From: Paracoccaceae bacterium
GTDB taxonomy: Bacteria; Pseudomonadota; Alphaproteobacteria; Rhodobacterales; Rhodobacteraceae
Reading direction: 5' to 3'
NCBI GenBank assembly: GCA_003605175.1
Contig: QWDA01000005.1
Location: 1 to 64,000 of the forward strand
Length of the DNA stretch: 64,000 bases
The notes under the pieces: model-generated
Told to the model about the DNA's origin: nothing
The model's input: only the letters and a program-made list of their open reading frames with translations
Database searches by the model: none
Position numbers and translations under genes: made by a program
Shown here: in pieces, positions 1 to 64,000 of the stretch
Layout: each line of letters opens with the position of its first letter
Numbering within the stretch: position 1 is the stretch's first letter

Positions 1-383
1 CGGCTGCTCGGGGCATGACGGTGACACCAACAGCGGCCAGTCCGTCCACGTCGTCGGCAGATCACCTGACAGCCGTCACTGCGAAAACAGAAAACCGTTC
101 CCACGCCCTGACTTCTTCAGCAGCCTGTTAGAGGGCAGCTCCCGACCCGAGGGGGTGAGGCCCGGTCCCGCGCAGCGGGGTCGGATCGTCCGGTGGACGA
201 TCCGAAGGGCCGAACGGGCGATCCGCAAGGATCGCCCCGGGGGTGCCAAGTCTCCTTCATACGGTCGTTCCACGCACGAAGGGCAGCGCCCGACCCGAGG
301 GGTGGGTGCCGAAAGCGCCCGCCCCTGGGGGGCGGGTCGGGCGCTGCCCGGCCTGCGGCCGGGCGTATTGCTTCGGCGGCACT
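1..383. other. Left edge without a recognised gene
   Basis: I cannot assign a gene to this stretch. A frame on the plus strand stays open from the left edge to about base 472, but its composition is Arg/Pro/Gly-rich and it runs through a cluster of perfect palindromes, so I regard it as non-coding. A short open minus-strand frame (76-273) has the same problem. The first 120 bases could hold the tail of a gene lying mainly outside the window, but nothing recognisable is encoded. Confidence 0.4.
181..349. repeat. Cluster of three perfect hairpins (palindromic intergenic element)
   Basis: Three perfect inverted repeats lie close together. Arms 181-191/195-205 are 11 bp with a 3-base loop. Arms 216-224/229-237 are 9 bp closed by a GCAA loop. 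Arms 281-297/333-349 are 17 bp with a 35-base loop. The stretch 255-267 (CATACG-TCGTTC pattern) resembles 4380-4392, and the CGCCCGGC edge resembles the elements at 4441 and 7717, so this may be one copy of a degenerate dispersed family. Part may also act as a terminator for the DUF2971/thyX transcript, which ends at 384. Confidence 0.6.
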
Positions 384-1238
384 CTACGCTATTTCTGTTC
401 TTGTTAGCTGGTAGCTTCTATCCTCAAGGTCGCATCTCAATATTCTCACGCGTCCGTTCAAAATTTCCTTGATTTTATCGAGGTGGCAATCCGAAACTCG
501 CGCTCCCACCAAAACTTCAGCCAATTTCAAGCAAGGCACGGAAGAGTATCTGTCAACTCCTTGCCACCTTTTTTGGATTCGCCATTCCATTTCGTAGGCC
601 CAGTCTTTGGGCTTCCGAAGAACATATGCAGAAAATGCGGCGTCTGCCTGGAGTTTTTGTTCTTCGTTCAGGTTTTCCGAGTGGAACCAGCACAACAAAT
701 CTGCCATTGAGATTTTTGGTCGAGCCTCATCATACTCGATTGCTAGTGGTGGGTCATCCTCAGCAATGTGAACATATTCCTCCAAGAAATCATACCCTAG
801 GACAATACCCCTATGGCTGTCCGCATAATGCGCCCACATCAGCGGATTATCCCACGTTTCGGATAGGCAAATTATTCTTGCTTCGCCACGCAATCTCGCC
901 GGTACTGACCTCATGGCCGGCATTACTCTCTTTACGTTTGCATAGTTTACTGCGTATTTCGTCTTAAGTCCCTTCTTTCTCAGCCTCCCCCGTGGCAACC
1001 TTGGATCTTCGCTTTCTGGGCTGATCAGCGTCGTTATCCCCAAGTCCCGGTAAGCCTTCACAAGATCTCCCGCGCTGGACTCAACAAAGAATGGATTGCA
1101 GTCGAACGGATCGTTCATTTTAGAGACAGAAGAGAAATAATGTTCTCCTTGAATCACATGTCTCAATTCGTCTTCAAAATAATTCGACGAGCACGAGCGA
1201 TAGCGAAAAAATCTAGTCGGAAATTCCCGCAGGGTCAT
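384..1238 (-). CDS. DUF2971 domain protein (284 aa)
   Basis: This gene encodes a DUF2971-type protein of unknown biochemical function. The N-terminus has the family pattern of an aromatic RYRS-type start, a segment ending in SVSKMNDPFDCNP near residue 40, and the internal stretch ICLSETWDNPLMWAHYAD typical of the family. I chose the ATG at 1238, one base after the thyX stop; a TTG at 1250 is an alternative that would overlap thyX. It directly follows thyX, so it is probably co-transcribed with it. Its base composition stands out: I counted about 48% GC in 721-960, against roughly 65-75% in neighbouring genes, which points to recent acquisition. DUF2971 genes often travel in accessory or defence-rich islands, but nothing here proves such a role. 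Confidence 0.75.
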   Translation of the reverse strand: MTLREFPTRFFRYRSCSSNYFEDELRHVIQGEHYFSSVSKMNDPFDCNPFFVESSAGDLVKAYRDLGITTLISPESEDPRLPRGRLRKKGLKTKYAVNYANVKRVMPAMRSVPARLRGEARIICLSETWDNPLMWAHYADSHRGIVLGYDFLEEYVHIAEDDPPLAIEYDEARPKISMADLLCWFHSENLNEEQKLQADAAFSAYVLRKPKDWAYEMEWRIQKRWQGVDRYSSVPCLKLAEVLVGARVSDCHLDKIKEILNGRVRILRCDLEDRSYQLTRTEIA

Positions 1239-1239
1239 C

Positions 1240-2160
1240 TCAGGTATCAATCACCCCCACAAACTCCCGCCACTCCCCCTTCGACATCCCCGAAGTCTCC
1301 TGCGTCACCTCTTCCCCCGCGAGCATCCGCCGCAGGCAGTCCAGCCCCTTGGCCGAGAGCTGCGCGCCGCCCAGGCGGTAATCCTCGAAGGCGGCGAAGG
1401 CGAAGGGCACCCAGTCCTTCACGATATCACAGATCGCCTCGGCATAGGCGCGGATCTCGTATTGCGCATGGGCGTCGGCCCTCAGGCGCAGGAAGTGGAA
1501 CAGGTTGTGCAGGTCCACCTTCCAGTACCACTGGGTGTAGATGTTGGCCGGCAGGTTCATCCGCGCGAGTTCCCGCGCCAGCCCCTTCTGCCCGTCCTGC
1601 GACAGCATGGCCTCGTAATGGTCGTAGGCCCGCCCCGCATCCGCGCGCAACAGGTCCAGCACGCGCTGGGCCTCCTCGCCCTCCAGGAGTTCGCCCCGTC
1701 CCTGGTTGTTCACCGTCGACTGCGCGGCCAGTTGTTCGGGCGCGGGGATGTAGAATTCCCGGTCGAGGATCGAGTAGCGCGCCGAGTATTCGTTCACGTT
1801 TGCGGTCCGGTGCCGGATCCACTGCCGCGCGACGAAAACGGGGAGTTTCACGTGCAGCTTGATCTCGCACATCTCGAACGGCGTCGAGTGCCAGTGCCGC
1901 ATCAGGTAGCGGATCAGCCCCTCGTCGTTCTGCACCGCCTTGGTGCCCTTGCCGTAGGAGACGCGGGCGGACTGCACGATGGCGCCGTCGTCGCCCATGT
2001 AGTCGATGACGCGGACGAAGCCGTGGTCGAGCACCTTTTTCGGCAGGTAGAGATGCTCCTCCATCGCCGGGACCGTGGCGCGGCGGGTCTCAAATGTGCG
2101 AGCGCGCATTTCCGCGATTTCTTCTTCTGGGCTGCTGTGAGGTGCGTACTGGATGTTCAT
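1240..2160 (-). CDS. thyX: FAD-dependent thymidylate synthase ThyX (306 aa)
   Basis: ThyX makes dTMP from dUMP using methylene-tetrahydrofolate, FAD and NADPH. The diagnostic RHR-x7-S motif is present as [11 protein letters not shown] in the middle of the protein, followed by ARYS. The C-terminal half holds the conserved helix-rich region containing [19 protein letters not shown], which fits the flavin/nucleotide-binding fold. The open frame reaches 2298, but the ATG at 2160 has a GGAGG six bases upstream (2166-2170) and gives the usual N-terminus, so I start there. The DUF2971 gene follows after one base. Having ThyX suggests the organism lacks or does not rely on ThyA, which is common in alphaproteobacteria. 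Confidence 0.95.
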
Positions 2161-2463
2161 GCCTGCCTCCATGGTCCAAGTCGGCAGGCAGTACGCGTAC
2201 ACACGCGATTCCCTATAACAGAGAGGTGGGCAGTTTTGTGGGGAACTTTGTATAAGTTGAGGAGAAGTGGCTACTCCGAGAAATTTCTTGTGGGTCATTC
2301 AGTGGTCTGCTGGTGCGCCAGCACAACATATAGATCGCAGAAGATATACTGGCGCCCTATATGGGCTTCCCAAACACGGTTTGGAATCTTTCTGTGGATG
2401 AAGGCTGTGAGTAACACAGTCCGCCGCTAAGTTCGTGGTCGGCGACAATGAGAGGAGAGTCAG
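2161..2463. other. Divergent promoter region between thyX and the glyoxalase
   Basis: These roughly 300 bases separate two divergent genes and hold no convincing coding sequence. A perfect CCAAAC-ACG-GTTTGG dyad lies at 2370-2384 and a CTGG-TGCG-CCAG dyad near 2310-2321; either could be an operator. The region is less GC-rich than the flanking genes, as expected for promoters. The plus-strand gene has a strong GAGAGGAGAG ribosome site just before 2464. Confidence 0.4.
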
Positions 2464-2898
2464 ATGGGCATCGAATACCTGCACACCATGGTCCGGGTGA
2501 AGGATCTCGACGCATCGAAGGCGTTTTACGAGCTCCTGGGCCTCACCGAGCGGCGCCGGGTCGACAACGAGGGCGGGCGCTTCACCCTGGTCTTCATGTG
2601 CCCGCCCGACCAGGCGGACGGCCGCGCCGACGTGGAGCTCACGTATAACTGGGACGGCGACGAGGGGCTGCCGTCCGATTCGCGGCATTTCGGCCATCTC
2701 GCCTACCGGGTGGACGACATCTACGCGACCTGCGCGAAGCTTCTGGCCGCCGGGGTGACGATCAACCGGCCGCCGCGAGACGGGCACATGGCCTTCGTCC
2801 GCTCGCCCGACAACGTCTCGGTGGAGCTCTTGCAGAAGGGCGAGCCCAAGGCGCCGGCCGAGCCCTGGGCCAGCATGGGGAACACGGGGCACTGGTGA
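2464..2898 (+). CDS. gloA: Glyoxalase I-like VOC protein (144 aa)
   Basis: This is a single vicinal-oxygen-chelate protein with the features of lactoylglutathione lyase, which converts the methylglyoxal-glutathione hemithioacetal to S-lactoylglutathione. The N-terminus reads YLHTMVRVKDLDASKAFYE, the second half carries FGHLAYRVDD, and SVELLQ near the end supplies a Glu, giving the usual His/Glu metal-ligand set. The length of 144 residues suits bacterial GloA. A GAGAGGAGAG ribosome site precedes the ATG. The stop overlaps the ATG of the next gene by one base (TGATG), so it heads an operon with two secreted VWA-like proteins, an unexplained pairing. A different VOC substrate is possible. Confidence 0.85.
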   Translation: MGIEYLHTMVRVKDLDASKAFYELLGLTERRRVDNEGGRFTLVFMCPPDQADGRADVELTYNWDGDEGLPSDSRHFGHLAYRVDDIYATCAKLLAAGVTINRPPRDGHMAFVRSPDNVSVELLQKGEPKAPAEPWASMGNTGHW

Positions 2899-3569
2899 TG
2901 CGCATCGCGGCAGGTCTCGGGGCGGTTCTGGCGCTTCTGGCGTCGCCGGCCTGCGCCTGCCGCCTGGCGCTCCTCCTCGCGCTCGACGTGTCGAGTTCGG
3001 TCGACCCGGCCGAGGACAGGCTGCAGCGCAACGGGCTCGCCGCCGCGCTCACCGACGACACCGTGCAGGCGGCCTTCCTCAGCGGCGGGCCGGTGGCGCT
3101 CGCGGCGTTCGAATGGAGCGGGCGCTACCGCCAGCGCCAGATCCTGTCCTGGCGGCTGATCGGCTCCGCTGCCGATCTCGACCGGGCGGCGGCGGAGATC
3201 GCCGTCTCGGTCCGGAGCGAGACCGAGTTCCCCACCGCGCTCGGCTATGCGCTCGGCCATGCCGCGGGCCAGTTCAGGCAGGCGCCGGCCTGCACCTCCC
3301 AGACGCTCGACGTCTCGGGCGACGGCGAGAACAACGACGGCTTCCCGCCCGAGATGGCCTACCGGCATTTTCCGTTCGAGGGGGTGATCGTGAACGCGCT
3401 CGCCATCGGCCGCGACCCGGCGCTCGAGAGCTATTTCTGGAAGGAAGTGGCGCGCGGCCCGGGCTCCTTCGTCGAGCGCGCCGAAAGCTACCGCGATTTC
3501 GCCCGCGCGATCCGGCGCAAGCTCCTGCGCGAGCTCGAGCCCCGCGCCGTTGGCCAGCTCTCCCGGTGA
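2898..3569 (+). CDS. Secreted DUF1194 (VWA-like) protein, first copy (223 aa)
   Basis: The protein belongs to DUF1194, a periplasmic family with a von Willebrand A-like fold. A signal peptide of about 22 residues ends at SPACAC. LLLALDVSSSVDPAED carries the MIDAS-like D-x-S-x-S motif, and LDVSGDGENNDG is a second characteristic segment. I start at the ATG sharing one base with the preceding stop; a GTG directly before it is possible. It is followed, with a 3-4 base overlap, by a paralogue with the same segments in the same order, so the pair arose by tandem duplication. A role in binding a protein partner or metal in the periplasm is likely, but no substrate is known to me. Confidence 0.8.
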   Translation: MRIAAGLGAVLALLASPACACRLALLLALDVSSSVDPAEDRLQRNGLAAALTDDTVQAAFLSGGPVALAAFEWSGRYRQRQILSWRLIGSAADLDRAAAEIAVSVRSETEFPTALGYALGHAAGQFRQAPACTSQTLDVSGDGENNDGFPPEMAYRHFPFEGVIVNALAIGRDPALESYFWKEVARGPGSFVERAESYRDFARAIRRKLLRELEPRAVGQLSR

Positions 3570-4285
3570 GGCGCGTGCTCCTGATCGCCTTGCTGGCGCT
3601 CTGGCCCGCTTCCGCCCCGGCCGGCTGCCGCCTGGCGCTGGTGCTGGCGCTCGACGTCTCGGGTTCGGTCGACCCGGTGGAGTACCGCCAGCAGCTTCAT
3701 GGCATCGCCGGGGCGCTGGAAAACGACGCGGTGATGGGTGCGCTCCTCGCCGATCCGGCCCGGCCGGTGGCGCTCTCGGTGTTCGAATGGTCCTCGGGCC
3801 GGTTCCAGCGCAGGCTGCTGCCGTGGAGCCTGCTCGATGACCGCCGGGCGATCGGCCTCGCCGCCGGACGGCTCCGCGCCTTCACCCGCCACCCGGCGCC
3901 GCAGATGACCGGGATCGGCGGCGCGCTGCTCGCCGGGCAGTCGGCGCTCGAGTCCGGGCCGGTTTGCGACCGGCGGGTGATCGACCTTTCGGGCGACGGA
4001 AAGAACAACGACTGGCCGCCGCCGGAGCGGATCCGCGACAGCGGCGCGCTGATCGGAACGGTGGTGAACGGCCTCGTCATCCTGCCCGACCGCAGCGGCG
4101 CAGACCCGGAGGGCCTCGCCGCCTATTTCCGTGCCCGCATCCTCTACGGGCCGGGCGCCTTCCTGGAGACGGCGCGGGGATTTTCCGACTACGCCCGCGC
4201 GATGACCCGCAAGCTCCTGCGCGAGACCGAGGCGCCGCGCATCGGCGCGCTGCCGCCGGGGAACGAGCGTTTGGCGGCGCGGTAG
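3566..4285 (+). CDS. Secreted DUF1194 (VWA-like) protein, second copy (239 aa)
   Basis: This is a paralogue of the upstream gene. A short signal peptide ends near PASAPAGC, then LVLALDVSGSVDPVEY supplies the D-x-S-x-S metal-site motif and IDLSGDGKNND the second conserved block. The two copies share SFVERA/AFLETA-type spacing and the ending RKLLRE, so they are full-length homologues. The frame is open far upstream (to 3113), but that part is antisense-like noise inside the first copy. The GTG at 3566 overlaps the previous stop (GTGA) and gives a signal peptide directly, so I prefer it. It probably acts with the first copy, perhaps as a pair. Confidence 0.8.
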   Translation: MRRVLLIALLALWPASAPAGCRLALVLALDVSGSVDPVEYRQQLHGIAGALENDAVMGALLADPARPVALSVFEWSSGRFQRRLLPWSLLDDRRAIGLAAGRLRAFTRHPAPQMTGIGGALLAGQSALESGPVCDRRVIDLSGDGKNNDWPPPERIRDSGALIGTVVNGLVILPDRSGADPEGLAAYFRARILYGPGAFLETARGFSDYARAMTRKLLRETEAPRIGALPPGNERLAAR

Positions 4286-4308
4286 CCAGGCGCGGTCAGG
4301 AGGCGAAA

Positions 4309-4471
4309 GCCGGGCGAGCGCCTGCCCGTGGGATGGCGCCGCAAAGGCTGAGCCAGGCACTTTATCTCACCACGCCCGCCATACGATCGTTCGGCGCGGA
4401 ACGTCACCATAGCGCCAGCCCGTCGGGGCGGGCAGGCGCTCGCCCGGCACCTTCGGCACTATCCGGGCGGG
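4309..4471. repeat. Long inverted repeat with 20-bp perfect arms plus a CGCCCGGC unit
   Basis: Bases 4309-4328 (GCCGGGCGAGCGCCTGCCCG) and 4429-4448 are perfect reverse complements separated by 100 bases. The unit at 4441-4471 matches 7717-7747 at 26 of 31 positions by my count, including the core CCTTCGGC. The intervening DNA contains a CATACG-TCGTTC stretch also seen near 257. It sits in the gap between the end of the second DUF1194 gene and the convergent pheA, so it may work as a bidirectional terminator or an RNA stabiliser, or be a non-autonomous palindromic repeat. Confidence 0.6.
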
Positions 4472-4514
4472 AGTAGCCAGAGCGCCGCGATCACCAGGCG
4501 CCCCCGGCTTCGCC

Positions 4515-5351
4515 CTACCGCCGCTTCGGATCGGCCGGGTAGACGCCGAGAAGCTTCATGTCGGTGGTGAAATAGTCGAGCTCTTCGAGCGCCAGCTGCA
4601 CGTTGCGGTCGTCGGGATGGCCCTCGATATCGGCATAGAACTGGGTTGCTGTGAAGGACCCGTCCACCATGTAGCTCTCGAGCTTGGTCATGTTGATGCC
4701 GTTCGTCGCGAAACCGCCCATCGCCTTGTAGAGCGCGGCGGGGATGTTCCGGACCCGGAACACGAAGGAGGTCATCATCCGGCCAGAGGCGCCGCGGCGC
4801 TTGAAATCGGGCTCCCGCGACATGATCAGGAACCGCGTGGTGTTCTTGTCGTGATCCTCGATATGGCGCGCCAACACGTGGAGCCCGTGGATCTCGCCCG
4901 CGAGCTCCGAGGCGAGCGCCCCGAGGGTCGGCTCCTTCATCTCGGCGACGATCTTGGCCGAGCCGGCAGTGTCGGCGCCCACCAGCGGCTGGATCCCGTG
5001 CTCGCGCAGGAAGTCGCGGCACTGGCCGAGCAGCACCGTGTGGCTCATCGCCGTCTTGATCTGCGAAAGCGGCGTGCCGGGAATCGCGAGAAGGTTGATA
5101 TGGACGCGGACGAAAGCCTCGGCGACGATGTTGAGCCCGCTGCCGGGCAGGAGCGAATGGATATCGGCGACCCGGCCATAGGTGGAATTCTCCACCGGCA
5201 GCATCGCCAGATCGGCCCGCGCCCCGCGCACCGTCTCGATCACGTCCTCGAAGGTCTTGCAGGGCACGGCCTCCATGTCGGGATGGGTTTCGCGGCAGGC
5301 CTGGTGCGAATAGGCACCCGGTTCGCCCTGGAACGCGATCTTGCCTGCCAT
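4515..5351 (-). CDS. pheA: Prephenate dehydratase (278 aa)
   Basis: The enzyme converts prephenate to phenylpyruvate in phenylalanine synthesis. The catalytic domain starts with [14 protein letters not shown] and contains [11 protein letters not shown] and the catalytic NTTRF motif. It is followed by a C-terminal ACT regulatory domain (from about residue 185) with [10 protein letters not shown], the position of the ESRP phenylalanine-binding motif, here ESYM. There is no chorismate mutase domain, as is usual in alphaproteobacteria. I start at the ATG at 5351 because AGGGAAG lies just upstream; the frame is open to 5399. The gene is divergent from the cytochrome c gene. Feedback inhibition by phenylalanine is expected from the ACT domain. 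Confidence 0.93.
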
Positions 5352-5466
5352 CCGCTTCCCTCGCATTCCTGCTTGCCCAGACGTTTCGTCGCGGCTCATA
5401 TCCCTTGAACCCGGTCAATGGAAGCGGGTAGATAGCCGACGAACCAGGGACGAAACGGGACGCGAC

Positions 5467-5967
5467 ATGTTCGACACGATGACCTTGACCAAGGCGGCCG
5501 CGGGCCTGATTCTCACCTGGCTGGTCCTGCTTCTGGGCAAATGGGCCGCCGAGGGCATCTACCATGTGGGCGGCCATGGCGAGCAGGCCTATGTCATTCC
5601 CGTGGAAGAGAGCGGCCCTGCCGAAGATGACGGGCCGCAGGTCTCTTTCGACGAAGTCTACGCCTCGGCCGACGCCGCGAAGGGCGAGGGCCTGTTCCGG
5701 CAGTGCCAGTCCTGCCACAAGCTCGACGGCAGCAACGGCACCGGGCCGCATCTCGACGGCGTGGTCGGCCGCCCGGTCGCCTCGGTGGCGGGCTACGGCT
5801 ATTCCGACGCGCTGAACGGTCTCGGCGGCGACTGGACGCCCGACCGGCTCGAAGAATTCCTCGCGGGCCCCGCGAAATACGCGGCGGGTACCAAGATGAC
5901 CTACAAGGGCATGAAGAAGATCGAGGACCGGGCGAACCTCATCGCCTATCTCGCCTCCAAGAGCTGA
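5467..5967 (+). CDS. Membrane-anchored class I cytochrome c, CycM-like (166 aa)
   Basis: This is a monohaem c-type cytochrome tethered by an uncleaved N-terminal helix (about residues 8-26, [17 protein letters not shown]). A spacer of about 45 residues follows, then the haem domain with CQSCH near residue 79, the [11 protein letters not shown] segment, and a distal Met in GTKMTYKGM. The layout matches the CycM / cytochrome c552-type proteins that pass electrons from the bc1 complex to terminal oxidases in alphaproteobacteria. I start at the ATG at 5467, which begins directly before the anchor helix; the upstream open frame runs back through the pheA promoter. It stands alone as a single-gene unit. 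Confidence 0.88.
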
Positions 5968-6025
5968 GCGCCGGGGCAGATTTCCTGAAGCAGGAAGATC
6001 AGGGATCTTCTTGCCTGCCGGGCAT

Positions 6026-6839
<814 letters not shown>

Positions 6840-6841
6840 CA

Positions 6842-7675
6842 ATGCGCGTCGGCGCGCTGGCCGCTGCCGCCCTCTGGGCGCTTCTGGCCGGGGCCGCGCC
6901 GGCCTGCGAGGCCGTCACCGACGGCTGGGGCCTCGAGGGCCGGAGCACCGAGGCGACGTTCCGGAACCGGGCGGCATCGGGCCGCCACGAAGGCTGGGCC
7001 CCCGCGGGCGCGGAGCTGATCTTCCATGCCGGTTTCGACGACCTGACCGGGGAGTACGGCCACAACATCCTCGGCCCGGTTCGCGACGCCAAGACCCTGA
7101 CGATCCATATCCGCCTCCCTGGCGACGACAGGATCACCTGCCCCTCGGGCGCGACCCTCCCCGAAGGCGAGGTCTTCGAGGACATCGCGCCCCGCCTCGC
7201 CGATCTCGACGGCGACGGGCTCCCGGAAGTGATCGTGGTGCAGTCGAGCACCCGCGCCGGCGCCCGGCTGGCCATCTACGACCGCCGCGCCCGGCTCCTC
7301 GCCGCGACCCCGCCGATCGGGCAACGCAACCGCTGGCTCGCGCCCGTCGGCGTGGCCGATCTCGACGGCGACGGCGCGGTGGAGATCGCCTATGTTGACC
7401 GGCCGCACCTGGCGAAGACCCTGCGGATCTGGCGCTGGAAGGATGGAGGGTTGAGCGAGATCGCCGCCGGCACGGGGCTCACCAACCACCGGATCGGCGA
7501 TGCCGCGATCTCCGGCGGGATCCGCAACTGCGGGTCGGGGCCGGAAATGGTCCTCGCCGATGGCGGCTGGACGCGGGTGCTGGCGGTGACGTTCCGGGGC
7601 GGCGCGCTCGCGGCACGGGAGTTGGGGCCGCTGCGCGAGGCGGCGGATTTCGACCGGGCGTTGGAGTGCCGGTAG
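6842..7675 (+). CDS. Secreted FG-GAP/VCBS-repeat protein (277 aa)
   Basis: A signal peptide of about 22 residues ends at AAPAC. The mature protein has two calcium-loop repeats of FG-GAP/VCBS type, LADLDGDGLPEVIVV (about residue 120) and VADLDGDGAVEIAYV (about 178), each followed by short beta-strand-rich sequence, which suggests part of a beta-propeller. It begins two bases after the ferredoxin stop. Proteins of this kind are found in Rhodobacterales periplasms, but I do not know a function. The four visible Cys residues could form disulphides outside the cytosol. Confidence 0.75.
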   Translation: MRVGALAAAALWALLAGAAPACEAVTDGWGLEGRSTEATFRNRAASGRHEGWAPAGAELIFHAGFDDLTGEYGHNILGPVRDAKTLTIHIRLPGDDRITCPSGATLPEGEVFEDIAPRLADLDGDGLPEVIVVQSSTRAGARLAIYDRRARLLAATPPIGQRNRWLAPVGVADLDGDGAVEIAYVDRPHLAKTLRIWRWKDGGLSEIAAGTGLTNHRIGDAAISGGIRNCGSGPEMVLADGGWTRVLAVTFRGGALAARELGPLREAADFDRALECR

Positions 7676-7716
7676 GGAAGATTGGAATTTGCGGCATCGC
7701 TCTTTCCACTGTCCAT

Positions 7717-7747
7717 CGCCCGGCGCCTTCGGCGCTGATCGGGCGGG
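7717..7747. repeat. Palindromic unit related to 4441-4471
   Basis: This 31-base unit matches 4441-4471 at 26 positions by eye, with CGCCCGGC at one end, the CCTTCGGC core and GGGCGGG at the other end. It can fold as a hairpin around TTCG. It lies between the ends of two convergent genes (the FG-GAP gene and xseA), again a position suited to a bidirectional terminator. Confidence 0.5.
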
Positions 7748-7767
7748 CGGGGGCAAGCGTTGAGCCT

Positions 7768-9279
7768 CTAGAACAGCGACCCCTGCTCCGGCCCGCCCTT
7801 CGGCTTGGGCGCCGGCTTCGCCGCTGCCCGCGCCTCGCCGCCACCCGGGCGCATCCGCCCGTCGCGGAACTGGATCTCAAGATCCCCGGCGGCGCGCGCC
7901 GCTTCGGCCGAGGTGACCAGCGCCCCGTCGCCCCAGACCACGGCGTAGCCGCGCCCCAGCGTCTCCTCGTAGCCGAGGCTCCGCCGCATCCGGTCGAGCG
8001 CCTCGAGCCGGTCGGCCCGCGCCCCGGCAAGCCGTGCGAAGGCCGGCGCCATCCGCGCCCATGTCCCATCCAGCCGCGCCCGCCCCTCGGCGATCTTTCG
8101 GACCTCGTCGCGCCGGAGCCGCTCCAGCGCCGGGCCGAGCCGGCCCGAAAGCGCGGCGAGCCGCTCGCGCCGCGCCGCGATCCCGCTCCCGAGCGCGGAA
8201 GGCCGCACCGCCGCCCCAAGCCGCTCGAACCGCGCCCGCGCGCCCTGCGCCACGCCCCGGAGTGCGGCCGGAAGCGCCCGGTCGGCCATGTCGAGCCGCT
8301 GACGCGCATTGTCGAACAGGGCCTCCGCCCGCGGCAGCCCGCGCGACAGATCCGCCAGCCGCCGGCGCCGGTCGCTCACGCCCTGCGTCGCGCGCTGCGC
8401 CAGCCGCGCCCCCTGCGCCTCAATATGCGCCAAGAGATCGAGCCGCACCGGCACCGCCATCTCGGCAGCGGCGCTCGGCGTCGGCGCACGCCGGTCGGAG
8501 ACGAAATCGATCAGCGTGGTGTCGGTCTCGTGCCCGACCGCCGAGATCAGCGGGATCGCCGAAGCCGCCGCCGCCCGGGCGACCACCTCCTCGTTGAACC
8601 CCCAGAGATCCTCCACCGACCCGCCGCCTCGCGCGACGATCAACAGATCCGGCCGCGGCAGCGCGCCGCCCGGTGTCAAGGCGTTGAACCCGGCGATCGC
8701 CGCGGCGACCTGGGGCGCGCAGTCCTTGCCCTGCACCGCCACCGGCCAGACCAGCACCTTGCGCGGGAACCGGTCGCGCAACCGGTGCAGGATGTCGCGG
8801 ATCACCGCGCCCTGGGGCGAGGTCACCACGCCGATCACCTCGGGCAGGAACGGCAGTGGCTTCTTCCGCGCGGCGTCGAACAGCCCTTCGGCGGCCAACG
8901 CCTTCTTCCGCCGCTCCAGCATCGCCATCAGCGCGCCCTCGCCGGCGACGGCGAGCCGGACCGCGTTCAACCCGTATTTCGACGACATGCCCGAGGCGGT
9001 CATCTTGCCCTCGGCGACCACCTCCATCCCCTCCTCGGGGAGAATGCCGAGACCCGGCACCTGGCCGCGCCAGGTCATGCAGGACAGCACCGACTTGTCG
9101 TCCTTCAGGTCGAAATAGAGATGCCCCGACCGGGCGCGGACCACCCGGCCCACCTCGCCGCGCACGCGGACATGGCCGAACCCGCCCTCGATCACCCGGC
9201 GCACCGCGCCCGACAGCTCGGTCACGGTGAATTCGGGTTCGTTGGCGCCGGGGCGCGGATCGTCGAAAAGGTCGCTCAT
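7768..9279 (-). CDS. xseA: Exodeoxyribonuclease VII large subunit (503 aa)
   Basis: XseA is the catalytic subunit that, with XseB, degrades single-stranded DNA in repair and recombination. Residues 15-110 form the OB-fold (FTVTELSGAVRRVIEGGFG, then SGHLYFDLKDDKSVLSC). The catalytic domain follows with VIGVVTSPQGAVIRDILHRL, the DLLIVARGGGSVEDLWGFN segment and SAVGHETDTTLIDFVSDRRAPTPSAAAE. A long Arg/Ala-rich coiled-coil region comes next, then LGRGYAVV near the end. The C-terminal tail is Lys/Pro/Gly-rich. Length is normal for alphaproteobacteria. xseB is not nearby. Confidence 0.96.
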   Translation of the reverse strand: MSDLFDDPRPGANEPEFTVTELSGAVRRVIEGGFGHVRVRGEVGRVVRARSGHLYFDLKDDKSVLSCMTWRGQVPGLGILPEEGMEVVAEGKMTASGMSSKYGLNAVRLAVAGEGALMAMLERRKKALAAEGLFDAARKKPLPFLPEVIGVVTSPQGAVIRDILHRLRDRFPRKVLVWPVAVQGKDCAPQVAAAIAGFNALTPGGALPRPDLLIVARGGGSVEDLWGFNEEVVARAAAASAIPLISAVGHETDTTLIDFVSDRRAPTPSAAAEMAVPVRLDLLAHIEAQGARLAQRATQGVSDRRRRLADLSRGLPRAEALFDNARQRLDMADRALPAALRGVAQGARARFERLGAAVRPSALGSGIAARRERLAALSGRLGPALERLRRDEVRKIAEGRARLDGTWARMAPAFARLAGARADRLEALDRMRRSLGYEETLGRGYAVVWGDGALVTSAEAARAAGDLEIQFRDGRMRPGGGEARAAAKPAPKPKGGPEQGSLF

Positions 9280-9324
9280 CGGGGCCGACCCTAGCCGTGC
9301 CGCGCAGAGACCGCCAGTGCGGGC

Positions 9325-10008
9325 CTATCGTCCGGCCGTGACGCCGATCACAAACCGCATCCAGCGCCGCGTCCTCGATGTCCGGAGCCGCGTCTGGAAC
9401 CGGGTCGCGATCCAGCCCCAGAGCGGCGAGAAGATCAGCAGCGCAAAGCACAGGAGGAACGAAACGGCGCCGATGGTCTCGGGCAGCGTGCTGACCAGCC
9501 CGTCCACCGGCACCCCGAGGATCCAGCCCGCGAGCGCCAACGCGCCGGAGGTGAGGAGACAGCCGAGAATGCCGGCGGTGGCGAACACCGCGCTCCAGTT
9601 CGGCCGCATCGGGTGTACCCAGATATCCCGCGGCGGCGCTTCCCCGAATTCGCGACGATAGGCCTCGGTCGCGGCCCTGTAGAAGCGGCGGCGCGCGGCA
9701 CGGTCCTCGACCACGGCGGCCTCGCGATGGAACGGGCGGCGCAGCACCTCGGGCACGAACGCCTCCCAATAGGCGCGGGTATAGGTGAGATGCATCCGCC
9801 AAGCCGCGTCGATCGGCGCAGGCGGGGCGGGCGGCACCTTGATCATCAGCGCGAGGTAGAGAAACCGGCGATACTCGGCGAGCACGCGCCGGGTGTCCGC
9901 GTCGCTCCAGCCTGCCTCCTCGCGGAGCTTGCCCGAAAACGGCAGCTCCACCCCCGGCGCGTCGAGCGGACAGGCCTCGATCCGCGCCCAGAGCGCCGCG
10001 TCTCTCAT
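9325..10008 (-). CDS. GRDP-like membrane protein, second of pair (227 aa)
   Basis: The protein resembles the glycine-rich-domain-protein (GRDP/DUF1399-like) family through the stretch PIDAAWRMHLTYTRAYWEAF, the counterpart of the VWHxHxxYTxxY signature, and RRPFHRE after it. Here the first signature His is replaced (AWRMH). Two or three membrane helices follow (about 138-165 and 178-200), and the tail is basic. Its ATG overlaps the stop of the upstream paralogue by four bases (ATGA). The two share MRD-ALW starts and the same domain order, so they are tandem duplicates that have diverged. Function is unknown; they may form a heteromeric membrane complex. Confidence 0.7.
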   Translation of the reverse strand: MRDAALWARIEACPLDAPGVELPFSGKLREEAGWSDADTRRVLAEYRRFLYLALMIKVPPAPPAPIDAAWRMHLTYTRAYWEAFVPEVLRRPFHREAAVVEDRAARRRFYRAATEAYRREFGEAPPRDIWVHPMRPNWSAVFATAGILGCLLTSGALALAGWILGVPVDGLVSTLPETIGAVSFLLCFALLIFSPLWGWIATRFQTRLRTSRTRRWMRFVIGVTAGR

Positions 10009-10664
10009 CCGCCGCACCCCCCGCAACCGCTCGACGAGGAATGGCGCGGACCGGGCACCGTCGGCGACAGCAGCGAAAAGAAGATCCCCGCAACGATCAG
10101 GCCCACGAAGATCGCCACGAACCACTGGCCGAACACCACATGGGCGACAAGCATCGCGAAGAGGCCCGCGCCGATCCCGCCAGCCGCCGCGACAAGGGAC
10201 GTGATCCGGTCGCTCCGGCTCTGCGCTTCGGTCCGGTGGACCCAGATATTCTCCGGCGGTTCGCGGCGAAACTCTTCGCGGTAGAGCGCCAGTGTGGCGG
10301 CGTATTGTTCCTCGTAGCGCGGCATCTCGCCCGGACCGGTGCAGGGCTCGTGATGGAACGGCGCGCCGAAGAGGGGCAGGGAGAACCTCTCGATATAGTC
10401 GTGGCTGTCGGTCATATGGGCGTGCCAGACCTTGTCGATCACCTCCGACGGCGTGGCCTGCCGGTCGGCGACCCGGGCGAGGTAGACGAAGCGCAGATAT
10501 TCCCAGACGGCCTCTTCCGCATAGCTGGCCTCCCAGCCCTCCTCGCGTTCGAGCCGCGCCGCGAGCGCCGTCTTCTCCGGGGCGAAACGCCCGAAGAACC
10601 TCTTCCGCGGCTCCGGCGGAAACCCATACGCCCGGATCCGCCTCCACAGCGCCTCGTCGCGCAT
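10005..10664 (-). CDS. GRDP-like membrane protein with Gly/Cys tail, first of pair (219 aa)
   Basis: The N-terminal soluble domain carries EVIDKVWHAHMTDSHDYIERF (about residues 78-98, full VWHxH signature) and GAPFHHEPC, as in the GRDP-like family. Two membrane helices follow (about 153-190, including AGGIGAGLFAMLVAHVVF). The protein ends in an unusual SSSSGCGGCGG tail, like the Gly/Cys tails of some TIGR04222-type membrane proteins. The tail could bind metal or be a modification site. It is divergent from purD, about 75 bases away, and overlaps the following paralogue by four bases. Function unknown. Confidence 0.7.
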   Translation of the reverse strand: MRDEALWRRIRAYGFPPEPRKRFFGRFAPEKTALAARLEREEGWEASYAEEAVWEYLRFVYLARVADRQATPSEVIDKVWHAHMTDSHDYIERFSLPLFGAPFHHEPCTGPGEMPRYEEQYAATLALYREEFRREPPENIWVHRTEAQSRSDRITSLVAAAGGIGAGLFAMLVAHVVFGQWFVAIFVGLIVAGIFFSLLSPTVPGPRHSSSSGCGGCGG

Positions 10665-10741
10665 CGCTTGCCGCTCCTGCCGTCATTCGCTATCCGCGGG
10701 ACCGATTACTAGGGCAATACGACGAAAATGGGGACCCACGC

Positions 10742-12004
10742 GTGAACATCCTGATCCTCGGCGGCGGCGGGCGCGAACACGGCATTGCCTGGGCGGTGAA
10801 GCAGAACCCGAAATGCGACCGGCTGATCGTCGCGCCGGGCAATGCCGGGATCGCCGCCATCGCGGAATGCGCCGATCTGGACATTCTCGACGGCGCGGCG
10901 GTGGCCGAATTCGCCGGCGAGGCGGGGATAGATTTCGTGATCGTCGGCCCCGAGGCGCCGCTCGCGGCGGGCGTCGCCGACCGGCTGCGCGATGCGGGGC
11001 TTCTGGTCTTCGGCCCCTCCGGCGCGGCCGCGCGGCTCGAGGCGTCGAAGTCCTTCACCAAGGAGATCTGCGACGCCGCCGGCGCCCCTACCGCCGCCTG
11101 GGCAAGGTTCGACGACGCCGAGGCCGCCCGCGCCCATATCCGCGCCCACGGCGCCCCCATCGTCGTCAAGGCCGACGGGCTCGCAGCCGGCAAGGGCGTG
11201 ATCGTCGCGATGACCGAGGAGGAGGCGCTCGCGGCGGTGGACGACATCCTCGGCGGCGCCTTCGGCTCGGCCGGCGCCGAAGTGGTGATCGAGGAGTTCA
11301 TGACCGGCGAGGAAGCCTCCTATTTCGTCCTCTGCGACGGCGAGACGGTGCTGCCGATCGGCACCGCGCAGGACCACAAGCGGGTGGGCGACGGCGACAC
11401 CGGCCCCAATACCGGCGGCATGGGCGCCTATTCCCCGGCGCCCGTGCTCTCCGACGCCGTGGCCGAACGCGCGCTCGACGAGATCGTGCGCCCCACCGTC
11501 GCCGAGATGGCGCGGCGCGGCATGCCCTACCAGGGCGTGCTCTATGTCGGGCTTATGATCGAGAACGGCGCGCCCCGGCTGGTGGAATACAATGTCCGCT
11601 TCGGTGATCCGGAATGCCAGGTCCTGATGATGCGGCTCGGCGCGCAGGCGCTCGACCTGATGCAAGCGGCGGCCGAAGGGCGGCTGGACAAGGCGCAGGT
11701 GAACTGGGCCGACGACCACGCGATGACCGTGGTCATGGCCGCCGCGGGCTATCCCGGCGCCTATGAGAAGGGCAGCACCATCGGCGGGCTCGACGCGCTC
11801 CCCGAGGACAGCCGCCGCATGGTGTTCCACGCCGGTACCGCCGAACGCGACGGGCAGGTTGTCGCCGCCGGCGGCCGCGTCCTCAACGTCACCGCGCGCG
11901 GCGAAACCCTCGCCGAGGCCCGCGAGGCGGCCTATGCCATGGTCGACGCCATCGACTGGCCCGGCGGCTTCTGCCGGCGCGATATCGGCTGGCGCGCGCT
12001 CTGA
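10742..12004 (+). CDS. purD: Phosphoribosylamine-glycine ligase (420 aa)
   Basis: PurD is the ATP-grasp enzyme that makes GAR from phosphoribosylamine, glycine and ATP in purine synthesis. The protein opens with MNILILGGGGREHGIAWAV, then VIVGPEAPLAAGVAD, the ATP-grasp segment PIVVKADGLAAGKGVIVA (about 150), GTAQDHKRVGDGDTGPNTGG, and LVEYNVRFGDPECQ, all hallmarks of the family. The start is a GTG at 10742; the nearby ATG at 10728 is out of frame. The gene stands alone and ends facing galD. Confidence 0.96.
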   Translation: MNILILGGGGREHGIAWAVKQNPKCDRLIVAPGNAGIAAIAECADLDILDGAAVAEFAGEAGIDFVIVGPEAPLAAGVADRLRDAGLLVFGPSGAAARLEASKSFTKEICDAAGAPTAAWARFDDAEAARAHIRAHGAPIVVKADGLAAGKGVIVAMTEEEALAAVDDILGGAFGSAGAEVVIEEFMTGEEASYFVLCDGETVLPIGTAQDHKRVGDGDTGPNTGGMGAYSPAPVLSDAVAERALDEIVRPTVAEMARRGMPYQGVLYVGLMIENGAPRLVEYNVRFGDPECQVLMMRLGAQALDLMQAAAEGRLDKAQVNWADDHAMTVVMAAAGYPGAYEKGSTIGGLDALPEDSRRMVFHAGTAERDGQVVAAGGRVLNVTARGETLAEAREAAYAMVDAIDWPGGFCRRDIGWRAL

Positions 12005-12078
12005 CCGGAGGCGGACCAAGGTTCTTGCTTCAAGGCTTCTGGTCTGCTGCGATCTTATGCTGCGTTCCGGCGCTCGCC

Positions 12079-13140
12079 CTATTCCGGCCCCGGAAACACC
12101 AGCCCGTCGAACAGCTTCCGTGCCGTCCGGAGCGTGCCCGCGCGCAGCACCGTGCCCGCCGCATCGCGCGCGAGCAGAACTTCCGCCGCGCCCGTCGGAT
12201 GCTCAACCGCGAAACTCTCGCCCTCGGGCAGCACCGCGACCTCGGCGGCGGGGGAGTTCGACAGCGTGCAGGCGGTGGCCACGCTCACCGCTGCGAAGAC
12301 GCCGATGGTGGCATGACAGCGATGCGGGATGAACGACCGGGTCGAGACCGTGCCCCCCGCCACCGGTGGCGAGACCAGCACCATCTTCGGCACGGTTTTC
12401 TCGGCCACGTCGCCGAGGTTCATCATCGGCCCCGCCTGCAACCGGATCGCCTCCAGCCGCGCCTTCAGCGCCGTGTCCCCGTCCAGCGCCTCGCGCGGCT
12501 CGGTCCCGGCGACGCCGACATCCGACGCGCGCAGGATCGCGCAGGGCATCCCGTTGTCGATCAGCGTGCAGTCGACCCCATCTATCACGTCCACCACATT
12601 CCCGCTCGGCAGGAGCGCCCCGCACATCGACCCGGCGATGTTCTCGAACATCAGGGGCACCGGCGCGTGATGCCCCGGCACCCCGTCGATCCGCGCGTCG
12701 CCCGCATAGGACACCCGCCCGCCCGGCGTGGCGACCCGCGCCGTCGCCACCTCGCCGGTGTTCACCATGTGGATCCGCACCGGCGTCTCGCCGTCCTTCG
12801 CGGCCACCAGCCCCCGCTCGATGGCGGCCGGGCCGACGCCCGCGAGGATATTGCCGCAGCCCTGTGCATCCGACACCAGGGCCCGGTCAACGAAGACCTG
12901 CAGGAACAGGTAATCCACGTCCGCATCGGCCCGCGTGGGCGGCGACAGAACCGCCACTTTCGAGGTCAGGGGGTCCGCCCCGCCGATCCCGTCGATCTGC
13001 CGCGCATCGGGCGAGCCCATCACACGCAATAGAAGCGCGTCGATCCCGGCCCGGTCGGACGGCAGGTCGGACGCGAGGAAATAGGCGCCCTTCGACGTCC
13101 CGCCGCGCATCCAGAGGCAGGGAATCCCTGCCTCAGCCAC
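12079..13140 (-). CDS. galD: 4-oxalomesaconate tautomerase, PrpF family (353 aa)
   Basis: GalD interconverts keto and enol forms of 4-oxalomesaconate in gallate/protocatechuate meta-cleavage. The protein is a PrpF-type isomerase: CLWMRGGTSKGAYF at the start, then DGIGGADPLTSKVAV, and the GCGNILAGVGP segment carrying the catalytic Cys. In the second half, GTVSTRSFIPHRCHATIGVF fits the pair of isomerase half-domains. It ends a four-gene operon (galB, VOC dioxygenase, galC, galD), with 8 bases to galC. PrpF relatives also act on 2-methylaconitate, but the galB and galC neighbours settle the assignment. Confidence 0.88.
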   Translation of the reverse strand: MAEAGIPCLWMRGGTSKGAYFLASDLPSDRAGIDALLLRVMGSPDARQIDGIGGADPLTSKVAVLSPPTRADADVDYLFLQVFVDRALVSDAQGCGNILAGVGPAAIERGLVAAKDGETPVRIHMVNTGEVATARVATPGGRVSYAGDARIDGVPGHHAPVPLMFENIAGSMCGALLPSGNVVDVIDGVDCTLIDNGMPCAILRASDVGVAGTEPREALDGDTALKARLEAIRLQAGPMMNLGDVAEKTVPKMVLVSPPVAGGTVSTRSFIPHRCHATIGVFAAVSVATACTLSNSPAAEVAVLPEGESFAVEHPTGAAEVLLARDAAGTVLRAGTLRTARKLFDGLVFPGPE

Positions 13141-13148
13141 GGCGGGCC

Positions 13149-13820
13149 TCAGACATATTTGAGCCCCTTCGCCGCCAGCCGACCGCGCATGTCGTAGATG
13201 TCGAGCCCCAGCTCGCCCGAGGCCAGCCGCGCCCGCTTGCCCTCCTCGGCATCGATCCGCGCCTGCGCCGCCGCCATCACCGCCTCGGCCTCTGCCAGGG
13301 GCACCACGCAGACCCCGTCGTCGTCGGCCACGATCACGTCGCCCGGATTGACCAGCGCGCCCGCGCAGACCACCGGCACGTTCACCGACCCGATGGTTTC
13401 CTTCACCGTCCCCGCCGCGCCCACCGAGGTCGACCAGACGGCGAACCCCATCGCGCGCAGGTCCTTGGTGTCGCGTACCCCGCTGTCCAGAACCGCCGCC
13501 CGGCAGCCCCGCGCCATCGCCGAGGTCGCCAGCAGGTCGCCGAAATACCCCATGTCGCAGGGCGAGGTCGGCGCCAGCACCAGCACGTCGCCCTCCTTCA
13601 GCTGCTCGATCGCCACGTGGAACATCCAGTTGTCCCCCGGCGGCGCGGAAATCGTCACCGCACTCCCGGCAATCCCGAGGTCCTGCTGGATCGGCCGCAT
13701 GTTGACCGCCATCAGCCCCTTCCGCCCCATCGCCTCGTGCACCGTGGCCACGCCCGCCGCGCCGAGCCGGGCGATCAGCGCCGGATCGGCCCGCGCGATG
13801 TTCTGAACCACGACACCCAT
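13149..13820 (-). CDS. galC: 4-carboxy-4-hydroxy-2-oxoadipate aldolase (223 aa)
   Basis: This is a class II RraA-like aldolase (LigK/GalC) that splits 4-carboxy-4-hydroxy-2-oxoadipate into pyruvate and oxaloacetate, and usually also decarboxylates oxaloacetate. Characteristic stretches are [14 protein letters not shown], the [15 protein letters not shown] region and [14 protein letters not shown], which supplies the Arg and Asp ligating substrate and Mg. [13 protein letters not shown] follows. It lies four bases downstream of the dioxygenase and 8 bases upstream of galD. Length matches characterised LigK. Confidence 0.9.
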
Positions 13821-13824
13821 CGTC

Positions 13825-14784
13825 TCACTCCTTCACCGGCGGCGTCCCGTGGGTATGGAACGTCTCGATCGTCTTCAGCCCCCAGGCCTGCCCCTTGCGG
13901 CGCTCCGCCTCGGTCCAGCGGACCGGCTCCCAGTCGGGCGCGAGGATCAGCCGCGCGCCGGCATTGGCGAGCTCCACCCGGTTCCCCGCCGGCTCCCAGA
14001 CATAGAGAAAGAACGAGCCCTGGATCGCGTGCTTGTGCGGCCCGGTCTCGATATGCACCCCGTTCTGCAGGAACCAGTCCGCTGCCCGCAGGATGTCCTC
14101 GCGCTGGTCGGTCGCGTAGGTCACGTGATGCAGCCGTCCGTGGCCGCGCCCGTGCTCCTCGGTGCAGACCAGATCGTAGGTCTTGTTGTTGCAACTGAAC
14201 CAGACCCCGCCGATCCGGCCGTTGTCGAGCTGGATGTACTCCGTGACGCGCGCGCCCAGGCAGGTCTCGACGAACCGGCGGAACGCGGTCACGTCCTCGC
14301 CCAGAAGGTTCACATGGTCGATCCGCCGCGGCGCCGCGCCGCTGAAGGCCGAGGCGGTGTTCTTCAGGGCCGGCGCGTCGGCGCCCTCGGGTGCGTACCA
14401 GACCGTGTCGTAATAGATCTCGAACATATGCCCGAACGGGTCCTCGAAGCGGAACGCGCGCCCATGGCCCATGTCGCCCTCGACCCAGCCATGCACGGTG
14501 TAATCCGATGCCTCGATCGCCGCGACCCGCCGCGCCAGCGCCTCGGGCGACGACGCCCGATAGCCGATATGCCCGACCCCCGTAGTCCCGGCGCGGGTCA
14601 GCTTCAGCGAATGGAACTCGTAATCGTCCCAGGCCCGGAGATAGGCGCTGGTCGCATCCTCGCCGGACAGTTTCAGCCCGTAGACCCGGGTGAAGAAGTC
14701 CAGGCTCTCCTCGTAGCGGTCGGTCAGCATCTCGACATGCGCCAGATGCGCGATGTCGAAGCTCGGATTTCTGGGTTCGCCCAT
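13825..14784 (-). CDS. Type I (VOC) extradiol ring-cleavage dioxygenase (319 aa)
   Basis: This two-domain VOC protein has the layout of catechol 2,3-dioxygenase-type enzymes, which use Fe(II) to open a catechol ring. The C-terminal domain provides the expected facial triad: H157 ([12 protein letters not shown]), H220 ([12 protein letters not shown]) and E271 ([13 protein letters not shown]). The ATG at 14784 has GGAGG five bases upstream; a GTG two codons earlier is less likely. It lies between galB and galC, so it probably cleaves the aromatic acid that feeds 4-oxalomesaconate. Characterised gal/lig pathways use a structurally unrelated LigAB-type dioxygenase at this step, so this is a non-orthologous replacement or the pathway starts from a different substrate. 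Confidence 0.82.
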
Positions 14785-14796
14785 CGGCACCTCCGG

Positions 14797-15528
14797 TCAG
14801 AGTTCGTCCACGGTGCGCGGGAAGATCGACTGGAACCCTTCCGCGTATTTGCAGTCGCGCCCGCCCGACTGGCCGCCGGAATTGCGCTTGAAATGGTTCG
14901 CCCGCTGCTGCGCGACGCGGGTGTAGTAGTCCCAGAGATGGACCTGCCCGTTCATGCATTCCATCGCCGCGCGCTTCTTGTCCCAGACCGGCGTGATGTC
15001 GAGGAAGGTGTCCGGCTTCCAGCCCATCTGCTCGGTCTGGTGCGGCTCGAACAGGTAGAGCTGCGGCGCGCCGAGCACCTTCTGGCCCGGGTTGTGCCCC
15101 CAGGCCTGCGCCACCATCCGGCACTCCAGAAGCACGTTCGTCGTGTTCATGTGGTCGGTGTTGTAGGGGTCGTATTGCGAGTGGCTCAGCATGAAGGCGG
15201 GCTGAACGTCGCGGATCACGTCGACGATCTTCATCCTGTTCTCTTTCGAGAAGTCGAGCGGGTAGTCGCCCAGGTCGAGGCACCGGAGGTCATGCACCCC
15301 CAACACCTCCGCCGCCGCCTCGGCCTCCTCCCGCCGCGCGGCCTTGACCTTCTCCAGCGTCATCCCCGGCTCTTTCCAGAGCTTCGCGCTCTCGCCGCGC
15401 TCGCCGAAGGACAGGCACAGCACCGTCACGTCATAGCCCTTCCCGGCATGAAGCGCGATCGCACCGCCACAGCGCCAGACGAAATCGGCGGCATGGGCGG
15501 AAACGACAAGGACGGTTTCTCTGGTCAT
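14797..15528 (-). CDS. galB: 4-oxalomesaconate hydratase, PIG-L fold (243 aa)
   Basis: GalB hydrates 4-oxalomesaconate to 4-carboxy-4-hydroxy-2-oxoadipate, the substrate of the aldolase downstream. It belongs to the LmbE/PIG-L zinc fold: VLVVSAHAADFVWRCGGAIA at the start replaces the usual HPDD with HAAD, as in GalB-type hydratases, and MLSHSQYDPYNTDHMNT supplies the later His. I start at the ATG at 15528; the frame is open 14 codons further. It heads the operon and is divergent from the LysR gene, which is probably its regulator. A plain PIG-L deacetylase is the alternative, but the neighbours argue against that. Confidence 0.87.
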   Translation of the reverse strand: MTRETVLVVSAHAADFVWRCGGAIALHAGKGYDVTVLCLSFGERGESAKLWKEPGMTLEKVKAARREEAEAAAEVLGVHDLRCLDLGDYPLDFSKENRMKIVDVIRDVQPAFMLSHSQYDPYNTDHMNTTNVLLECRMVAQAWGHNPGQKVLGAPQLYLFEPHQTEQMGWKPDTFLDITPVWDKKRAAMECMNGQVHLWDYYTRVAQQRANHFKRNSGGQSGGRDCKYAEGFQSIFPRTVDEL

Positions 15529-15660
15529 GGAAAGTCTCTTCGATCCCGAAACGCTGCCTCTCACTCTCACGAAGCTGCCGCACCGAACAACTTCGAAACC
15601 CGTTCACGCCGATAAGTTTCTGCTATAGTCTGTTGCTACGCGCAGCATCGGACCGCCCAG
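15529..15660. promoter_or_regulatory. Divergent promoter between gal operon and LysR gene
   Basis: The 132-base gap between divergently transcribed galB and the LysR gene should contain the regulator's binding site. I see a TATAGT hexamer at 15624-15629, suited as a -10 for the LysR gene, and an imperfect ATA-N9-TAT dyad at 15612-15626 of LysR-box type. Neither is certain. Confidence 0.35.
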
Positions 15661-16893
15661 ATGATTTCCCGCAACCTCCGCCATTTCCGGGTCTTCCTCG
15701 CCGTTGCCACGCTCGGCTCGCCCACCGCGGCGGCCGAGCGCGCGCGGGTCTCGCAGCCCGCGGTGACCCAGGCCATCGGCAAGCTCGAGGCCGCGGCCGG
15801 CGGCCCGCTTTTCGCGCGCAGCCGGCAGGGCTTCTTCCTGACCGAGCGCGGCCGGATCTTCGAGGCCCGGATCCGCCGCGCCATGACCCGGCTCGACGCG
15901 GCGCTCGCCGAGGTCTCGCCGCGCCTCGCGGTCACTGCCACCGCCTCCCAGCTCCGGGCGCTCATCGCCACCGCAGAGACGCTGAACTTCACGCTGGCCG
16001 CCCGCAATCTCGGCCTCGCCCAGCCGACAGTCCACCGCGCCGTGGCCCAGATCGAACAGGAGGCCGCCCGCCCGCTCTTCGAGCGCAGCGCCTCGGGCCT
16101 CCTCGCCACCCGCGCCTGCCGCGACCTTGCCCAGGCCGCCCGGCTCGCCTTCTCGGAATTCGCCCAGGCCGAGGCCGACCTTGCCGAGTTCGACGGCCGC
16201 GAGGCGGGCGGCATCACCCTCGGCGCGCTGCCTCTCGCGCGCTCGGTTCTCCTGCCCGGGGCGCTGGCCCGGTTTCGCGCCCGACGCCTGCGCCAGCGGG
16301 TGACCGTGCTCGACGGCCCCTATGACGAGATGCTGAACGGCGTCCGCCGCGGCGATATCGACCTGATGATCGGCGCCCTGCGCGACCCGGCGCCGGTCGA
16401 CGACATCGCGCAGGAGACCCTGTTCCTCGACCGCATCGCCATCGTCGCCCGCCCGGGCCATCCGCTCGCCGCCGGCGCCGTGGCCGTCGAAACCCTTGCC
16501 CGGCAAGGCTGGGTCGTGCCGCGCCCCGGCACGCCCTCCCGCGCCCAGTTCGACGCGCTTTTCGCCGATAGGGACCTGCCGCCGCCCGACTCGGTTCTCG
16601 ACTGCGGCTCCATCCTCCTGATGCGCGAACTTCTGGCGCGCAGCGATCTTCTTGGCTGCATTTCCGCGCAACAGGCGGAGGCCGAGATCGCCAACGGGCT
16701 CCTGACGCGGCTCGAAACCGGTCTCGACTGGCCGGGCCGGCCGATCGGGCTCACCTGCCGCAAGGGCTGGGTCCCGACCCGGGCTCAGGCCCTTCTCATC
16801 GATCTGATCCGCGAGACCGCAGCCCGGCTCGCTAGCCCGGAGGCGACGGAAGAGACGATCCTGCGCGCGCGGCCCGCGGCGCAGACCCAATGA
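15661..16893 (+). CDS. LysR-type regulator with two N-terminal HTH domains (410 aa)
   Basis: The protein is about 100 residues longer than ordinary LysR regulators because it has two winged-helix domains in a row. The first spans about residues 7-66 (AERARVSQPAVTQAIGKLE). The second spans about 96-155 (ARNLGLAQPTVHRAVAQIE, followed by PLFERSASGL). A periplasmic-binding-like effector domain follows (from about 185). It is divergent from the gal operon, so it most likely controls those genes in response to an aromatic acid or pathway intermediate. The second HTH keeps the key positions of the first, suggesting it is functional rather than decayed. Confidence 0.85.
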   Translation: MISRNLRHFRVFLAVATLGSPTAAAERARVSQPAVTQAIGKLEAAAGGPLFARSRQGFFLTERGRIFEARIRRAMTRLDAALAEVSPRLAVTATASQLRALIATAETLNFTLAARNLGLAQPTVHRAVAQIEQEAARPLFERSASGLLATRACRDLAQAARLAFSEFAQAEADLAEFDGREAGGITLGALPLARSVLLPGALARFRARRLRQRVTVLDGPYDEMLNGVRRGDIDLMIGALRDPAPVDDIAQETLFLDRIAIVARPGHPLAAGAVAVETLARQGWVVPRPGTPSRAQFDALFADRDLPPPDSVLDCGSILLMRELLARSDLLGCISAQQAEAEIANGLLTRLETGLDWPGRPIGLTCRKGWVPTRAQALLIDLIRETAARLASPEATEETILRARPAAQTQ

Positions 16894-17057
16894 AGACAGG
16901 ACTTCGGGAAGCTTTCGACCGGCGCATGCCGCGGGCGCCCCGGTCGGCGCGCACGGCTATCCATCCCGCCTCCGGGCGCGCGAGTCTGGTCGCGATCGAG
17001 ACGACGGTTTCGGGGCGGGGCATCGGTGCCTCCTTCGCGGGCGGGTGCCCGGAAGGG

Positions 17058-17639
17058 TCAGGTCGTGGCGACCGGGCGATCGATGGCGAAGAAATGCCAG
17101 TTCTTCTCGTTGACCTTGGCGCGGTAGACGAGCGGCCAGCCGTTCAGATGCGCGACGAGGTTGGTCAGATGCCAGGCCTCTTCTTCGTTGACGGCCAGCA
17201 TGCGCTCGGTCAGGGCCTGCCAGCCTTCCTCTTCTCCGCGCGCCCGCGCGCGCTGCGCTGCCGCGACGGCCGCTTCGGGCATCCAGCCCTCGGGAAAGCC
17301 CCAGGCCCACATCCAGCTGTGCGAGTCTTCGTTCCAGGACGCGACCACGCCGTAGGGCGCCATTGCCGTCCGGCCGTCTGATTCGGTGAACTTGAAGAGC
17401 GCCTGTTCGGGCATGACGTCCCAGCGGCCGGACCTGTCGCCGAGGCCCAGCTCGGCATAGATCGCCAGTGAGCTCTCGCCGATCTCGTCGCAGAGACGTT
17501 CGAGGAGCGGGCGGAACCCGGCGCCGTTCTCGGTCTCGTGCAGGCGGTTGCAGTCGGGGCAGGCGAACCAGATCCCCTCGCCCGCGTAGTCGCTTTCGGG
17601 CGGATCCTGATCTTTCCTGCGGAACGGATTTCGGAACAT
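17058..17639 (-). CDS. Conserved hypothetical protein, DUF6882/DUF2199-like (193 aa)
   Basis: A basic start (MFRNPFRRKDQ) leads to a single CPDC knuckle in IWFACPDCNRLHE (residues 24-36), then ALFKFTESDGRTAMAPYGVV and SWNEDSHSWMWAWGFPEG, the latter strongly reminiscent of DUF6882-type proteins. There is no signal peptide or membrane helix. The ATG at 17639 starts just before these conserved parts. An unassigned gap of about 160 bases separates it from the LysR gene. I do not know its function; stress- or repair-related roles would be guesswork. Confidence 0.6.
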   Translation of the reverse strand: MFRNPFRRKDQDPPESDYAGEGIWFACPDCNRLHETENGAGFRPLLERLCDEIGESSLAIYAELGLGDRSGRWDVMPEQALFKFTESDGRTAMAPYGVVASWNEDSHSWMWAWGFPEGWMPEAAVAAAQRARARGEEEGWQALTERMLAVNEEEAWHLTNLVAHLNGWPLVYRAKVNEKNWHFFAIDRPVATT

Positions 17640-17892
17640 GGAAGTTGCGGGGGAGGTGGCCCCGGGATGCCGAGCGGCGGGACGGCGGGCTGCATTTCCG
17701 CCGGGGCGGCGGCCTTTTCGGTACGGACGCGGCCCTGCGGATCTCGTTCGACACATTCGGTGAGAGGTCGAGCAGGGGCTGGCGCGGGCGCATCGCTGAA
17801 GCCCACCTTTCCGCGGGCCGGCCAGGCGAGCGGAACGGCGGCGGACAGGTCCGGTTTCCCGCGGGGCGCGGGGCCGGACGGGCGCCCGGATC

Positions 17893-18930
17893 TCAGATGC
17901 GGCTGAGCGCGGCGGCGGCGAGGAGGGCCGCCTGGCCGCCGCGGGTCTGGCGGTGGATGCCGGAGGCGGCGAGGCGGCGGAGCCTGTCGCGGACGGGCTG
18001 GGCGCGAAGCGCGGCGAATTCCTCGACAAGGGCGCGGTTGCGCGGGGTCAGAAGCGGCGAGATCGCCGTGAGCGCGGCGATGTTCTGGTCGGACCAGCGG
18101 GCGAGCTGGCCGCGCGCGAGCGCGCGGAGACGGGCGAGCCGGGCCAGGGTACCGGCGTTGGAGCCGATGAGGTTGCGCCCGTGCTGGCGGTACAGCACCA
18201 TCGGGTGATCGTCGCGCAGGACCACGCCGCCCACGCCGGTGATCACCTGATAGGTCCACCAGTCATGGGCCGGGATCGGGCCGCGATAGCCGGCGGCGAT
18301 CTGCAGGATGTCGGCGGCGGCGCGGTTGATCACCATTGTGTTTCCGCCGGCGATGCTCTGGACCAGCGCATTCTCGAAGGCGGGCGGGCGGCGGAACTCG
18401 GGCGATCGGCCGATGGGGAACAGCCCCGCGTCGGTCACAATCGTGGGGCCGCAATAGAGCGCGGGGAGACCTTCGGGCAGCGCCGAAAGGCTGTCGATCG
18501 CGCGGGCGAGCTTGCCCGGGTGCCAGACATCGTCCTGGTCGCAGAAGGCGAGGAAGTCGGCGCCGGGATCCGACGCCTTGATCAGCGCGAGGAAGTTGCG
18601 CGCGGCGCCCAGATGCGCGCCGGTGCGGACCTGGATGGCGCGGCCCGGCATCGTTGTCGCGAAGGCGCGCGCGATGGCCGGACCGTTGTCGCGCGAGCCG
18701 TCGTCGCGGATCGAGAGCGACCAGGCGCGGTGCGACTGGCGGGCAAGGCTTTCGAGCTGCTGGCCGAGGAAACGCTCGCCGTCGAACAGCGCCATCAGGA
18801 TCTCGACCCGGGGCATGTCGGGGCGCGGCGCGCGCGCGGAGGGGAACGGCGCCAGGGGTTCCCGCTCATGGTAAAGAAGTGGGTAATGTTTCAATGCGAT
18901 ATCCGGGCTTCGAGACGAGTCTTCAGGCAC
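17893..18930 (-). CDS. Glycosyltransferase family 2, rhamnosyltransferase-like (345 aa)
   Basis: This is a GT-A fold enzyme. VEILMALFDGERFLGQQLESL opens the domain, SLSIRDDGSRDN and FLAFCDQDDVWHPGKL give the nucleotide-sugar and DxD-like motifs (DQDD), and AHDWWTYQVITGVGG carries the catalytic-region D-W pair seen in rhamnosyl-type GT2 enzymes. No membrane helices are evident. The first codon at 18930 is GTG; a start at ATG 18816, directly before the domain, is possible. It is divergent from the next glycosyltransferase with 25 bases between starts, so the two share a promoter region. Confidence 0.8.
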   Translation of the reverse strand: MPEDSSRSPDIALKHYPLLYHEREPLAPFPSARAPRPDMPRVEILMALFDGERFLGQQLESLARQSHRAWSLSIRDDGSRDNGPAIARAFATTMPGRAIQVRTGAHLGAARNFLALIKASDPGADFLAFCDQDDVWHPGKLARAIDSLSALPEGLPALYCGPTIVTDAGLFPIGRSPEFRRPPAFENALVQSIAGGNTMVINRAAADILQIAAGYRGPIPAHDWWTYQVITGVGGVVLRDDHPMVLYRQHGRNLIGSNAGTLARLARLRALARGQLARWSDQNIAALTAISPLLTPRNRALVEEFAALRAQPVRDRLRRLAASGIHRQTRGGQAALLAAAALSRI

Positions 18931-18955
18931 TTTCCACGGGCAGGGTTAATTTCGG

Positions 18956-20266
18956 ATGAGCGCGATCGCACAGGCGCTACGGCCGCACCGGATCCGCCGC
19001 TTCGGGGCGGTGTTCCGCGAGGAGGGGCCGCGCGTCGCCTTCGCCCGGGCCGCCGCCCATCTGAAGATGCTCGCCGCCGGGCAGGGCCGGACGGACCTGG
19101 CCCGGACGTCCGCGACGGGGGGCTCGCGCTTCGCCTTCGGCAGCGCCTGGTGGGACATGGCGCGCGACCGGGCGTTTCACCTGACCGCGCCGCCGGCGCG
19201 CGCCGCAGGGCGCCGCAGCGTGGCAGTGATCGGCGATCTGAACCTGCCGCAATGCCGCAAGTACCGGGTCGAGCAGATGGACGAGATCTGGGCGGGGCTG
19301 GGCATCGGCTACGAATATTCGCATGTGGAGGACATCCCGCGCTGCCGGGAGATCCTGCAGCACGCGACGCATCTGGTGTTTTACCGGGTGCGGCGGTCGG
19401 ACCTGGTGAGCATGTATGCCTACGAGGCGCGGCGGCTGGGGCTGCCGATCCTCTACGATATCGACGATCCGCTGTTCTCGGTCTCGGCCTATGCGCGCTA
19501 TTCGAACCTGTCCGAGCTGGAGCGGCCCATGGCGCGGCATTTCCTCGACGAGGCGCCGCTCTATCTCGACGCGATGAACGGGGCCGATGCGCTCAGCTTC
19601 TCGACGCCGGGGCTGCTGGAGCATGCGGCGCGCTATTCGGCGCGGCCGGCCTTCCTGCGCCGCAATTTCGCCGATGCGCGGACCCTGGAAGCGGGCGCGG
19701 CCGCCCGGCGCGGCGCCGCGCGCCGCCGCGGCTTCACCGTCGCGCTGGCGAGCGGGTCGAAAGGACATGACGCCGATATCGAGGTGGCGCGGGACGGGCT
19801 CTGCCGGTTTCTCGCGGGCGGCGCGGACCGGTGGCTCCTGATCCTCGGCGATCTGGACAAGGCGCGGTTTCCCGAGGCGGTGCGGCCCTATATCCGCAGC
19901 CAGGGGTTTGCCGACTATCCGCGCTATCTCGCCGCGCTGGCGGAGGCGGATTGCCTGCTCCTGCCGCTCACCGACGATCCGTTCAACCGCTGCAAGAGCG
20001 CGGTCCGGGCGATCGACGCCGCCGCGGTCTCTGTGCCGGTTCTGGCCTCGCCGGTGGGTGATCAGGCGGGTTTCGTCGAGGACGGACGCACCGGGATCCT
20101 GATCCGCGACGACGGCTGGGGCGAGGCGCTCGAGGCGCTGGCGGGCTGCCCGGGCGAGGCGGCGGCGATGGGGCGGGCGGCGCGGACGGCGCTCGAGGCG
20201 CACTGGACGGCGCGGGCCGAGGCGCCGGTGGTCGACCCGGGGCTCATTGACTGGGTCCGGGAGTGA
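18956..20266 (+). CDS. GT-B glycosyltransferase (436 aa)
   Basis: The central part LPILYDIDDPLFSVSAYARY and the C-terminal half with FTVALASGSKGHDADIEVA and KSAVRAIDAAAVSVPVLASPVGD (the glycine/acidic nucleotide-binding region of GT4-like enzymes) support a retaining GT-B glycosyltransferase. The first 90 residues are variable. Its stop overlaps the GTG of the next gene by four bases, so the two GT-B enzymes form an operon. Substrates cannot be read from the sequence; the setting implies surface polysaccharide assembly. Confidence 0.78.
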   Translation: MSAIAQALRPHRIRRFGAVFREEGPRVAFARAAAHLKMLAAGQGRTDLARTSATGGSRFAFGSAWWDMARDRAFHLTAPPARAAGRRSVAVIGDLNLPQCRKYRVEQMDEIWAGLGIGYEYSHVEDIPRCREILQHATHLVFYRVRRSDLVSMYAYEARRLGLPILYDIDDPLFSVSAYARYSNLSELERPMARHFLDEAPLYLDAMNGADALSFSTPGLLEHAARYSARPAFLRRNFADARTLEAGAAARRGAARRRGFTVALASGSKGHDADIEVARDGLCRFLAGGADRWLLILGDLDKARFPEAVRPYIRSQGFADYPRYLAALAEADCLLLPLTDDPFNRCKSAVRAIDAAAVSVPVLASPVGDQAGFVEDGRTGILIRDDGWGEALEALAGCPGEAAAMGRAARTALEAHWTARAEAPVVDPGLIDWVRE

Positions 20267-21501
20267 CGCGGGTGCATGTGCTGGTCGTCAATATCCATTT
20301 CGCGCCCGAGACCTATGGCGGCGCGACGGTGGTGGCCGAGGAGGTCTCCCGCGCGCTGATCCGCGATTACGGCGCGCGGGTGACGGCGGTCTCGGCGATG
20401 GCGCGGCCCGACCTGCCGCCCTATGCGGTGCTCCTGTGCGAGGTGGACGGGATCCCGAACTACCGGATCAACCTGCCGCCGGGGCGCGCCTATGCCGAGC
20501 ATTACGCCAATCCGCAGGTGGCCGAGGCGATCGGGCGGATCGCCCGGGAGAACGCGCCCGATCTGGTGCATCTGCATTGCGTGCAGGAGATCGGCGGCGA
20601 TTGCATCGCGGTGCTGAAGGATGGCGGTCTGCCGGTGGTCTTGTCGACGCACGATTACTGGTGGCTCTGCGAGCGGCAGTTCATGCTGCGCCCGGGCGGC
20701 GTGGCCTGCGGGCAGGACCCGGTGCGCGCGGGCGGCTGCCGCGGCTGCGTCGACGATGCGGCGCGGGCCGAGACGCGGCGCGCGCGGCTGGCGGCGCTGG
20801 CGGGGATGGCGGATCTGGTGACGGCGCCGAGCGTCTATTCGCGCGATCTCCACGCGCGCTCGGGGATCGCGCCAGGGCGGATCGTGGCCTGGGAGAACGG
20901 TGTGACCCTGCCGGGGCCGGGATTCTTCTCCGCCCAGGCGCGGCGCCGGGCGGCGGATCCGCGGGTGACCTTCGGGTTTCTCGGCGGGCCGTCGGAGATG
21001 AAGGGCTGGGCACTGATCGCCCGCGCCTTCACCCGGCTCGGGCGGCAGGACTTCCGGGTGCTGGTGGCGGAGGGAAGCCGCGACGGGTCCTGGTATCGCG
21101 ACCGGGACGTCACGCGGCTAGACGGCGACTGGGAGGTGCGGCCGGGCTACGGGCAGGAGGGGATCGACGCGGCCTTCGCGGAGATCGACGTGCTCCTGTT
21201 CCCGTCGCAATGGCAGGAGACCTACGGGCTCACGCTGCGCGAGGCGCTGTGCCGCGGGCTCCGGGTGATCCAGACCGAGGCCGGGGGCACGCTCGAGCAC
21301 GGGCGGCGCGACGCGGTGGTGGCGATGCCGCTGGGCGCCGGGCCCGAGGCGCTGCGGGCGGCGGTCCTGGGCGAGCTCGAACGGCCGGAGCGGGGCGCCG
21401 AGCCGCGCCCGGTGCGGGGCTGGTCGGACCAGGCGGCGGAGTTCCTGGCGCTGGCGGAGCGGATTCTGGACGGGGCGGCTTCGGAGGCCGGCGCGGCCTG
21501 A
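20263..21501 (+). CDS. GT4-family glycosyltransferase (412 aa)
   Basis: The N-terminal domain starts with VHVLVVNIHFAPETYGGAT, the glycine-rich acceptor loop of GT4 enzymes, followed by DLVHLHCVQEIGG and VVLSTHDYWWLCERQFM. The C-terminal domain has VTFGFLGGPSEMKGWALIA and LFPSQWQETYGLTLREALCRG, the E-x7-E-like donor-binding region. A cysteine-rich insert (CGQD to GCRGCVDD, about 145-160) occurs in many such enzymes. The GTG start overlaps the previous stop (GTGA). Together with the upstream gene it probably builds part of a surface glycan. Confidence 0.85.
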   Translation: MTRVHVLVVNIHFAPETYGGATVVAEEVSRALIRDYGARVTAVSAMARPDLPPYAVLLCEVDGIPNYRINLPPGRAYAEHYANPQVAEAIGRIARENAPDLVHLHCVQEIGGDCIAVLKDGGLPVVLSTHDYWWLCERQFMLRPGGVACGQDPVRAGGCRGCVDDAARAETRRARLAALAGMADLVTAPSVYSRDLHARSGIAPGRIVAWENGVTLPGPGFFSAQARRRAADPRVTFGFLGGPSEMKGWALIARAFTRLGRQDFRVLVAEGSRDGSWYRDRDVTRLDGDWEVRPGYGQEGIDAAFAEIDVLLFPSQWQETYGLTLREALCRGLRVIQTEAGGTLEHGRRDAVVAMPLGAGPEALRAAVLGELERPERGAEPRPVRGWSDQAAEFLALAERILDGAASEAGAA

Positions 21502-21520
21502 CGGGCCGGTTTCGGAGCGG

Positions 21521-21644
21521 AGCGCGCGTGCCGCGCGCACGCGATGCGTTGCGCCTGCCTCCGGCAGGCGCGGTGGGGAGGGGGCTTTGCCCCCTCGCGC
21601 CCGTTCCGGGCGCTCACCCCCAGGATTTCCGGACCCAAAGAAGC
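21521..21644. repeat. Multi-hairpin intergenic element with CACCCCCAGGATTT tail
   Basis: Downstream of the glycosyltransferase pair lie three perfect hairpins in a row: 21551-21559/21563-21571 (9 bp), 21578-21585/21589-21596 (8 bp, TTT loop) and 21597-21603/21607-21613 (7 bp). They are preceded by an alternating GC palindrome around 21521-21543 and followed at 21615-21644 by CACCCCCAGGATTT and then GGACCCAAAGAAGC. Tails of this kind (CACCCCC-GGATATTT followed by AAGAAG) recur in Rhodobacterales genomes, from general knowledge. The element probably terminates transcription and may be a dispersed repeat. Confidence 0.6.
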
Positions 21645-21759
21645 GGGCTGAGCTTCCGTTCCGCGGCCGGTTTCGCGGGATCTCCGGAACCATGTGGCGC
21701 GGCGTGCGTTTGGAAAGCAGACGACCGCAACCGAAATACGACCCGCTTTGGAGGCTATC

Positions 21760-21933
21760 ATGCTCGGATGGGCCCTGACCTTTCTCGTTATCGCGCTGAT
21801 CGCTGCCGCATTCGGCTTTGGCGGAATCGCCGGAGCCTCGATTGGGATCGCGCAGATCCTCTTCTTCGTGTTCCTCGTGCTTTTCGTGGTCGCGATGATC
21901 GCGCGCGCCGCGCAGGGGCGACCGCCCTACTGA
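21760..21933 (+). CDS. Small membrane protein, DUF1328 (57 aa)
   Basis: This short protein consists of two membrane helices and a short basic tail: [20 protein letters not shown] and [20 protein letters not shown], joined by a Gly/Ala turn. The GFGGIAG hinge and length fit DUF1328 (YtjA-like), widespread in proteobacteria and often linked with envelope stress. GGAGG at 21750-21754 is five bases from the ATG, which fixes this start over the upstream frame. A perfect terminator follows, so it is a single-gene unit. Confidence 0.88.
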
Positions 21934-21964
21934 CGTTTTCCCCTGCCTGAGAATACCTGCCCTG

Positions 21965-21996
21965 GGGGCGGCGGTTCACCCGCCGCCCCATTTTTT
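21965..21996 (+). terminator. Rho-independent terminator after DUF1328
   Basis: A perfect 10-bp GC stem (21965-21974 paired with 21980-21989, GGGGCGGCGG/CCGCCGCCCC) with a five-base loop is followed by A and six T (21991-21996). It lies 31 bases after the DUF1328 stop and is the clearest intrinsic terminator in the window. Confidence 0.9.
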
Positions 21997-22158
21997 GGGC
22001 CTGCGTGCCGGAAATGCCGCCCGCACAACCCGTGCACCGCGGATGTGCTGGCCTGAAGATCGGGGTGGACGGCGCGCGGCCCGGGATGCGCGGATCCGGG
22101 CGCGGGTGATACCCCGGGAGCCGCATCGCCTCCGGGCGGTCCAGGTCATTGCAGGGGC

Positions 22159-22851
22159 TCAGCCGTCGCGGAGGCCGTAATTGGCGAAGCGGGCCTTCGT
22201 ATCCTCGATCTCGGCCTCGCTGAGGAGGACGGGGCCGCCGATCAGCAACGCCTGGTGGTATTGCCGGGCGAGGGTTTCCAGTTCGACCGCGCGCCACATC
22301 GCCTGGGCGAGGGTTTCGCCCAGCGCGATCATGCCGTGATTGGCGAGGAGGCAGGCGGTGCGATCCTCGAGCGCGGCGAGCGCCTCGCGCGAGAGTTCGG
22401 CGGTGCCGAAGGGTGCGTAGCCGCCGCAGCGGATCGTCGGGCCGCCGAAGGCCGCGATCATGTAGTGGCATGGCGGGATCCCGCGCCTGGCGATGGCAAG
22501 CGTGGTGCAGAAAGGCGGGTGGGCATGGACCACGGCGCCGATCTCGGGGCGGCTCCGCAGGATGTCGCGGTGGAAGCGCCATTCCGAGGAGGGCGGGCGC
22601 GGTCCGGTCCAGTCGCCGTCGCCGTCGAGCGGCATCGTGGCGATCATTCCGGGGGTCATCGCAGCGTAGGGCGTGGCCGAGGGGGTGATCAGCATCGCCG
22701 CGCCCAGCCGGGCCGAGACATTGCCCGAGGTGCCCTGGTTGAGCCCGGTGGCATTCATCTCGCGGCAGGCCTCGACGATGCCCTGGCGGAGCGCGGCCTC
22801 GGTCATCGGCGTTTCGGGCTCGGGCGGCGGGCGCGCGTTGTCAGTGCTCAT
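22159..22851 (-). CDS. Class II aldolase, L-fuculose-phosphate aldolase-like (230 aa)
   Basis: The protein has the zinc-dependent class II aldolase/adducin fold. GLNQGTSGNVSARLG near residue 37 is the phosphate-binding loop, SSEWRFH gives the catalytic Glu, GAVVHAHPPFCTTLA the first two zinc His, and LLANHGMIALG the third. Such enzymes cleave fuculose-1-P or related sugar phosphates, or act on 3-oxo-tetronate-type substrates. No kinase or isomerase partner is adjacent, so the substrate is open. I keep the ATG at 22851; a second ATG at residue 16 is possible. Confidence 0.82.
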   Translation of the reverse strand: MSTDNARPPPEPETPMTEAALRQGIVEACREMNATGLNQGTSGNVSARLGAAMLITPSATPYAAMTPGMIATMPLDGDGDWTGPRPPSSEWRFHRDILRSRPEIGAVVHAHPPFCTTLAIARRGIPPCHYMIAAFGGPTIRCGGYAPFGTAELSREALAALEDRTACLLANHGMIALGETLAQAMWRAVELETLARQYHQALLIGGPVLLSEAEIEDTKARFANYGLRDG

Positions 22852-22978
22852 GTTCCGGATCGTCCGGCCGTACCGGTTCCCAATCTGCTGGCGTTTCAGG
22901 CTATTCGGAGCCTGTCGCTCCGGTCAAGCGGGAGGCTCCGGGGGGCGGGATGCGTCGGCTCGGGTTCGCGGATCCTCG

Positions 22979-23872
22979 CTAGGCCACCAGCGCGAGCGCG
23001 CGGTCGGCGAGGCGGATGCGGGTTCCTGTGCCCCAGTCGAAGTGCAGGAAGTCCTGTTCGATGCCGTCGGCGAAGATCACGCCGCCCTCGTTCATCCGCG
23101 AGACGAGGCGGAGCGGCGTGTCGGGGCCGATCCGACCGGCGCGGAGGCTGGTGCCGGAGAGGCGGCTGGGCCAGGGTTCGCGGGCGAAGAAGGCGGCGGT
23201 GGGATCGGTGGGGGCGAAGGCGAAATCCTGGCCGGTCGCTTCCATGATCGAGCGGGCCCAGCCGGTGAGGCCGGTGCCGGTGGCGACGATCACGCCCGAG
23301 GAGGATTGGAACTCTGCCTGCCCCCCGGCCTCGATCTCGTAGCGCGCGCTCTGGTGCGAGCGGTGGCCGAGGAAGATCTCGTTGAGCGCGGTGAGGGTTT
23401 CGCCGGTGTCGGTTTCGGCCTCGACCATGGCGCGGGGTTCGATGTCGATATCCCCGGCCCCGGTGCGGCGGAACAGGCTTGCGGCGGCGGCGGGGGCGTG
23501 GCGGGTGAGGATGCCTTCGCCAGAAGCCGGGTCGGGGGCGATGCCGATCACCGGCTGGCCGTCGAGATATTTCGCGACATTGGCGACGAGACCGTCCTGG
23601 CCCACGGGCACGACGATGTCGTTCGGGAAGAACAGGAAGCGGTCGAGATCGGCGCGTGCGACGCGGGCGATGGACCAGGCGTCGGGCACGGCGGATCTGA
23701 CGGCGTCGACCACGTCCTTCTGGAGCCGGTGGCGGGCGTCGATCTCGGCGAGGCTCTGGTGGTGGCGTTCGAGGAAGAAGGCCACCTGCCCGCGCGTGGC
23801 GTGACGCGCGAGCAGGGCTTCGAGCTCGGTTTCCCGTTCGACGATGACGACGCGGGGTTTGAGCGTGGACAT
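22979..23872 (-). CDS. NAD kinase-like protein with altered GGDG motif (297 aa)
   Basis: The architecture matches the ATP-NAD kinase family: an N-terminal alpha/beta half, then IVVPVGQDGLVANVAKYL at residues 87-102 in the position of the GGDG motif, TLTALNEIFLG at about 159 carrying the NE motif, and SSSGVIVATGTGLTGWARSIM matching the conserved T-x-TG-x-TAW region. The GGDG motif reads GQDG, so one catalytic-loop Gly is replaced. It could still phosphorylate NAD(H), or bind NAD or another ligand without catalysis. It ends a three-gene unit with an NrtR-type regulator and an SPFH protein, starting four bases after the SPFH stop. The regulator supports a link to NAD metabolism. Confidence 0.75.
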   Translation of the reverse strand: MSTLKPRVVIVERETELEALLARHATRGQVAFFLERHHQSLAEIDARHRLQKDVVDAVRSAVPDAWSIARVARADLDRFLFFPNDIVVPVGQDGLVANVAKYLDGQPVIGIAPDPASGEGILTRHAPAAAASLFRRTGAGDIDIEPRAMVEAETDTGETLTALNEIFLGHRSHQSARYEIEAGGQAEFQSSSGVIVATGTGLTGWARSIMEATGQDFAFAPTDPTAAFFAREPWPSRLSGTSLRAGRIGPDTPLRLVSRMNEGGVIFADGIEQDFLHFDWGTGTRIRLADRALALVA

Positions 23873-23876
23873 GGGC

Positions 23877-24887
23877 TCATCCCCGCGCGCCGGCGGCCTG
23901 ACCGATCTGCCGGACAAGGCCCGAGAGCATGTCGGGCGTGACCGTGAGCGCGTCGATCTTCTCGAGCTTCTGCGCGAAGTCGCGCGCGGCGAGCGCGTAG
24001 AGCTGCGCGGCATCGAGCGTGCCGATGGCGGCGAGCCGGGCGCGCTCCATGTCGGCCTCGGCCTGCTCCACCGCGCGGATGCGGGTGGCCTCGGCCTCGG
24101 CGGCGATGACCTTGGCGCGCGCCGCGCCCTCGGCCGCGATCTTTTGGGCTTCGGCGAGGGCCTCGGCTTCGGCGCGGGCATTGGCGTCGTCGCGGGCGAT
24201 CAGGTCGCTGCGGCGGCTCGCAAGCTCGATCTGGTTCGCCAGTTCGTTCTCGGCGATGGCGCGTTCCTTGTCGACGGCGAGCGCGCGGCGGGCGAAACTC
24301 GCCTCGTCGGCCTTCTGCTGCAGGCTCTCGAAGGTCGGCGCCTTCAGCGCGCGGGCGAGTTCCGAATCGGGCGTGAGCGCGGCGACGCGGATCGCGGTGA
24401 CCGTGAGGCCCATCTGGTCTAGCGTCGGGTCCTCGGCGAAGCCTTCGGTGATCCGCGCCTGCAAGGGTGCGAGGCCGGCTTCGAGAAGCGGGCGGACGCC
24501 GAGTTCCTTCACGTAGCTGTCGGCGAATTCGCCGACGAGGCCGTTCAGGATGCGGGCCACGTGGTCTTCGGGCTTGCCGATATGGCGGCCGGTCCTGAGG
24601 TCGATGGAGAAATCGACCCGTTCGGAAAGGCGCGCGACATCGGCGACGGACCAGAGCACGGTGCCCTGGACGGCAATGTCCTGGTAGTCGGCGGATTGCG
24701 ATTTGACGAGGAAGGTCAGTTCGCGGTCGCTGAGCGGGATCTCGGCGATGGAGACGCGCGACGGGTCGAACCAGAAGGCGAGGCCGCGGCCGTCGCGGAC
24801 GAGGTGGCCCCCGCGGAACAGGCGGGTCTGGGCCGAGGCTTCGGACCGGTAGCGCTTGAGGAACGGGAAACGGGTGATCTGTGCCAT
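23877..24887 (-). CDS. SPFH/band 7 family protein (336 aa)
   Basis: Residues about 20-190 form a prohibitin/SPFH domain (LAFWFDPSRVSIAEIPLSDR and ILNGLVGEFADSYVKELGV). They are followed by a long Ala/Glu/Arg-rich coiled coil (about 205-300) typical of stomatin-like proteins, ending in a Gly/Ala tail. There is no clear N-terminal membrane helix, so it may be cytosolic or peripherally attached, unlike classical stomatins. The ATG at 24887 has GGAGG seven bases upstream and begins two bases after the nrtR stop. SPFH proteins scaffold membranes or form large rings; here it probably organises the NAD-kinase-like partner encoded next. Confidence 0.82.
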   Translation of the reverse strand: MAQITRFPFLKRYRSEASAQTRLFRGGHLVRDGRGLAFWFDPSRVSIAEIPLSDRELTFLVKSQSADYQDIAVQGTVLWSVADVARLSERVDFSIDLRTGRHIGKPEDHVARILNGLVGEFADSYVKELGVRPLLEAGLAPLQARITEGFAEDPTLDQMGLTVTAIRVAALTPDSELARALKAPTFESLQQKADEASFARRALAVDKERAIAENELANQIELASRRSDLIARDDANARAEAEALAEAQKIAAEGAARAKVIAAEAEATRIRAVEQAEADMERARLAAIGTLDAAQLYALAARDFAQKLEKIDALTVTPDMLSGLVRQIGQAAGARG

Positions 24888-24889
24888 GA

Positions 24890-25597
24890 TCATTCCTCCA
24901 TGACAGCTTGTACTTCGTACAGTTCGGCGGGCCGGAAGGCGCCGCCGCTTTCGCGCGTGCCGGTGGGCCGGAGCCTGTGCCGGTCCAGGAGCTTGCGGCG
25001 GAAGGCGGGTTTGTTGAGGGGGCGGCCGAGCACGGCTTCGTGGACTTCCTGCGCGTCGCGGAGGGTGAAGCGGGCGGGCAGGAAGGCGAAGCCGATGGGG
25101 GTGTAGTCGAGCTTGCCGCGGAGGCGTTTCACCACGTCGCCGAGGATCGCCGCGTGGTCGAAGGCGAGTTTGAGCGGCGTGCCGTCGGGGGCGTGCGCGG
25201 TTGCGGGGCCGCCGGCCTCGCCCTCCCAGGCGACGGAGATCCGGGCGAGGCAGAACCCGTCGCGCCGGGCGATGGCGGCGAGCTCGGTGGCGGGGGCGGG
25301 CGCGAGATAGGTCACCGAGACCACATGGCCGCGCGGGTCGCGGGCCGGGTCGCCATAGGTGGCGAGCTGTTCGGTGTGGAGGCGGGGGAGACCGAGCTTG
25401 CCGGAAAGGACGCGGGAGAGCGCCTCTTCGAAGGGCCGGCCTTCGCGGACGAAGGCGCCGGGGAGCGCCCAGTCGCCGCCGACCGTTTTGGCGTCGTCGC
25501 GGCGCATCAGCAGGCAGGCGAGCGCGCCGTCCTTCACCGCGAGCGCCGCGATGTCGACGGCGACGGAAGGGTGCGGGTGGCGGTCCGGGCTGGGCAT
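24890..25597 (-). CDS. nrtR: NrtR-type NUDIX transcriptional regulator (235 aa)
   Basis: An N-terminal NUDIX domain is followed by a C-terminal winged helix, the arrangement of NrtR repressors of NAD metabolism that sense ADP-ribose. The NUDIX box region is GDWALPGAFVREGRPFEEALSRVL, missing several catalytic Glu of the G-x5-E-x7-REUXEE-x-GU consensus, as in NrtR proteins that bind rather than hydrolyse. The C-terminal segment FAFLPARFTLRDAQEVHEAV and NKPAFRRKLLDRH, with RPAELYEV at the end, matches NrtR winged helices. I start at the ATG at 25597 (AAGGAAAA upstream). It likely represses its own operon with the SPFH and NAD-kinase-like genes. Confidence 0.85.
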   Translation of the reverse strand: MPSPDRHPHPSVAVDIAALAVKDGALACLLMRRDDAKTVGGDWALPGAFVREGRPFEEALSRVLSGKLGLPRLHTEQLATYGDPARDPRGHVVSVTYLAPAPATELAAIARRDGFCLARISVAWEGEAGGPATAHAPDGTPLKLAFDHAAILGDVVKRLRGKLDYTPIGFAFLPARFTLRDAQEVHEAVLGRPLNKPAFRRKLLDRHRLRPTGTRESGGAFRPAELYEVQAVMEE

Positions 25598-25620
25598 GGG
25601 GTTTTCCTTTGGTGTGCCAT

Positions 25621-25663
25621 AGATATATGTAAATCGAAAATATGCAAGACGAAAATATCTTGC
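25621..25663. promoter_or_regulatory. Candidate NrtR operator/promoter
   Basis: This AT-rich island in GC-rich DNA lies 24 bases upstream of the nrtR start. It contains CGAAAATAT twice, at 25635-25643 and 25650-25658 (period 15), and a perfect GCAAGA-N8-TCTTGC dyad at 25644-25663. An AGATAT/ATATCT pair brackets the direct repeats. The composition and placement suit autoregulation by NrtR; the exact operator is inferred. Confidence 0.5.
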
Positions 25664-25791
25664 CGGCCCGGAGAGCCTCGAATGCCCCAGTTGCGCCATG
25701 TTGAGGCCAACAATCGCGCAGGTTCCGAGGGTATTGTGGACAAAACATCCCCGCTTCCCTATCGGATGGCGCGAGGGAGTGCGGAGAGGCG

Positions 25792-27630
25792 ATGAAAAGC
25801 GCAGGCGTTTCCGACAGGTCCGAGTCGTCCGGCATGGTCGAGACGCTCCGGAAGACCGTTGCGTTCCTGTCGCCGCGGGAAAAGCGCTGGCTTTGCCTGC
25901 TCCTCGTCATCGTGGTGGTCATGGCGCTGTTCGAGCTTGCGGGCGTGGTCGCGGTGATGCCGTTCCTCGCCGTGGTCTCGCGGCCCGAGCTGGTGGAGAC
26001 CCATCCGATCCTGTCAGTCGTCTATGCGCGGCTGGGCTTTGCCTCGGCGGACCGGTTCATGATCTTCCTGGGCGTCGCGGCCTTCCTGATCCTGGTCGCC
26101 GCCGCGGTGGTCCGGATGGTCGGGCAATATGCGCTGATCCGCTTCGCGCAGATGCGGCGGCACGCGATCGGGTCGCGGCTTCTCGAGGGCTATCTTGGTC
26201 GGCCCTACGAGTTCTATCTGGGCCGGCATTCGGGCGAGCTGTCGAAGGCGATCCTGAGCGAGGTCGACGTGGTGGTGCAGTCGGTGTTGCAGCCGGCGGC
26301 GCTGATGCTGGGGCACGGGGTGACGCTCGTGGCGATTGCCGGGCTGCTGGTCGTGGTCGATCCGGCGATCGCGCTCGGTTCGGCGGCGGTGCTGTGCCTG
26401 ACCTATTTCGCCGTCTACGGGCGGGTGCGCGGGATCCTGATACGCTCGGGCGTGCGGCGGGCGGCGGCGAATGCCGAGCGGTTCAAGGCCACGAGCGAGG
26501 CGCTGGGCGGGATCAAGGACATCAAGCTCCTGGGCCGGGAGCGGGCCTATCTGCGGCGGTTCGACCGCTCGTCGCTGGTGCTCGCGCAAGAGATTTCGCG
26601 GAGCTCCACGCTTTCGGACGTGCCGCGCTATGCCATCGAGGCGGTGGCGTTCGGCGGGATCATCCTGATCTGCGTCGCGCTCCTGATGCGCGGCGACGGG
26701 TTCGACGCCGCGCTGCCGCTCCTCGGGCTCTTCGCGCTGGCCGCCTACCGGATGATGCCGGCGATCCAGGCCATCTATCGCGGCGTGACCCAGATCGGTT
26801 TCGGCGCGGCGGCGGTGGAGGTGCTGCATCGCGATCTCCTGGAGAACCGGAGCGAGAGCGCGATGCTGGCGGGTGCGCCGGCCGCGCCGATGGGGCTGCG
26901 CGAGGCGCTGGTGCTCGATCATGTGAGCTATCGCTATCCCGGCGCGGGCGCGGCCGGGGTGGCGGAGGTGAGCCTGACCCTGCCGGCGCTCACCAGCCTG
27001 GGCGTGGTGGGCGGCACCGGGGCAGGGAAGACCACGCTTGTCGATGTGATCCTGGGGTTGCTCGAACCGCAGGCGGGCCGGCTCCTGGTGGACGGCGTGC
27101 CGCTGGGGCGCGGGAACCTCGCCGCATGGCGGGCGGGGATCGGCTATGTGCCGCAGGAGATCTTTCTCCTCGACGCGTCGATCTCGGAGAATATCGCCAT
27201 GGGGCTGCCCGAGGCGGAGATCGACCCGGCGCGGATCCGGCGGGCGGCTGAGATGGCGCGGCTCGACGGGTTCGTCTCGGAGCTGCCGGAGGGCTACGAC
27301 ACGCAGATCGGCGAGCGCGGGGTGCGGCTCTCGGGCGGGCAGCGGCAGCGGATCGGCATCGCGCGGGCGCTCTACCACGAGCCCGACATCATCGTGTTCG
27401 ACGAGGCGACGAGCGCGCTCGACAACGCGACCGAGGCCGAGGTGATGGCGGCGATCGACGGTCTTGCCGGCAAGAAGACGGTGATCATGATCGCGCATCG
27501 GCTGACCACGGTCCGGAAATGCGACCGGATCCTGGTGCTCGACCGTGGCCGGGTGGCCGGGATCGGCAGCTATGACGCGCTTTCCGCCGACAACGCGGCG
27601 TTCCGGCGGATCGCCGGGGCGGCGGGGTAG
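25792..27630 (+). CDS. ABC exporter, PglK/MsbA-like flippase (612 aa)
   Basis: This is a fused permease-ATPase. The N-terminal half has six predicted helices, starting with WLCLLLVIVVVMALFELAG and MPFLAVVSRPE as in PglK-type lipid-linked oligosaccharide flippases. The ATPase domain has Walker A GGTGAGKTTL, the Q-loop in GYVPQEIFLLDASI, signature LSGGQRQRIGIARAL, Walker B IIVFDEATSALD and the H-loop in MIAHRLTTV. A homodimer is expected. GGAGAGGCG precedes the ATG. It is divergent from nrtR and adjoins glycosyltransferase and methyltransferase genes, so it probably flips a lipid-linked glycan. Confidence 0.88.
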   Translation: MKSAGVSDRSESSGMVETLRKTVAFLSPREKRWLCLLLVIVVVMALFELAGVVAVMPFLAVVSRPELVETHPILSVVYARLGFASADRFMIFLGVAAFLILVAAAVVRMVGQYALIRFAQMRRHAIGSRLLEGYLGRPYEFYLGRHSGELSKAILSEVDVVVQSVLQPAALMLGHGVTLVAIAGLLVVVDPAIALGSAAVLCLTYFAVYGRVRGILIRSGVRRAAANAERFKATSEALGGIKDIKLLGRERAYLRRFDRSSLVLAQEISRSSTLSDVPRYAIEAVAFGGIILICVALLMRGDGFDAALPLLGLFALAAYRMMPAIQAIYRGVTQIGFGAAAVEVLHRDLLENRSESAMLAGAPAAPMGLREALVLDHVSYRYPGAGAAGVAEVSLTLPALTSLGVVGGTGAGKTTLVDVILGLLEPQAGRLLVDGVPLGRGNLAAWRAGIGYVPQEIFLLDASISENIAMGLPEAEIDPARIRRAAEMARLDGFVSELPEGYDTQIGERGVRLSGGQRQRIGIARALYHEPDIIVFDEATSALDNATEAEVMAAIDGLAGKKTVIMIAHRLTTVRKCDRILVLDRGRVAGIGSYDALSADNAAFRRIAGAAG

Positions 27631-27636
27631 CCGCCG

Positions 27637-28401
27637 TCAGGCCCCGGCGAAGGGGGCGGCGTAGAGGCGGAGGAACTCGGGAACCGTGATCAGGTTCAGG
27701 AGCGCCTTCCGGTCGCGGGCGAGATCCTGGTAGCTCTCGCAGGGGCCGGAATAGACCTCCTGGCGGCCCGGATGGACGATGCCCACGCCCCAATCGGTGC
27801 CGACGACGTGCATGGTCAGGTCGGGTCGCGTCCGGCGCAGCGCCGCGTAGCCCTTCCAGGAGGTGCCGTTCCAGGACGGCAGCCGGCCCGCCACCTCGTA
27901 CCCGGCGCGGGCGTGGAAGAGCGTGGGCGGGTTCATGTCATGGAGCAGGATGACGCCGCCGGGGTTCAGCCGGTCGAGCGCGTTGACCAGATCGCGTTCG
28001 ACCTGATCGCCGGTATGGTTGCCGTCGATGAACACGATGTCGAAGCGGTGGTCGTGGCGGGCGAAGTAGTCGTCGGAGGGGATCGGGTAGTCGGCCTCGG
28101 CCGATGGGTCGGGATCGACGCTGATCCGGCCCTCGCAACGGACCTCCTCGAACATCGCGCTTTTGCGGCGCACGCCGATCTCGAGATAGCTCTTGTAGCC
28201 GTTGAGCTGGATGAAGTGGTTCACCAGCGCGATCCGGCTGGCCCGGGCCCTGCCGTGGGCGAAGCGGTAGTGTCGCATGTCGCCATAGAGCGGATCCCAG
28301 GACAGGAGCTGTCCGAACATGCGCCGCAGCTTCTGCCCGGCCGGGCTTTCCGCCACGAGCCAGAAGCGGCGTCCGGGTTCTCCCTGTTCCTCCCAATCCA
28401 T
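27637..28401 (-). CDS. Class I SAM-dependent methyltransferase, Methyltransf_24 type (254 aa)
   Basis: The SAM-binding motif I is YKSYLEIGVRRKSAMFEEV (residues about 69-87), followed by the acidic ISVDPDPS strand and HRFDIVFIDGNHTGDQVERD, then GGVILLHDMNPP, all typical of methyltransferases encoded in polysaccharide loci. The C-terminal part (SWKGYAALRRTRPDL) is typical too. It probably O-methylates a glycan sugar or terminates chain growth. The gene is convergent with the ABC flippase, six bases between stops. Confidence 0.8.
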   Translation of the reverse strand: MDWEEQGEPGRRFWLVAESPAGQKLRRMFGQLLSWDPLYGDMRHYRFAHGRARASRIALVNHFIQLNGYKSYLEIGVRRKSAMFEEVRCEGRISVDPDPSAEADYPIPSDDYFARHDHRFDIVFIDGNHTGDQVERDLVNALDRLNPGGVILLHDMNPPTLFHARAGYEVAGRLPSWNGTSWKGYAALRRTRPDLTMHVVGTDWGVGIVHPGRQEVYSGPCESYQDLARDRKALLNLITVPEFLRLYAAPFAGA

Positions 28402-28434
28402 GCGGCGGCTCTTGCTCCCCGTCGCGGCCCTGCC

Positions 28435-29448
28435 CTAGGTCGCGACCCTGTCGACGATTTCGCGCAGTCTCTTCGCCAGGGCCTCGGGTGTCACGAGGCC
28501 TGGGAGCCTCCGCATCCGCGCGAGGCCTTCCTGCCACAGGGGCGCGCCGAAGCTGGCCCGCGCGCGTTCGAACCCGGCGGCGATGCTTGCCGGGTCGGAG
28601 GCGGAGACCAGGAACGGGTAATCCTCGCCCAGGAGCGCGACGGCGTCGTCGGCCTCGCGGTTGACCAGGATGTTGGCGCCGCAGGCGGCGGCGGTGAAAC
28701 CCTTGGTGAAGGGTTTGAACTGGCTGGCGTCGGCGGGCGTGCCGGGGCGGACGCCGTAATGGAGGGTGAGCCGGGCCATCGGCGCCAGCGCGGCGGGGAA
28801 GTCGCGGGCGTAGCGGACCTCGATGCAGTCGACCTTGTCGGCGATTTCGGCGGGCAGGAGCGCGTTCTTCCGCTCGCCGACATAGCCGCAGCGGAACGGC
28901 CGTTCGGCGTCGAGCCGGAGCGTCGCGAGGCGCGGGTCGGCATGGTGGTGCAGGAGCTCGACCGGGATCGCGCGGCCGAGGGAGGCGATCCGCGCCTCCA
29001 GCGCCGCCTTGCCGGCGAGCGAGGCGGCGATGTGGAAGTCGAACAGCGGAAGGTCGATTTCGTCGAGCGGGGTGTCGATGCTGTCAAAGCCCACCGCGAC
29101 GCCGCGGCGGCGGAGCGGCGCCAGATGGTCGGGGGTGAGGCCGAGCGCGGCCGATTTCACGAAGATCGCCACCGAGCCGGGGGCGAGCGTCCGGGCGACG
29201 GCGCGGAGCGCGAGGGGCGGCATCAGCCCGGCGTGGAACGGCAGGACGCGTACGCGCAGCCGGTCGGCGAGACGGGGCGCGACCATGGCGGCGAGCTGGT
29301 CGCCACGCATCGCCGCCGAGCCGGCGCTGCGGAACGGCTTACCCGCGCGCTTTACCAGGACAAGGCTTCTCTGGGCGATCTCGGTGGCCTCCGTGAGGGA
29401 TGCGGGGCTGGTTGTCCGGGAGTTTCGCCGGTCTGACAACTCCGCCAT
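28435..29448 (-). CDS. Putative glycosyltransferase-like protein (337 aa)
   Basis: The sequence looks like a divergent GT-B protein. The N-terminal region carries SLVLVKRAGKPFRSAGSAAM and SVAIFVKSAALGLTPDHLAPL, and the C-terminal half has CGYVGERKNALLP and HYGVRPGTPADASQFKPFTKG, resembling the donor-binding domain of capsular glycosyltransferases, with GFTAAACGANILVNRE as the typical late motif. No signal peptide or helices are seen. It sits between a methyltransferase and a GT4 gene on the same strand, which supports a role in glycan synthesis. The family assignment is tentative. Confidence 0.6.
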   Translation of the reverse strand: MAELSDRRNSRTTSPASLTEATEIAQRSLVLVKRAGKPFRSAGSAAMRGDQLAAMVAPRLADRLRVRVLPFHAGLMPPLALRAVARTLAPGSVAIFVKSAALGLTPDHLAPLRRRGVAVGFDSIDTPLDEIDLPLFDFHIAASLAGKAALEARIASLGRAIPVELLHHHADPRLATLRLDAERPFRCGYVGERKNALLPAEIADKVDCIEVRYARDFPAALAPMARLTLHYGVRPGTPADASQFKPFTKGFTAAACGANILVNREADDAVALLGEDYPFLVSASDPASIAAGFERARASFGAPLWQEGLARMRRLPGLVTPEALAKRLREIVDRVAT

Positions 29449-29496
29449 GGCCGGGCCGGCGCGGGGGCGCGGCGAGTGTTGTGCGATTGTCCCAGG

Positions 29497-30585
29497 CTAG
29501 CGGATCTGGAGGAGCGTTTTGTAGAGCCGACGGTAGGCGACGCCGATGGTGGCGGGGGCGAGGGGACCCCGGGCGAAGGCGAGGGCGGCGGTGGAGTGCG
29601 CGTCGTAGGCGGCCTCGATCCGGTCGAGCGCCCGGGCGAGCGTGCCCGGGGCGTCGAAATCGATCAGCGCGCCGCGGTCGTCGGCGATGTAGCTGTCCAT
29701 GCCGGTGCCGCGCTGGCCGATCACCGGGATGCCGTGGGCGAAGGCCTCGGTGACGGTGTTGGGCGAGTTGTCGGCGCGGTAGGGGCAGAGGAGGATGTCG
29801 ATCCCGCCCATCACGCGGCCGGTCTCGGCTTTACCGAAGGGGCCGTGGTGGCGGACCTGCGGCAGGTCGAGGCCGGGCGGGGCCGGCGGGCGGCCAAAGG
29901 TCGTGAGGTGCACGCGGTCGCCGAGATGCCGGATCGGCTCGGCGAGGCGGTCGAGCCCCTTTCGCGTGCTGGCGAGCTTGTGGGAGATGAAGCCGAGCCG
30001 GAGCGGGCCGCCCCCGAGGTGGCGCGGCGCGGCGCCCGCGACGGGCAGGACGGCGTTCCGGATCACCTCCGGGCGTGGCGCGCCGGATGCGGCAAGGCTG
30101 TCTGCCAGCCAGTCGGAGGGGGCGACCCGGGCGGTGGGCGCGAGGGCGGCGAAGCCGGCGACGCGGAACAGTGCCCGGGCGAGGCCCGGGGTCTCGTCGG
30201 GGCGGTCGGCATAGTGGCGGAGCCCGTGATAGGGCCAGAAATCGCTCATCCGGTGGACCGACGGGCAAGGCAGGGCGGCGAGGGCGGCGGGCGCGATGGT
30301 GTTGGCCGAGATGTCGCCAAGCTGGACGATGTCGGGGCGGTGCCGTGCCACTTCGCGGGCGAGGTCGACCGAGGGCGGGCCGAGGCGGAGGAAATGCGCT
30401 TCGTCGGCGTCGAGGAGCAGGTGTTCGAGGCTGCGCTCGGCGAGGCGGAGCGGGCGCCAGGGGGTGTCGTCGGCGGAGGCGCGGACGAGGTCGAGCCCGG
30501 CGGCCTCGAGGGCGGCCGAAAGCCCGGCCGCGCCGGTCGCGGCGCCGCCGCGGGTGAAACTGCGGGCGACGAGCAGGACCTTCAC
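29497..30585 (-). CDS. GT4-family glycosyltransferase (362 aa)
   Basis: The protein begins KVLLVARSFTRGGAATGAAG, the GT4 glycine-rich opening, then DIVQLGDISANTIAP and SVHRMSDFWPYHGLRHY. The C-terminal domain has RLGFISHKLASTRKGLDRL and SPNTVTEAFAHGIPVIGQR with its E-x7-type motif. The frame is open to 30702, but the homologous part starts at the GTG at 30585, so I use that. It belongs to the same minus-strand group as the methyltransferase and the preceding glycosyltransferase-like gene. The sugar and acceptor are unknown. Confidence 0.8.
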   Translation of the reverse strand: MKVLLVARSFTRGGAATGAAGLSAALEAAGLDLVRASADDTPWRPLRLAERSLEHLLLDADEAHFLRLGPPSVDLAREVARHRPDIVQLGDISANTIAPAALAALPCPSVHRMSDFWPYHGLRHYADRPDETPGLARALFRVAGFAALAPTARVAPSDWLADSLAASGAPRPEVIRNAVLPVAGAAPRHLGGGPLRLGFISHKLASTRKGLDRLAEPIRHLGDRVHLTTFGRPPAPPGLDLPQVRHHGPFGKAETGRVMGGIDILLCPYRADNSPNTVTEAFAHGIPVIGQRGTGMDSYIADDRGALIDFDAPGTLARALDRIEAAYDAHSTAALAFARGPLAPATIGVAYRRLYKTLLQIR

Positions 30586-30717
30586 GTGCGGCCCGGCATG
30601 GCGGAAGGTCCGTCCGCTGCGACGGGGCCGCGTTGTCTGGCTGAGGTCATTGCCGCATGCTCCCTGGAAGGCTAGAGGACCAGATCGCCCCGGTCGGATC
30701 AAGGGCGCCCGTCGCGC

Positions 30718-31941
30718 TCAGGCGGAGGGATGTTCCGCCGCGATCCCGGGCGAAAGCGCGGCGATGATGCCGCGCAGTTCGGCCAGACCCTTGAGCCGGC
30801 CGATGGCGGGATAGCCCGGCTGCGCCCGGCGACCCAGGTCGTCGAGGATATCCTGTCCGTGGTCGGGGCGGAACGGGATCGACCCGTCGGTGCGGCCGGC
30901 GGCCCTGCGGCGCGCCTCCTCGCGCAGCGCCGCCCTGACCAGCGCGACCATGTCGGTATCGCCGCCCAGATGCTCGGCCTCGTGGAACGAGCCGCGGATC
31001 TCCGGGGTTTCCCGCTTCACGTTGCGCAGGTGCAGGAAGTGGACCCGGTCGCCGAGGCGCTCCATCATCCCCGGGAGGTCGTTGTCGGGCCGCGCCCCGA
31101 GCGATCCGGAACAGAGCGTGATGCCGCTGGCGGGGAGGTCCACCGCGTCCATCACCTGCCTGTACTGCGCCTCGGTCGACATGATGCGCGGCAGGCCGAG
31201 GAGCGGGAACGGCGGGTCGTCGGGATGGCAGCAGAGCCGGAGGCCGAGGTCCTGCGCCACCGGCGCCACCTCGGACAGGAAGTCGATCAGATGCTGGCGC
31301 AGGGTCTCTTCGCGCATCGCGGCGTATTCGGCGAGATGCGCGCGGACATCCTCCATGCGCATCTTCTCGGCCGCGCCCGGCAGGCCGAAGACGATGTTCG
31401 CGGCGATCTGCTCGGCCTTCTGCGGGGTCATCGCGGCATGGCGCCGGGCCGCGGCATCCAGGAGCGCGTCATCATAATCCGCCTCGGCGCCGGGGCGCTT
31501 CAGGATATGCAGGTCGAAGGCGGCGAAATCGGTCAGGTCGAAACGCATGCAGGTTGCGCCGTTCGGCAGCCGCCAGGCGAGGTCGGTGCGGGTCCAGTCG
31601 AGCACGGGCATGAAGTTGTAGCAGATCACCTCGATCCCGGCGGCGGCGAGATTGGCCAGGCTCTGCTTGTAGTTCGCGACATGCGCGCGCCAGTTCCCCT
31701 GTTGCTTCTTGATGTCTTCGCTCACCGGCAGGCTTTCGACAACCGACCAGGTGAGGCGCGATGGCGTGCCGTCGGGCATCGTCGCGATTTCGGCCTGGCG
31801 CCGGGCGATGTCTCCGGATGGCCAGACGACGCCTGTCGGCAGGTCGTGCAGCGCCGAAACGACCCCGGTGGCGCCGGCCTGGGCGACATCGGAAATGCTC
31901 ACGCGATCCTGCGGTCCGAACCAGCGCCACGTCTGTTCCAT
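30718..31941 (-). CDS. uxuA: D-mannonate dehydratase (407 aa)
   Basis: UxuA dehydrates D-mannonate to 2-keto-3-deoxygluconate in glucuronate catabolism. The N-terminus MEQTWRWFGPQDRVSISDV is family-typical, followed by CYNFMPVLDWTRTDLAW, RLCCHPDDPPFPLLGLPRI (metal-binding His and Cys) and VHFLHLRNVKRE. The ATG at 31941 has GGGGAGAAGAAA directly upstream; the frame is open far beyond it and runs into the divergent regulator. Length is standard. The GntR gene across a 97-base gap is the likely regulator. No uxuB or uronate isomerase lies alongside. Confidence 0.94.
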   Translation of the reverse strand: MEQTWRWFGPQDRVSISDVAQAGATGVVSALHDLPTGVVWPSGDIARRQAEIATMPDGTPSRLTWSVVESLPVSEDIKKQQGNWRAHVANYKQSLANLAAAGIEVICYNFMPVLDWTRTDLAWRLPNGATCMRFDLTDFAAFDLHILKRPGAEADYDDALLDAAARRHAAMTPQKAEQIAANIVFGLPGAAEKMRMEDVRAHLAEYAAMREETLRQHLIDFLSEVAPVAQDLGLRLCCHPDDPPFPLLGLPRIMSTEAQYRQVMDAVDLPASGITLCSGSLGARPDNDLPGMMERLGDRVHFLHLRNVKRETPEIRGSFHEAEHLGGDTDMVALVRAALREEARRRAAGRTDGSIPFRPDHGQDILDDLGRRAQPGYPAIGRLKGLAELRGIIAALSPGIAAEHPSA

Positions 31942-32038
31942 TTTCTTCTCCCCGACTCGCTGCAACGGAAGGGATAGCAGTCCGCTCAATTGCTGACTAG
32001 TATGGCAGTATGGTAACTCACGGCACGGAAGACGGATC
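31942..32038. promoter_or_regulatory. Divergent promoter of uxuA and the GntR gene
   Basis: The 97 bases between the divergent genes include TATGGCAG-TATGGTAA at 32001-32016, a short direct repeat with an adjacent CTAGTA, in the AT-rich middle of the region. This is the best candidate for the GntR/FadR-family operator; such operators are usually T-GGT-N-ACC-A-like palindromes, and this one is imperfect. Confidence 0.35.
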
Positions 32039-32785
32039 ATGAGCGTCGAGCGAAACCCCGCATGGGCGCTGGATCCCGCGGCACCGATCACGCCGCAGGT
32101 GACGCGCATTCTCCGCGAGCGCATCATCCAAAACGATCTGAAGCCCGGCGACCGGATCTCGGAGGCGGAACTGGCCCGCCTCCATGACGTCAGCCGGCAG
32201 CCGGTCCGCGAAGCCTTCATCAAGCTCGCCGATCAGGGGCTCCTGGAGGTCCGGCCGCAGCGCGGCACCATCGTCACGCGGATCGGCTATCTCGCGGTTC
32301 TAGACGCCCGGTTCCTGCGCGAGGCGATAGAGGCGGATATCGTCAAGATCGTCGCCCTCGGCCCGGATCCCGCGCTGATCGCCGATCTGCGCGGCCAGAT
32401 CGAGCGCCAGCGCGCCGTGGGTCGGGCCGATCCGGATGCCTTCATCCAGATGGACGAACGGTTTCACCGCACGCTCGCCGAGGCCGCGGGCAAGGCCGGG
32501 ACCTGGAAGCAGATCGAGGGCCTGAAATCGCAGATGGACCGCGTCCGACACCTGTCTATCGGAGCGATCCGGGTGGGCAAGCTCATCGAGCAGCACCGGG
32601 CGGTGGTCGACAGGATCGCGGCCGGCGACGTTCCCGGCGCGAATTCGGCGATCCGCCGTCACCTGCGCGAGGTGCTGCGGGATCTGCCCCGGATCGTCGC
32701 GGAGAACCGCCCGTATTTCGACCTGCCGGACGGGGAAATGCCGCTGCCGGTCAATGCGCCGATTCTGGGCGAGACCGACCCGTGA
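32039..32785 (+). CDS. GntR/FCD-family regulator, UxuR-like (248 aa)
   Basis: The N-terminal winged helix spans about residues 18-85 (ILRERIIQNDLKPGDRISEA, LHDVSRQPVREAFIKL). The C-terminal FCD domain (from about 95) has FLREAIEADIVKIV, FIQMDERFHRTLAEAAG and EQHRAVVDRIAAGD, giving the His/Asp metal-binding set. It is divergent from uxuA, so it probably represses it until a hexuronate or hexonate is bound. Its 3' end lies 16 bases from the convergent AcpS-like gene. Confidence 0.87.
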   Translation: MSVERNPAWALDPAAPITPQVTRILRERIIQNDLKPGDRISEAELARLHDVSRQPVREAFIKLADQGLLEVRPQRGTIVTRIGYLAVLDARFLREAIEADIVKIVALGPDPALIADLRGQIERQRAVGRADPDAFIQMDERFHRTLAEAAGKAGTWKQIEGLKSQMDRVRHLSIGAIRVGKLIEQHRAVVDRIAAGDVPGANSAIRRHLREVLRDLPRIVAENRPYFDLPDGEMPLPVNAPILGETDP

Positions 32786-32801
32786 GTTCTTCCGGTGGGA
32801 G

Positions 32802-33491
32802 TCAGGAGACGCCCACGAAGATATAGAGCGCGGCGGCGGCGATGGCGATGCCGACGAGCAGAAGGCCGGTGCCGGAGAGCTTCGCGGGGGCCGGTTGCGG
32901 CGCGGCGGCGGGTTCGGGCGCCGTGGCGGGGGCGGGGGGCTCGGGGACGGGCGCCGGGTCTGCGGCGGCAAGGGCGACGGCGAAGGCGGTGCGCTTGGTG
33001 TGGGAGATCGAGATCAGGTAGCCCTCGGTGACCGGTTTGCCGGTTTCCTCGTGGGTGATCTCGATCGAGGCGAGCGGGCGCTCGGCGCCGTCGCATTTCA
33101 CGATCGCCTCCTTCGCGGCGAAGAGGCCGGCGAGGGTGGCGTAGGGGTCGGGCCGCGACTCCGCGTAGGCGAGTTCCTTCTGGGTGAAGATGCCGGCGAG
33201 GTCGGGGGCGGATTTGAGATCGGCGATTTCCTCGGGGAAGAGTTCGTCGATGTCCTGGATATCGGTGCCGATCGCGCCGAAAGCGGCCCGGGCGCCCGTT
33301 GCGGCCGGGCGCGGGGCGGGAGCTGCCGGTGCGGAGGCGGAGGCGGTGTCGAGCGTGTCCGGGTTGACCCGGTTTGCGGCGCACCAGGCGAGGAAACGCG
33401 CTCTCTGGGCCGAGCTGAGATCGGCAGGGCGGGCGCCCTCGCGCCCGGTGAGCCGGGTCAGGAATTCCTGTGCCGCTTTGGGATCGGACAT
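32802..33491 (-). CDS. Tail-anchored AcpS-type phosphopantetheinyl transferase (229 aa)
   Basis: The core (about residues 70-176) is a holo-ACP-synthase-like domain: AIGTDIQDIDEL with the metal-binding D77, LAGLFAAKEAIVKC with E128, LASIEITHEETGKP and ISISHTKRTAFAVA. It is preceded by about 65 residues ending in an Ala/Pro linker. A Pro/Ala-rich stretch (178-203) follows, then a single hydrophobic helix (about 206-227) ending three residues before the stop, so the enzyme should be held in the membrane by its tail. Ordinary AcpS is a soluble protein of about 130 residues. The ATG shares one base with the E2 stop. It probably activates a carrier protein for the E1/E2 system, but no carrier gene is adjacent. 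Confidence 0.75.
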   Translation of the reverse strand: MSDPKAAQEFLTRLTGREGARPADLSSAQRARFLAWCAANRVNPDTLDTASASAPAAPAPRPAATGARAAFGAIGTDIQDIDELFPEEIADLKSAPDLAGIFTQKELAYAESRPDPYATLAGLFAAKEAIVKCDGAERPLASIEITHEETGKPVTEGYLISISHTKRTAFAVALAAADPAPVPEPPAPATAPEPAAAPQPAPAKLSGTGLLLVGIAIAAAALYIFVGVS

Positions 33492-34702
33492 CACCAGCCC
33501 TCGTAGCAGTTGCGGCAGACCAGCCGATCGGCGGTGCCGTCGAAGATCCGCAGGAGGCCCTTGCTCTTCAGGGCCTTCTCCTCGTCGATGGAGCGGTCGC
33601 AGAAATGGCAGGCGGCCTTCTCGCCGGCGCCCTCGCTCTGCAGCGCGAGTTCGACCCGGCGTTTCAACTCCTCGAGGAAGCGGGAGAAGCGCAGGCCCTC
33701 GGTGACGCGGTGGTCGAAGGTGCCGTAGAGCTGGAACCCGTCAGGGGTGCGGTTGACCGCGAGGATGAACGCCTGGGGGCCGTTGACCAGCGGTAGGGTG
33801 AAATTCGCGCCGGTATTCGAGAGGTCGGAGATCGTGAAGGTGGTCTGCCGGTAATCCTCCACCGCGAGCTTGCCGGTTTCGAACTTCTCGACGAGGTCGA
33901 TGACCTTCCTGGAGATCTCGGCTAGCGTCTTCCAGCCGGTGACGCGGACGACGACGAGGTTATTCAGCGAGTCGAGGGCGAGGCCGGGGATCACCTCGTC
34001 GTAGAGGCCCACGGTCTCGTCGCCCGCATAGAAGCCGTTCAGGTCGCGGAACTCGCCGCGCAGGAGGTTGGCGATCTCGTAGAGCAGGAGATCTAGGATG
34101 CTGCCCGCGAAGAACGGGTGGGCGGCGAAGGCGCGTTTGCCGCCGTGGATGGCGATGCCGATGGTGGAGTTGAGATAGGGGCTCGACCAGGCGAGCGCCT
34201 TGTGCTCCTGGACCTTGCGCTGAGTGAGCGGCTGGGTCTGGAAGGCGAGGTCGGGCTTCGGTTTCGGTGCATCTTGTGGCGGGGCAGCCGGGCGTGCAGG
34301 GGCGGCTTGCGGGCCGAAATCGCGCGAGGTGAGCCATTTGCCGTTGCCGTTGGGCTGGCGGCCTTGCGCGACGAGCGCGGCGGCGGCGTCGCTGAGCTTG
34401 ACGGTGGCGTCGAGGACCGGGGCGGGGGTGACCGGGGCTTCGGGGGCGGTGGTGGCGGCGGTCTCGCCCTCGCCAAGGATCCGGCCGATCACGCTTTCCA
34501 CCGCGATGCGCTGTTTCGGCGCGAGGGTGAATTCGGCGAGCGTGCCCGCGGCGGGCGCGGTGAATTCCACGGCGGCCTTGGAGGTTTCGAAGGCGAATAA
34601 CGTGTCGCCCTCTGCCACCGTGTCGCCCGAGGCCTTGTTGACCTCGGTAATCAGCACGAAGTCGTCATTCGCGTTTTCGCGAGGGATCAGGAGCTCAATC
34701 AT
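33491..34702 (-). CDS. Lipoyl E2-type acyltransferase with C-terminal zinc ribbon (403 aa)
   Basis: The N-terminal lipoyl domain (residues 1-78) has the lipoyl-lysine K42 in FETSKAAVEF, where typical E2 proteins read ETDKA. A short region (98-116) resembles a subunit-binding helix. The catalytic domain (about 150-350) contains TFTISDLSNTGANFTLPL and YGTFDHRVTEGLRFSRFL. The usual DHRxxDG active-site motif has Glu for Asp (H331, E335). A zinc ribbon follows at the C-terminus (C365, C368, C396, C399), not normal for E2. It overlaps E1 by eight bases and AcpS by one, so the three are translationally coupled. It probably transfers an acyl group made by E1. Confidence 0.8.
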   Translation of the reverse strand: MIELLIPRENANDDFVLITEVNKASGDTVAEGDTLFAFETSKAAVEFTAPAAGTLAEFTLAPKQRIAVESVIGRILGEGETAATTAPEAPVTPAPVLDATVKLSDAAAALVAQGRQPNGNGKWLTSRDFGPQAAPARPAAPPQDAPKPKPDLAFQTQPLTQRKVQEHKALAWSSPYLNSTIGIAIHGGKRAFAAHPFFAGSILDLLLYEIANLLRGEFRDLNGFYAGDETVGLYDEVIPGLALDSLNNLVVVRVTGWKTLAEISRKVIDLVEKFETGKLAVEDYRQTTFTISDLSNTGANFTLPLVNGPQAFILAVNRTPDGFQLYGTFDHRVTEGLRFSRFLEELKRRVELALQSEGAGEKAACHFCDRSIDEEKALKSKGLLRIFDGTADRLVCRNCYEGW

Positions 34703-36719
34703 GGTCTTGGTCCAGGCGCAGCGCCGTGGCGATGATCTTGTCGGTGCTGACGAGGCTGAGGCTTTCGAGCTGCCGGTCAGAGGGGATCGGCACCGGATCG
34801 GCGCCGAGCGTGGCGTAGCGGCAGGCGCGGTTGCGCTGCAGGAGCTGGCAGACGACGCCGTCGGACCAGCCGAAGCCCTCGGAGCCCTCCTCGGCGACGA
34901 TCACGTGGTCGACGCGCCGGATGAGCCGCTCGATATGGGCGACCGGTACCGGTGAGAGGAGCTGCGGCGCGATCAGGATCGGCACCCGGTCCGTCTCGCG
35001 GAAGATCCGCTCGAAATCGTCGGCGACGAGGCGGGCGAGGAAGCCGTAGGTGACGATGGCGAGCGTGGGCCTGCCGCCAACGGGCGAGAGCGCGAGGGTG
35101 CCGAGATCGCCACCGATCTTTTCGAGGAGCAGGTTCTCGGGCGGCTGGTAGAGCGGGTTGCCGTAATCGGTCTTGTTCTCGATCACCACCCTCGGACAGG
35201 TCTGCGCCTCGAGCCCGGCGATCAGCGGCGTCGGGTCGCAGAGCGAGGTGGGCGCGGCGACCAGCAGGTTGTCGAGGCCGAGGAGCAGCTTCTCGATGCT
35301 TTGCGAGTGCGTCGGGCCGTAGCCGCGGCGGGCGCCCATCGGCGTGCGGATCGTGACGGGGCAATCGGTCTGCTTGCCGTACATGTGGTGGAATTTCGAG
35401 GCGTTGTTCAGGATCTGGTCCATCGCGTTGACGATGAAGTCGCCGAACATGATTTCGGCATAGGCGCTGAAGCCCGAGACCGCGAAGCCGATGGCGAGCC
35501 CGACGAGGCCGGCTTCGCTGATCGAGGTGGAGAAGACCTGGTCGGGGCGGAGGTCCTGGAAGCCCCTGGTGACCTTGAACGCGCCGCCATAGGGGTCGGC
35601 GATGTCCTCGCCGATGAAGATGCCGGTTTTTTCCAACAATATCGACTTGTAGGCCTCATTGAGCACCTTGACGAAAATGCCGCCCGGATTCTCTACCGGC
35701 ACGGTCCTGGCGCTGGTCGCGCGCGGGAGCTGGTCGGTGCGGTATTCGGCGTAATCGTAAAGCTCCTTGTTGAGGAGCCTTTCCTCGGAATAGTCGTCGA
35801 TCTCATTTGCAATTGCCGCGAATGCGCCGGTGAATTCGGAATCGTTTGCGAGCCGGTTCAGGAGATCGAGGGATTCGTATTTCTCGACCTCGGATCTTTC
35901 GCGGTCGTCGTCGCCCTTGGAATGGGCGAGGAGGCGGTAGGTGTCGATCCTGAGGAAGGCCGGGCGGCGGGTGTCGCGGACATGGGCGACGGCCTTGCCG
36001 CAGGTTTCCAGAAGGTCGGTGAGGTTCCAGGTGTCGGTCTCGAAACATTCCAGCCCGAAGGCCTCGGCGCGGCCGCGGATCGAACCGGAAACGGCGTGGG
36101 CCTGGGGCGTGGTCTGGCTGTAGTAGTTATTCTCGAGCACGATCAGATGCGGCGAACCGAAGATAGAGGAGAGGTTCATCGTCTCGTAGGTGATGCCCTC
36201 GCCAAGCGTGCCTTCGCCGATGAAAGACACGGCGATATTGGGCTGTCCACGCTTGTTCATCGCGAGACCCATGCCCGAGGCGACCGGCAGGAGCGAGCCC
36301 TGGGTGCCGTTCGAGATGAAGCCGGGGGCGAAGAGGTGCTGGCTCGAGCCGATGCCCTTGGAGATTCCGGTCTTCATGCCGAGAAGTTCGTCGATCAGGC
36401 CCTGCCAGTTGCCGGTCCTGGCGATGAAATGGCCGTGGCAGCGATGGTTCGAGGTGATCCAGTCGCCGGGCTGGAGATGTTTCGCGAGCGCGACGCCGGT
36501 CAGTTCCTGACCGACGCAGGTATGCACCGTGCCGCTGATCTTGGAGCGGGAAAACAATTCGAGGAATTTCGTTTCGACCTTGCGAATTCGGTAGGCCGTC
36601 AGAATTTCGTCCCTGAATTGCGAATGGTCGACATTTTCGCCCGCGCCGGTCTGGGCGGTCTGGTGCAGAATATCTATCAGCTCAATCTGGCTCTGCATCA
36701 CTGGTACATTGTTATCCAT
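34695..36719 (-). CDS. Fused alpha/beta E1 component of a 2-oxoacid dehydrogenase (674 aa)
   Basis: The thiamine-diphosphate E1 decarboxylates a 2-oxoacid and passes the acyl group to lipoyl E2. The first half (about 40-330) is the alpha subunit: YRIRKVETKFLELFSRSKIS, SNHRCHGHFIARTG and the TPP-binding region SFIGEGTLGEG to LENNYYSQT (GEG 168-170, NN 197-198). The second half (from about 340) is the beta subunit: GIFIGEDIADPYGGAFKVT, STSISEAGLVGLAIGFA, MDQILNNASKFHHMYG and VTIRTPMGARRGYGPTHSQ. Fusion of both in one chain is less common than separate genes. No E3 gene accompanies it. An ATG at residue 8 is an alternative start. It follows the GbpR-like gene on the same strand. Confidence 0.85.
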   Translation of the reverse strand: MDNNVPVMQSQIELIDILHQTAQTGAGENVDHSQFRDEILTAYRIRKVETKFLELFSRSKISGTVHTCVGQELTGVALAKHLQPGDWITSNHRCHGHFIARTGNWQGLIDELLGMKTGISKGIGSSQHLFAPGFISNGTQGSLLPVASGMGLAMNKRGQPNIAVSFIGEGTLGEGITYETMNLSSIFGSPHLIVLENNYYSQTTPQAHAVSGSIRGRAEAFGLECFETDTWNLTDLLETCGKAVAHVRDTRRPAFLRIDTYRLLAHSKGDDDRERSEVEKYESLDLLNRLANDSEFTGAFAAIANEIDDYSEERLLNKELYDYAEYRTDQLPRATSARTVPVENPGGIFVKVLNEAYKSILLEKTGIFIGEDIADPYGGAFKVTRGFQDLRPDQVFSTSISEAGLVGLAIGFAVSGFSAYAEIMFGDFIVNAMDQILNNASKFHHMYGKQTDCPVTIRTPMGARRGYGPTHSQSIEKLLLGLDNLLVAAPTSLCDPTPLIAGLEAQTCPRVVIENKTDYGNPLYQPPENLLLEKIGGDLGTLALSPVGGRPTLAIVTYGFLARLVADDFERIFRETDRVPILIAPQLLSPVPVAHIERLIRRVDHVIVAEEGSEGFGWSDGVVCQLLQRNRACRYATLGADPVPIPSDRQLESLSLVSTDKIIATALRLDQDHD

Positions 36720-36809
36720 TAAGCTACGGGCGCGAAGCTAGCGGCTCGCCCATGGCAGAGCAAGCTGGATCGGCTGGACTGCAAGGTTCCGAGGGGCGCG
36801 GCGCGGGGC

Positions 36810-37739
36810 CTACAAGTTCTTGAAAACTGCGTTCAAAACCCGCTCGGAGGCGCGGATCGGCTTGCCGAAGCGGTTCTGGATCACGAAGCAGGGCGAGACC
36901 GAGATGGGCTCTGCCAGGTCGAGGATGCCCAGTTTGGCGCCGATATTGCCATGGGCGAGGAGCTGGGCGACCTCGCGCGAGAGCGGCGCGATCGTGTCGG
37001 TGCTTTCCAGTAGCGTGAGCACCACGAGGAGCGATGAGGAGTTGGTGACGTTGCGCGGGGTGGGCAGGCCCTGCTCGAGGAACGCGGCTTCGAGGGCGAC
37101 GCGGATCGGCGAGCCGATTTCCTGGATCACCCATTCGAAGCCGAGCAGGTCGGCGAGCCCCATGGCGGGCCGGCTGGCGAGCGGGTGACCGGGGCGCACC
37201 ACGAGCGAGACCTGTTCGCTGCGGGCCGGGTGCATGCGGAAATCGCGGCTGTCGTAACCCGGCGGCAGGCGGGAGACGACGAAATCGAACCGCCCCTCGA
37301 CGAGGCCGCGCACCAGTTCGGTGGAGGGGCCGACCTCGACGGTGACCTCGATGTCGGGGGTTTCGGCCTTGACCTGCCGCACCGCCGGCATCAGGAGCCC
37401 GACCGCCGGGCCGGTGACCGCGCCGACGCGGACCCGCCCGGCTTCGCCGGTGGCGAGCCGCACCGCTTCGGTTTCGAGCGCGTCGAACTCCTCGAGGATC
37501 ACCTTGGCGTGCTGGGTGCAGATCGCGCCGAGCTCGGTCTGGACCATCCCCTTGGCATGGCGCGCAAAAAGCGGGCCGCCGGCCTGCGCCTCGATCTCGG
37601 CCAGGACCCGCGAGGCGGCGGGCTGCGACATGCCGGTCATCGCGGCGGCGCGCTGGAGCTGGCCGGTTTCCGCGATGCGGAGAATCAGTTGCAGATGGTT
37701 CGGTTTCAGGCGTTTTGCGAAGCTCATGGGGCGATGCAT
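36810..37739 (-). CDS. gbpR: LysR-family regulator, GbpR-like (309 aa)
   Basis: The N-terminal HTH (about 12-70) has LILRIAETGQLQRAAAMTGM and SQPAASRVLAEIEAQ. The effector domain follows (from about 95, RVRVGAVTGPAVGLLMPAV). The protein is divergent from a chvE-gguA-gguB operon exactly as gbpR is in Agrobacterium, where GbpR controls sugar uptake in response to arabinose, galactose and fucose. That synteny supports the name. Its stop lies 90 bases upstream of the E1 gene on the same strand, so readthrough into the E1/E2/AcpS operon is possible. Confidence 0.82.
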   Translation of the reverse strand: MHRPMSFAKRLKPNHLQLILRIAETGQLQRAAAMTGMSQPAASRVLAEIEAQAGGPLFARHAKGMVQTELGAICTQHAKVILEEFDALETEAVRLATGEAGRVRVGAVTGPAVGLLMPAVRQVKAETPDIEVTVEVGPSTELVRGLVEGRFDFVVSRLPPGYDSRDFRMHPARSEQVSLVVRPGHPLASRPAMGLADLLGFEWVIQEIGSPIRVALEAAFLEQGLPTPRNVTNSSSLLVVLTLLESTDTIAPLSREVAQLLAHGNIGAKLGILDLAEPISVSPCFVIQNRFGKPIRASERVLNAVFKNL

Positions 37740-37878
37740 ACCATATTTGACATGAACGTCGCCAAAAAACCGAATTGCTCGTTATGCGGATCGCCGGATA
37801 CTTGCCCGGGCGGGTTCACGAGGGCCTGCAGGGAGAAAGCGCGGCATCGAAGCTCGCGCATCCAAGTGGAGGAATATC
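37740..37878. promoter_or_regulatory. Divergent gbpR/chvE promoter region
   Basis: This 139-base gap separates the regulator from its likely target. A TTGACA hexamer is at 37747-37752; 17 bases on I find no good -10. The AT-rich start (CATACCATATTTGACATG) is a plausible site for the LysR protein. chvE has a strong GGAGG at 37868-37872, six bases before its ATG. Confidence 0.4.
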
Positions 37879-38931
37879 ATGGAATTCAAGACGATCCTGG
37901 CTTCGGCCGGTGCCGCGCTGCTGCTTGCGACGGGCGCCTATGCCGACACCATCGGCATCGCCATGCCGACGAAATCGTCGGCGCGCTGGATCTCGGACGG
38001 CAACTCGATGGTCGAGCAGTTCAAGGCGGCGGGCTATGACACCGACCTGCAATATGCCGAGGACGATATCCCGAACCAGCTCGCCCAGATCGAGAACATG
38101 ATCACCAAGGGCGTGGATGTGCTGGTGATCGCGGCGATCGACGGCACCACGCTGTCGAACGCACTGGAGAACGCCGCCGCCTCGGGCATCAAGGTGATCG
38201 CTTATGACCGGCTGATCCGTGACAGCGAGAATGTCGACTATTACGCCACCTTCGACAACTTCAAGGTCGGCGTGCAGCAGGCGAGCACGCTGGTCGAGGG
38301 TCTGGAGGAGCGGTTCCCGGACGTGAAGCCCTGGAACGTGGAGCTGTTCGGCGGCTCGCCCGACGACAACAACGCCTATTTCTTCTACGATGGCGCGATG
38401 AGCGTCCTGCAGCCGATGATCGACTCGGGCGACATCGCCATCGTGTCGGGCCAGACGGGCATGGACACCGTGGGCACGCTGCGCTGGGACGGTTCGGTCG
38501 CGCAGGCGCGGATGGATAACCTCCTTTCGGCGAACTACACCGACAAGCAGGTGCACGGCGTGTTGTCGCCCTATGACGGGCTGTCGATCGGGATCCTGTC
38601 GTCGCTCAAGGGCGTGGGCTACGGTTCGGGCGATCTGAAGATGCCGATCGTGACCGGCCAGGACGCCGAGGTGCCCTCGGTCAAGTCGATGCTCGCCGGC
38701 GAGCAGTATTCGACGATCTTCAAGGACACCCGGTCGCTTGCCGGCGTGACCGTGAGCATGGTGGACGCACTCCTGAAGGGCGGCGAGCCGGAGATCAACG
38801 ACACCTCGACCTACGACAACGGCGTGAAGATCGTGCCGTCGTACCTGCTCGAGCCGCTTCCGGTGACCGTGAAGAACTGGGAAGAGCGGCTGATCGACAC
38901 CGGCTACTACAAGATGGACCAGATCAAGTGA
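37879..38931 (+). CDS. chvE: Periplasmic multiple-sugar-binding protein (350 aa)
   Basis: ChvE binds monosaccharides such as arabinose, galactose and glucose in the periplasm and delivers them to GguAB. A signal peptide of about 22 residues ends at TGAYA. The mature protein starts [19 protein letters not shown] and continues with the type I sugar-binding fold: [37 protein letters not shown] and [19 protein letters not shown], in close agreement with ChvE. Translation starts at a well-placed ATG. A hairpin follows the stop, before gguA. The flanking genes show it serves an oxidative sugar pathway. Confidence 0.94.
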
Positions 38932-38947
38932 TCTGAGGTCTCCTCCG

Positions 38948-38977
38948 GATCCGTCCGGGCTCCGGCCCGGGCGGATC
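38948..38977 (+). terminator. Intercistronic hairpin between chvE and gguA
   Basis: A 13-bp stem (38948-38960 with 38965-38977, one G-U pair) encloses a TCCG loop just after the chvE stop. Only TT follows, so full termination is unlikely. Such hairpins after binding-protein genes usually stabilise the upstream mRNA or reduce readthrough, so the binding protein is made in excess over the membrane parts. Confidence 0.6.
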
Positions 38978-38996
38978 TTGGATGACGGGGTGTGCC

Positions 38997-40517
38997 ATGA
39001 CCGCGCTTCTGGAAATGCGTTCCATTACAAAGACCTTTCCGGGCGTCAAGGCGCTCGACGAGGTCAACCTGACCGTCCGCGAAGGCGAGATCCATGCGCT
39101 GGTGGGTGAGAACGGTGCAGGGAAATCGACCCTTATGAAGGTGCTTTCGGGGGTCTACCCGGCCGGAAGCTACGAGGGCGAGATCCATTACGACGGCGCG
39201 CTGGCCGAGTTCCGGGACATCTCGGACAGCGAGCGGCGCGGGATCATCATCATTCACCAGGAGCTGGCGCTGGTGCCGCTCCTGTCGATCGCCGAGAACC
39301 TGTTTCTGGGCAACGAACAAGCGACGCGGGGCGTCATCGACTGGCAGGCCACGTTCCGGCGCACCGAGGAACTGTTGCGCAAGGTCGGCCTGAAGGAGGC
39401 GCCAGCGACGCTGGTGGACAACCTGGGCGTCGGCAAGCAGCAGCTCGTGGAGATCGCCAAGGCGCTCTCGAAGGAAGTGCGGCTTCTGATCCTCGACGAG
39501 CCGACCGCGGCCCTGTCTGAGAGCGACAGCCAGGCGCTCCTGAACCTGATCCTTGAACTGAAGGCGCAGGGCGTGACCAGCATCATCATCAGCCACAAGC
39601 TGAATGAGGTGCGCCGCGTGGCGGATACGGTGACGGTCATTCGCGACGGCACAACGATCTCGACGCTGGATGCGCGGGTCGAGAAGATCACCGAGGACCG
39701 GATCGTGCGCGACATGGTGGGCCGCGACATCGCGCATCGCTATCCCGAGCGGGAACGGCGCGCGGGCGACGTGCTGTTCGAGGTGGGGGGCTGGAACGTC
39801 TGGCACCCGACCCATGCCGAGCGGCAGGTGATCAGGGATGTGAACTTCCACGTTCGCGCGGGCGAGGTGGTGGGGATCGCCGGTCTGATGGGCTCGGGGC
39901 GGACCGAGCTGGCGATGAGCCTGTTCGGGCGCTCCTACGGGCGGAACATCTCGGGCCAGGTCGCAATCCGGGGCGTGCCGGCGGATCTGTCCAGCGTGGA
40001 CAGGGCCATCGCGGCGGGGCTCGCCTACGTGACCGAGGACAGAAAGAGCCTGGGCCTGGTTCTCGAGGAGACGATCCAGCGCAACATCACGCTGGCGAAC
40101 CTGGCCGAAGTCTCGGCCGGCGGGGTGTTGAACGAGAACGAGGAGACCAAGGTTTCCGAGCGTTACCGGCGCGCAATGAACATCCGCACGCCGAGCGTGT
40201 TCCAGAGGGTGATGAACCTTTCGGGCGGGAACCAGCAGAAGGTGGTCCTGTCGAAATGGCTGTTCACCGGCCCGGAGATCCTGATCCTCGACGAGCCCAC
40301 GCGCGGCATCGACGTGGGGGCGAAGTTCGAGATCTACGGGATCATCAACGAGCTCTCGGCGGAGGGGAAGGGCGTGGTCATGATCTCGTCGGAGATGCCC
40401 GAGCTTCTGGGCATGTGCGACCGGATCTACATCATGAACGAAGGGGCGTTCGTCGGTGAGCTCACCGCCGAAGAGGCCAGCCAGGAGCGCATCATGTCGC
40501 TCATCGTGACGGAATAG
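38997..40517 (+). CDS. gguA: Sugar ABC transporter ATPase, two ABC domains (506 aa)
   Basis: This is the ATP-binding protein of the ChvE system. The first ABC domain has Walker [17 protein letters not shown], Walker [12 protein letters not shown] and the [15 protein letters not shown] signature. The second domain has a degenerate Walker A ([10 protein letters not shown]), the [15 protein letters not shown] signature and [19 protein letters not shown], as in XylG/MglA/GguA proteins. I choose the ATG at 38997, with GGGG six bases upstream, rather than the ATG at 38982. gguB starts ten bases after the stop. Confidence 0.93.
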
Positions 40518-40526
40518 GAGGGCAGG

Positions 40527-41762
40527 ATGGCTGTAGCCGAAACGACGGGTGCCGAGGTCGAGACCAGGAACATCGGCGAATACCTGATGAGCCACCTGCG
40601 CGAGTACGGGCTCCTCTTCGCGCTGATCGTGATCATGGTGTTCTTCCAGGTGGTCACGGACGGAACGCTGCTCCGGCCGGTGAACATCACCAACCTGCTT
40701 TTGCAGAACAGCTATATCATCATCATGGCGCTCGGCATGCTGATCGTCATCGTGTCGGGCAATATCGACCTTTCGGTCGGCTCGGTGATGGGGTTCATCG
40801 GCGCGCTGGCGGCGGTGATGATCGTCGAGATGGGGGTTTCGACCTATCTCACGATGCTGGTCTGCCTGGCCGTGGGCGGGGTGATCGGGGCGGCGCAGGG
40901 ATACTGGGTAGCCTATTGGAAGATCCCCTCCTTCATCGTGACGCTCGCCGGGATGCTGGTGTTCCGGGGGCTGTCGCTCTGGCTTCTTGAGGGGCAGTCG
41001 GTGGGGCCGTTCCCGAAGGAATTCCAGCTGATCGCCAACGGCTATGTGCCGGATATCTTCCCCGCCTGGATCGGCGAGGCGCTGGCGCCGATCTTCGATG
41101 CGCGTAAGGTCAACGTGCTGGCGCTGGTGACCGGGTTCGTCGCCGCTGGCTTCGTGGTCTGGTCGGGGCTGCGGAAGCGGGCGCGCGACCGGGCCTACGG
41201 GATCGTCGGCGAGCCGCGGAGCTTCTTCGTCGCGCGGAACGTGATCGTCGGCGCGGCGCTGATCTTCATCATGTACAAGCTCTCGACCTTCCGGGGGCTG
41301 CCGAACGTGCTGATCACCATGGGCGTCTTGACGGTGATCTACGCCTTCATCACAGAGAAGACGACCATCGGGCGGCGGGTCTACGCGCTGGGCGGCAACG
41401 CCAAGGCGGCGAAGCTTTCCGGGATCCGGACCGAGCGGCTGACCTTCCTCTCCTTCGTGAACATGGGGGTTCTGGCGGCGGCGGCCGGGATGGTCTTTGC
41501 CGCGCGGCTGAACACGGCGCAGCCGAAGGCGGGCTTCGCGCTCGAGCTCGACGTGATCGCGGCGGTGTTCATCGGCGGCGCGTCGATGTCGGGCGGTGTC
41601 GGCAAGATCGTCGGCGCGGTGGTGGGCGCGTTCCTGATGGGCGTGTTGAACAACGGCATGTCGATCATGGGCATCGGCATCGACTACCAGCAGATGATCA
41701 AGGGTCTGGTGCTGCTCGCCGCGGTGATCTTCGACGTCTACAACAAGGGAAAGCAGGGCTGA
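40527..41762 (+). CDS. gguB: Sugar ABC transporter permease (411 aa)
   Basis: The inner-membrane permease of the ChvE importer has about ten predicted helices. NSYIIIMALGMLIVIVSGNI precedes DLSVGSVMGFIGALAAVM, the conserved loop of this permease family. IPSFIVTLAGMLVFRGLSLW and VYALGGNAKAAKLSGIRTER are further signatures, and the protein ends with NNGMSIMGIGIDYQQMIKGL. The length of about 410 residues suits GguB/XylH. It lies between gguA and the dehydratase gene, three bases before the latter. Confidence 0.93.
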   Translation: MAVAETTGAEVETRNIGEYLMSHLREYGLLFALIVIMVFFQVVTDGTLLRPVNITNLLLQNSYIIIMALGMLIVIVSGNIDLSVGSVMGFIGALAAVMIVEMGVSTYLTMLVCLAVGGVIGAAQGYWVAYWKIPSFIVTLAGMLVFRGLSLWLLEGQSVGPFPKEFQLIANGYVPDIFPAWIGEALAPIFDARKVNVLALVTGFVAAGFVVWSGLRKRARDRAYGIVGEPRSFFVARNVIVGAALIFIMYKLSTFRGLPNVLITMGVLTVIYAFITEKTTIGRRVYALGGNAKAAKLSGIRTERLTFLSFVNMGVLAAAAGMVFAARLNTAQPKAGFALELDVIAAVFIGGASMSGGVGKIVGAVVGAFLMGVLNNGMSIMGIGIDYQQMIKGLVLLAAVIFDVYNKGKQG

Positions 41763-41765
41763 ACG

Positions 41766-43508
41766 ATGGCTTTCGAACCGGCCCCCTGGCCCCGGAGGCT
41801 GCGCAGCCAGGAATGGTATGGCGGCACCTCGCGCGACACGATCTATCATCGTGGCTGGCTGAAGAACCAGGGCTATCCGCATGACCTGTTCGACGGGCGC
41901 CCGATCATCGGGATCCTGAACACCTGGTCCGACCTGACGCCCTGCAACGGGCATCTGCGCGAACTGGCCGAGAAGGTGAAGGCGGGGGTCTGGGAGGCGG
42001 GCGGCTTTCCGGTGGAAGTGCCGGTCTTCAGCGCGTCGGAGAACACGTTCCGGCCGACGGCGATGATGTTCCGCAACCTCGCGGCGCTCTCGATCGAGGA
42101 GCAGATGCGCGGGCAGCCCATCGACGGGGCGGTGCTCCTGGTGGGCTGCGACAAGACCACGCCGTCCTTGCTGATGGCGGCGGCCTCGACCGACCTGCCG
42201 TCGATCGTGGTGACCGGCGGGCCAATGCTGAACGGCTGGTTCCGGGGCGAGCGGGTCGGCTCGGGCACGCATCTGTGGAAATACTCCGAGGCCGTGAAGG
42301 CGGGGCAGTTCACGCAGGAGGAGTTTCTCGAGGCCGAGCAGTCGATGAGCCGGTCCTCGGGGACATGCAACACGATGGGCACAGCGAGCACCATGGCCTC
42401 GATGGCCGAGGCGCTGGGCATGGCGCTCTCGGGCAACGCGGCGATCCCGGCGGTGGACAGCCGGCGGCGGGTGATGGCGCAGATGTCGGGCCGGCGCATC
42501 GTGCAGATGGTGAAGGACGACCTGAAGCCGTCGGACATCCTGACGAAACAGGCCTTCGAGAACGCGATCCGCACCAATGGCGCCATCGGCGGCTCGACCA
42601 ATGCGGTCATCCATTTGCTGGCCGTCGCGGGCCGCGTCGGCGTGGATCTGACGCTGGACGACTGGGACCGCTGCGGCCGCGACGTGGCGACCATCGTGAA
42701 CCTGATGCCCTCGGGCGAGTTCCTGATGGAGGAGTTCTTCTACGCGGGCGGCTTGCCGGTGGTGCTGAAGCGGCTGGGCGAGGGCGGGCAGCTCCACAAG
42801 GACGCGCTGACGGTCTCGGGCCAGACGATCTGGGACGAGGTGAAGGACGTCGCCAACTGGAACGAAGAGGTGATCCTGCCGCTCGACCGGGCGCTGACGG
42901 CGCAGGGCGGGATCGCGGTGCTGAAGGGCAACCTCGCGCCGAAGGGGGCGGTTCTGAAGCCCTCGGCGGCCTCGCCCGGGCTGTTGAAGCACCGGGGCCG
43001 GGCGGTCGTGTTCGAGGATATCGACGATTACAAGGCGCGGATCGGCGACGAGGCGCTCGACGTGGACGAGACCTGCGTGTTGGTTCTGAAGAATTGCGGG
43101 CCGAAAGGTTATCCCGGCATGGCCGAGGTCGGCAACATGGGCCTGCCGCCGAAGGTGCTGCGGAAGGGGATCACCGACATGGTGCGGATCTCGGACGCGC
43201 GGATGTCGGGGACGGCCTATGGCACTGTGGTGCTCCACACCGCGCCCGAGGCGGCGGCGGGCGGGCCCTTGGCGGTGGTGCGCGACGGCGACATGATCGA
43301 GCTCGACGTGGCGGCACGGCGGCTGCATCTGGATGTGTCCGACGCAGAGCTGGCGGCGCGGCTGGCGGCCTGGGCGCCGTCGGTCGAGGCGCCGGCGAGC
43401 GGTTTCGCCTGGCTGCACGCGGCCCATGTGGAGGGGGCGGATACCGGCGCCGACCTCGATTTCCTCAAGGGCTGCCGCGGTTCGCCGGTCGGAAAGGATT
43501 CCCATTGA
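41766..43508 (+). CDS. IlvD/Edd-family sugar acid dehydratase, arabonate type (580 aa)
   Basis: This Fe-S dehydratase removes water from an aldonate. IIGILNTWSDLTPCNGHLREL holds the first cluster Cys, LLVGCDKTTPSLLMAA the second and SMSRSSGTCNTMGTASTMA the third. GAIGGSTNAVIHLLA and KNCGPKGYPGMAEVGNMG follow, then SDARMSGTAYGTVVLH with the catalytic Ser region. The length of 580 and the opening WYGGTSRDTIYHRGW match L-arabinonate/D-galactonate dehydratases. Its substrate here should be the aldonate formed by the next gene product. It overlaps the dehydrogenase start by four bases. Confidence 0.9.
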   Translation: MAFEPAPWPRRLRSQEWYGGTSRDTIYHRGWLKNQGYPHDLFDGRPIIGILNTWSDLTPCNGHLRELAEKVKAGVWEAGGFPVEVPVFSASENTFRPTAMMFRNLAALSIEEQMRGQPIDGAVLLVGCDKTTPSLLMAAASTDLPSIVVTGGPMLNGWFRGERVGSGTHLWKYSEAVKAGQFTQEEFLEAEQSMSRSSGTCNTMGTASTMASMAEALGMALSGNAAIPAVDSRRRVMAQMSGRRIVQMVKDDLKPSDILTKQAFENAIRTNGAIGGSTNAVIHLLAVAGRVGVDLTLDDWDRCGRDVATIVNLMPSGEFLMEEFFYAGGLPVVLKRLGEGGQLHKDALTVSGQTIWDEVKDVANWNEEVILPLDRALTAQGGIAVLKGNLAPKGAVLKPSAASPGLLKHRGRAVVFEDIDDYKARIGDEALDVDETCVLVLKNCGPKGYPGMAEVGNMGLPPKVLRKGITDMVRISDARMSGTAYGTVVLHTAPEAAAGGPLAVVRDGDMIELDVAARRLHLDVSDAELAARLAAWAPSVEAPASGFAWLHAAHVEGADTGADLDFLKGCRGSPVGKDSH

Positions 43509-44431
43509 TCGAAGTCGCCCTCGTCGGGATCGGGAAGATCGCGGTTGACCAGCATGTGCCGGCGATCTCGGCCAGCCGCGACTGGGAGCTGGCGGCCACG
43601 GTGTCGCGGCACGGCACGGTCGCGGGCGTGACGGCCTATGACGATTTCGACGAGATGCTGGCCGAGCGGCCGGACATCCGCGTGGTCTCGCTTTGCGTGC
43701 CGCCGGTGCCGCGATTTTCCTACGCGGCGCGGGCGATTGCCGCCGGCCGGCACGTGATGCTGGAGAAACCGCCGGGCGCGACGCTTTCCGAGTGCCACGC
43801 GCTGGAGGCGATGGCGCGCGAGGCGGGCGTTTCGCTCTACGCGACCTGGCATTCGCGGCAGGCGGACAAGGTGGCGACGGCGCGGGCGTGGCTCGCGGAG
43901 CGGAGTCTGCGGAAGCTCGAGATCCGCTGGCGCGAGGACGTGCGCTACTGGCATCCGGGGCAGGACTGGGTGTTCGAGGCCGGCGGGCTGGGCGTGTTCG
44001 ACCCGGGTATCAACGCGCTGTCGATCCTGACCGAGATCCTGCCGGTGCCGGTGCATCTTGCCGAGGCCGAGCTGGATTTCCCGGAGAACCGCGAGACACC
44101 GATCGCCGCGCGGGGTCGGTTCCGGCACCCGGACGGGGCCGAGATGGGCTTCGATTTCGACTGGCTGGAGCCGGGCACCCCGGTCTGGACCATCGAGGCG
44201 GAGACCGAGAGCGGCACGATGCGGCTGGAGAATGGCGGCGGGGCGCTGTGGATCGATGGCGCCGAGGCCGAAGCGCTGCCGGGCCTGTCGGGGGAATACC
44301 CGCGGCTCTACGCGCGGATGGCCGAGCTTGTCGCCTCAGGCCAGAGCGAGGTCGACTTGGCGCCGCTACGCCATGTGGCCGACGCCTTCCTTATCGGCCG
44401 GCGCCGCACCGTCGCGCCGTTTCACTGGTAA
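43505..44431 (+). CDS. Gfo/Idh/MocA sugar 1-dehydrogenase (308 aa)
   Basis: An NAD(P)-binding N-terminal domain with VALVGIGKIAVDQHVPAI is followed by VVSLCVPPVPRFSYAARAIA and HVMLEKPPGATLSE, which carries the conserved EKP lysine. The length and the WREDVRYWHPGQDWVFEAGG segment resemble L-arabinose/D-galactose 1-dehydrogenases (GalDH/AraDH). The start is a TTG overlapping the dehydratase stop (TTGA); no ATG gives the full Rossmann motif. It should oxidise the imported aldose to the lactone that becomes the dehydratase substrate. A lactonase is not in the operon, so hydrolysis may be spontaneous or encoded elsewhere. Confidence 0.85.
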   Translation: MIEVALVGIGKIAVDQHVPAISASRDWELAATVSRHGTVAGVTAYDDFDEMLAERPDIRVVSLCVPPVPRFSYAARAIAAGRHVMLEKPPGATLSECHALEAMAREAGVSLYATWHSRQADKVATARAWLAERSLRKLEIRWREDVRYWHPGQDWVFEAGGLGVFDPGINALSILTEILPVPVHLAEAELDFPENRETPIAARGRFRHPDGAEMGFDFDWLEPGTPVWTIEAETESGTMRLENGGGALWIDGAEAEALPGLSGEYPRLYARMAELVASGQSEVDLAPLRHVADAFLIGRRRTVAPFHW

Positions 44432-44445
44432 CGAGAGAGATAGCC

Positions 44446-45357
44446 ATGCCCCTGACCGGAATCCTGCCCGTCGCGCCGACGCCGTTCCATGACAGCGGCG
44501 AGATCGACACCGAGGGCATGCGCCGGGTGCTCGACTGCATGATCGACCAGGGGGTCGATGCGATCTGCATCCTGGCGAACTATTCCGAGCAGTTCCTCCT
44601 GTCGGACGAGGAGCGCGCGGTGCTGACCCGGGTGAGCCTCGAGCACGTGGCGGGACGGGTGCCGGTGATCGTGACGATCAGCCATTTCTCGACCGCGGTC
44701 GTCGTGGCGCGCGCCCGGGAGGCCGAAGCGCTGGGCGCTTCGATGCTGATGATGATGCCGCCCTATCACGGCGTCGGGCTGGTGCCCTCCGAGGCGGGGA
44801 TCTTTGAGCATTTCCAGGCGGTGTCGGACGCGGTGGGGATCCCGATCATGGTGCAGGACGCGCCCTTGTCTGGCGCCGCGCTGAGCGTGCCGTTCCTGGT
44901 GCGGATGGCGCGCGAGATCGAGCATGTATCCTACTTCAAGATCGAGACGCCCTTTGCCGCCGACAAGCTGGCGGCGCTGATCGCGGAAGGCGGCGAGCAT
45001 ATCGTGGGGCCGTTCGACGGCGAGGAGGCGGCGACGCTGCTGGCCGATCTCGACGCGGGCTGCACCGGCACGATGACCTCGGCGCTGCAGCCCGAGCGGA
45101 TCCGGCCCATCGTCGTGGACTACCGCGCCGGGCGGGTCGATGCCGCGCTGGACGGGTGGCGGACCTGCCTGCCGCTCATCAACCACGAGAACAGGCAATG
45201 CGGGCTCAGGGCGGCCAAGACGGTGATGATGGAAGGCGGCGTGATCGGGTCGGACCACGTGCGGCATCCGTTGAAGCCGATGTCGGCGCGGACCCGCGAG
45301 CGGCTCCTGTCGCTGGCGCGCGAGCTCGATCTCGTGGCGCTGCGCTGGGGGAAATAG
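44446..45357 (+). CDS. DHDPS-family 2-keto-3-deoxy-sugar acid dehydratase or aldolase (303 aa)
   Basis: The protein has the dapA/NanA barrel fold. The start ILPVAPTPFHDSGEIDTEGM, the GASMLMMMPPYHGVG segment and SYFKIETPF with the Schiff-base lysine K165 are typical. The setting, directly after a dehydratase and a sugar dehydrogenase, makes L-2-keto-3-deoxyarabonate dehydratase (yielding alpha-ketoglutarate semialdehyde) or a 2-keto-3-deoxy-sugar-acid aldolase most likely. The semialdehyde dehydrogenase needed to finish the former is not in the window. AGAGAG precedes the ATG. Confidence 0.83.
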   Translation: MPLTGILPVAPTPFHDSGEIDTEGMRRVLDCMIDQGVDAICILANYSEQFLLSDEERAVLTRVSLEHVAGRVPVIVTISHFSTAVVVARAREAEALGASMLMMMPPYHGVGLVPSEAGIFEHFQAVSDAVGIPIMVQDAPLSGAALSVPFLVRMAREIEHVSYFKIETPFAADKLAALIAEGGEHIVGPFDGEEAATLLADLDAGCTGTMTSALQPERIRPIVVDYRAGRVDAALDGWRTCLPLINHENRQCGLRAAKTVMMEGGVIGSDHVRHPLKPMSARTRERLLSLARELDLVALRWGK

Positions 45358-45389
45358 GGTCCCGCGCGCGTCCGGAGAACGGCGCCGGC

Positions 45390-45417
45390 TTGACGTAGGC
45401 TCCGCAGGGGCTAGCGT
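45390..45417 (+). promoter_or_regulatory. Predicted sigma-70 promoter of the M48 peptidase gene
   Basis: TTGACG at 45390-45395 and TAGCGT at 45412-45417 are separated by 16 bases, a pairing commonly seen at housekeeping promoters in high-GC alphaproteobacteria. It lies 40 bases upstream of the GTG start at 45457 and after the end of the sugar operon. Confidence 0.45.
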
Positions 45418-45456
45418 GGGCGGGGTTTCGGCGGTCTTAGTGGGTCTTTCGGTTAC

Positions 45457-46590
45457 GTGCGCTTCATTTCCAAGCTGAATCAGCGCCTTGGCGAGGCCGT
45501 GCGCGACCGGGTGGTGCTCGACGCCGCCGAAGGGCGGTTTGCCGGGCCGAACAGGATCAGCACCGCGACACGGGCGATCGCCGCGCTGGTGGTGCTGACG
45601 CCCTATCTCGTGGGCGCCGCCGGGATCGCGCTCGTGGTGGCGGGGTTTCCGAACATTTTCGCGCTTCTTGTCGGGGCGCTGGTGCTGGCCTCCGCGGCCT
45701 ATCTCCGGCCGCGGGCCCACCGGAACACCCATCCGACGCTGCGGCGCGACGCGGCGCCGGTGCTGTTCGGGCTGCTGGACGCGATTTCCGAGCGACTCGA
45801 GGCGCCGCGGATCGACGGGGTTCACGTCTTCGGCGGCTTCAACGCCTATATGGCGGAATTCGGGGCGGAGGACCGGGTCGTGGGGATCGGCGCGCCGCTC
45901 TGGCTGGCCATGACGCCGCCCGAGCGGCTTGCGATCCTCGCCCATGAGGTCGCGCACCTGGCAAATGACGATCCGGCGCGGGGGAAGATCACCGGGGCGG
46001 CGACGGACACCATCTCGCGGTGGTTCGACCTGTTCACGCCGCCGGCGTTCATAAACCACGAGAACGTGCACGTGATCATGGACGACCGGGGGTTCGAAGG
46101 GCGCATGGTCTCGGGGATCTTCGGCTGGGTGATGGGCGGGATCGCGCTGGGATACAAGCGGCTGATCTATGCCGAGAGCCAGCGGGCGGAGTATTTCGCC
46201 GATCTCCTGGCGACGCGGGTCGCCGGGGCGGCGGCGATGCAGTCTTCGCTGAAGAAGATCATCCTCGCGCCGCTCGGCGACAAGGCCCTGGCGCATCTGC
46301 ACTACGACGGGAAAACGAAGGTCGCGGCCTTCGAGGCGATGGCGCGGGGCGTCGTCGCGCCGTCCGAGGCGGATGCGCGCGAGCTCCACGACGAGGCGGT
46401 CAAGTCGCTCCACACGGTGGACAGCACGCATCCGCCGACGCGGTTCCGGCTCGAGGTGGTGGGGGCGGCCGGTGCGGCTTCCGGGAGCCTCGATGCGGAG
46501 GGGCTGGACTGGGCGGTGATCGACCGCGAGCTGTCGGAGGCGTTCGAGGCCGAGGAGAAGAAGGTCCTTGCCGCGATCCTGATCCAGTGA
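45457..46590 (+). CDS. M48-family membrane metallopeptidase (377 aa)
   Basis: Two membrane helices (about residues 40-68) precede the zinc protease domain. The motif LAILAHEVAHLAND supplies HExxH, and AESQRAEYFADLLATRVAG the third ligand Glu/Asp region, as in HtpX/M48 proteins. The rest is helical. A GTG at 45457 starts the frame. Proteins of this family degrade or mature membrane proteins under stress. It is convergent with the cytochrome gene, with 16 bases between stops. Confidence 0.87.
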   Translation: MRFISKLNQRLGEAVRDRVVLDAAEGRFAGPNRISTATRAIAALVVLTPYLVGAAGIALVVAGFPNIFALLVGALVLASAAYLRPRAHRNTHPTLRRDAAPVLFGLLDAISERLEAPRIDGVHVFGGFNAYMAEFGAEDRVVGIGAPLWLAMTPPERLAILAHEVAHLANDDPARGKITGAATDTISRWFDLFTPPAFINHENVHVIMDDRGFEGRMVSGIFGWVMGGIALGYKRLIYAESQRAEYFADLLATRVAGAAAMQSSLKKIILAPLGDKALAHLHYDGKTKVAAFEAMARGVVAPSEADARELHDEAVKSLHTVDSTHPPTRFRLEVVGAAGAASGSLDAEGLDWAVIDRELSEAFEAEEKKVLAAILIQ

Positions 46591-46606
46591 GCGTTCCGCG
46601 CCGGGC

Positions 46607-48037
46607 CTAGAGCGTCTTCAGGTATTCGAGGAGCGCAGCCCGCGCGGCGTCGTCGAGGCGGTCGCTGTAGGTATGGCCCGCATTGCCGTAGCCCGGCAGG
46701 GTCGTGTCGTAGATCCGGTGGCGCGCCTCCGGCGCGGTTTCAGCGTCCTGCCCGTGGTCGAGAGTGTCGTAGTCCCAGCCCATTGCCTCGGGATCGTAGC
46801 GGCGGGGATCTGTCCGGAAGCGCCAGTATTTCGGCCTGATCTCGCTCTGGAGGAGCGCGGCGAGACTCGGGACGGAGCCGTTGTGGAGGTAGGGGGCGGT
46901 GGCCCAGACCCCGTCGAGCGGCGGCGCGATATAGCCCGGCGCGGGGGCGGCGCTGCGGGCGTCGCCATAGGGCGAGCGGGCGAGCCAGTCATAGAACCGG
47001 TCGCGCGAGCCGTCAGTGGCGGCGTTGGCATAGGCGGGGTCGGTGCCGATCCTGTCGGCGGCGAAGGTCAGGTTGGGGAAGGATACGTTGGCGCCATGGC
47101 TGCCGTGGCAGGCGGCGCAGGCGTCGCGGTAGACGGCCTCGCCCCGGGCGGCGAGTTCCGGGTCGATGGGGTAGGGGTATTCGGGCGGTTCCAGCGCGGC
47201 GATATAGGCGCGGATGTCGGGCGCGTATGCGTCGATCTCGGCCACTTCCCCGGGGCTGCCGACGCAGAGCATCGAGGCGAGCAGCATGAAGCGCGCGTGG
47301 TCGCCGCGGCCGATGGTGGTGTAGAACATCGCGTTCTTCTTGCGCATCCCCCACCAGGGCGGGACGCTGATCGGCAGCGGGTCCTCGGGCGGCGGGTCGA
47401 TCAGCGGCGTTTCCGACCATTCCAGCGTTTCCGGGTCGAGATGCGACATCAGCGCCCAGGTCAGGTTAGGCGCGGGGTTCGCGCCCACGGTCTTCGTCTG
47501 GGTGTAGGGCGCGATCCCCGCGATGCGTTCGGCCCAGTGCTGCCAGGCGCGGGTCTCGGCGGCGCCGCGCACATAGGTGCCCGCCTGCAGCGCAAGGCGG
47601 TTCGGGTCGGAGGTGAAATCGCCGAAGGCACTGCCGAGCCCGACGATCAGCTCGCCGCCGATCCGCTCGGCATGGCAGGTCAGGCAGTTGTTGGCGACGA
47701 TCTCCACGCCGTCGGCATTCACATGCGAGGTGAGCATGTAGGGAAGCTCGGCGTTACGGCCCTCGCGCCCGGCGATCAGCATGTCGGGGTCGGTCTCGGG
47801 GCTGAGGCGGCTGTAGGCGCCGTAGGGGATGCCGCAGCTCACATAGGGGGCGTTTAGAAGCGCGCGGCGGCCGGCCTCGGGGTCGCCGGGGCGCTGGGCG
47901 GAAGCGGGGACCGGGCCGGCCGGGGAGCGGAACTGCGCCGGGTCGGGCGGTGCCGGGGGCTGGGACAGCCAAACGGCGCCGGCGATCGCGGCGATGCCGA
48001 GGAGGCCGAGGGCGGCGAGGAGCGGCCGGCGCGTCAT
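46607..48037 (-). CDS. Dihaem cytochrome c, MauG/RoxA-like (476 aa)
   Basis: A signal-anchor (about residues 5-24) is followed by two c-type haem sites, NCLTCHAER (about 123) and CAACHGSHG (about 325). GVWATAPYLHNGSVPSLAALL near the C-terminus is a characteristic stretch of the RoxA/dihaem peroxidase-like superfamily. The protein probably sits in the periplasm and transfers electrons or oxidises a substrate. Its ATG overlaps the stop of the upstream AttH-like gene by four bases (ATGA), so the two work together. I cannot name the substrate. Confidence 0.8.
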   Translation of the reverse strand: MTRRPLLAALGLLGIAAIAGAVWLSQPPAPPDPAQFRSPAGPVPASAQRPGDPEAGRRALLNAPYVSCGIPYGAYSRLSPETDPDMLIAGREGRNAELPYMLTSHVNADGVEIVANNCLTCHAERIGGELIVGLGSAFGDFTSDPNRLALQAGTYVRGAAETRAWQHWAERIAGIAPYTQTKTVGANPAPNLTWALMSHLDPETLEWSETPLIDPPPEDPLPISVPPWWGMRKKNAMFYTTIGRGDHARFMLLASMLCVGSPGEVAEIDAYAPDIRAYIAALEPPEYPYPIDPELAARGEAVYRDACAACHGSHGANVSFPNLTFAADRIGTDPAYANAATDGSRDRFYDWLARSPYGDARSAAPAPGYIAPPLDGVWATAPYLHNGSVPSLAALLQSEIRPKYWRFRTDPRRYDPEAMGWDYDTLDHGQDAETAPEARHRIYDTTLPGYGNAGHTYSDRLDDAARAALLEYLKTL

Positions 48038-49170
48038 CGGGCGCCGTACCCGGTCAGTTGCAGCGTTCCGCCGCCGGAGGTTTCCGCACCCGCGTGGCGG
48101 CCCCGGGCCCGGACGGTGCCGCTCCAGACCGGGACGGCGGTGTCGAAGGCCTGGGCGTCCACAAGCGGCTCCACGACGAGGTCGAGGCCGGGGCCCTCGA
48201 TCTGCCAGGAGACCGGGTAGTCGGTGCCGGTCACCGGGTCGCGCCATATGCGCCTGGCGGTCATCCTCAGGCTGTCGCCGTCGAGCGCGGAGGCGGTGCC
48301 GTCGGGGGCGACGGCGAAGCCGTCGAGGGCGGCCGGGCCGGTGCCGTCGGCGCGCCGGGTGCGGATCAGCGAGAGGTCGGTGCCGTCGTCGAGCTGGAGC
48401 TGGAGACGGTCGGTAGCGACGGGGCGGCTACCGGGGAGGGGAAGCTCGCCCCAGAGATGGTCGAGCCAGGCGGTTCCGGTGACGCTTTCCGTGCCGTTCC
48501 CCCGGTCGATGGTGCCTTGCGCGGAGAGCCGGGGGAATGCGTAGCCGGCGAAGGGCGCGCCCTCCGGTGCGAGGGCGAGGACGGGTTTCTCGGCCCGGAG
48601 CGTGAGGTCGATCCCGGCCTTGTCCGAAACGGTCGCGTGGAGCGTCATGTGCCCTCTGGCCTCGTCGCTGTCGAAACGCAGGAACCAGCCGTCGAGCCGG
48701 ACCGCGCCTTCGGTCGCATCGTAGCCTCCGAGGCCGGGGATGCCACGCCCGAAACGCTCCTCGCCGATGGCCTGCGCGCCGGCGGCAGCGACAAGCGCCA
48801 CATGGGCCCGGTCGAGTTCCCGGACCTCCCAGATCGAGCGCGGCGCCGGGGCGCCGGGGGCGACGATCCCGAGGCGGAGGAAGGAGAGTTGCAGCCCCAG
48901 CGTCTCGCCGTCCGCGGTGGTGAGATGCGCCGCGAGGGCCCAGCTTTCCATGCGGGACCCGGCGTGGTCGCCATGGTCCCGCGGGAACTCCGGCGTCCAG
49001 CCGGGCGGCGGTCCGGGGAAGCCGTCCCCGGGCAGCTCTTCGAGTTCCGCGAGGAGCGCGGCGTAGCGGTCGAGGCGCGCCGGGGCGGCGGTGTCGGAGC
49101 CGGACCACGCCCAGTAGAGACCGCCCGCGACGGCGAGCGCTGCAAGTGCCAGAAGGGGGAGGCGGCGCAA
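48034..49170 (-). CDS. AttH/CrtC-like lipocalin-fold secreted protein (378 aa)
   Basis: A signal peptide (about residues 1-20, LPLLALAALAVAGGLYWAW) precedes two beta-barrel halves with the motifs WTPEFPRDHGDHAGSRMESW, FLRFDSDEARGHMTLHATV and TGTAWLDHLWGELPLPGSRP, matching the AttH/carotenoid 1,2-hydratase-like family of predicted secreted hydrolases. The operon partner is a dihaem cytochrome. In other genomes these proteins lie next to FtsX-type ABC transporters; none is present here. Substrate unknown; a lipid or isoprenoid is plausible from the family. Confidence 0.78.
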   Translation of the reverse strand: MRRLPLLALAALAVAGGLYWAWSGSDTAAPARLDRYAALLAELEELPGDGFPGPPPGWTPEFPRDHGDHAGSRMESWALAAHLTTADGETLGLQLSFLRLGIVAPGAPAPRSIWEVRELDRAHVALVAAAGAQAIGEERFGRGIPGLGGYDATEGAVRLDGWFLRFDSDEARGHMTLHATVSDKAGIDLTLRAEKPVLALAPEGAPFAGYAFPRLSAQGTIDRGNGTESVTGTAWLDHLWGELPLPGSRPVATDRLQLQLDDGTDLSLIRTRRADGTGPAALDGFAVAPDGTASALDGDSLRMTARRIWRDPVTGTDYPVSWQIEGPGLDLVVEPLVDAQAFDTAVPVWSGTVRARGRHAGAETSGGGTLQLTGYGAR

Positions 49171-49458
49171 GATCGGGGTCTCCTGGTGCGTGGCCGGGGT
49201 TCGGGCAGCCTAGACGGGATCCGGGGGAGCGTCACGCCGCCTGCGTGCCCGACCTGTTGCCGGGGCAATCAGGGGCGGCTCTGGCCGGCCCGGCCCCCGG
49301 TTTCGTTGTCCCGGTCAACCGCCCCGCATGTCGTTCTCGTGATGGCCATTCGGCTGGTGACGTGGCGCCGCGTGACGAATATCCTTGCATGATCGGCGGG
49401 CGCGGTGACGGGCTCGAACACCAGGAACGCTTTCTCTCTTGCGATGGGAACCGGCAGA

Positions 49459-50391
49459 ATGACGGCTTCGATCACCGGGATCATCCCGGTCATGCTCACC
49501 CCCTTCACCGACGACGACAGGATTGACTGGGCGGGGTACGAGGCCCTGATCGAGTGGTATCTCGCGCAGGGCGCCGAGGCGCTTTTTGCGGTCTGCCAGT
49601 CCTCGGAGATGCAATTTCTTTCGCTTGCCGAGCGGGTGGATCTCGCGCGGTTCACCATGGAGAAGGTTGCGGGTCGTGTGCCGGTTGTCGCCTCGGGCCA
49701 TATCTCGGACGGGTTCGACGCCCAGAAGGAGGAGCTCGCGGCGGTCGCGGCGACGGGGGTCGACGGGCTGGTGCTGGTGACGAACCGGCTCGCCGCGCCG
49801 GACCAGGGAACGGAGGCGCTCCGCGCGCAACTCGACGCGCTGATTGCGGCCCTGCCGGGCGATCTGACGCTCGGGCTCTATGAATGCCCGGCGCCCTATC
49901 GGCGGCTGTTGACGGATGACGAGATTTCGCATTGCGCCGAAACGGGGCGGTTTGCGTTTCTGAAGGATGTTTCCTGCGACCTGGCGACGGTACGGCGCCG
50001 GATCGAACTGACCCGGGGGTCGGCGCTCACCATCAACAACGCCAATGCCGCCATCGCCTGGCCGGCAATGCAGGCGGGCGCGGCGGGGTTCTGCGGCGTC
50101 TTCAACAACATTCATCCGGATCTCTACCGCTGGATCGAGCATCACGGCGCCGACCATCCGGAACTGGCCCAGGAGCTGGCGGTGTTCCTTGTGCTGGCCG
50201 CCTGCACCGAACCGATGGGCTATCCGAAGCTCGCGAAGCTCCATCACCGGCGGCTCGGCACCTTCACGGGCATCCATTCGCGCGCCGTGACCTACGATAT
50301 CGGCGAGAAGTTCTGGGCGTTGGAGGCGATCCTCGACCGGATCGAGGAGGGCACCGAGCGGTTCCGCGCAAGGATTGCGGCGCTCGGTTGA
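49459..50391 (+). CDS. Dihydrodipicolinate synthase-family lyase (310 aa)
   Basis: This is a second DapA-fold enzyme. SITGIIPVMLTPFTDDDRID opens the barrel, LFAVCQSSEMQFLSLAERVD holds the carboxylate-binding loop, LGLYECPAPYRRLL the Tyr, and FAFLKDVSCDLAT the Schiff-base lysine. It differs clearly from the operon copy at 44446 and stands alone between two unrelated units. The ATG at 49459 is chosen; another ATG at 49444 is possible. Candidate substrates are 2-keto-3-deoxy acids or 4-hydroxy-2-oxo acids. Confidence 0.8.
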   Translation: MTASITGIIPVMLTPFTDDDRIDWAGYEALIEWYLAQGAEALFAVCQSSEMQFLSLAERVDLARFTMEKVAGRVPVVASGHISDGFDAQKEELAAVAATGVDGLVLVTNRLAAPDQGTEALRAQLDALIAALPGDLTLGLYECPAPYRRLLTDDEISHCAETGRFAFLKDVSCDLATVRRRIELTRGSALTINNANAAIAWPAMQAGAAGFCGVFNNIHPDLYRWIEHHGADHPELAQELAVFLVLAACTEPMGYPKLAKLHHRRLGTFTGIHSRAVTYDIGEKFWALEAILDRIEEGTERFRARIAALG

Positions 50392-50566
50392 TGCCCCGCC
50401 GCGCCCGGAACAGCCGGTTGGCGCCGATCGACCTTCAGCGCCCGCGCGGCCGGCCATCTCGTCAAAGACGGGGTAACGGTCTACTGCTTTGACCACCATG
50501 TTTCCGGTGCCGGCCTGAGCGTCGCGTGAACCGATCCGCCGGGAACGAGAACCGAGAGGCTCGAAC

Positions 50567-51682
50567 GTGCCACAGGATCCCGGGCATCCACACGACCATT
50601 CCCATGACCCGGGGCATTGCCACGGTGCGGGCGGCCGCCACCATCATGCGCCGGAGGTTGGAAAGGGCAACGAGACTGTCGTGCTGATCGGCTTTCTTCT
50701 GACCTTCGGGTTCATGCTGGCCGAGCTGATCGGGGGTATTCTGTCCGGCTCGCTCGCCCTGATTGCCGATGCCGGCCACATGTCGACCGACGCGGCGGCC
50801 CTGGCGCTGGCCTGGGCGGGGTTCCGCTTCGGCCGCCGTGCGCGGGACGAGCGGCGCACTTTCGGCTACATGCGGTTCGAGATCCTCGCCGGCTTCGTCA
50901 ACGCGGTGACGCTGATCGCGCTGGTCGGCTGGATCGCGTATGAGGCGGTCGAGCGCTTGATCGATCCGGCGCCGGTTCTCGCCGGGCCGATGCTGATCAT
51001 CGCGGCTCTTGGCCTCGTGGTGAACGGCGGCGTGTTTTTCATGCTGATGCAGGGCGACCGCGAGCATGTGAACATCCGTGGCGCGATGGTGCACGTGATG
51101 GGCGATCTCCTGGGCTCGGTCGCCGCCATCGCCGCCGCCATCGCGATCCAATTCACCGGCTGGACACCGATCGATCCGATCCTTTCGGTGCTGCTGTCCG
51201 CCATCATCCTGCGCAGCGCCTGGTTCCTCCTGAAGGCATCGCTCCATATCCTGATGGAAGGGACGCCGAGCAACATCGCTGTCTCCGAGATGCGCGAGAC
51301 CCTGATCGAGTCGGTGCCGGGGATCGTCGGCGTGCACCATGTTCATGTCTGGTCCATAACCTCGGGGCAGCCGGTGGCGACCATGGAGGTGCAACTGGCG
51401 GAAAAAACCGATGCCGCTTCCGCCGTGGCCGCCGTCAAGCAGGTGCTGGCCACGCAATACGGGGTGGGTCATTCGACCATCGAGATCGACTGGGCGCACA
51501 GCCCCGGGGTCTGTGTGCTCGACCCGGCCGGGGAGACCGAGGCGGAGCCCGATGGGAACGGCAACGACAGTCTTGGCGACGGTCAACATCGCAACGGCGA
51601 CCAAACGCATGGGGCGGGCCACGGCGCGAAATTCAGCGGCGCATGGCGGCCTCCCACTTCGAAGGCGCAGACCGCATCCTAG
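50567..51682 (+). CDS. Cation diffusion facilitator, His-rich (371 aa)
   Basis: This is a proton-driven metal exporter, probably for Zn, Co or Cd. A His-rich N-terminus (about residues 5-28, HPHDHSHDPGHCHGAGG) should bind metal. Six helices follow, with SLALIADAGHMSTDAAALAL (HxxxD) and MVHVMGDLLGSVAAIAAA (HxxxD), the transport-site motifs of ZitB/CzcD-type proteins. A cytoplasmic domain with VHHVHVWSITSG completes the family layout. The C-terminal 40 residues are again His/Gly/Asp-rich. A GTG start is preceded by GAGAGG. It overlaps the convergent GIY-YIG-like gene by four bases at the 3' ends. Confidence 0.9.
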   Translation: MPQDPGHPHDHSHDPGHCHGAGGRHHHAPEVGKGNETVVLIGFLLTFGFMLAELIGGILSGSLALIADAGHMSTDAAALALAWAGFRFGRRARDERRTFGYMRFEILAGFVNAVTLIALVGWIAYEAVERLIDPAPVLAGPMLIIAALGLVVNGGVFFMLMQGDREHVNIRGAMVHVMGDLLGSVAAIAAAIAIQFTGWTPIDPILSVLLSAIILRSAWFLLKASLHILMEGTPSNIAVSEMRETLIESVPGIVGVHHVHVWSITSGQPVATMEVQLAEKTDAASAVAAVKQVLATQYGVGHSTIEIDWAHSPGVCVLDPAGETEAEPDGNGNDSLGDGQHRNGDQTHGAGHGAKFSGAWRPPTSKAQTAS

Positions 51683-52221
51683 CCGTAGTTGGCGGAGTGC
51701 ATGGCGCTTGGCAGCGGCGCGTGATGTCCGGAGTTCCGCACGACGATCTCGTCCGAGACCCGGAAACTTCTTGTCTTCGCGGTGTTCTCATAGGGTCTGA
51801 GCGCCCAGACCAGCACGCTTTCGGCGTCTTCGATCAGCTGCGGCAGCGCGGCGTCGCTACAGGTGTACTGGCACTCCGAAAACTTGACGTAGAGGTGCTT
51901 CGACTGGCTGTACTTGTAGATCCAGGCCTTGTGATGTTCCCGCATCCGCTGGACGAAGTCGCGCTGGTCCGACTTGACGATGCCGATATAGACGACCTTG
52001 TGCGCGCCACCCAGCGTCAATCCTTCTGTCCCGCGCCAGCTTTCGATCGCCGCGCGCCGTGCGGGTTCGACATTGGTGTCCTCGAGAAGCATATAGATTC
52101 CGAAGAGTTTCCTGTATCTGTTCAGGAGCGACGCGTTCACCTGGAACGTCGTTCCGCCAAGGGTGAGGTTGTCGACGAAGTCGAAGCGGCGGCTCCAGTC
52201 GAGCCAGATCGAACGGGTCAT
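51679..52221 (-). CDS. Putative GIY-YIG nuclease-like protein (180 aa)
   Basis: GIY at residues 41-43 (LFGIYMLLED) and YIG at 78-80 (KVVYIGIVKS) have the spacing expected once a loop insert is allowed. RMREHH about 15 residues later fits the Arg/His region, and LIEDAESVLVWAL provides the metal-binding Glu. ENTAKTRSF near residue 145 resembles the conserved Asn. There is no DNA-binding domain or mobile element alongside. It could be a repair or restriction-type nuclease or an inactive relative. Lower GC in places hints at horizontal origin, but not strongly. Confidence 0.6.
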   Translation of the reverse strand: MTRSIWLDWSRRFDFVDNLTLGGTTFQVNASLLNRYRKLFGIYMLLEDTNVEPARRAAIESWRGTEGLTLGGAHKVVYIGIVKSDQRDFVQRMREHHKAWIYKYSQSKHLYVKFSECQYTCSDAALPQLIEDAESVLVWALRPYENTAKTRSFRVSDEIVVRNSGHHAPLPSAMHSANYG

Positions 52222-52346
52222 TGTCCGGGTCCCTCACATACTGACGCCCGAGGATAGCGCAGGGGCGCCGGTCGGGCAAAAGCATGGCATCCGGATCCGA
52301 AGTCTGTATCGTGGCCGTGCAACAAAAAGAAGGGGGAGGCAGGGCC

Positions 52347-52943
52347 ATGGCCGAAAGGGAAATCCGCAAGCTCCAGACCCAGGGGGTACATCACATCACT
52401 CTGGTTGGGGCCGACCGGCAGACCTCCATCGATTTCTGGGAGGGCGTTCTCGGGATGCCCTTCGTCTTCGACCAGCCCAATCTCGACGATCCGAACCAGG
52501 GTCATCTCTATTTCGATCCCGGCGACGGGCGGCTCATCACGATCTTCACCAACGAGGATCGCACGGCCGACCCGGCGCGCACGCCGACCGACCAGGGCTG
52601 CGTGCACCACATCGCCTTCAATGTCAGTCACGCGACGTTCAGCCAGACGGTGGCGCGGCTCGACGCAAGGGGGATTGTTCATTCCGGGCCCAAGGACCGG
52701 GGGTTCATGGATTCGATCTACTTCAAGGATCCGCTGGGGCTGCTTATCGAGCTCGCGTGTTACCGGTTCGAGCCGCCGGAGGGCTGCCGCCATGCCGATG
52801 TGATGATCGAGGCGCACCGGCTGCGCGTGGCGCGCGGCGACTACAATATCCAGGAAGAGCATCTTGCCGATGCGATCGAGCTTCTGGTGGCGCGGCGTCA
52901 GGGGTCCCTGTCGGAGGACAGGGGGGCGAAGGATCCCTACTGA
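52347..52943 (+). CDS. VOC-family protein, ring-cleavage dioxygenase-like (198 aa)
   Basis: The protein has two VOC modules: VHHITLVGADRQTSIDFWEG (about 14-34) and CVHHIAFNVSHATFSQTVA (about 88-106), then GFMDSIYFKDPLGLLIELAC with the metal-ligand Glu. This combination occurs in glyoxalase/ring-cleavage dioxygenase-like proteins of unknown substrate. The C-terminal 40 residues are helical. A GGGGGAGGC site supports the ATG at 52347. Metal-dependent action on a small oxygenated molecule is likely; a detoxification role would suit a free-standing gene. Confidence 0.78.
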   Translation: MAEREIRKLQTQGVHHITLVGADRQTSIDFWEGVLGMPFVFDQPNLDDPNQGHLYFDPGDGRLITIFTNEDRTADPARTPTDQGCVHHIAFNVSHATFSQTVARLDARGIVHSGPKDRGFMDSIYFKDPLGLLIELACYRFEPPEGCRHADVMIEAHRLRVARGDYNIQEEHLADAIELLVARRQGSLSEDRGAKDPY

Positions 52944-52989
52944 CCGGGTGGCCGCCGAGACCGGGCCGATCGAGGCGTGACGCCCCTTT

Positions 52990-54777
52990 TCAGGTGCTCT
53001 TGACGTAGCTTCCTGGCGCCGGTTCGATGGATTTGTACCTGCCGCGCGTCGCCGGTTTCCGCGCCGGGACCATGCGGTCGTCCTGCGCCTCGAGCCACGA
53101 CGCCCAATGCGGCCACCACGAACCCTCGTGCTGCGCGGCCACCTCCAGGAATCCTTCCGGCGTCGACGGGTAGCGTGCGGCGGTGCGGTAGCCGTATTTC
53201 GGCCGCTCCGCCGGCGGGTTGATCACCCCCGCGATATGGCCCGATCCGCCGAGGACGAATTCCACCTCGCCGCCGAAGATCTGCGTCGCCGGGTAGACGG
53301 ATTTCCAGGGCGCGATGTGATCGTCGATGGTGGCCAGCACGAAACAGGGGGTCTCGATCTTGCCGATATCGAGCTTGAGCCCGTCCATCTCCAGCCCGCC
53401 CGGCGTGCGGAGCCGGTTCTGGAGGTAGATCTCTTCGAGATACCACAGGAGCATAGCGGCCGGCAGCCGGGTGGAATCCGAGTTCCAGAACAGCAGGTCG
53501 AAGGCACGCGGCTTCGCGCCCTTCAGGTAGTTCGCCTCGTAGAACGACCAGATGAGGTCGCGCTCCCGGAGCATCGAGAACATGTCCTGGAGGTGGTGCG
53601 ATTCCAGGTAGCCCTTGTCCTTCATGTGGTCTCGCAGGACCTGGAGCCGGTGATCGTCGACGAAAACGCCGATTTCGCCCACATCCTCGAAGTCGACCAT
53701 CGTCGCCAGCGTCGTCGCCGAGGCGATCCTGTCGTCGCCCTTCGCGGCCAGCCAGGCCAGCATGGCGGTCACGAGGATGCCGCCGATGCAGAAGCCGAGG
53801 ACATTCGCCTTCTTTTCGCCGGTGATCTCGCGGATCGCGTCGAGCGCCGCGAGCGGTCCGAGCTTCATGTAGGAGGTGAAGTCCATCTCGGCGTGTTCCT
53901 GGGCGGGATTGACCCAGGAGATCACGAAGACGGAATGGCCGCGTTCCAGCATGTAGCGCACCAGGCTGTTCTTGGGCCGCATGTCGAGGATGTAGAACTT
54001 GTTGATCCAGGCGGGCACCAGGAGGAGCGGGAGCGCGTGCTGTTCCCCGCTGCGGGGGTGGTACTGGATCAGTTGAATCAGTTCGTTCTGGAACACCACC
54101 TCGCCCTCGGTGGTGGCGAGGTCGCGGCCCACTTCGAAGGCCTGGCGGTCATTGGTCGCGATCGCCAGCCGCCCCTCGCCGCGCTCGAGATCGTCGAGCA
54201 GGTTCTCGAGCCCGTCGAGCAGGCTTTCGCCCGACGTGTCCATCAGCTTCTTCCGCGCGGCGGCGTTGGTGGCGAGGTAGTTCGAAGGCGCGAGCGCGCT
54301 CATCATCTGGCGGGTATAGAAGGCCACGCGCATGTGGTCCTTCGAACCCGAGTCGAGCCCGTCCAGGAGGTCGTTCGTGGCCTCCTCGAAGGCCAGGAAG
54401 ACGTCGCGATAGGTCCGCGCCACCGGGTCCTTCTCCCAGTTCGGGTCGGAAAATCGCCGGTCTCCGGGCTTCTTCGGCGCTGCGTCCTCGGCGGGCGGGG
54501 TCAGCATTGCGGCCCAGGCATCGAGAAGGCCCTTGCCGGCCTTAATCTGCGCCTCGAACAGGCTTGCCGGATCGGCCATCACCTCGGCCCAGAAGGTGCC
54601 GTAGGCGCGTGACAGGGTGGCGGCATCCATCAGCGAGAATTCCGACCCGGTCGCCTTCCGGACCGCGAGGTTCTGCAGCTGCGCCGATGCGGCGAGCGCG
54701 CGCTGCGTCAGGCCGAGGAGCCGCCCCCCGGTTTCAAGGATGTCTTCGGGCGTGGCGACTTCGGTTGTCTGGTTCAT
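52990..54777 (-). CDS. phaC: Class I polyhydroxyalkanoate synthase (595 aa)
   Basis: PhaC polymerises (R)-3-hydroxyacyl-CoA into PHA granules. The N-terminal domain is helical. The catalytic alpha/beta-hydrolase domain carries the lipase-box-like GFCIGG with nucleophile C330, D486 in the ATIDDHIAPW stretch and H514 in GGSGHIAGVIN, matching the Cys-Asp-His triad of class I synthases. FYEANYLKGAKPRAFDLLFW is also typical. I start at the ATG at 54777 (GAGGGG eight bases upstream). A thiolase gene lies upstream on the same strand; a reductase (phaB), phasin and depolymerase are not in the window. Confidence 0.94.
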   Translation of the reverse strand: MNQTTEVATPEDILETGGRLLGLTQRALAASAQLQNLAVRKATGSEFSLMDAATLSRAYGTFWAEVMADPASLFEAQIKAGKGLLDAWAAMLTPPAEDAAPKKPGDRRFSDPNWEKDPVARTYRDVFLAFEEATNDLLDGLDSGSKDHMRVAFYTRQMMSALAPSNYLATNAAARKKLMDTSGESLLDGLENLLDDLERGEGRLAIATNDRQAFEVGRDLATTEGEVVFQNELIQLIQYHPRSGEQHALPLLLVPAWINKFYILDMRPKNSLVRYMLERGHSVFVISWVNPAQEHAEMDFTSYMKLGPLAALDAIREITGEKKANVLGFCIGGILVTAMLAWLAAKGDDRIASATTLATMVDFEDVGEIGVFVDDHRLQVLRDHMKDKGYLESHHLQDMFSMLRERDLIWSFYEANYLKGAKPRAFDLLFWNSDSTRLPAAMLLWYLEEIYLQNRLRTPGGLEMDGLKLDIGKIETPCFVLATIDDHIAPWKSVYPATQIFGGEVEFVLGGSGHIAGVINPPAERPKYGYRTAARYPSTPEGFLEVAAQHEGSWWPHWASWLEAQDDRMVPARKPATRGRYKSIEPAPGSYVKST

Positions 54778-54859
54778 GCGAAATACCCCTCTGCGCGCGA
54801 CGATCCCACGATCCCGGCAATCGGCCAAGCCCTCCTTTGGGCAGAGAGCCGGCCTTGCG

Positions 54860-56041
54860 CTACAACCGCTCGAAGGCGAGCGCGATGCCCTGGCCGCCGC
54901 CGATGCACATGGTCACGAGACCGTGCCGGCCGCCCGTGCGTTCCAGTTCGTAGAGGCACTTGATCGCCAGGATCGCCCCGGTCGCGCCCACCGGATGGCC
55001 GAGCGCGATGGCGCCGCCATTGGGGTTCACCTTCGCCGGGTCGAGCCCGAGCCCGGCGCTCACCGCGCAGGCCTGCGCGGCGAAGGCCTCGTTCGATTCG
55101 ATCACGTCGAACGCGTCGGCGCCCATTCCGAGCCGATCGAGGAGCTTCGTCACTGCCGGGACCGGGCCGATGCCCATCACGTCGTGGCGCACCCCGGCAT
55201 GGGCATAGCCCATCAGCCGCGCGCGGGGCTTCAGCCCGGCGGCCTCGGCGGCATCGGCGGTGGCCAGGACCAGCGCCGCCGCGCCGTCATTGATCCCGCT
55301 GGCGTTTCCGGCAGTCACCGTCCCGTCCTTCCGGAAGGCGGGCCGGAGCCCGGCAAGCGACTCCATGGTGGTGCCGGCCTTGGGGTGCTCGTCGGTGTCG
55401 AAGGCCCTGGTCTCGCGGCGGACTTTGACTTCCACCGGCAGGATCTGGCTCCTGAAATGCCCCGCCGCGATTGCCGCGACCGCGCGGCGCTGGCTCTCGA
55501 CGGCGAATGCGTCCTGGGTCTCGCGGGTGATCCCGTGCTCGGCGGCGACATTCTCCGCGGTGATCCCCATATGGCCGACGCCGAACGGGTCGTTCAGCGC
55601 GCCGAGCATCATGTCGGTCATCGCGAGGTCGCCCATCCTGGCGCCGGCGCGGATGGCTTGGGTGGAATGGGGCGCGCGCGACATGCTTTCGGCGCCGCCC
55701 GCGAGTGCGAACTCGGCATCGCCCAGCATCAGGTGTTGCGCGGCCGAAACGATCGCCTGCGCCCCGGAGCCGCAAAGCCGGTTCACCGTAAGAGCCGGCG
55801 TTTCCTCGGGAACTTCCGCCTCGACCGCCGCGACCCGCGCCATGTACATGTCGCGCGGTTCGGTGTTGATGACGTGGCCGTAGACCACATGCCCGACCTG
55901 ATCCGGAGCGACGCCCGACCGGGCCATCGCCTCCCTGGCCACCGCGGCGGCGAGTGCGGTGGGCGGCATTCCGGCCAGAGATCCGCCGAAGCCGCCGATG
56001 GCGGTGCGCGCGCCGTCGAGAATCACCACGTCTTTCGCCAT
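54860..56041 (-). CDS. phaA: Acetyl-CoA C-acetyltransferase (393 aa)
   Basis: This thiolase condenses two acetyl-CoA to acetoacetyl-CoA or runs in reverse. The N-terminus is [16 protein letters not shown], the nucleophile Cys lies in [12 protein letters not shown], and the C-terminal catalytic His and Cys lie in [15 protein letters not shown] and [15 protein letters not shown]. The length of 393 residues fits. GGAGGAAGCC precedes the ATG at 56041. It stands directly upstream of phaC on the same strand, so a PHA role is probable, although thiolases also serve fatty acid and ketone metabolism. Confidence 0.9.
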
Positions 56042-56122
56042 CCGGGCTTCCTCCCTCACCTTCGGGCCGCATGATGGCTTGTCTGCAACCGGGCGTCCAC
56101 CGGGACGCGCCGGGGACGGGCG

Positions 56123-56557
56123 TCAGTGAGCGGCGACGGCGAGATCGCGCAGCACATGCGCTTCGAGTTCCATCTCGGCGATCCGGTGCTTCACCACGTC
56201 GCCGATGGAGATCATACCCGCCAGGACGCCGCCTTCGACCACTGGAAGATGGCGTATCCGGTTTTCCGTCATGCGGCGCGCAATGAGTGTGAGGCTGTCG
56301 CCGGGCGCGCAGGTGATGACGCCGGGCGACATGATCGCCTCGACCGCCACCCCGGGCGCATCCGCGCCGTGCTCGGCCAGGCAGCCAACCACGTCGCGCT
56401 CGGAGACGATACCGTTCAACTTTTGCCCGTCCACGCTGACCACGAAGGCACCGACCCGTGCCGCGCGAAGCCGGTGGACAAGCGTGCCCACGGTCTCGGT
56501 CGGGCGCACGGTCATCACCTTGTCGCCCTTGAGTTTTAGGATATCACGGACTTTCAT
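56123..56557 (-). CDS. CBS-pair domain protein (144 aa)
   Basis: The protein is two CBS domains and little else: MKVRDILKLKG, VMTVRPTETVGTLVHRLRA, NGIVSERDVVGCLAEHG, then IMSPGVITCAPGDSLTLIARRMTENRIRHLPV and AGMISIGDVVKHRI. A short helix follows. Such proteins bind adenine nucleotides or NAD-type ligands and act as energy sensors. GGAGG seven bases upstream fixes the ATG at 56557. The thiolase starts about 80 bases further on, so the two may share a transcript. Confidence 0.88.
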   Translation of the reverse strand: MKVRDILKLKGDKVMTVRPTETVGTLVHRLRAARVGAFVVSVDGQKLNGIVSERDVVGCLAEHGADAPGVAVEAIMSPGVITCAPGDSLTLIARRMTENRIRHLPVVEGGVLAGMISIGDVVKHRIAEMELEAHVLRDLAVAAH

Positions 56558-56784
56558 GACTGGCCTCCTTGCCAACGCGCGCAGGCGCACGCGGCGGAAG
56601 CCGGCGGCCGACCCGCCGCACTCTCCCAGCGTAGCAGAAGGCCGGCCGGGCGAAAAGCGGAAGACATCGGCCGGATCCCGCGTTTCCGACAGGGGGCGCT
56701 TCACCCCGGGCACGGATCGCGTATGAGTGGGCGCGCGAGTCGGTCCTGTCCGACTCGTCCCGAGAAGCGACGCCGGTGCCGACA

Positions 56785-58068
56785 ATGACCGTTTCCCCAG
56801 ACAAGAACTCGGATCGCCTGCTCCAGCGGATGATGACGTTGCATCCGAAGATCATCGATCTGACCCTCGACCGGGTCTGGCGGCTGCTGGCGGTGCTCGA
56901 TCATCCCGAGAGGCGGCTCCCGCCGGTGATTCATGTCGCCGGAACCAACGGCAAGGGCTCGACGCTGGCGATGCTGCGGGCGGGGGTCGAGGGGGCCGGG
57001 CAGGCGGCGCATGTCTATACCTCGCCGCATCTGGTGCGGTTCCACGAGCGGGTGCGGCTGGCCGGGACGCTGATCTCGGAGGCGGCGCTCGCCGAGGTGC
57101 TCGACGAATGTCTCGCGGCGAACGGCACCGACCCGATCACCTATTTCGAGATCACGACGGTTGCCGCGCTCCTCGGGTTCTCGCGGGTGCCGGCCGACTG
57201 GACGCTTCTGGAGACCGGTCTTGGCGGCCGGCTCGACGCGACCAATGTGGTCGAGGTGCCGGCGATGACGGCGATCACGCCGATCGACCTCGACCACCAG
57301 CAGTATCTGGGCGAGACCCTGGCCGAGATCGCGCAGGAGAAGGCCGGGATCATGAAGCCGGGCGTGCTTTGCGTGGTGGGCCCACAATTGCCCGAGGCAC
57401 TCGAGGCGCTCGAGGACCATGCCGAGCGGGTGCGGGCGCCGCTCCATGTCCATGGCCGCGACTGGCTGGTCTGGGAAGAGCGCGGCCGAATGGTGTTCCA
57501 GGACCAGACCGGGCTCCTGGACCTGCCGCTTCCGGCCCTGCGCGGCGAGCACCAGATCGGCAATGCCGGGCTGGCGCTGGCGGTGCTCAGGAAGCTGGGC
57601 TTCGGAGCCGATGCCTGCGAGGCTGCCGTGACCCGGGCCGAATGGCCGGCCCGGATGCAGCGCCTGTCCGAAGGGCGCCTGGCCGCCCTTGCCGGCGGTG
57701 CCGAGCTCTGGCTCGACGGCGGGCACAACCCGGCGGCGGGCCGTGCGCTGGCCTCGGCCATGGCCGATCTGCCGGCGAAGCCGCTGCACCTCATCTGCGG
57801 CATGCTGAAGACCAAGGACGTGGGCGGGTTCATGACGCCGCTGGCCGGGATCGCCGAGACGCTGCGCGCGGTGGCGATTCCGGGTGAGGACGCGACGCTG
57901 ACAGCGGAGGAGACGGCTGCGGCCGCGCGCGCGGCCGGGCTCGGGGCCAGTGTCTCCGGCGGCGTCGCCGAGGCGATCCGCGCCATCGCCGGGGAAGCGC
58001 CCGGCGCGCGTATCATGATCTGCGGCTCGCTCTACCTCGCCGGCCATGTCCTGCGCGAGAACGGCTGA
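56785..58068 (+). CDS. folC: Folylpolyglutamate/dihydrofolate synthase (427 aa)
   Basis: FolC adds glutamate to dihydropteroate and to folates. The P-loop is VAGTNGKGSTLAMLRAGVEG, followed by the ligase core: HVYTSPHLVRFHERVRLAGT, LLETGLGGRLDATNVV, TPIDLDHQQYLGETLAEIA and MKPGVLCVVGPQLPEALEAL. The C-terminal Rossmann-like domain has LDGGHNPAAGRALASAM and HLICGMLKTKDVGGF, the conserved ADP-binding and activation region. The ATG at 56785 is preferred over a GTG three codons before it. Divergent from the CBS gene. Confidence 0.95.
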   Translation: MTVSPDKNSDRLLQRMMTLHPKIIDLTLDRVWRLLAVLDHPERRLPPVIHVAGTNGKGSTLAMLRAGVEGAGQAAHVYTSPHLVRFHERVRLAGTLISEAALAEVLDECLAANGTDPITYFEITTVAALLGFSRVPADWTLLETGLGGRLDATNVVEVPAMTAITPIDLDHQQYLGETLAEIAQEKAGIMKPGVLCVVGPQLPEALEALEDHAERVRAPLHVHGRDWLVWEERGRMVFQDQTGLLDLPLPALRGEHQIGNAGLALAVLRKLGFGADACEAAVTRAEWPARMQRLSEGRLAALAGGAELWLDGGHNPAAGRALASAMADLPAKPLHLICGMLKTKDVGGFMTPLAGIAETLRAVAIPGEDATLTAEETAAAARAAGLGASVSGGVAEAIRAIAGEAPGARIMICGSLYLAGHVLRENG

Positions 58069-58191
58069 TCGGGCCTCGCGCGCTCATCCCACGGGGGAAG
58101 TCCCATCGCCGGGGCCGGGCGCCCACCGCCTGCAGGGCCGCGGCAGCGGCCCGGAGGGCCAGAAGGAATGCGCCGAAGGCGTGCCTTTGGA

Positions 58192-59277
58192 TCAGCCTTC
58201 CCTGCCCCAGCCCTCGCCCTGCATTTCGCGGAGCCGGCTGGCGGTGCGCTCGAATTCGAAGCTGCCCTCGCCCTCGAGATAGAGCCGTTCGGGGATGTCG
58301 GCCGCCGACATGATCAGCCGCACCTTCGCCTCGTAGAGCGCGTCGATCAGCGTCACGAAGCGCTTGGCCTCGTTGTAGTTCTCGCTCGACAGGAGCGGCA
58401 CGTCCTCGAGGATCAGCACCCGGACCGCCTCGGCGATGGCGAGGTAGTCCGCCGGCCCCAGCGGTCGCGCGCAGAGCTCCCAGAACGAGGCGCGGCCGAC
58501 GCCGTTGCGGTATTGCGTCACCTCGACCGTCCGGCCCTTCACGTTCAGAGCCAGGGTCCGGTGCCGCCGGCCGCCGGTGAGGGTGTTCCAGATCTCCGAG
58601 ATCGCCTGCCGCGCCCCGGCATCCGCGGGCTGGAAATAGACCTGCGTTCCGCCCAGCTTGGTCTGCCGGTAGTCGGTGGGTGATGACAGTTCGTGAACCT
58701 GCAGGTGCTTCTCCAGAAGCCCGATGAACGGCAGGAAGAGCTGACGGTTCAGCCCGTCCTTGTAGAGATCCTGCGGCACCCGGTTCGAGGTGGTCACCAC
58801 CGTTACGCCCGCCGCGAACAGCTTCTCGAAAAGCCGCCCCACGATCATCGCGTCGGCGATGTCGGCGATCTGCATCTCGTCGAACGAAAGGAGCCGCAGC
58901 CGGTCGGAGATGTCCTTTGCCACGGGAAGGATGGCGTCGTCGACGCCGGTCTTGCGGGCCTCGTGCAGCCCGGCCTGCACTTCCTGCATGAAGCGGTGGA
59001 AATGCACGCGCCGCTTGCCTTCGATGCCCACATGGGCGTGGAACAGGTCCATCAGCATCGACTTGCCGCGCCCCACGCCGCCCCAGATGTAGAGGCCCCG
59101 GACCGGTTCGGGCGGTTTGGCGAAGAGCCCGCGGAGGCCGCCCTGGCGCGCGGGTTGCGCTTCGAGCGCGGTGCGGATCCGTTCCAGTTCCGGAAGCACG
59201 GCGAGTTGCACCGGATCGGCGGTCAGCCGCTCTTCGCCGGCGAGGCGGGTGTAGATCTCCGTAAGGGTCTCGCTCAT
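58192..59277 (-). CDS. zapE: Cell division ATPase ZapE (361 aa)
   Basis: ZapE is an AFG1-like AAA+ ATPase that interacts with FtsZ and promotes constriction. YIWGGVGRGKSMLMDLFHAHV is the Walker A region, LLSFDEMQIADIADAMI the Walker B and TSNRVPQDLYKDGLNR the sensor 1 region, with FWELCARPLGPADYLAIA and AKRFVTLIDALYEAKVRL typical of the C-terminal half. Length is normal. It is convergent with folC and divergent from the RiPP precursor gene. Confidence 0.93.
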   Translation of the reverse strand: MSETLTEIYTRLAGEERLTADPVQLAVLPELERIRTALEAQPARQGGLRGLFAKPPEPVRGLYIWGGVGRGKSMLMDLFHAHVGIEGKRRVHFHRFMQEVQAGLHEARKTGVDDAILPVAKDISDRLRLLSFDEMQIADIADAMIVGRLFEKLFAAGVTVVTTSNRVPQDLYKDGLNRQLFLPFIGLLEKHLQVHELSSPTDYRQTKLGGTQVYFQPADAGARQAISEIWNTLTGGRRHRTLALNVKGRTVEVTQYRNGVGRASFWELCARPLGPADYLAIAEAVRVLILEDVPLLSSENYNEAKRFVTLIDALYEAKVRLIMSAADIPERLYLEGEGSFEFERTASRLREMQGEGWGREG

Positions 59278-59488
59278 GCGCCTTCCTTACGCGTGACCGC
59301 TGCCAGCGGAAAGTCCGCAGGTCGGGAAACGGCGCGACTCGCCTCAGGGGTGAAGGGCGGGGCGGTGAACATATCGGTTCAGCGAAGCCGCGATACTTGC
59401 ACGCCAAGGCCGCGGAAGCAGGATCTGGGGTGGAGCGCCTGAAAAAGCGGCAGTCGGCCGACACTTGCGCAGGGACAATAGTTAACGC

Positions 59489-59517
59489 TTGAGTTGAGGG
59501 CCGATCGCAAATATGAA
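59489..59517 (+). promoter_or_regulatory. Predicted promoter of the RiPP precursor
   Basis: TTGAGT (59489-59494) and TATGAA (59512-59517) are 17 bases apart, a plausible sigma-70 pair in an otherwise GC-rich spacer. Transcription from here would leave a leader of about 30 bases before the GTG at 59553, which has GGGGAG at 59539-59544. Confidence 0.4.
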
Positions 59518-59552
59518 TCAGGGGCAAGTAGACATGATGGGGAGAATTGACA

Positions 59553-59669
59553 GTGAAAAAGATTTATGAAGCGCCGGCGCTGCGTGCACATGGCAAGGTG
59601 GAATCGGTGACGAAGTTCTATTGGAGCTGGACGAAAATTGCTCCGTGGTGTGACCCGAGCTACTCGTAA
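59553..59669 (+). CDS. RiPP precursor with lasso-type leader (38 aa)
   Basis: This small gene has a GTG start with GGGGAG eight bases upstream. The leader (residues 1-21) fits the lasso leader rule Y-x2-P-x-L-x3-G-x5-T-x exactly: Y5, P8, L10, G14, T20, K21. Cleavage after K21, by analogy, gives the core FYWSWTKIAPWCDPSYS: 17 residues with three Trp, one Cys and a C-terminal Ser. Lasso cores need an Asp or Glu at positions 7-9 as ring acceptor; here these are K, I and A. The RRE, protease and kinase genes downstream show the peptide is processed, and the kinase may phosphorylate the C-terminal Ser. The mature product is probably not a lasso. Confidence 0.8.
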   Translation: MKKIYEAPALRAHGKVESVTKFYWSWTKIAPWCDPSYS

Positions 59670-59715
59670 GTCCTTGGCAAGTCGGCCATGAGCCGACTGC
59701 CTGCGCCATAGAGGG

Positions 59716-59740
59716 AGCCCGGTCAAGTCCGGGCTTTCTT
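59716..59740 (+). terminator. Attenuating terminator between precursor and processing genes
   Basis: AGCCCGG (59716-59722) pairs perfectly with CCGGGCT (59729-59735) around a six-base loop and is followed by TTCTT. It lies 46 bases after the precursor stop and 100 bases before the RRE gene, where a partial terminator would let the short precursor mRNA outnumber the enzyme mRNA, as is common in RiPP clusters. Confidence 0.75.
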
Positions 59741-59839
59741 GCGTTCGCGGATTCGCGGGAGTGCGCAGTTACGCGTTCCGGAGCAGTTCCCTGACTGACT
59801 GGAATGCTAGCGAATTACCTCCGGTCAGAGGCAGATATC

Positions 59840-60130
59840 ATGTCAACCGATACGCTCTATGTGGCGAGCAGTGATGTCGTGGATTGCGACATCGGTGGTG
59901 ATCGCGCGCTTCTCAACATGCAGGACAACACGTATTTCACGTTGAACGCCACTGCATCCGAGATCTGGATTGCATTGTCGCAGCCGAAATCCATTGGTGA
60001 TCTGGTCGACTTGATCACCGAGCGTTTCGAGGTCTCCGTCGAGGAGTGCCGTCCGGATGTGGAGCATCTGGTGAGTGAGATGGTTGCCGCAGGCATCGTG
60101 GGCAACGCGACGCCGATCGCGAGCTCTTGA
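59840..60130 (+). CDS. PqqD-like RRE protein, lasso B1 type (96 aa)
   Basis: The protein is a stand-alone RiPP recognition element. DRALLNMQDNTYFTLNATA and SEIWIALSQPKSIGDLVDLI correspond to the beta-strand/helix core that grips the leader Tyr-Pro-Leu in B1 proteins, and ITERFEVSVEECRPDVEHLV completes the winged-helix-like fold. The ATG at 59840 follows an AGAGG site; the frame is open to 59804. Its stop shares one base with the protease ATG. It should bind the leader of the 38-residue peptide and present it to the B2 protease. Confidence 0.87.
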   Translation: MSTDTLYVASSDVVDCDIGGDRALLNMQDNTYFTLNATASEIWIALSQPKSIGDLVDLITERFEVSVEECRPDVEHLVSEMVAAGIVGNATPIASS

Positions 60131-60564
60131 TGCGCCGATTGCGCTGGGCGGGCATCTATGGCCTCAGTTTCCTGGTCATCGTTCTGGTGCGGCTTGGGCT
60201 GTGGATCACGACCTATCAGCGGGTTCGCGCATTCCTGGTACGATCCTGCCCGTCGAGCCCTCAGCCTGAGCGCGAAGTGACCGTTCAGCGTATCGTTCAT
60301 GCGGTCGAGCGCATGGCCCGCAAGGTGCCGGATGCGAGCTGCCTGACCCAATCGATATCGGCCCAGGCCCTGCTGTCGTGGAAAGGGATTCCGACGACCA
60401 TTTCCCTGGGGCTGAGGAAGGTTGCCTCCGGCGATAGCCTGGATGCGCATGCCTGGCTGACCTGGAACGGCCATGTGGTTCTTCAGGGTGATGAAGAGGC
60501 GCTTGAGGCTTTCAAGAGGATTCTCGACTTGCCCACGCCGGCAAAGTCGTTCGCCGCGTCGTGA
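60130..60564 (+). CDS. Lasso B2-type transglutaminase-fold leader protease (144 aa)
   Basis: The protein begins with a hydrophobic helix (about residues 8-28, typical of B2 proteins), then VPDASCLTQSISAQALLSW with the catalytic C71 and SLDAHAWLTWNGHVV with H107, the Cys-His core of the B2 cysteine protease family that removes the leader peptide. The ATG at 60130 shares a base with the RRE stop. The motif order and spacing are intact, so it is probably active. Nothing resembling the ATP-dependent cyclase (asparagine-synthetase fold) follows, which is unusual for such a pair. Confidence 0.87.
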   Translation: MRRLRWAGIYGLSFLVIVLVRLGLWITTYQRVRAFLVRSCPSSPQPEREVTVQRIVHAVERMARKVPDASCLTQSISAQALLSWKGIPTTISLGLRKVASGDSLDAHAWLTWNGHVVLQGDEEALEAFKRILDLPTPAKSFAAS

Positions 60565-60692
60565 CCGACTGGAGCGATTGCAAACGAAGTCTGGCGAACC
60601 GCGAAACGGCGGAGGCAACGCCCGGGCGCGCATTTCGAGATGTGTGACGATCCTTTCGGATTCGCGCGCGCAGAACAGCCTCGGGGGGCACG

Positions 60693-61652
60693 ATGACCAT
60701 GCAAGGGCACCATGCCGGTGTGAAGGCGCAATGCTACTACACGGCCTTCGGGTTGACGCTCGCCTCGGATTTCAGGTTCGACGCGCTGGCCGAGATCGCG
60801 CCGCCGGCGAACGGCGCCGATCTGAGTGTCCTGCGGAGCCGGGGGATTGTCCGCGCCAGCCATGCCGGGGATCCTTTCTTCGAGATCTCGCCCGACCGGC
60901 AATACCTGCACTGGCGGACGGTCGGTGCGTTCCTGATCCGGGATCCGGCGACCGTTCTGGTGGACCCGCATGAAGGGGTCTCGGATCACCTGGTCTCCCA
61001 GGCGTTTCTGGGTCTCGTGTTCTCGCTGGTGCTGGAACGTCACGGCATCTTGAGCCTTCACGCGGGCGCCGTGGAGGTCGGCGGGAAGGCGCTGGTCTTT
61101 CTGGGCGACAAGGGGGCCGGCAAGTCCACCACGACCGGTGCGCTCGTGGCGCGGGGCCACGCTCTCGTGACAGACGATCTCGTTGCGGTGGCGGGCGCCG
61201 CCGAGGCCGACGCGCCGCCGCTCGTCCAGCCGGGATTCCCCAGCATGAAGCTCTGGCCGGATTCCATCGCCGCGCTGGGACTGCCCGATCAGGACGACGA
61301 CCGGCTGGTGCATCCGACGATATCCAAGCGGCAGAAGCGCATGGCGACGTCCATGGCGCAGGTTCCGGTGCCGCTTGGAGCGCTGTTCCAGCTGCGTCGC
61401 ACGCGCGAGGCCGCGGCGCCGGTGGCGCGGCGTCTTGCGCCGCACATTGCCCTGCAGGCCGTACTGCGTTTCACCTTCATGGCGCGTTATGGCGAGACTC
61501 GGCTCGGGCCCAGCCATCTGGCCCTGCACATGCGGCGCTGCGGCGGGATCGTCGCGCGGGTTCCCGTCTACGATCTGGAGATTCCCGAGGATATGTCGCG
61601 CCTGCCCGAACTGGCGCAGGTCGTGGAGAATGCCATCGACCGCAACCGATAG
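60693..61652 (+). CDS. HPr kinase-like peptide kinase (319 aa)
   Basis: The N-terminal 100 residues are variable. The C-terminal kinase core has ILSLHAGAVEVGGKALVFLG, Walker A GDKGAGKST at residues 138-146 and HALVTDDLVAV (D161/D162), as in HprK-like enzymes that accompany PqqD and B2 genes. In paeninodin-type lasso clusters such a kinase phosphorylates the C-terminal Ser of the precursor; here the precursor ends in Ser. HprK-related kinases also occur in polysaccharide loci without peptides, so a different target is possible. GGGGGG lies just upstream of the ATG. Confidence 0.8.
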   Translation: MTMQGHHAGVKAQCYYTAFGLTLASDFRFDALAEIAPPANGADLSVLRSRGIVRASHAGDPFFEISPDRQYLHWRTVGAFLIRDPATVLVDPHEGVSDHLVSQAFLGLVFSLVLERHGILSLHAGAVEVGGKALVFLGDKGAGKSTTTGALVARGHALVTDDLVAVAGAAEADAPPLVQPGFPSMKLWPDSIAALGLPDQDDDRLVHPTISKRQKRMATSMAQVPVPLGALFQLRRTREAAAPVARRLAPHIALQAVLRFTFMARYGETRLGPSHLALHMRRCGGIVARVPVYDLEIPEDMSRLPELAQVVENAIDRNR

Positions 61653-61700
61653 GCGCCGGCAGCATTCGGCATCAACGCGGCTTGTACCGGGCGCCGCTGC

Positions 61701-62405
61701 CTATTTTCCGGTTCTTGCAAGCACTGCGCCGAAGGTGCCGAGAATCACCCGAAGATCCGTTCCGAGCGACATGCTGTTGATATAGGCGACATCCAGTTTG
61801 ACCCGCTCGCGGTAGGTGATGTCATTGCGCCCCGAGATCTGCCACAACCCGGTCACTCCGGGCCGCACCGAGAAATAGGGGACGCGATGCGGCCCGTACT
61901 TGCGCACTTCGGTGCGAACGATGGGGCGCGGGCCGACCAGGCTCATGTCGCCCTTCAGCACATTCCAGAGTTGAGGCAGCTCGTCGAGGCTGGACCTGCG
62001 AAGAAACCGGCCGAACCGGGTGACCCGTGGGTCGTTGGCAAGTTTATGGTCGCGCTTCCATTCTGCGGCAGCGGCGGGATTCCGGGCGAGGTGCGCACGG
62101 AGGCGGCTGTCGGCATCCGGTACCATGGTCCGGATCTTCCAGCACCGAAAAGCCTTTCCGTTCCGGCCGATACGCGGATGCCCGAAAAGCACCGGTCCGC
62201 GATCCCCCGAAAGGCGCATGACGGCAGCGGCGAACGCAACGACCAATAGAGCCACCGGAATGGCGGGGCCCACAAGCACGATATCCACGATGCGCTTGCC
62301 GCCCTGGCGATACTTGTCACTGGAGTGGAAGTATTTCTTCTGACGTGCATCAAAAGTCTCGACGGAGGCGGCACTCGCCCCGTCAAACGCGGACATCCGT
62401 TTCAC
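61701..62405 (-). CDS. Bacterial sugar-1-phosphate transferase (234 aa)
   Basis: This membrane enzyme starts glycan assembly by moving a sugar phosphate from UDP-sugar to undecaprenyl phosphate. An N-terminal helix (VDIVLVGPAIPVALLVVAFA) precedes the core with RIGRNGKAFRCWKIRTMVPD, SSLDELPQLWNVLKGDMSLV, GPRPIVRTEVRKY and PGVTGLWQISGRNDITY, the WcaJ/ExoY-type signature. I choose the GTG at 62405 (GGGGAAT nine bases upstream); an ATG at 62396 and upstream open frame to 62498 are alternatives. It is convergent with the kinase gene, 48 bases between stops. Confidence 0.88.
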   Translation of the reverse strand: MKRMSAFDGASAASVETFDARQKKYFHSSDKYRQGGKRIVDIVLVGPAIPVALLVVAFAAAVMRLSGDRGPVLFGHPRIGRNGKAFRCWKIRTMVPDADSRLRAHLARNPAAAAEWKRDHKLANDPRVTRFGRFLRRSSLDELPQLWNVLKGDMSLVGPRPIVRTEVRKYGPHRVPYFSVRPGVTGLWQISGRNDITYRERVKLDVAYINSMSLGTDLRVILGTFGAVLARTGK

Positions 62406-63322
62406 TGTACTTATTCCCCACCAATATTCTGTAATACCGCCACACGAATTACAAGCGCAAATGCCCCACGGGTTTCCCCAAAGGCTAAACAATAACAAAA
62501 GCGGTGTATCACACCCTAAAGATTTCCCTCATATCTCTGGTAACATCTAGCCTTTAGGTTGAGAAGCCGAAAATCGTGAAACGATCTTTGCTCCCCGACG
62601 TCGGCATCAAGATGCCCAAATTTCATGCCGCGCAGAGCGGGCCGCCCACTTCGGTTGCCATCTGACAATCTCGCGGCTGCGGTTGCCTCGGATGCCGCGA
62701 TTCCGGTGCCTCAACCTGCATTGCGCGATGTGCCAAGTTGCTGGATTCGCTCGCAGATCGCCTGCCCCATCCGTCGGGTCCCGGGAATCCCGATCATGGC
62801 GCCAATTCAGCGTGCGGCGAGGTTGCATGAATGCGCCAGCATGGCCGCGCGTCTGCGCGGAAATGTGCTTCGGGATTGGCAAGAAGACGCCGCACAACAG
62901 GGCGGTTGCGTGTGCCGGAGGCCGGTCGAGAACACCCGCGAAGACGGGAATCATGGGCGATGCGCCGGTGACGGGAATTCTGCCCGCGAGATTGTCGATT
63001 GACCCGGCACCGGGCCGGACCGCCAGGCGAGATTCGGGTGGATTGGAACTCTCCGATGACGGGACGGGCCGCGGCGCATTGGGGGATGGCGCTTGTCAGC
63101 GAAGTAGGTGGAAGAGTTCCGCCGATCCGGACGGCGGCCGCCCTTGGCATTTCCGTCGTGGAAGTCATAAGGGGGAGGGGAGCCTATCAACCTAGAGTAG
63201 TGTTCGGGTGTCCTGCGCGACAGAAATTACTGGTGCATTCGGGGCGTGGGCGCTGTAACCTTCGCTGGCATCCAATGTTCGTTAGGCAGGAGTTTTGGGG
63301 CAGTAAGAGTTATGGAGGTTGC
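62406..63322. other. Large regulatory-looking intergenic region (917 bases)
   Basis: No convincing gene is found here. The first 180 bases are AT-rich (I counted about 43% GC in 62461-62580) and contain a perfect GGTGT-ATC-ACACC dyad at 62503-62515 and CCTAAAG/CTTTAGG arms at 62515-62521 and 62552-62558, good operator candidates for the divergent polysaccharide genes. The rest (62600-63200) is GC-rich with short open frames of improbable composition, perhaps a decayed gene. The GT2 gene has a strong GGAGG near 63315. Confidence 0.5.
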
Positions 63323-64000
63323 ATGCAGCCGATTCTGCCAAAAGTGACAGTTGTTATTCCGCTATATAATGCTGAGGATTATATTGAACGCACGATATTG
63401 AGTGCCGCGAATCAGACCTATGCGAATCTGCAGATTCTTGTGATCAACGACGGCTCTACGGACAGGAGCCGCGAAATCGTCGAGGCGCTCTGCCAAGAGA
63501 TTCCCAATCTGACGATAAGATCCGTTGCCAACGGCGGGGTTGCCCGCGCGCGCAATCTCGGCACCGAACTGGCCGACGACGGCTATGTGGCCTATCTGGA
63601 CGCCGATGATCTGTGGCATCCGACCAAGATCGAACGGCAGGTCGCGGCGCTGTCCCGGCATGACGGGGATCCGTCCTGGGTGGCCTGCTATGCCGGATTC
63701 CGGAAGATCTGGATCGACGACACGCCGATCAAGGACGGCATCATGCCTGGGACGTCGGGCGATTTCTTTGCCGAGCATCTTCTTGTCAACCATGTTGGGA
63801 ACGGCAGCAGCCTCATGGTGCGGCGGAGCGTGGCGCTGGAAGTGGGCGGCTTCGATCCGACTTTCGCCGAGCGTCGCATCGGCGGCTGCGAGGATCGGGA
63901 CATGCAGCTGAAGATCCTGCAGAAATACAAGGTCGAATGCGTGCCGGAGTATCTCGTCGGCTACCGCATCCATCGGCAGGGCATGTCGTCAAACACGGCG
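63323..64000 (+). CDS. Glycosyltransferase family 2, cut by the window edge
   Basis: The frame starts at ATG 63323 (GGAGG four bases upstream) and stays open to the right edge, so only 226 codons are visible. It encodes a GT-A glycosyltransferase: KVTVVIPLYNAEDYIERTIL, LQILVINDGSTDRSREIVEA, NGGVARARNLGTELADDG and VAYLDADDLWHPTKIERQ with the DxD-like DADD, then GCEDRDMQLKI with the ED catalytic pair. The sugar is unknown. With the sugar-1-phosphate transferase upstream it belongs to a surface-polysaccharide locus that continues outside the window. Confidence 0.9.
   Translation, partial: MQPILPKVTVVIPLYNAEDYIERTILSAANQTYANLQILVINDGSTDRSREIVEALCQEIPNLTIRSVANGGVARARNLGTELADDGYVAYLDADDLWHPTKIERQVAALSRHDGDPSWVACYAGFRKIWIDDTPIKDGIMPGTSGDFFAEHLLVNHVGNGSSLMVRRSVALEVGGFDPTFAERRIGGCEDRDMQLKILQKYKVECVPEYLVGYRIHRQGMSSNTA

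Follow-up and report, generated by a model that had tools for sequence, protein, structure and literature searches.

A kinase-bearing lasso-type locus in a Paracoccaceae bacterium appears to have lost its cyclase and may encode a linear phosphopeptide

What does a lasso-type gene set make when the cyclase is missing, and was the cyclase lost or never there? Both questions are raised by a window of 64,000 nucleotides from a Paracoccaceae bacterium (the whole stretch of DNA that was analyzed, positions 1 to 64,000 of contig QWDA01000005.1), in which we consider the following features:

59539..59544, + strand: ribosome-binding-like GGGGAG of the precursor gene, read from sequence
59553..59669, + strand: precursor gene A, 38 aa, leader VKKIYEAPALRAHGKVESVTK, predicted core FYWSWTKIAPWCDPSYS
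59711..59740, + strand: terminator-like hairpin between A and B1, with a T-rich lower right arm
59840..60130, + strand: B1, discrete RRE (PqqD-like), 96 aa; PF05402, 64.4 bits (cut-off 23.4)
60130..60564, + strand: B2, lasso leader peptidase (transglutaminase-like), 144 aa; NF033537, PF13471
60565..60692, + strand: B2-K gap of 128 bp, occupied in relatives by the cyclase gene C (~1.9 kb)
60693..61652, + strand: K, HprK-like peptide kinase, 319 aa; PF07475; alternative start GTG 60720
61701..62396, - strand: sugar-1-phosphate transferase, adjoining K; PF02397, 202.3 bits
63323..64000 (to 64396 of the contig), + strand: GT2 glycosyltransferase; PF00535
contig 64459-65655, - strand: NTP_transf_5 protein (family scan), just outside the window, 2.8 kb downstream

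The precursor gene starts with GTG at 59553, separated by eight bases from GGGGAG, and its stop codon ends at 59669. Its leader, YEAPALRAHGKVESVTK, matches Y-x2-P-x-L-x3-G-x5-T-x as read from the sequence, i.e., the YxxPxL motif and the Thr at -2 of lasso peptide leaders. A leader profile made from 49 distinct precursors of relatives, with the window's own excluded, recovered this frame with an E value of 2.8e-8 in the six frames of 118 kb of the contig; the second-best match had an E value of 6.3, which places the precursor frame far above chance. Thus, the 38-codon gene, its strong ribosome site and its fit to the lasso leader rule, as described in the initial annotation, were all found in place. 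The whole precursor scored below the NCBIfam lasso cut-offs (26.8 vs. 33 bits for lasso_cyano and 18.7 vs. 19 bits for the other). The core begins FYWSWTKIA, with Trp at position 3 and, as had been claimed, no Asp or Glu at positions 7-9; it contains three Trp, two Tyr and one Cys. It ends in the Ser that is typical of paeninodin-type phospho-lasso precursors, within a DPSYS tail of the pattern D-x-S-aromatic-S.

The hairpin at 59711-59740 had a free energy of -20.7 kcal/mol (z = -3.9), which was equaled by none of 200 shuffles, and the Marivita (L054) and Roseobacter (L055) relatives carry hairpins followed by T-runs at the equivalent place. However, the T-rich stretch of the window hairpin lies inside the lower right arm and not 3' of the stem, and a simple terminator scan of the window did not list the hairpin. 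No promoter match was found at the locus, which counts against the linear phosphopeptide reading preferred below.

The RRE, B2 Cys protease and HPr-kinase-like genes that had been assigned 3' of the precursor scored above the cut-offs of PF05402, NF033537 and PF07475, respectively, and both the RRE and the peptidase of a lasso pathway are therefore present, although their starts, and that of the kinase, had to be corrected to 59840, 60130 and 60693 (or GTG 60720). Among solved chains, phmmer matched B1 to 9x90 (lasso PqqD family chaperone), 5v1u (TbiB1) and 9x8z (PqqD family protein). B2 scored 75.3 bits with NF033537 (cut-off 33) and 80.8 bits with PF13471, and it retains Cys71 and His107, invariant alignment columns that we take to be the catalytic residues. 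The kinase match to PF07475 was barely above the cut-off (33.9 vs. 33.3 bits); its H123, G143-K144-S145-T146 and D161-D162 are kept in invariant columns, and these correspond to the H, G-K-S and D-D motif of HprK-like kinases given in PMC10368454. It is 61% identical to the L054 kinase. Neither a stop nor a frameshift interrupts the four frames A, B1, B2 and K.

In agreement with the initial annotation, the window showed no cyclase of the asparagine-synthetase type, and the search that it had proposed for the rest of the genome (99.96% complete, 35 contigs) found none by profile either. PF00733 gave four partial matches on the genome (21.8-31.1 bits over 56-73 of 354 positions), all above the low Pfam cut-off of 21; NCBIfam named them QueC, MnmA, NAD+ synthase (NadE) and ArgG, each above its own cut-off, and we rejected them as cyclases. 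The cyclases of four relatives score 132-157 bits along the full model, and the PF00733 search was positive in 11 of 14 control genomes. The nearest relative's cyclase, used as a query in a search that had no positive control, gave no match in the genome. A cyclase elsewhere in the genome was thus rejected by Pfam profile, NCBIfam naming and the nearest-cyclase query.

The 128-bp gap was also considered as the site of a cyclase remnant, which was rejected: the alignment scores with the cyclase genes of three relatives were reached by 166, 100 and 122 of 200 shuffles. A GTGACC at the old cyclase start resembles the ATGACC of the relatives, a matter of base context on which we place no weight. 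An exporter D was not found beside the locus. Of the ABC genes in this genome, the best match to the Marivita lasso exporter was 31% identical, and another was 42% identical in its ATPase half only; lasso exporters of the relatives are 48-67% identical to each other. An exporter of unrelated type might be encoded elsewhere.

Marivita (L054), Roseobacter (L055), Sulfitobacter (L137) and Tritonibacter (L056) have the order exporter-A-B1-B2-cyclase-kinase. Among the matches listed, RRE and kinase occurred together in 92 loci, and 58 of these yielded 62 precursors with 47 distinct cores; the 34 loci without a precursor by the fixed-spacing leader pattern were dropped, so the counts that follow apply to that leader type only. 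An acid occurs at core 7-9 in 60 of the 62 precursors listed (both exceptions are from Tritonibacter), and a C-terminal Ser in 58 of the 62 (not in L046, L049, L112 and L121). Mesorhizobium contributed 31 of these listed precursors, with 16 distinct cores, and without it the listed counts were 29/31 for the acid and 27/31 for the Ser. The initial annotation had named acid-bearing precursors in relatives as evidence against its reading; those precursors do carry the acid and their loci the cyclase, and a RiPP type of its own is not supported.

The window leader is identical to that of L055 at 15 of 17 residues (6 codons identical, 9 synonymous, 2 nonsynonymous), a value for the best pair and not a mean, since it differs from L054a at 4/17 and from L054b and L137 at 5/17. 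In the core, at most 4 of 17 residues match L055 with one gap (13/17 changed), and the contrast between kept leader and changed core was significant for the best one-gap core alignment (Fisher, 3.6e-4). Comparison of the precursor with its relatives, for which an alignment had been proposed, showed the C-terminal Ser to be kept and the window core otherwise largely changed. Core similarity to the relatives was marginal (P 0.04 to 0.18), so homology of the tail rests on pattern and not on alignment: DPSYS fits the D-x-T-F/L-S of the relatives.

The window was placed beside L054, within the cyclase-bearing relatives (lnL -8168 vs. -8187 and -8190), among three groupings tested with the pairing of L137 and L056 held fixed. 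Because this was the best fit and at least 59 loci have the order B1-B2-C-K, the loss of the cyclase appears to be derived. Judged from its sequence, the locus began as a full lasso locus, from which C and exporter D were lost, and not as a lasso-like system that was always without C. These comparisons show the descent, the absence of C and D and the loss of the ring acid, and also that leader, tail and key residues have been kept.

Further cyclase-less members of this clade were not found among the genomes, loci and plasmid records surveyed, and the cyclase-less locus is so far confined to a single genome within the survey. The kinase was present in 23 of 394 family genomes (about one per genus); a second draw, which shared most of its genomes with the first and used a stricter limit, gave 7 of 389. 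B2 was present in 25 of 394, and all three counts include the window's genome. Searches with precursor, kinase and B2 found nothing in the one other species of the genus that was compared. From GTDB r220, 80 loci were kept among at least 118 relatives found by one ATP-loop pattern, and eight plasmid records were added. The profile scan covered 119 stretches, 116 with a match, and 110 were retained after leaving out L005 and the window piece (our own locus), L084 and L108 (duplicates), L150 (sharing its contig with L045, which has a cyclase) and L151 (kinase only). RRE, B2 and kinase occurred together in 83 of the 110 stretches and, among the matches listed, four of the 83 had no cyclase: L041 and L053 (Rhodobacteraceae), with an ATP-grasp protein in its usual place; L043, with glycosyl- and sulfotransferase-like genes there; and L122, on a contig of just 6.7 kb. 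The kinases of these four are far from that of the window. A kinase without RRE, B2 or cyclase in the stretch was seen in L096, L104, L108 and L118, and B2 without kinase or cyclase in L140, L146 and L147; in the genomes behind L146 and L147, a kinase is encoded on a different contig (L052 and L042, respectively), and the L147 genome encodes a cyclase too.

Seven genes between 59553 and 65655 were scanned for families. They included B2 but no signal peptidase, and the 115-codon frame at 62607-62954 (minus strand) matched no NCBIfam family. The sugar-1-phosphate transferase follows K in L054 as well. From this neighborhood, an envelope- or polysaccharide-linked role would be a guess.

Our preferred reading, which we hold to be somewhat probable, is that of a lasso locus that has kept its kinase, has secondarily lost its cyclase and yields a linear product with a phosphate on the C-terminal Ser. 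No cyclase, no ring acid, the presence of RRE, B2 and kinase, and the Ser end make the linear Ser-phosphorylated peptide of the initial annotation the best reading, although not as a RiPP type of its own. For this product, we infer expression, phosphosite, cut site, linearity and glycosylation as follows. The ancestor, on the comparisons above, was a kinase-bearing (paeninodin-like) Rhodobacterales lasso locus, which lost macrolactam cyclase C and exporter D. B1 would bind the YxxPxL leader, K would phosphorylate Ser17 at the C-terminus of the still-linear precursor, and B2 with B1 would cut after T-K, freeing the linear 17-mer FYWSWTKIAPWCDPSYS in (poly)phosphorylated form, which might afterwards be sugar-tagged by the NTP_transf_5 protein.

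The main rival to the linear phosphopeptide, which we consider rather unlikely, is a relic in decay, with a recent loss of C and the exporter, a core in drift, and B1, B2 and K not yet broken down merely for lack of time. C and D, two genes of the usual six, are gone, the locus was seen in a single genome of the survey, and synonymous branch lengths were saturated in the codon models, so that the loss is not datable. Over 529 codons, omega was 0.065 on the window branch vs. 0.043 in the background, a difference that was not significant, and an omega of 1 was rejected by 13 lnL units. For B2 and RRE alone, omega was somewhat above that elsewhere (0.096 vs. 0.039), as decay would predict, and neutrality was rejected by just 4 lnL units; given the saturation, these values are compatible with recent relaxation and reject only neutrality along the full branch. 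However, neutral drift would affect leader and core alike, whereas the core is almost wholly rewritten and the leader kept, and the uninterrupted frames and the non-significant omega difference also argue against decay. If the core was replaced in one step and the locus fell into neglect only recently, the leader-versus-core argument would not apply.

Alternatively, the Trp/Tyr/Cys-rich core might be cross-linked or altered by an enzyme encoded elsewhere, with another ring replacing the lasso. The unusual core and the ATP-grasp proteins of L041 and L053 are in its favor, but no radical SAM, P450 or ATP-grasp protein was among the seven scanned genes of the locus, and we regard this as improbable. 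That the product is still a lasso, closed by a cyclase from a missed contig or another cell, is very improbable even for a genome in 35 contigs, given its completeness, the negative profile and nearest-cyclase searches and a core that also has no ring acid.

A lasso pathway is seen here with its class-defining enzyme gone and its precursor altered exactly where the cyclase acted but kept where the other enzymes read it. Genome mining that demands a cyclase would miss such loci. If the linear phosphopeptide pathway is active, the kinase-and-leader module would be useful by itself and the knot dispensable, which would bear on the role of phosphorylated lasso peptides and of linear polyphosphorylated peptides (LPPs) in polysaccharide loci.

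Compared with paeninodin-type loci (padeA/K/B1/C/B2; pseudomycoidin psmK/psmN), the window shares the [Y/W]xxPxL...T-x leader, a discrete RRE, B2, an HprK-like kinase, the C-terminal Ser, a nearby nucleotidyltransferase-type gene and the polysaccharide-gene setting, but has no cyclase, exporter or core 7-9 Asp/Glu; with neither ring acid nor cyclase, it encodes no lasso by the known rule. According to PMC13381572, paeninodins proper are confined to Bacillota and their RREs favor WxxP; judged by leader (YEAP, i.e., YxxP) and alphaproteobacterial host, the window would lie outside that RRE clade. Kinases of this type modify the precursor while it is linear, ahead of the B2 and C steps (PMC9266682). 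The direct relatives L054, L055, L137 (Sulfitobacter indolifex) and L056 share B1, B2, K (kinases 44-61% identical), leader and neighbors, whereas cyclase, exporter and ring acid are theirs only. The third Tritonibacter horizontis precursor (L056, 5135-5322) resembles that of the window in its lasso-type leader, first core residue Phe, missing 7-9 acid and D-A-F-S end, but its core is Gly/His/Lys-rich and its locus still has a cyclase.

In the Bsf system of Bradymonas, the RRE speeds phosphorylation and is required for B2 cleavage, and BsfB1/B2 and BsfK work in vitro without cyclase; this system, described as a lasso locus, differs in its phosphosite at core Ser3, Asp at the precursor end and Ile at -2 (PMC10368454). 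Among open-licence PMC papers, LPP was the only cyclase-less phosphorylated relative found, and an alphaproteobacterial, B2-processed case was not found in print. LPPs of Bacillota (Nat Commun 2026, PMC13381572) remove the novelty of a linear, phosphorylated, cyclase-less RiPP as such; in that work, the phosphorylated linear peptide was shown in a heterologous host, and the authors did not identify the final product. As described there, LPP loci and the window share RRE, HprK-like kinase and NTP transferase, no macrolactam cyclase and a polysaccharide setting. In contrast, that text gives LPPs an archaeal-type signal peptidase (SpI) where the window has B2, an MsbA-like exporter where none adjoins the window locus, and a YxxPxVLxHQxIxFETxxS leader with a phosphosite at core Ser3, both absent from the window (core 3 is Trp, and the Ser is C-terminal). 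We tentatively propose, while holding it somewhat doubtful, that lasso pathways can be converted to makers of linear phosphopeptides: cores unable to form the ring would first appear alongside ordinary ones, of which Tritonibacter gives an example, and C and the exporter would then be shed while leader reading, cutting and C-terminal phosphorylation are kept, with the window as an alphaproteobacterial, B2-processed case independent of the LPPs of Bacillota.

The initial annotation had seen no asparagine-synthetase-type cyclase in the window, and a search of the whole genome (4.09 Mb, 99.96% complete; the window begins its contig 31, of 339,762 bp) bore this out. The PF00733 profile gave four matches of 21.8-31.1 bits, all exceeding the Pfam cut-off of 21 and none spanning more than 73 of 354 positions; they were rejected as lasso cyclases, being named QueC, MnmA, NAD+ synthase and argininosuccinate synthase by NCBIfam, each above its curated cut-off. 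The same profile scored 132-157 bits over the full model on the cyclases of four relatives, and the Marivita cyclase as query found no match in the genome. The macrolactam cyclase (C) is absent from this genome. With PF00733 and NCBIfam naming, no full-length asparagine-synthase-domain gene was found genome-wide, so that an AsnB-type enzyme seems to be missing as well. The locus is arranged as follows.

58192-59277, minus strand: ZapE, first in gene order, before the precursor
59553-59669: precursor, followed by a terminator-like hairpin
59711-59740: terminator-like hairpin, between precursor and RRE gene
After the hairpin: RRE (B1), leader peptidase (B2), 128-bp gap, HprK-like kinase (K)
After the kinase, minus strand: sugar-1-phosphate transferase
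Next: GT2
Contig 31, 64459-65655 (6459-7655 of L005, this genome's own stretch), minus strand, just beyond the window: NTP_transf_5 protein, close relative of a gene near the Roseobacter lasso locus
Thereafter, beyond the window: beta-helix protein and polysaccharide genes

The closest kinases among the matches listed were from a Marivita MAG (61% identity) and an uncultured Roseobacter (58%), followed by a Sulfitobacter indolifex plasmid (54%) and Tritonibacter horizontis (44%); a further relative is plasmid-borne in the haloarchaeon Halopiger xanaduensis (NC_015658.1, 25816-26727; 30% identity, 97% coverage). All four bacterial relatives have the order exporter, precursor(s), B1, B2, cyclase, kinase. 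In Marivita, too, the kinase is followed by this sugar transferase in reverse orientation, and Roseobacter has the same NTP_transf_5 gene about 4 kb downstream, again on the opposite strand. Sequence comparison firmly indicates that the locus descends from a cyclase-bearing lasso locus. The best of three groupings compared on a codon tree placed the window beside Marivita, inside the cyclase carriers, so that loss of the cyclase most likely happened on the branch leading to the window. The low G+C content of precursor (52%) and RRE (56%), together 59553-60130, against 68% for the window, hints at horizontal origin. A strong hairpin with a T-rich stretch between precursor and RRE, as in the window, was present in both relatives examined (Marivita, L054 5258-5294; Roseobacter, L055 5246-5274), and it likely serves to raise precursor output above that of the enzymes.

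In the kinase, H123, G143-K144-S145-T146 and D161-D162 are conserved; they belong to a motif that matters in BsfK of the Bradymonas lasso locus (PMC10368454). B2, the only Transglut_core3 match in the genome, retains Cys71 and His107, neither of which varies across nine sequences; the RRE matches solved lasso RREs. A second HPr-kinase-like gene (contig 11, 315806-316027, 40 bits) is presumably the ordinary alphaproteobacterial HprK, and a third match, on contig 32, is weak and below cut-off. In a branch model of 529 codons, omega was 0.065 on the window branch and 0.043 elsewhere, a difference that was not significant, and omega of 1 was rejected by 13 lnL units; because synonymous sites are saturated, this holds for the branch as a whole and not for its last part. 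Omega was 0.035 against 0.059 for the kinase alone, and 0.096 against 0.039 for B2 and RRE, where neutrality was rejected by only 4 lnL units.

The best reading of the locus, and a somewhat probable one, is that it makes a linear phosphopeptide. Decay is a serious rival, if a rather unlikely one, since room for it is left by the occurrence of the locus in one genome, by a loss that saturation makes undatable, and by loss of the exporter: no ortholog was evident in the genome (best ABC gene 31%; second 42%, over the ATPase half only), and exporters of the four relatives share 48-67% identity.

The precursors of the window and Roseobacter read:

Window: leader YEAPALRAHGKVESVTK, core FYWSWTKIAPWCDPSYS
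Roseobacter: leader YEAPVLRAHGKVEAVTK, core GGTTGTSLDAAFPVGTPFSDVTLS

Of 17 leader residues 2 differ between them, while nine codons have changed synonymously, this being the best-kept of 10 pairs (the window leader has 4 to 5 differences from the other three precursors); in the core no more than 4 of 17 residues match, even with one free gap. A search found no second precursor of this kind (next match, E 1.86). Of the 62 precursors of relatives that have the fixed-spacing leader, in the loci listed, 60 carry Asp/Glu at core 7-9 and 58 a C-terminal Ser (29 and 27 of 31 without Mesorhizobium, which contributes half). In the window core the ring acid at 7-9 is gone, and Asp fifth, Ser third, an aromatic residue second and Ser last, counted from the end, are kept. 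A lost acid with kept leader and tail is what would be expected if the peptide is still recognised by B1, B2 and K while ring formation has ceased. Another conceivable origin is replacement of the core in one step, with neglect thereafter. Drift alone is disfavoured, since it would have damaged the leader too (leader versus core change, Fisher 3.6e-4).

In Tritonibacter horizontis, a single RRE is preceded by three precursors. Of these, the third (L056, 5135-5322) has a lasso leader and a Gly/His/Lys-rich core whose first residue is Phe, whose first twenty residues include no acid and whose last four are DAFS; thus, ring-less cores with a phosphorylation tail occur alongside an intact cyclase gene, and this precursor is a possible stepping stone to a ring-less locus. 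The second has acids at core 6 and 10, not 7-9. In two other Rhodobacteraceae loci (L053, 7011-12419; L041, 5966-10445), an ATPgrasp_ST protein occupies the usual cyclase place beside RRE, B2 and HprK-like kinase; it is fused to NTP_transf_5 in L041, and a small WxxP-type frame lies upstream in L053. This arrangement is possibly another cyclase-less RiPP type.

For the linear phosphopeptide, B1, B2 and K would act on the precursor without C. As described in PMC9266682 and PMC10368454, known kinases of this type act on the precursor while it is linear, adding phosphate to its C-terminal Ser ahead of B2 and C; the latter paper adds that BsfB1 speeds the kinase and is required for B2 cleavage, and that both Bsf phosphorylation and B2 cleavage were shown without cyclase. 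Hence no remaining step should need C. PsmN is linked to hexose on the phosphorylated Ser (PMC9266682), so the neighbouring NTP_transf_5 protein is a candidate for sugar transfer onto the peptide phosphate.

In Bacillota, the systems for linear polyphosphorylated peptides (LPPs) lie in capsule loci, combine RRE, HprK-like kinase and NTP transferase, and lack a cyclase; a heterologous host was shown to make a linear peptide bearing phosphate, and the authors did not identify the final product (PMC13381572). Compared with LPPs as described there, the window locus would work alike, as read from its genes, but departs in peptidase type, leader motif with Ser3, and exporter. It departs from lasso peptides by lacking both the cyclase and the ring acid, and falls outside the paeninodins in the narrow Bacillota sense. 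Since it departs from each, it belongs to none of the three; judged by its genes, it derives from a lasso locus with a kinase, has lost the cyclase, and converges with LPPs.
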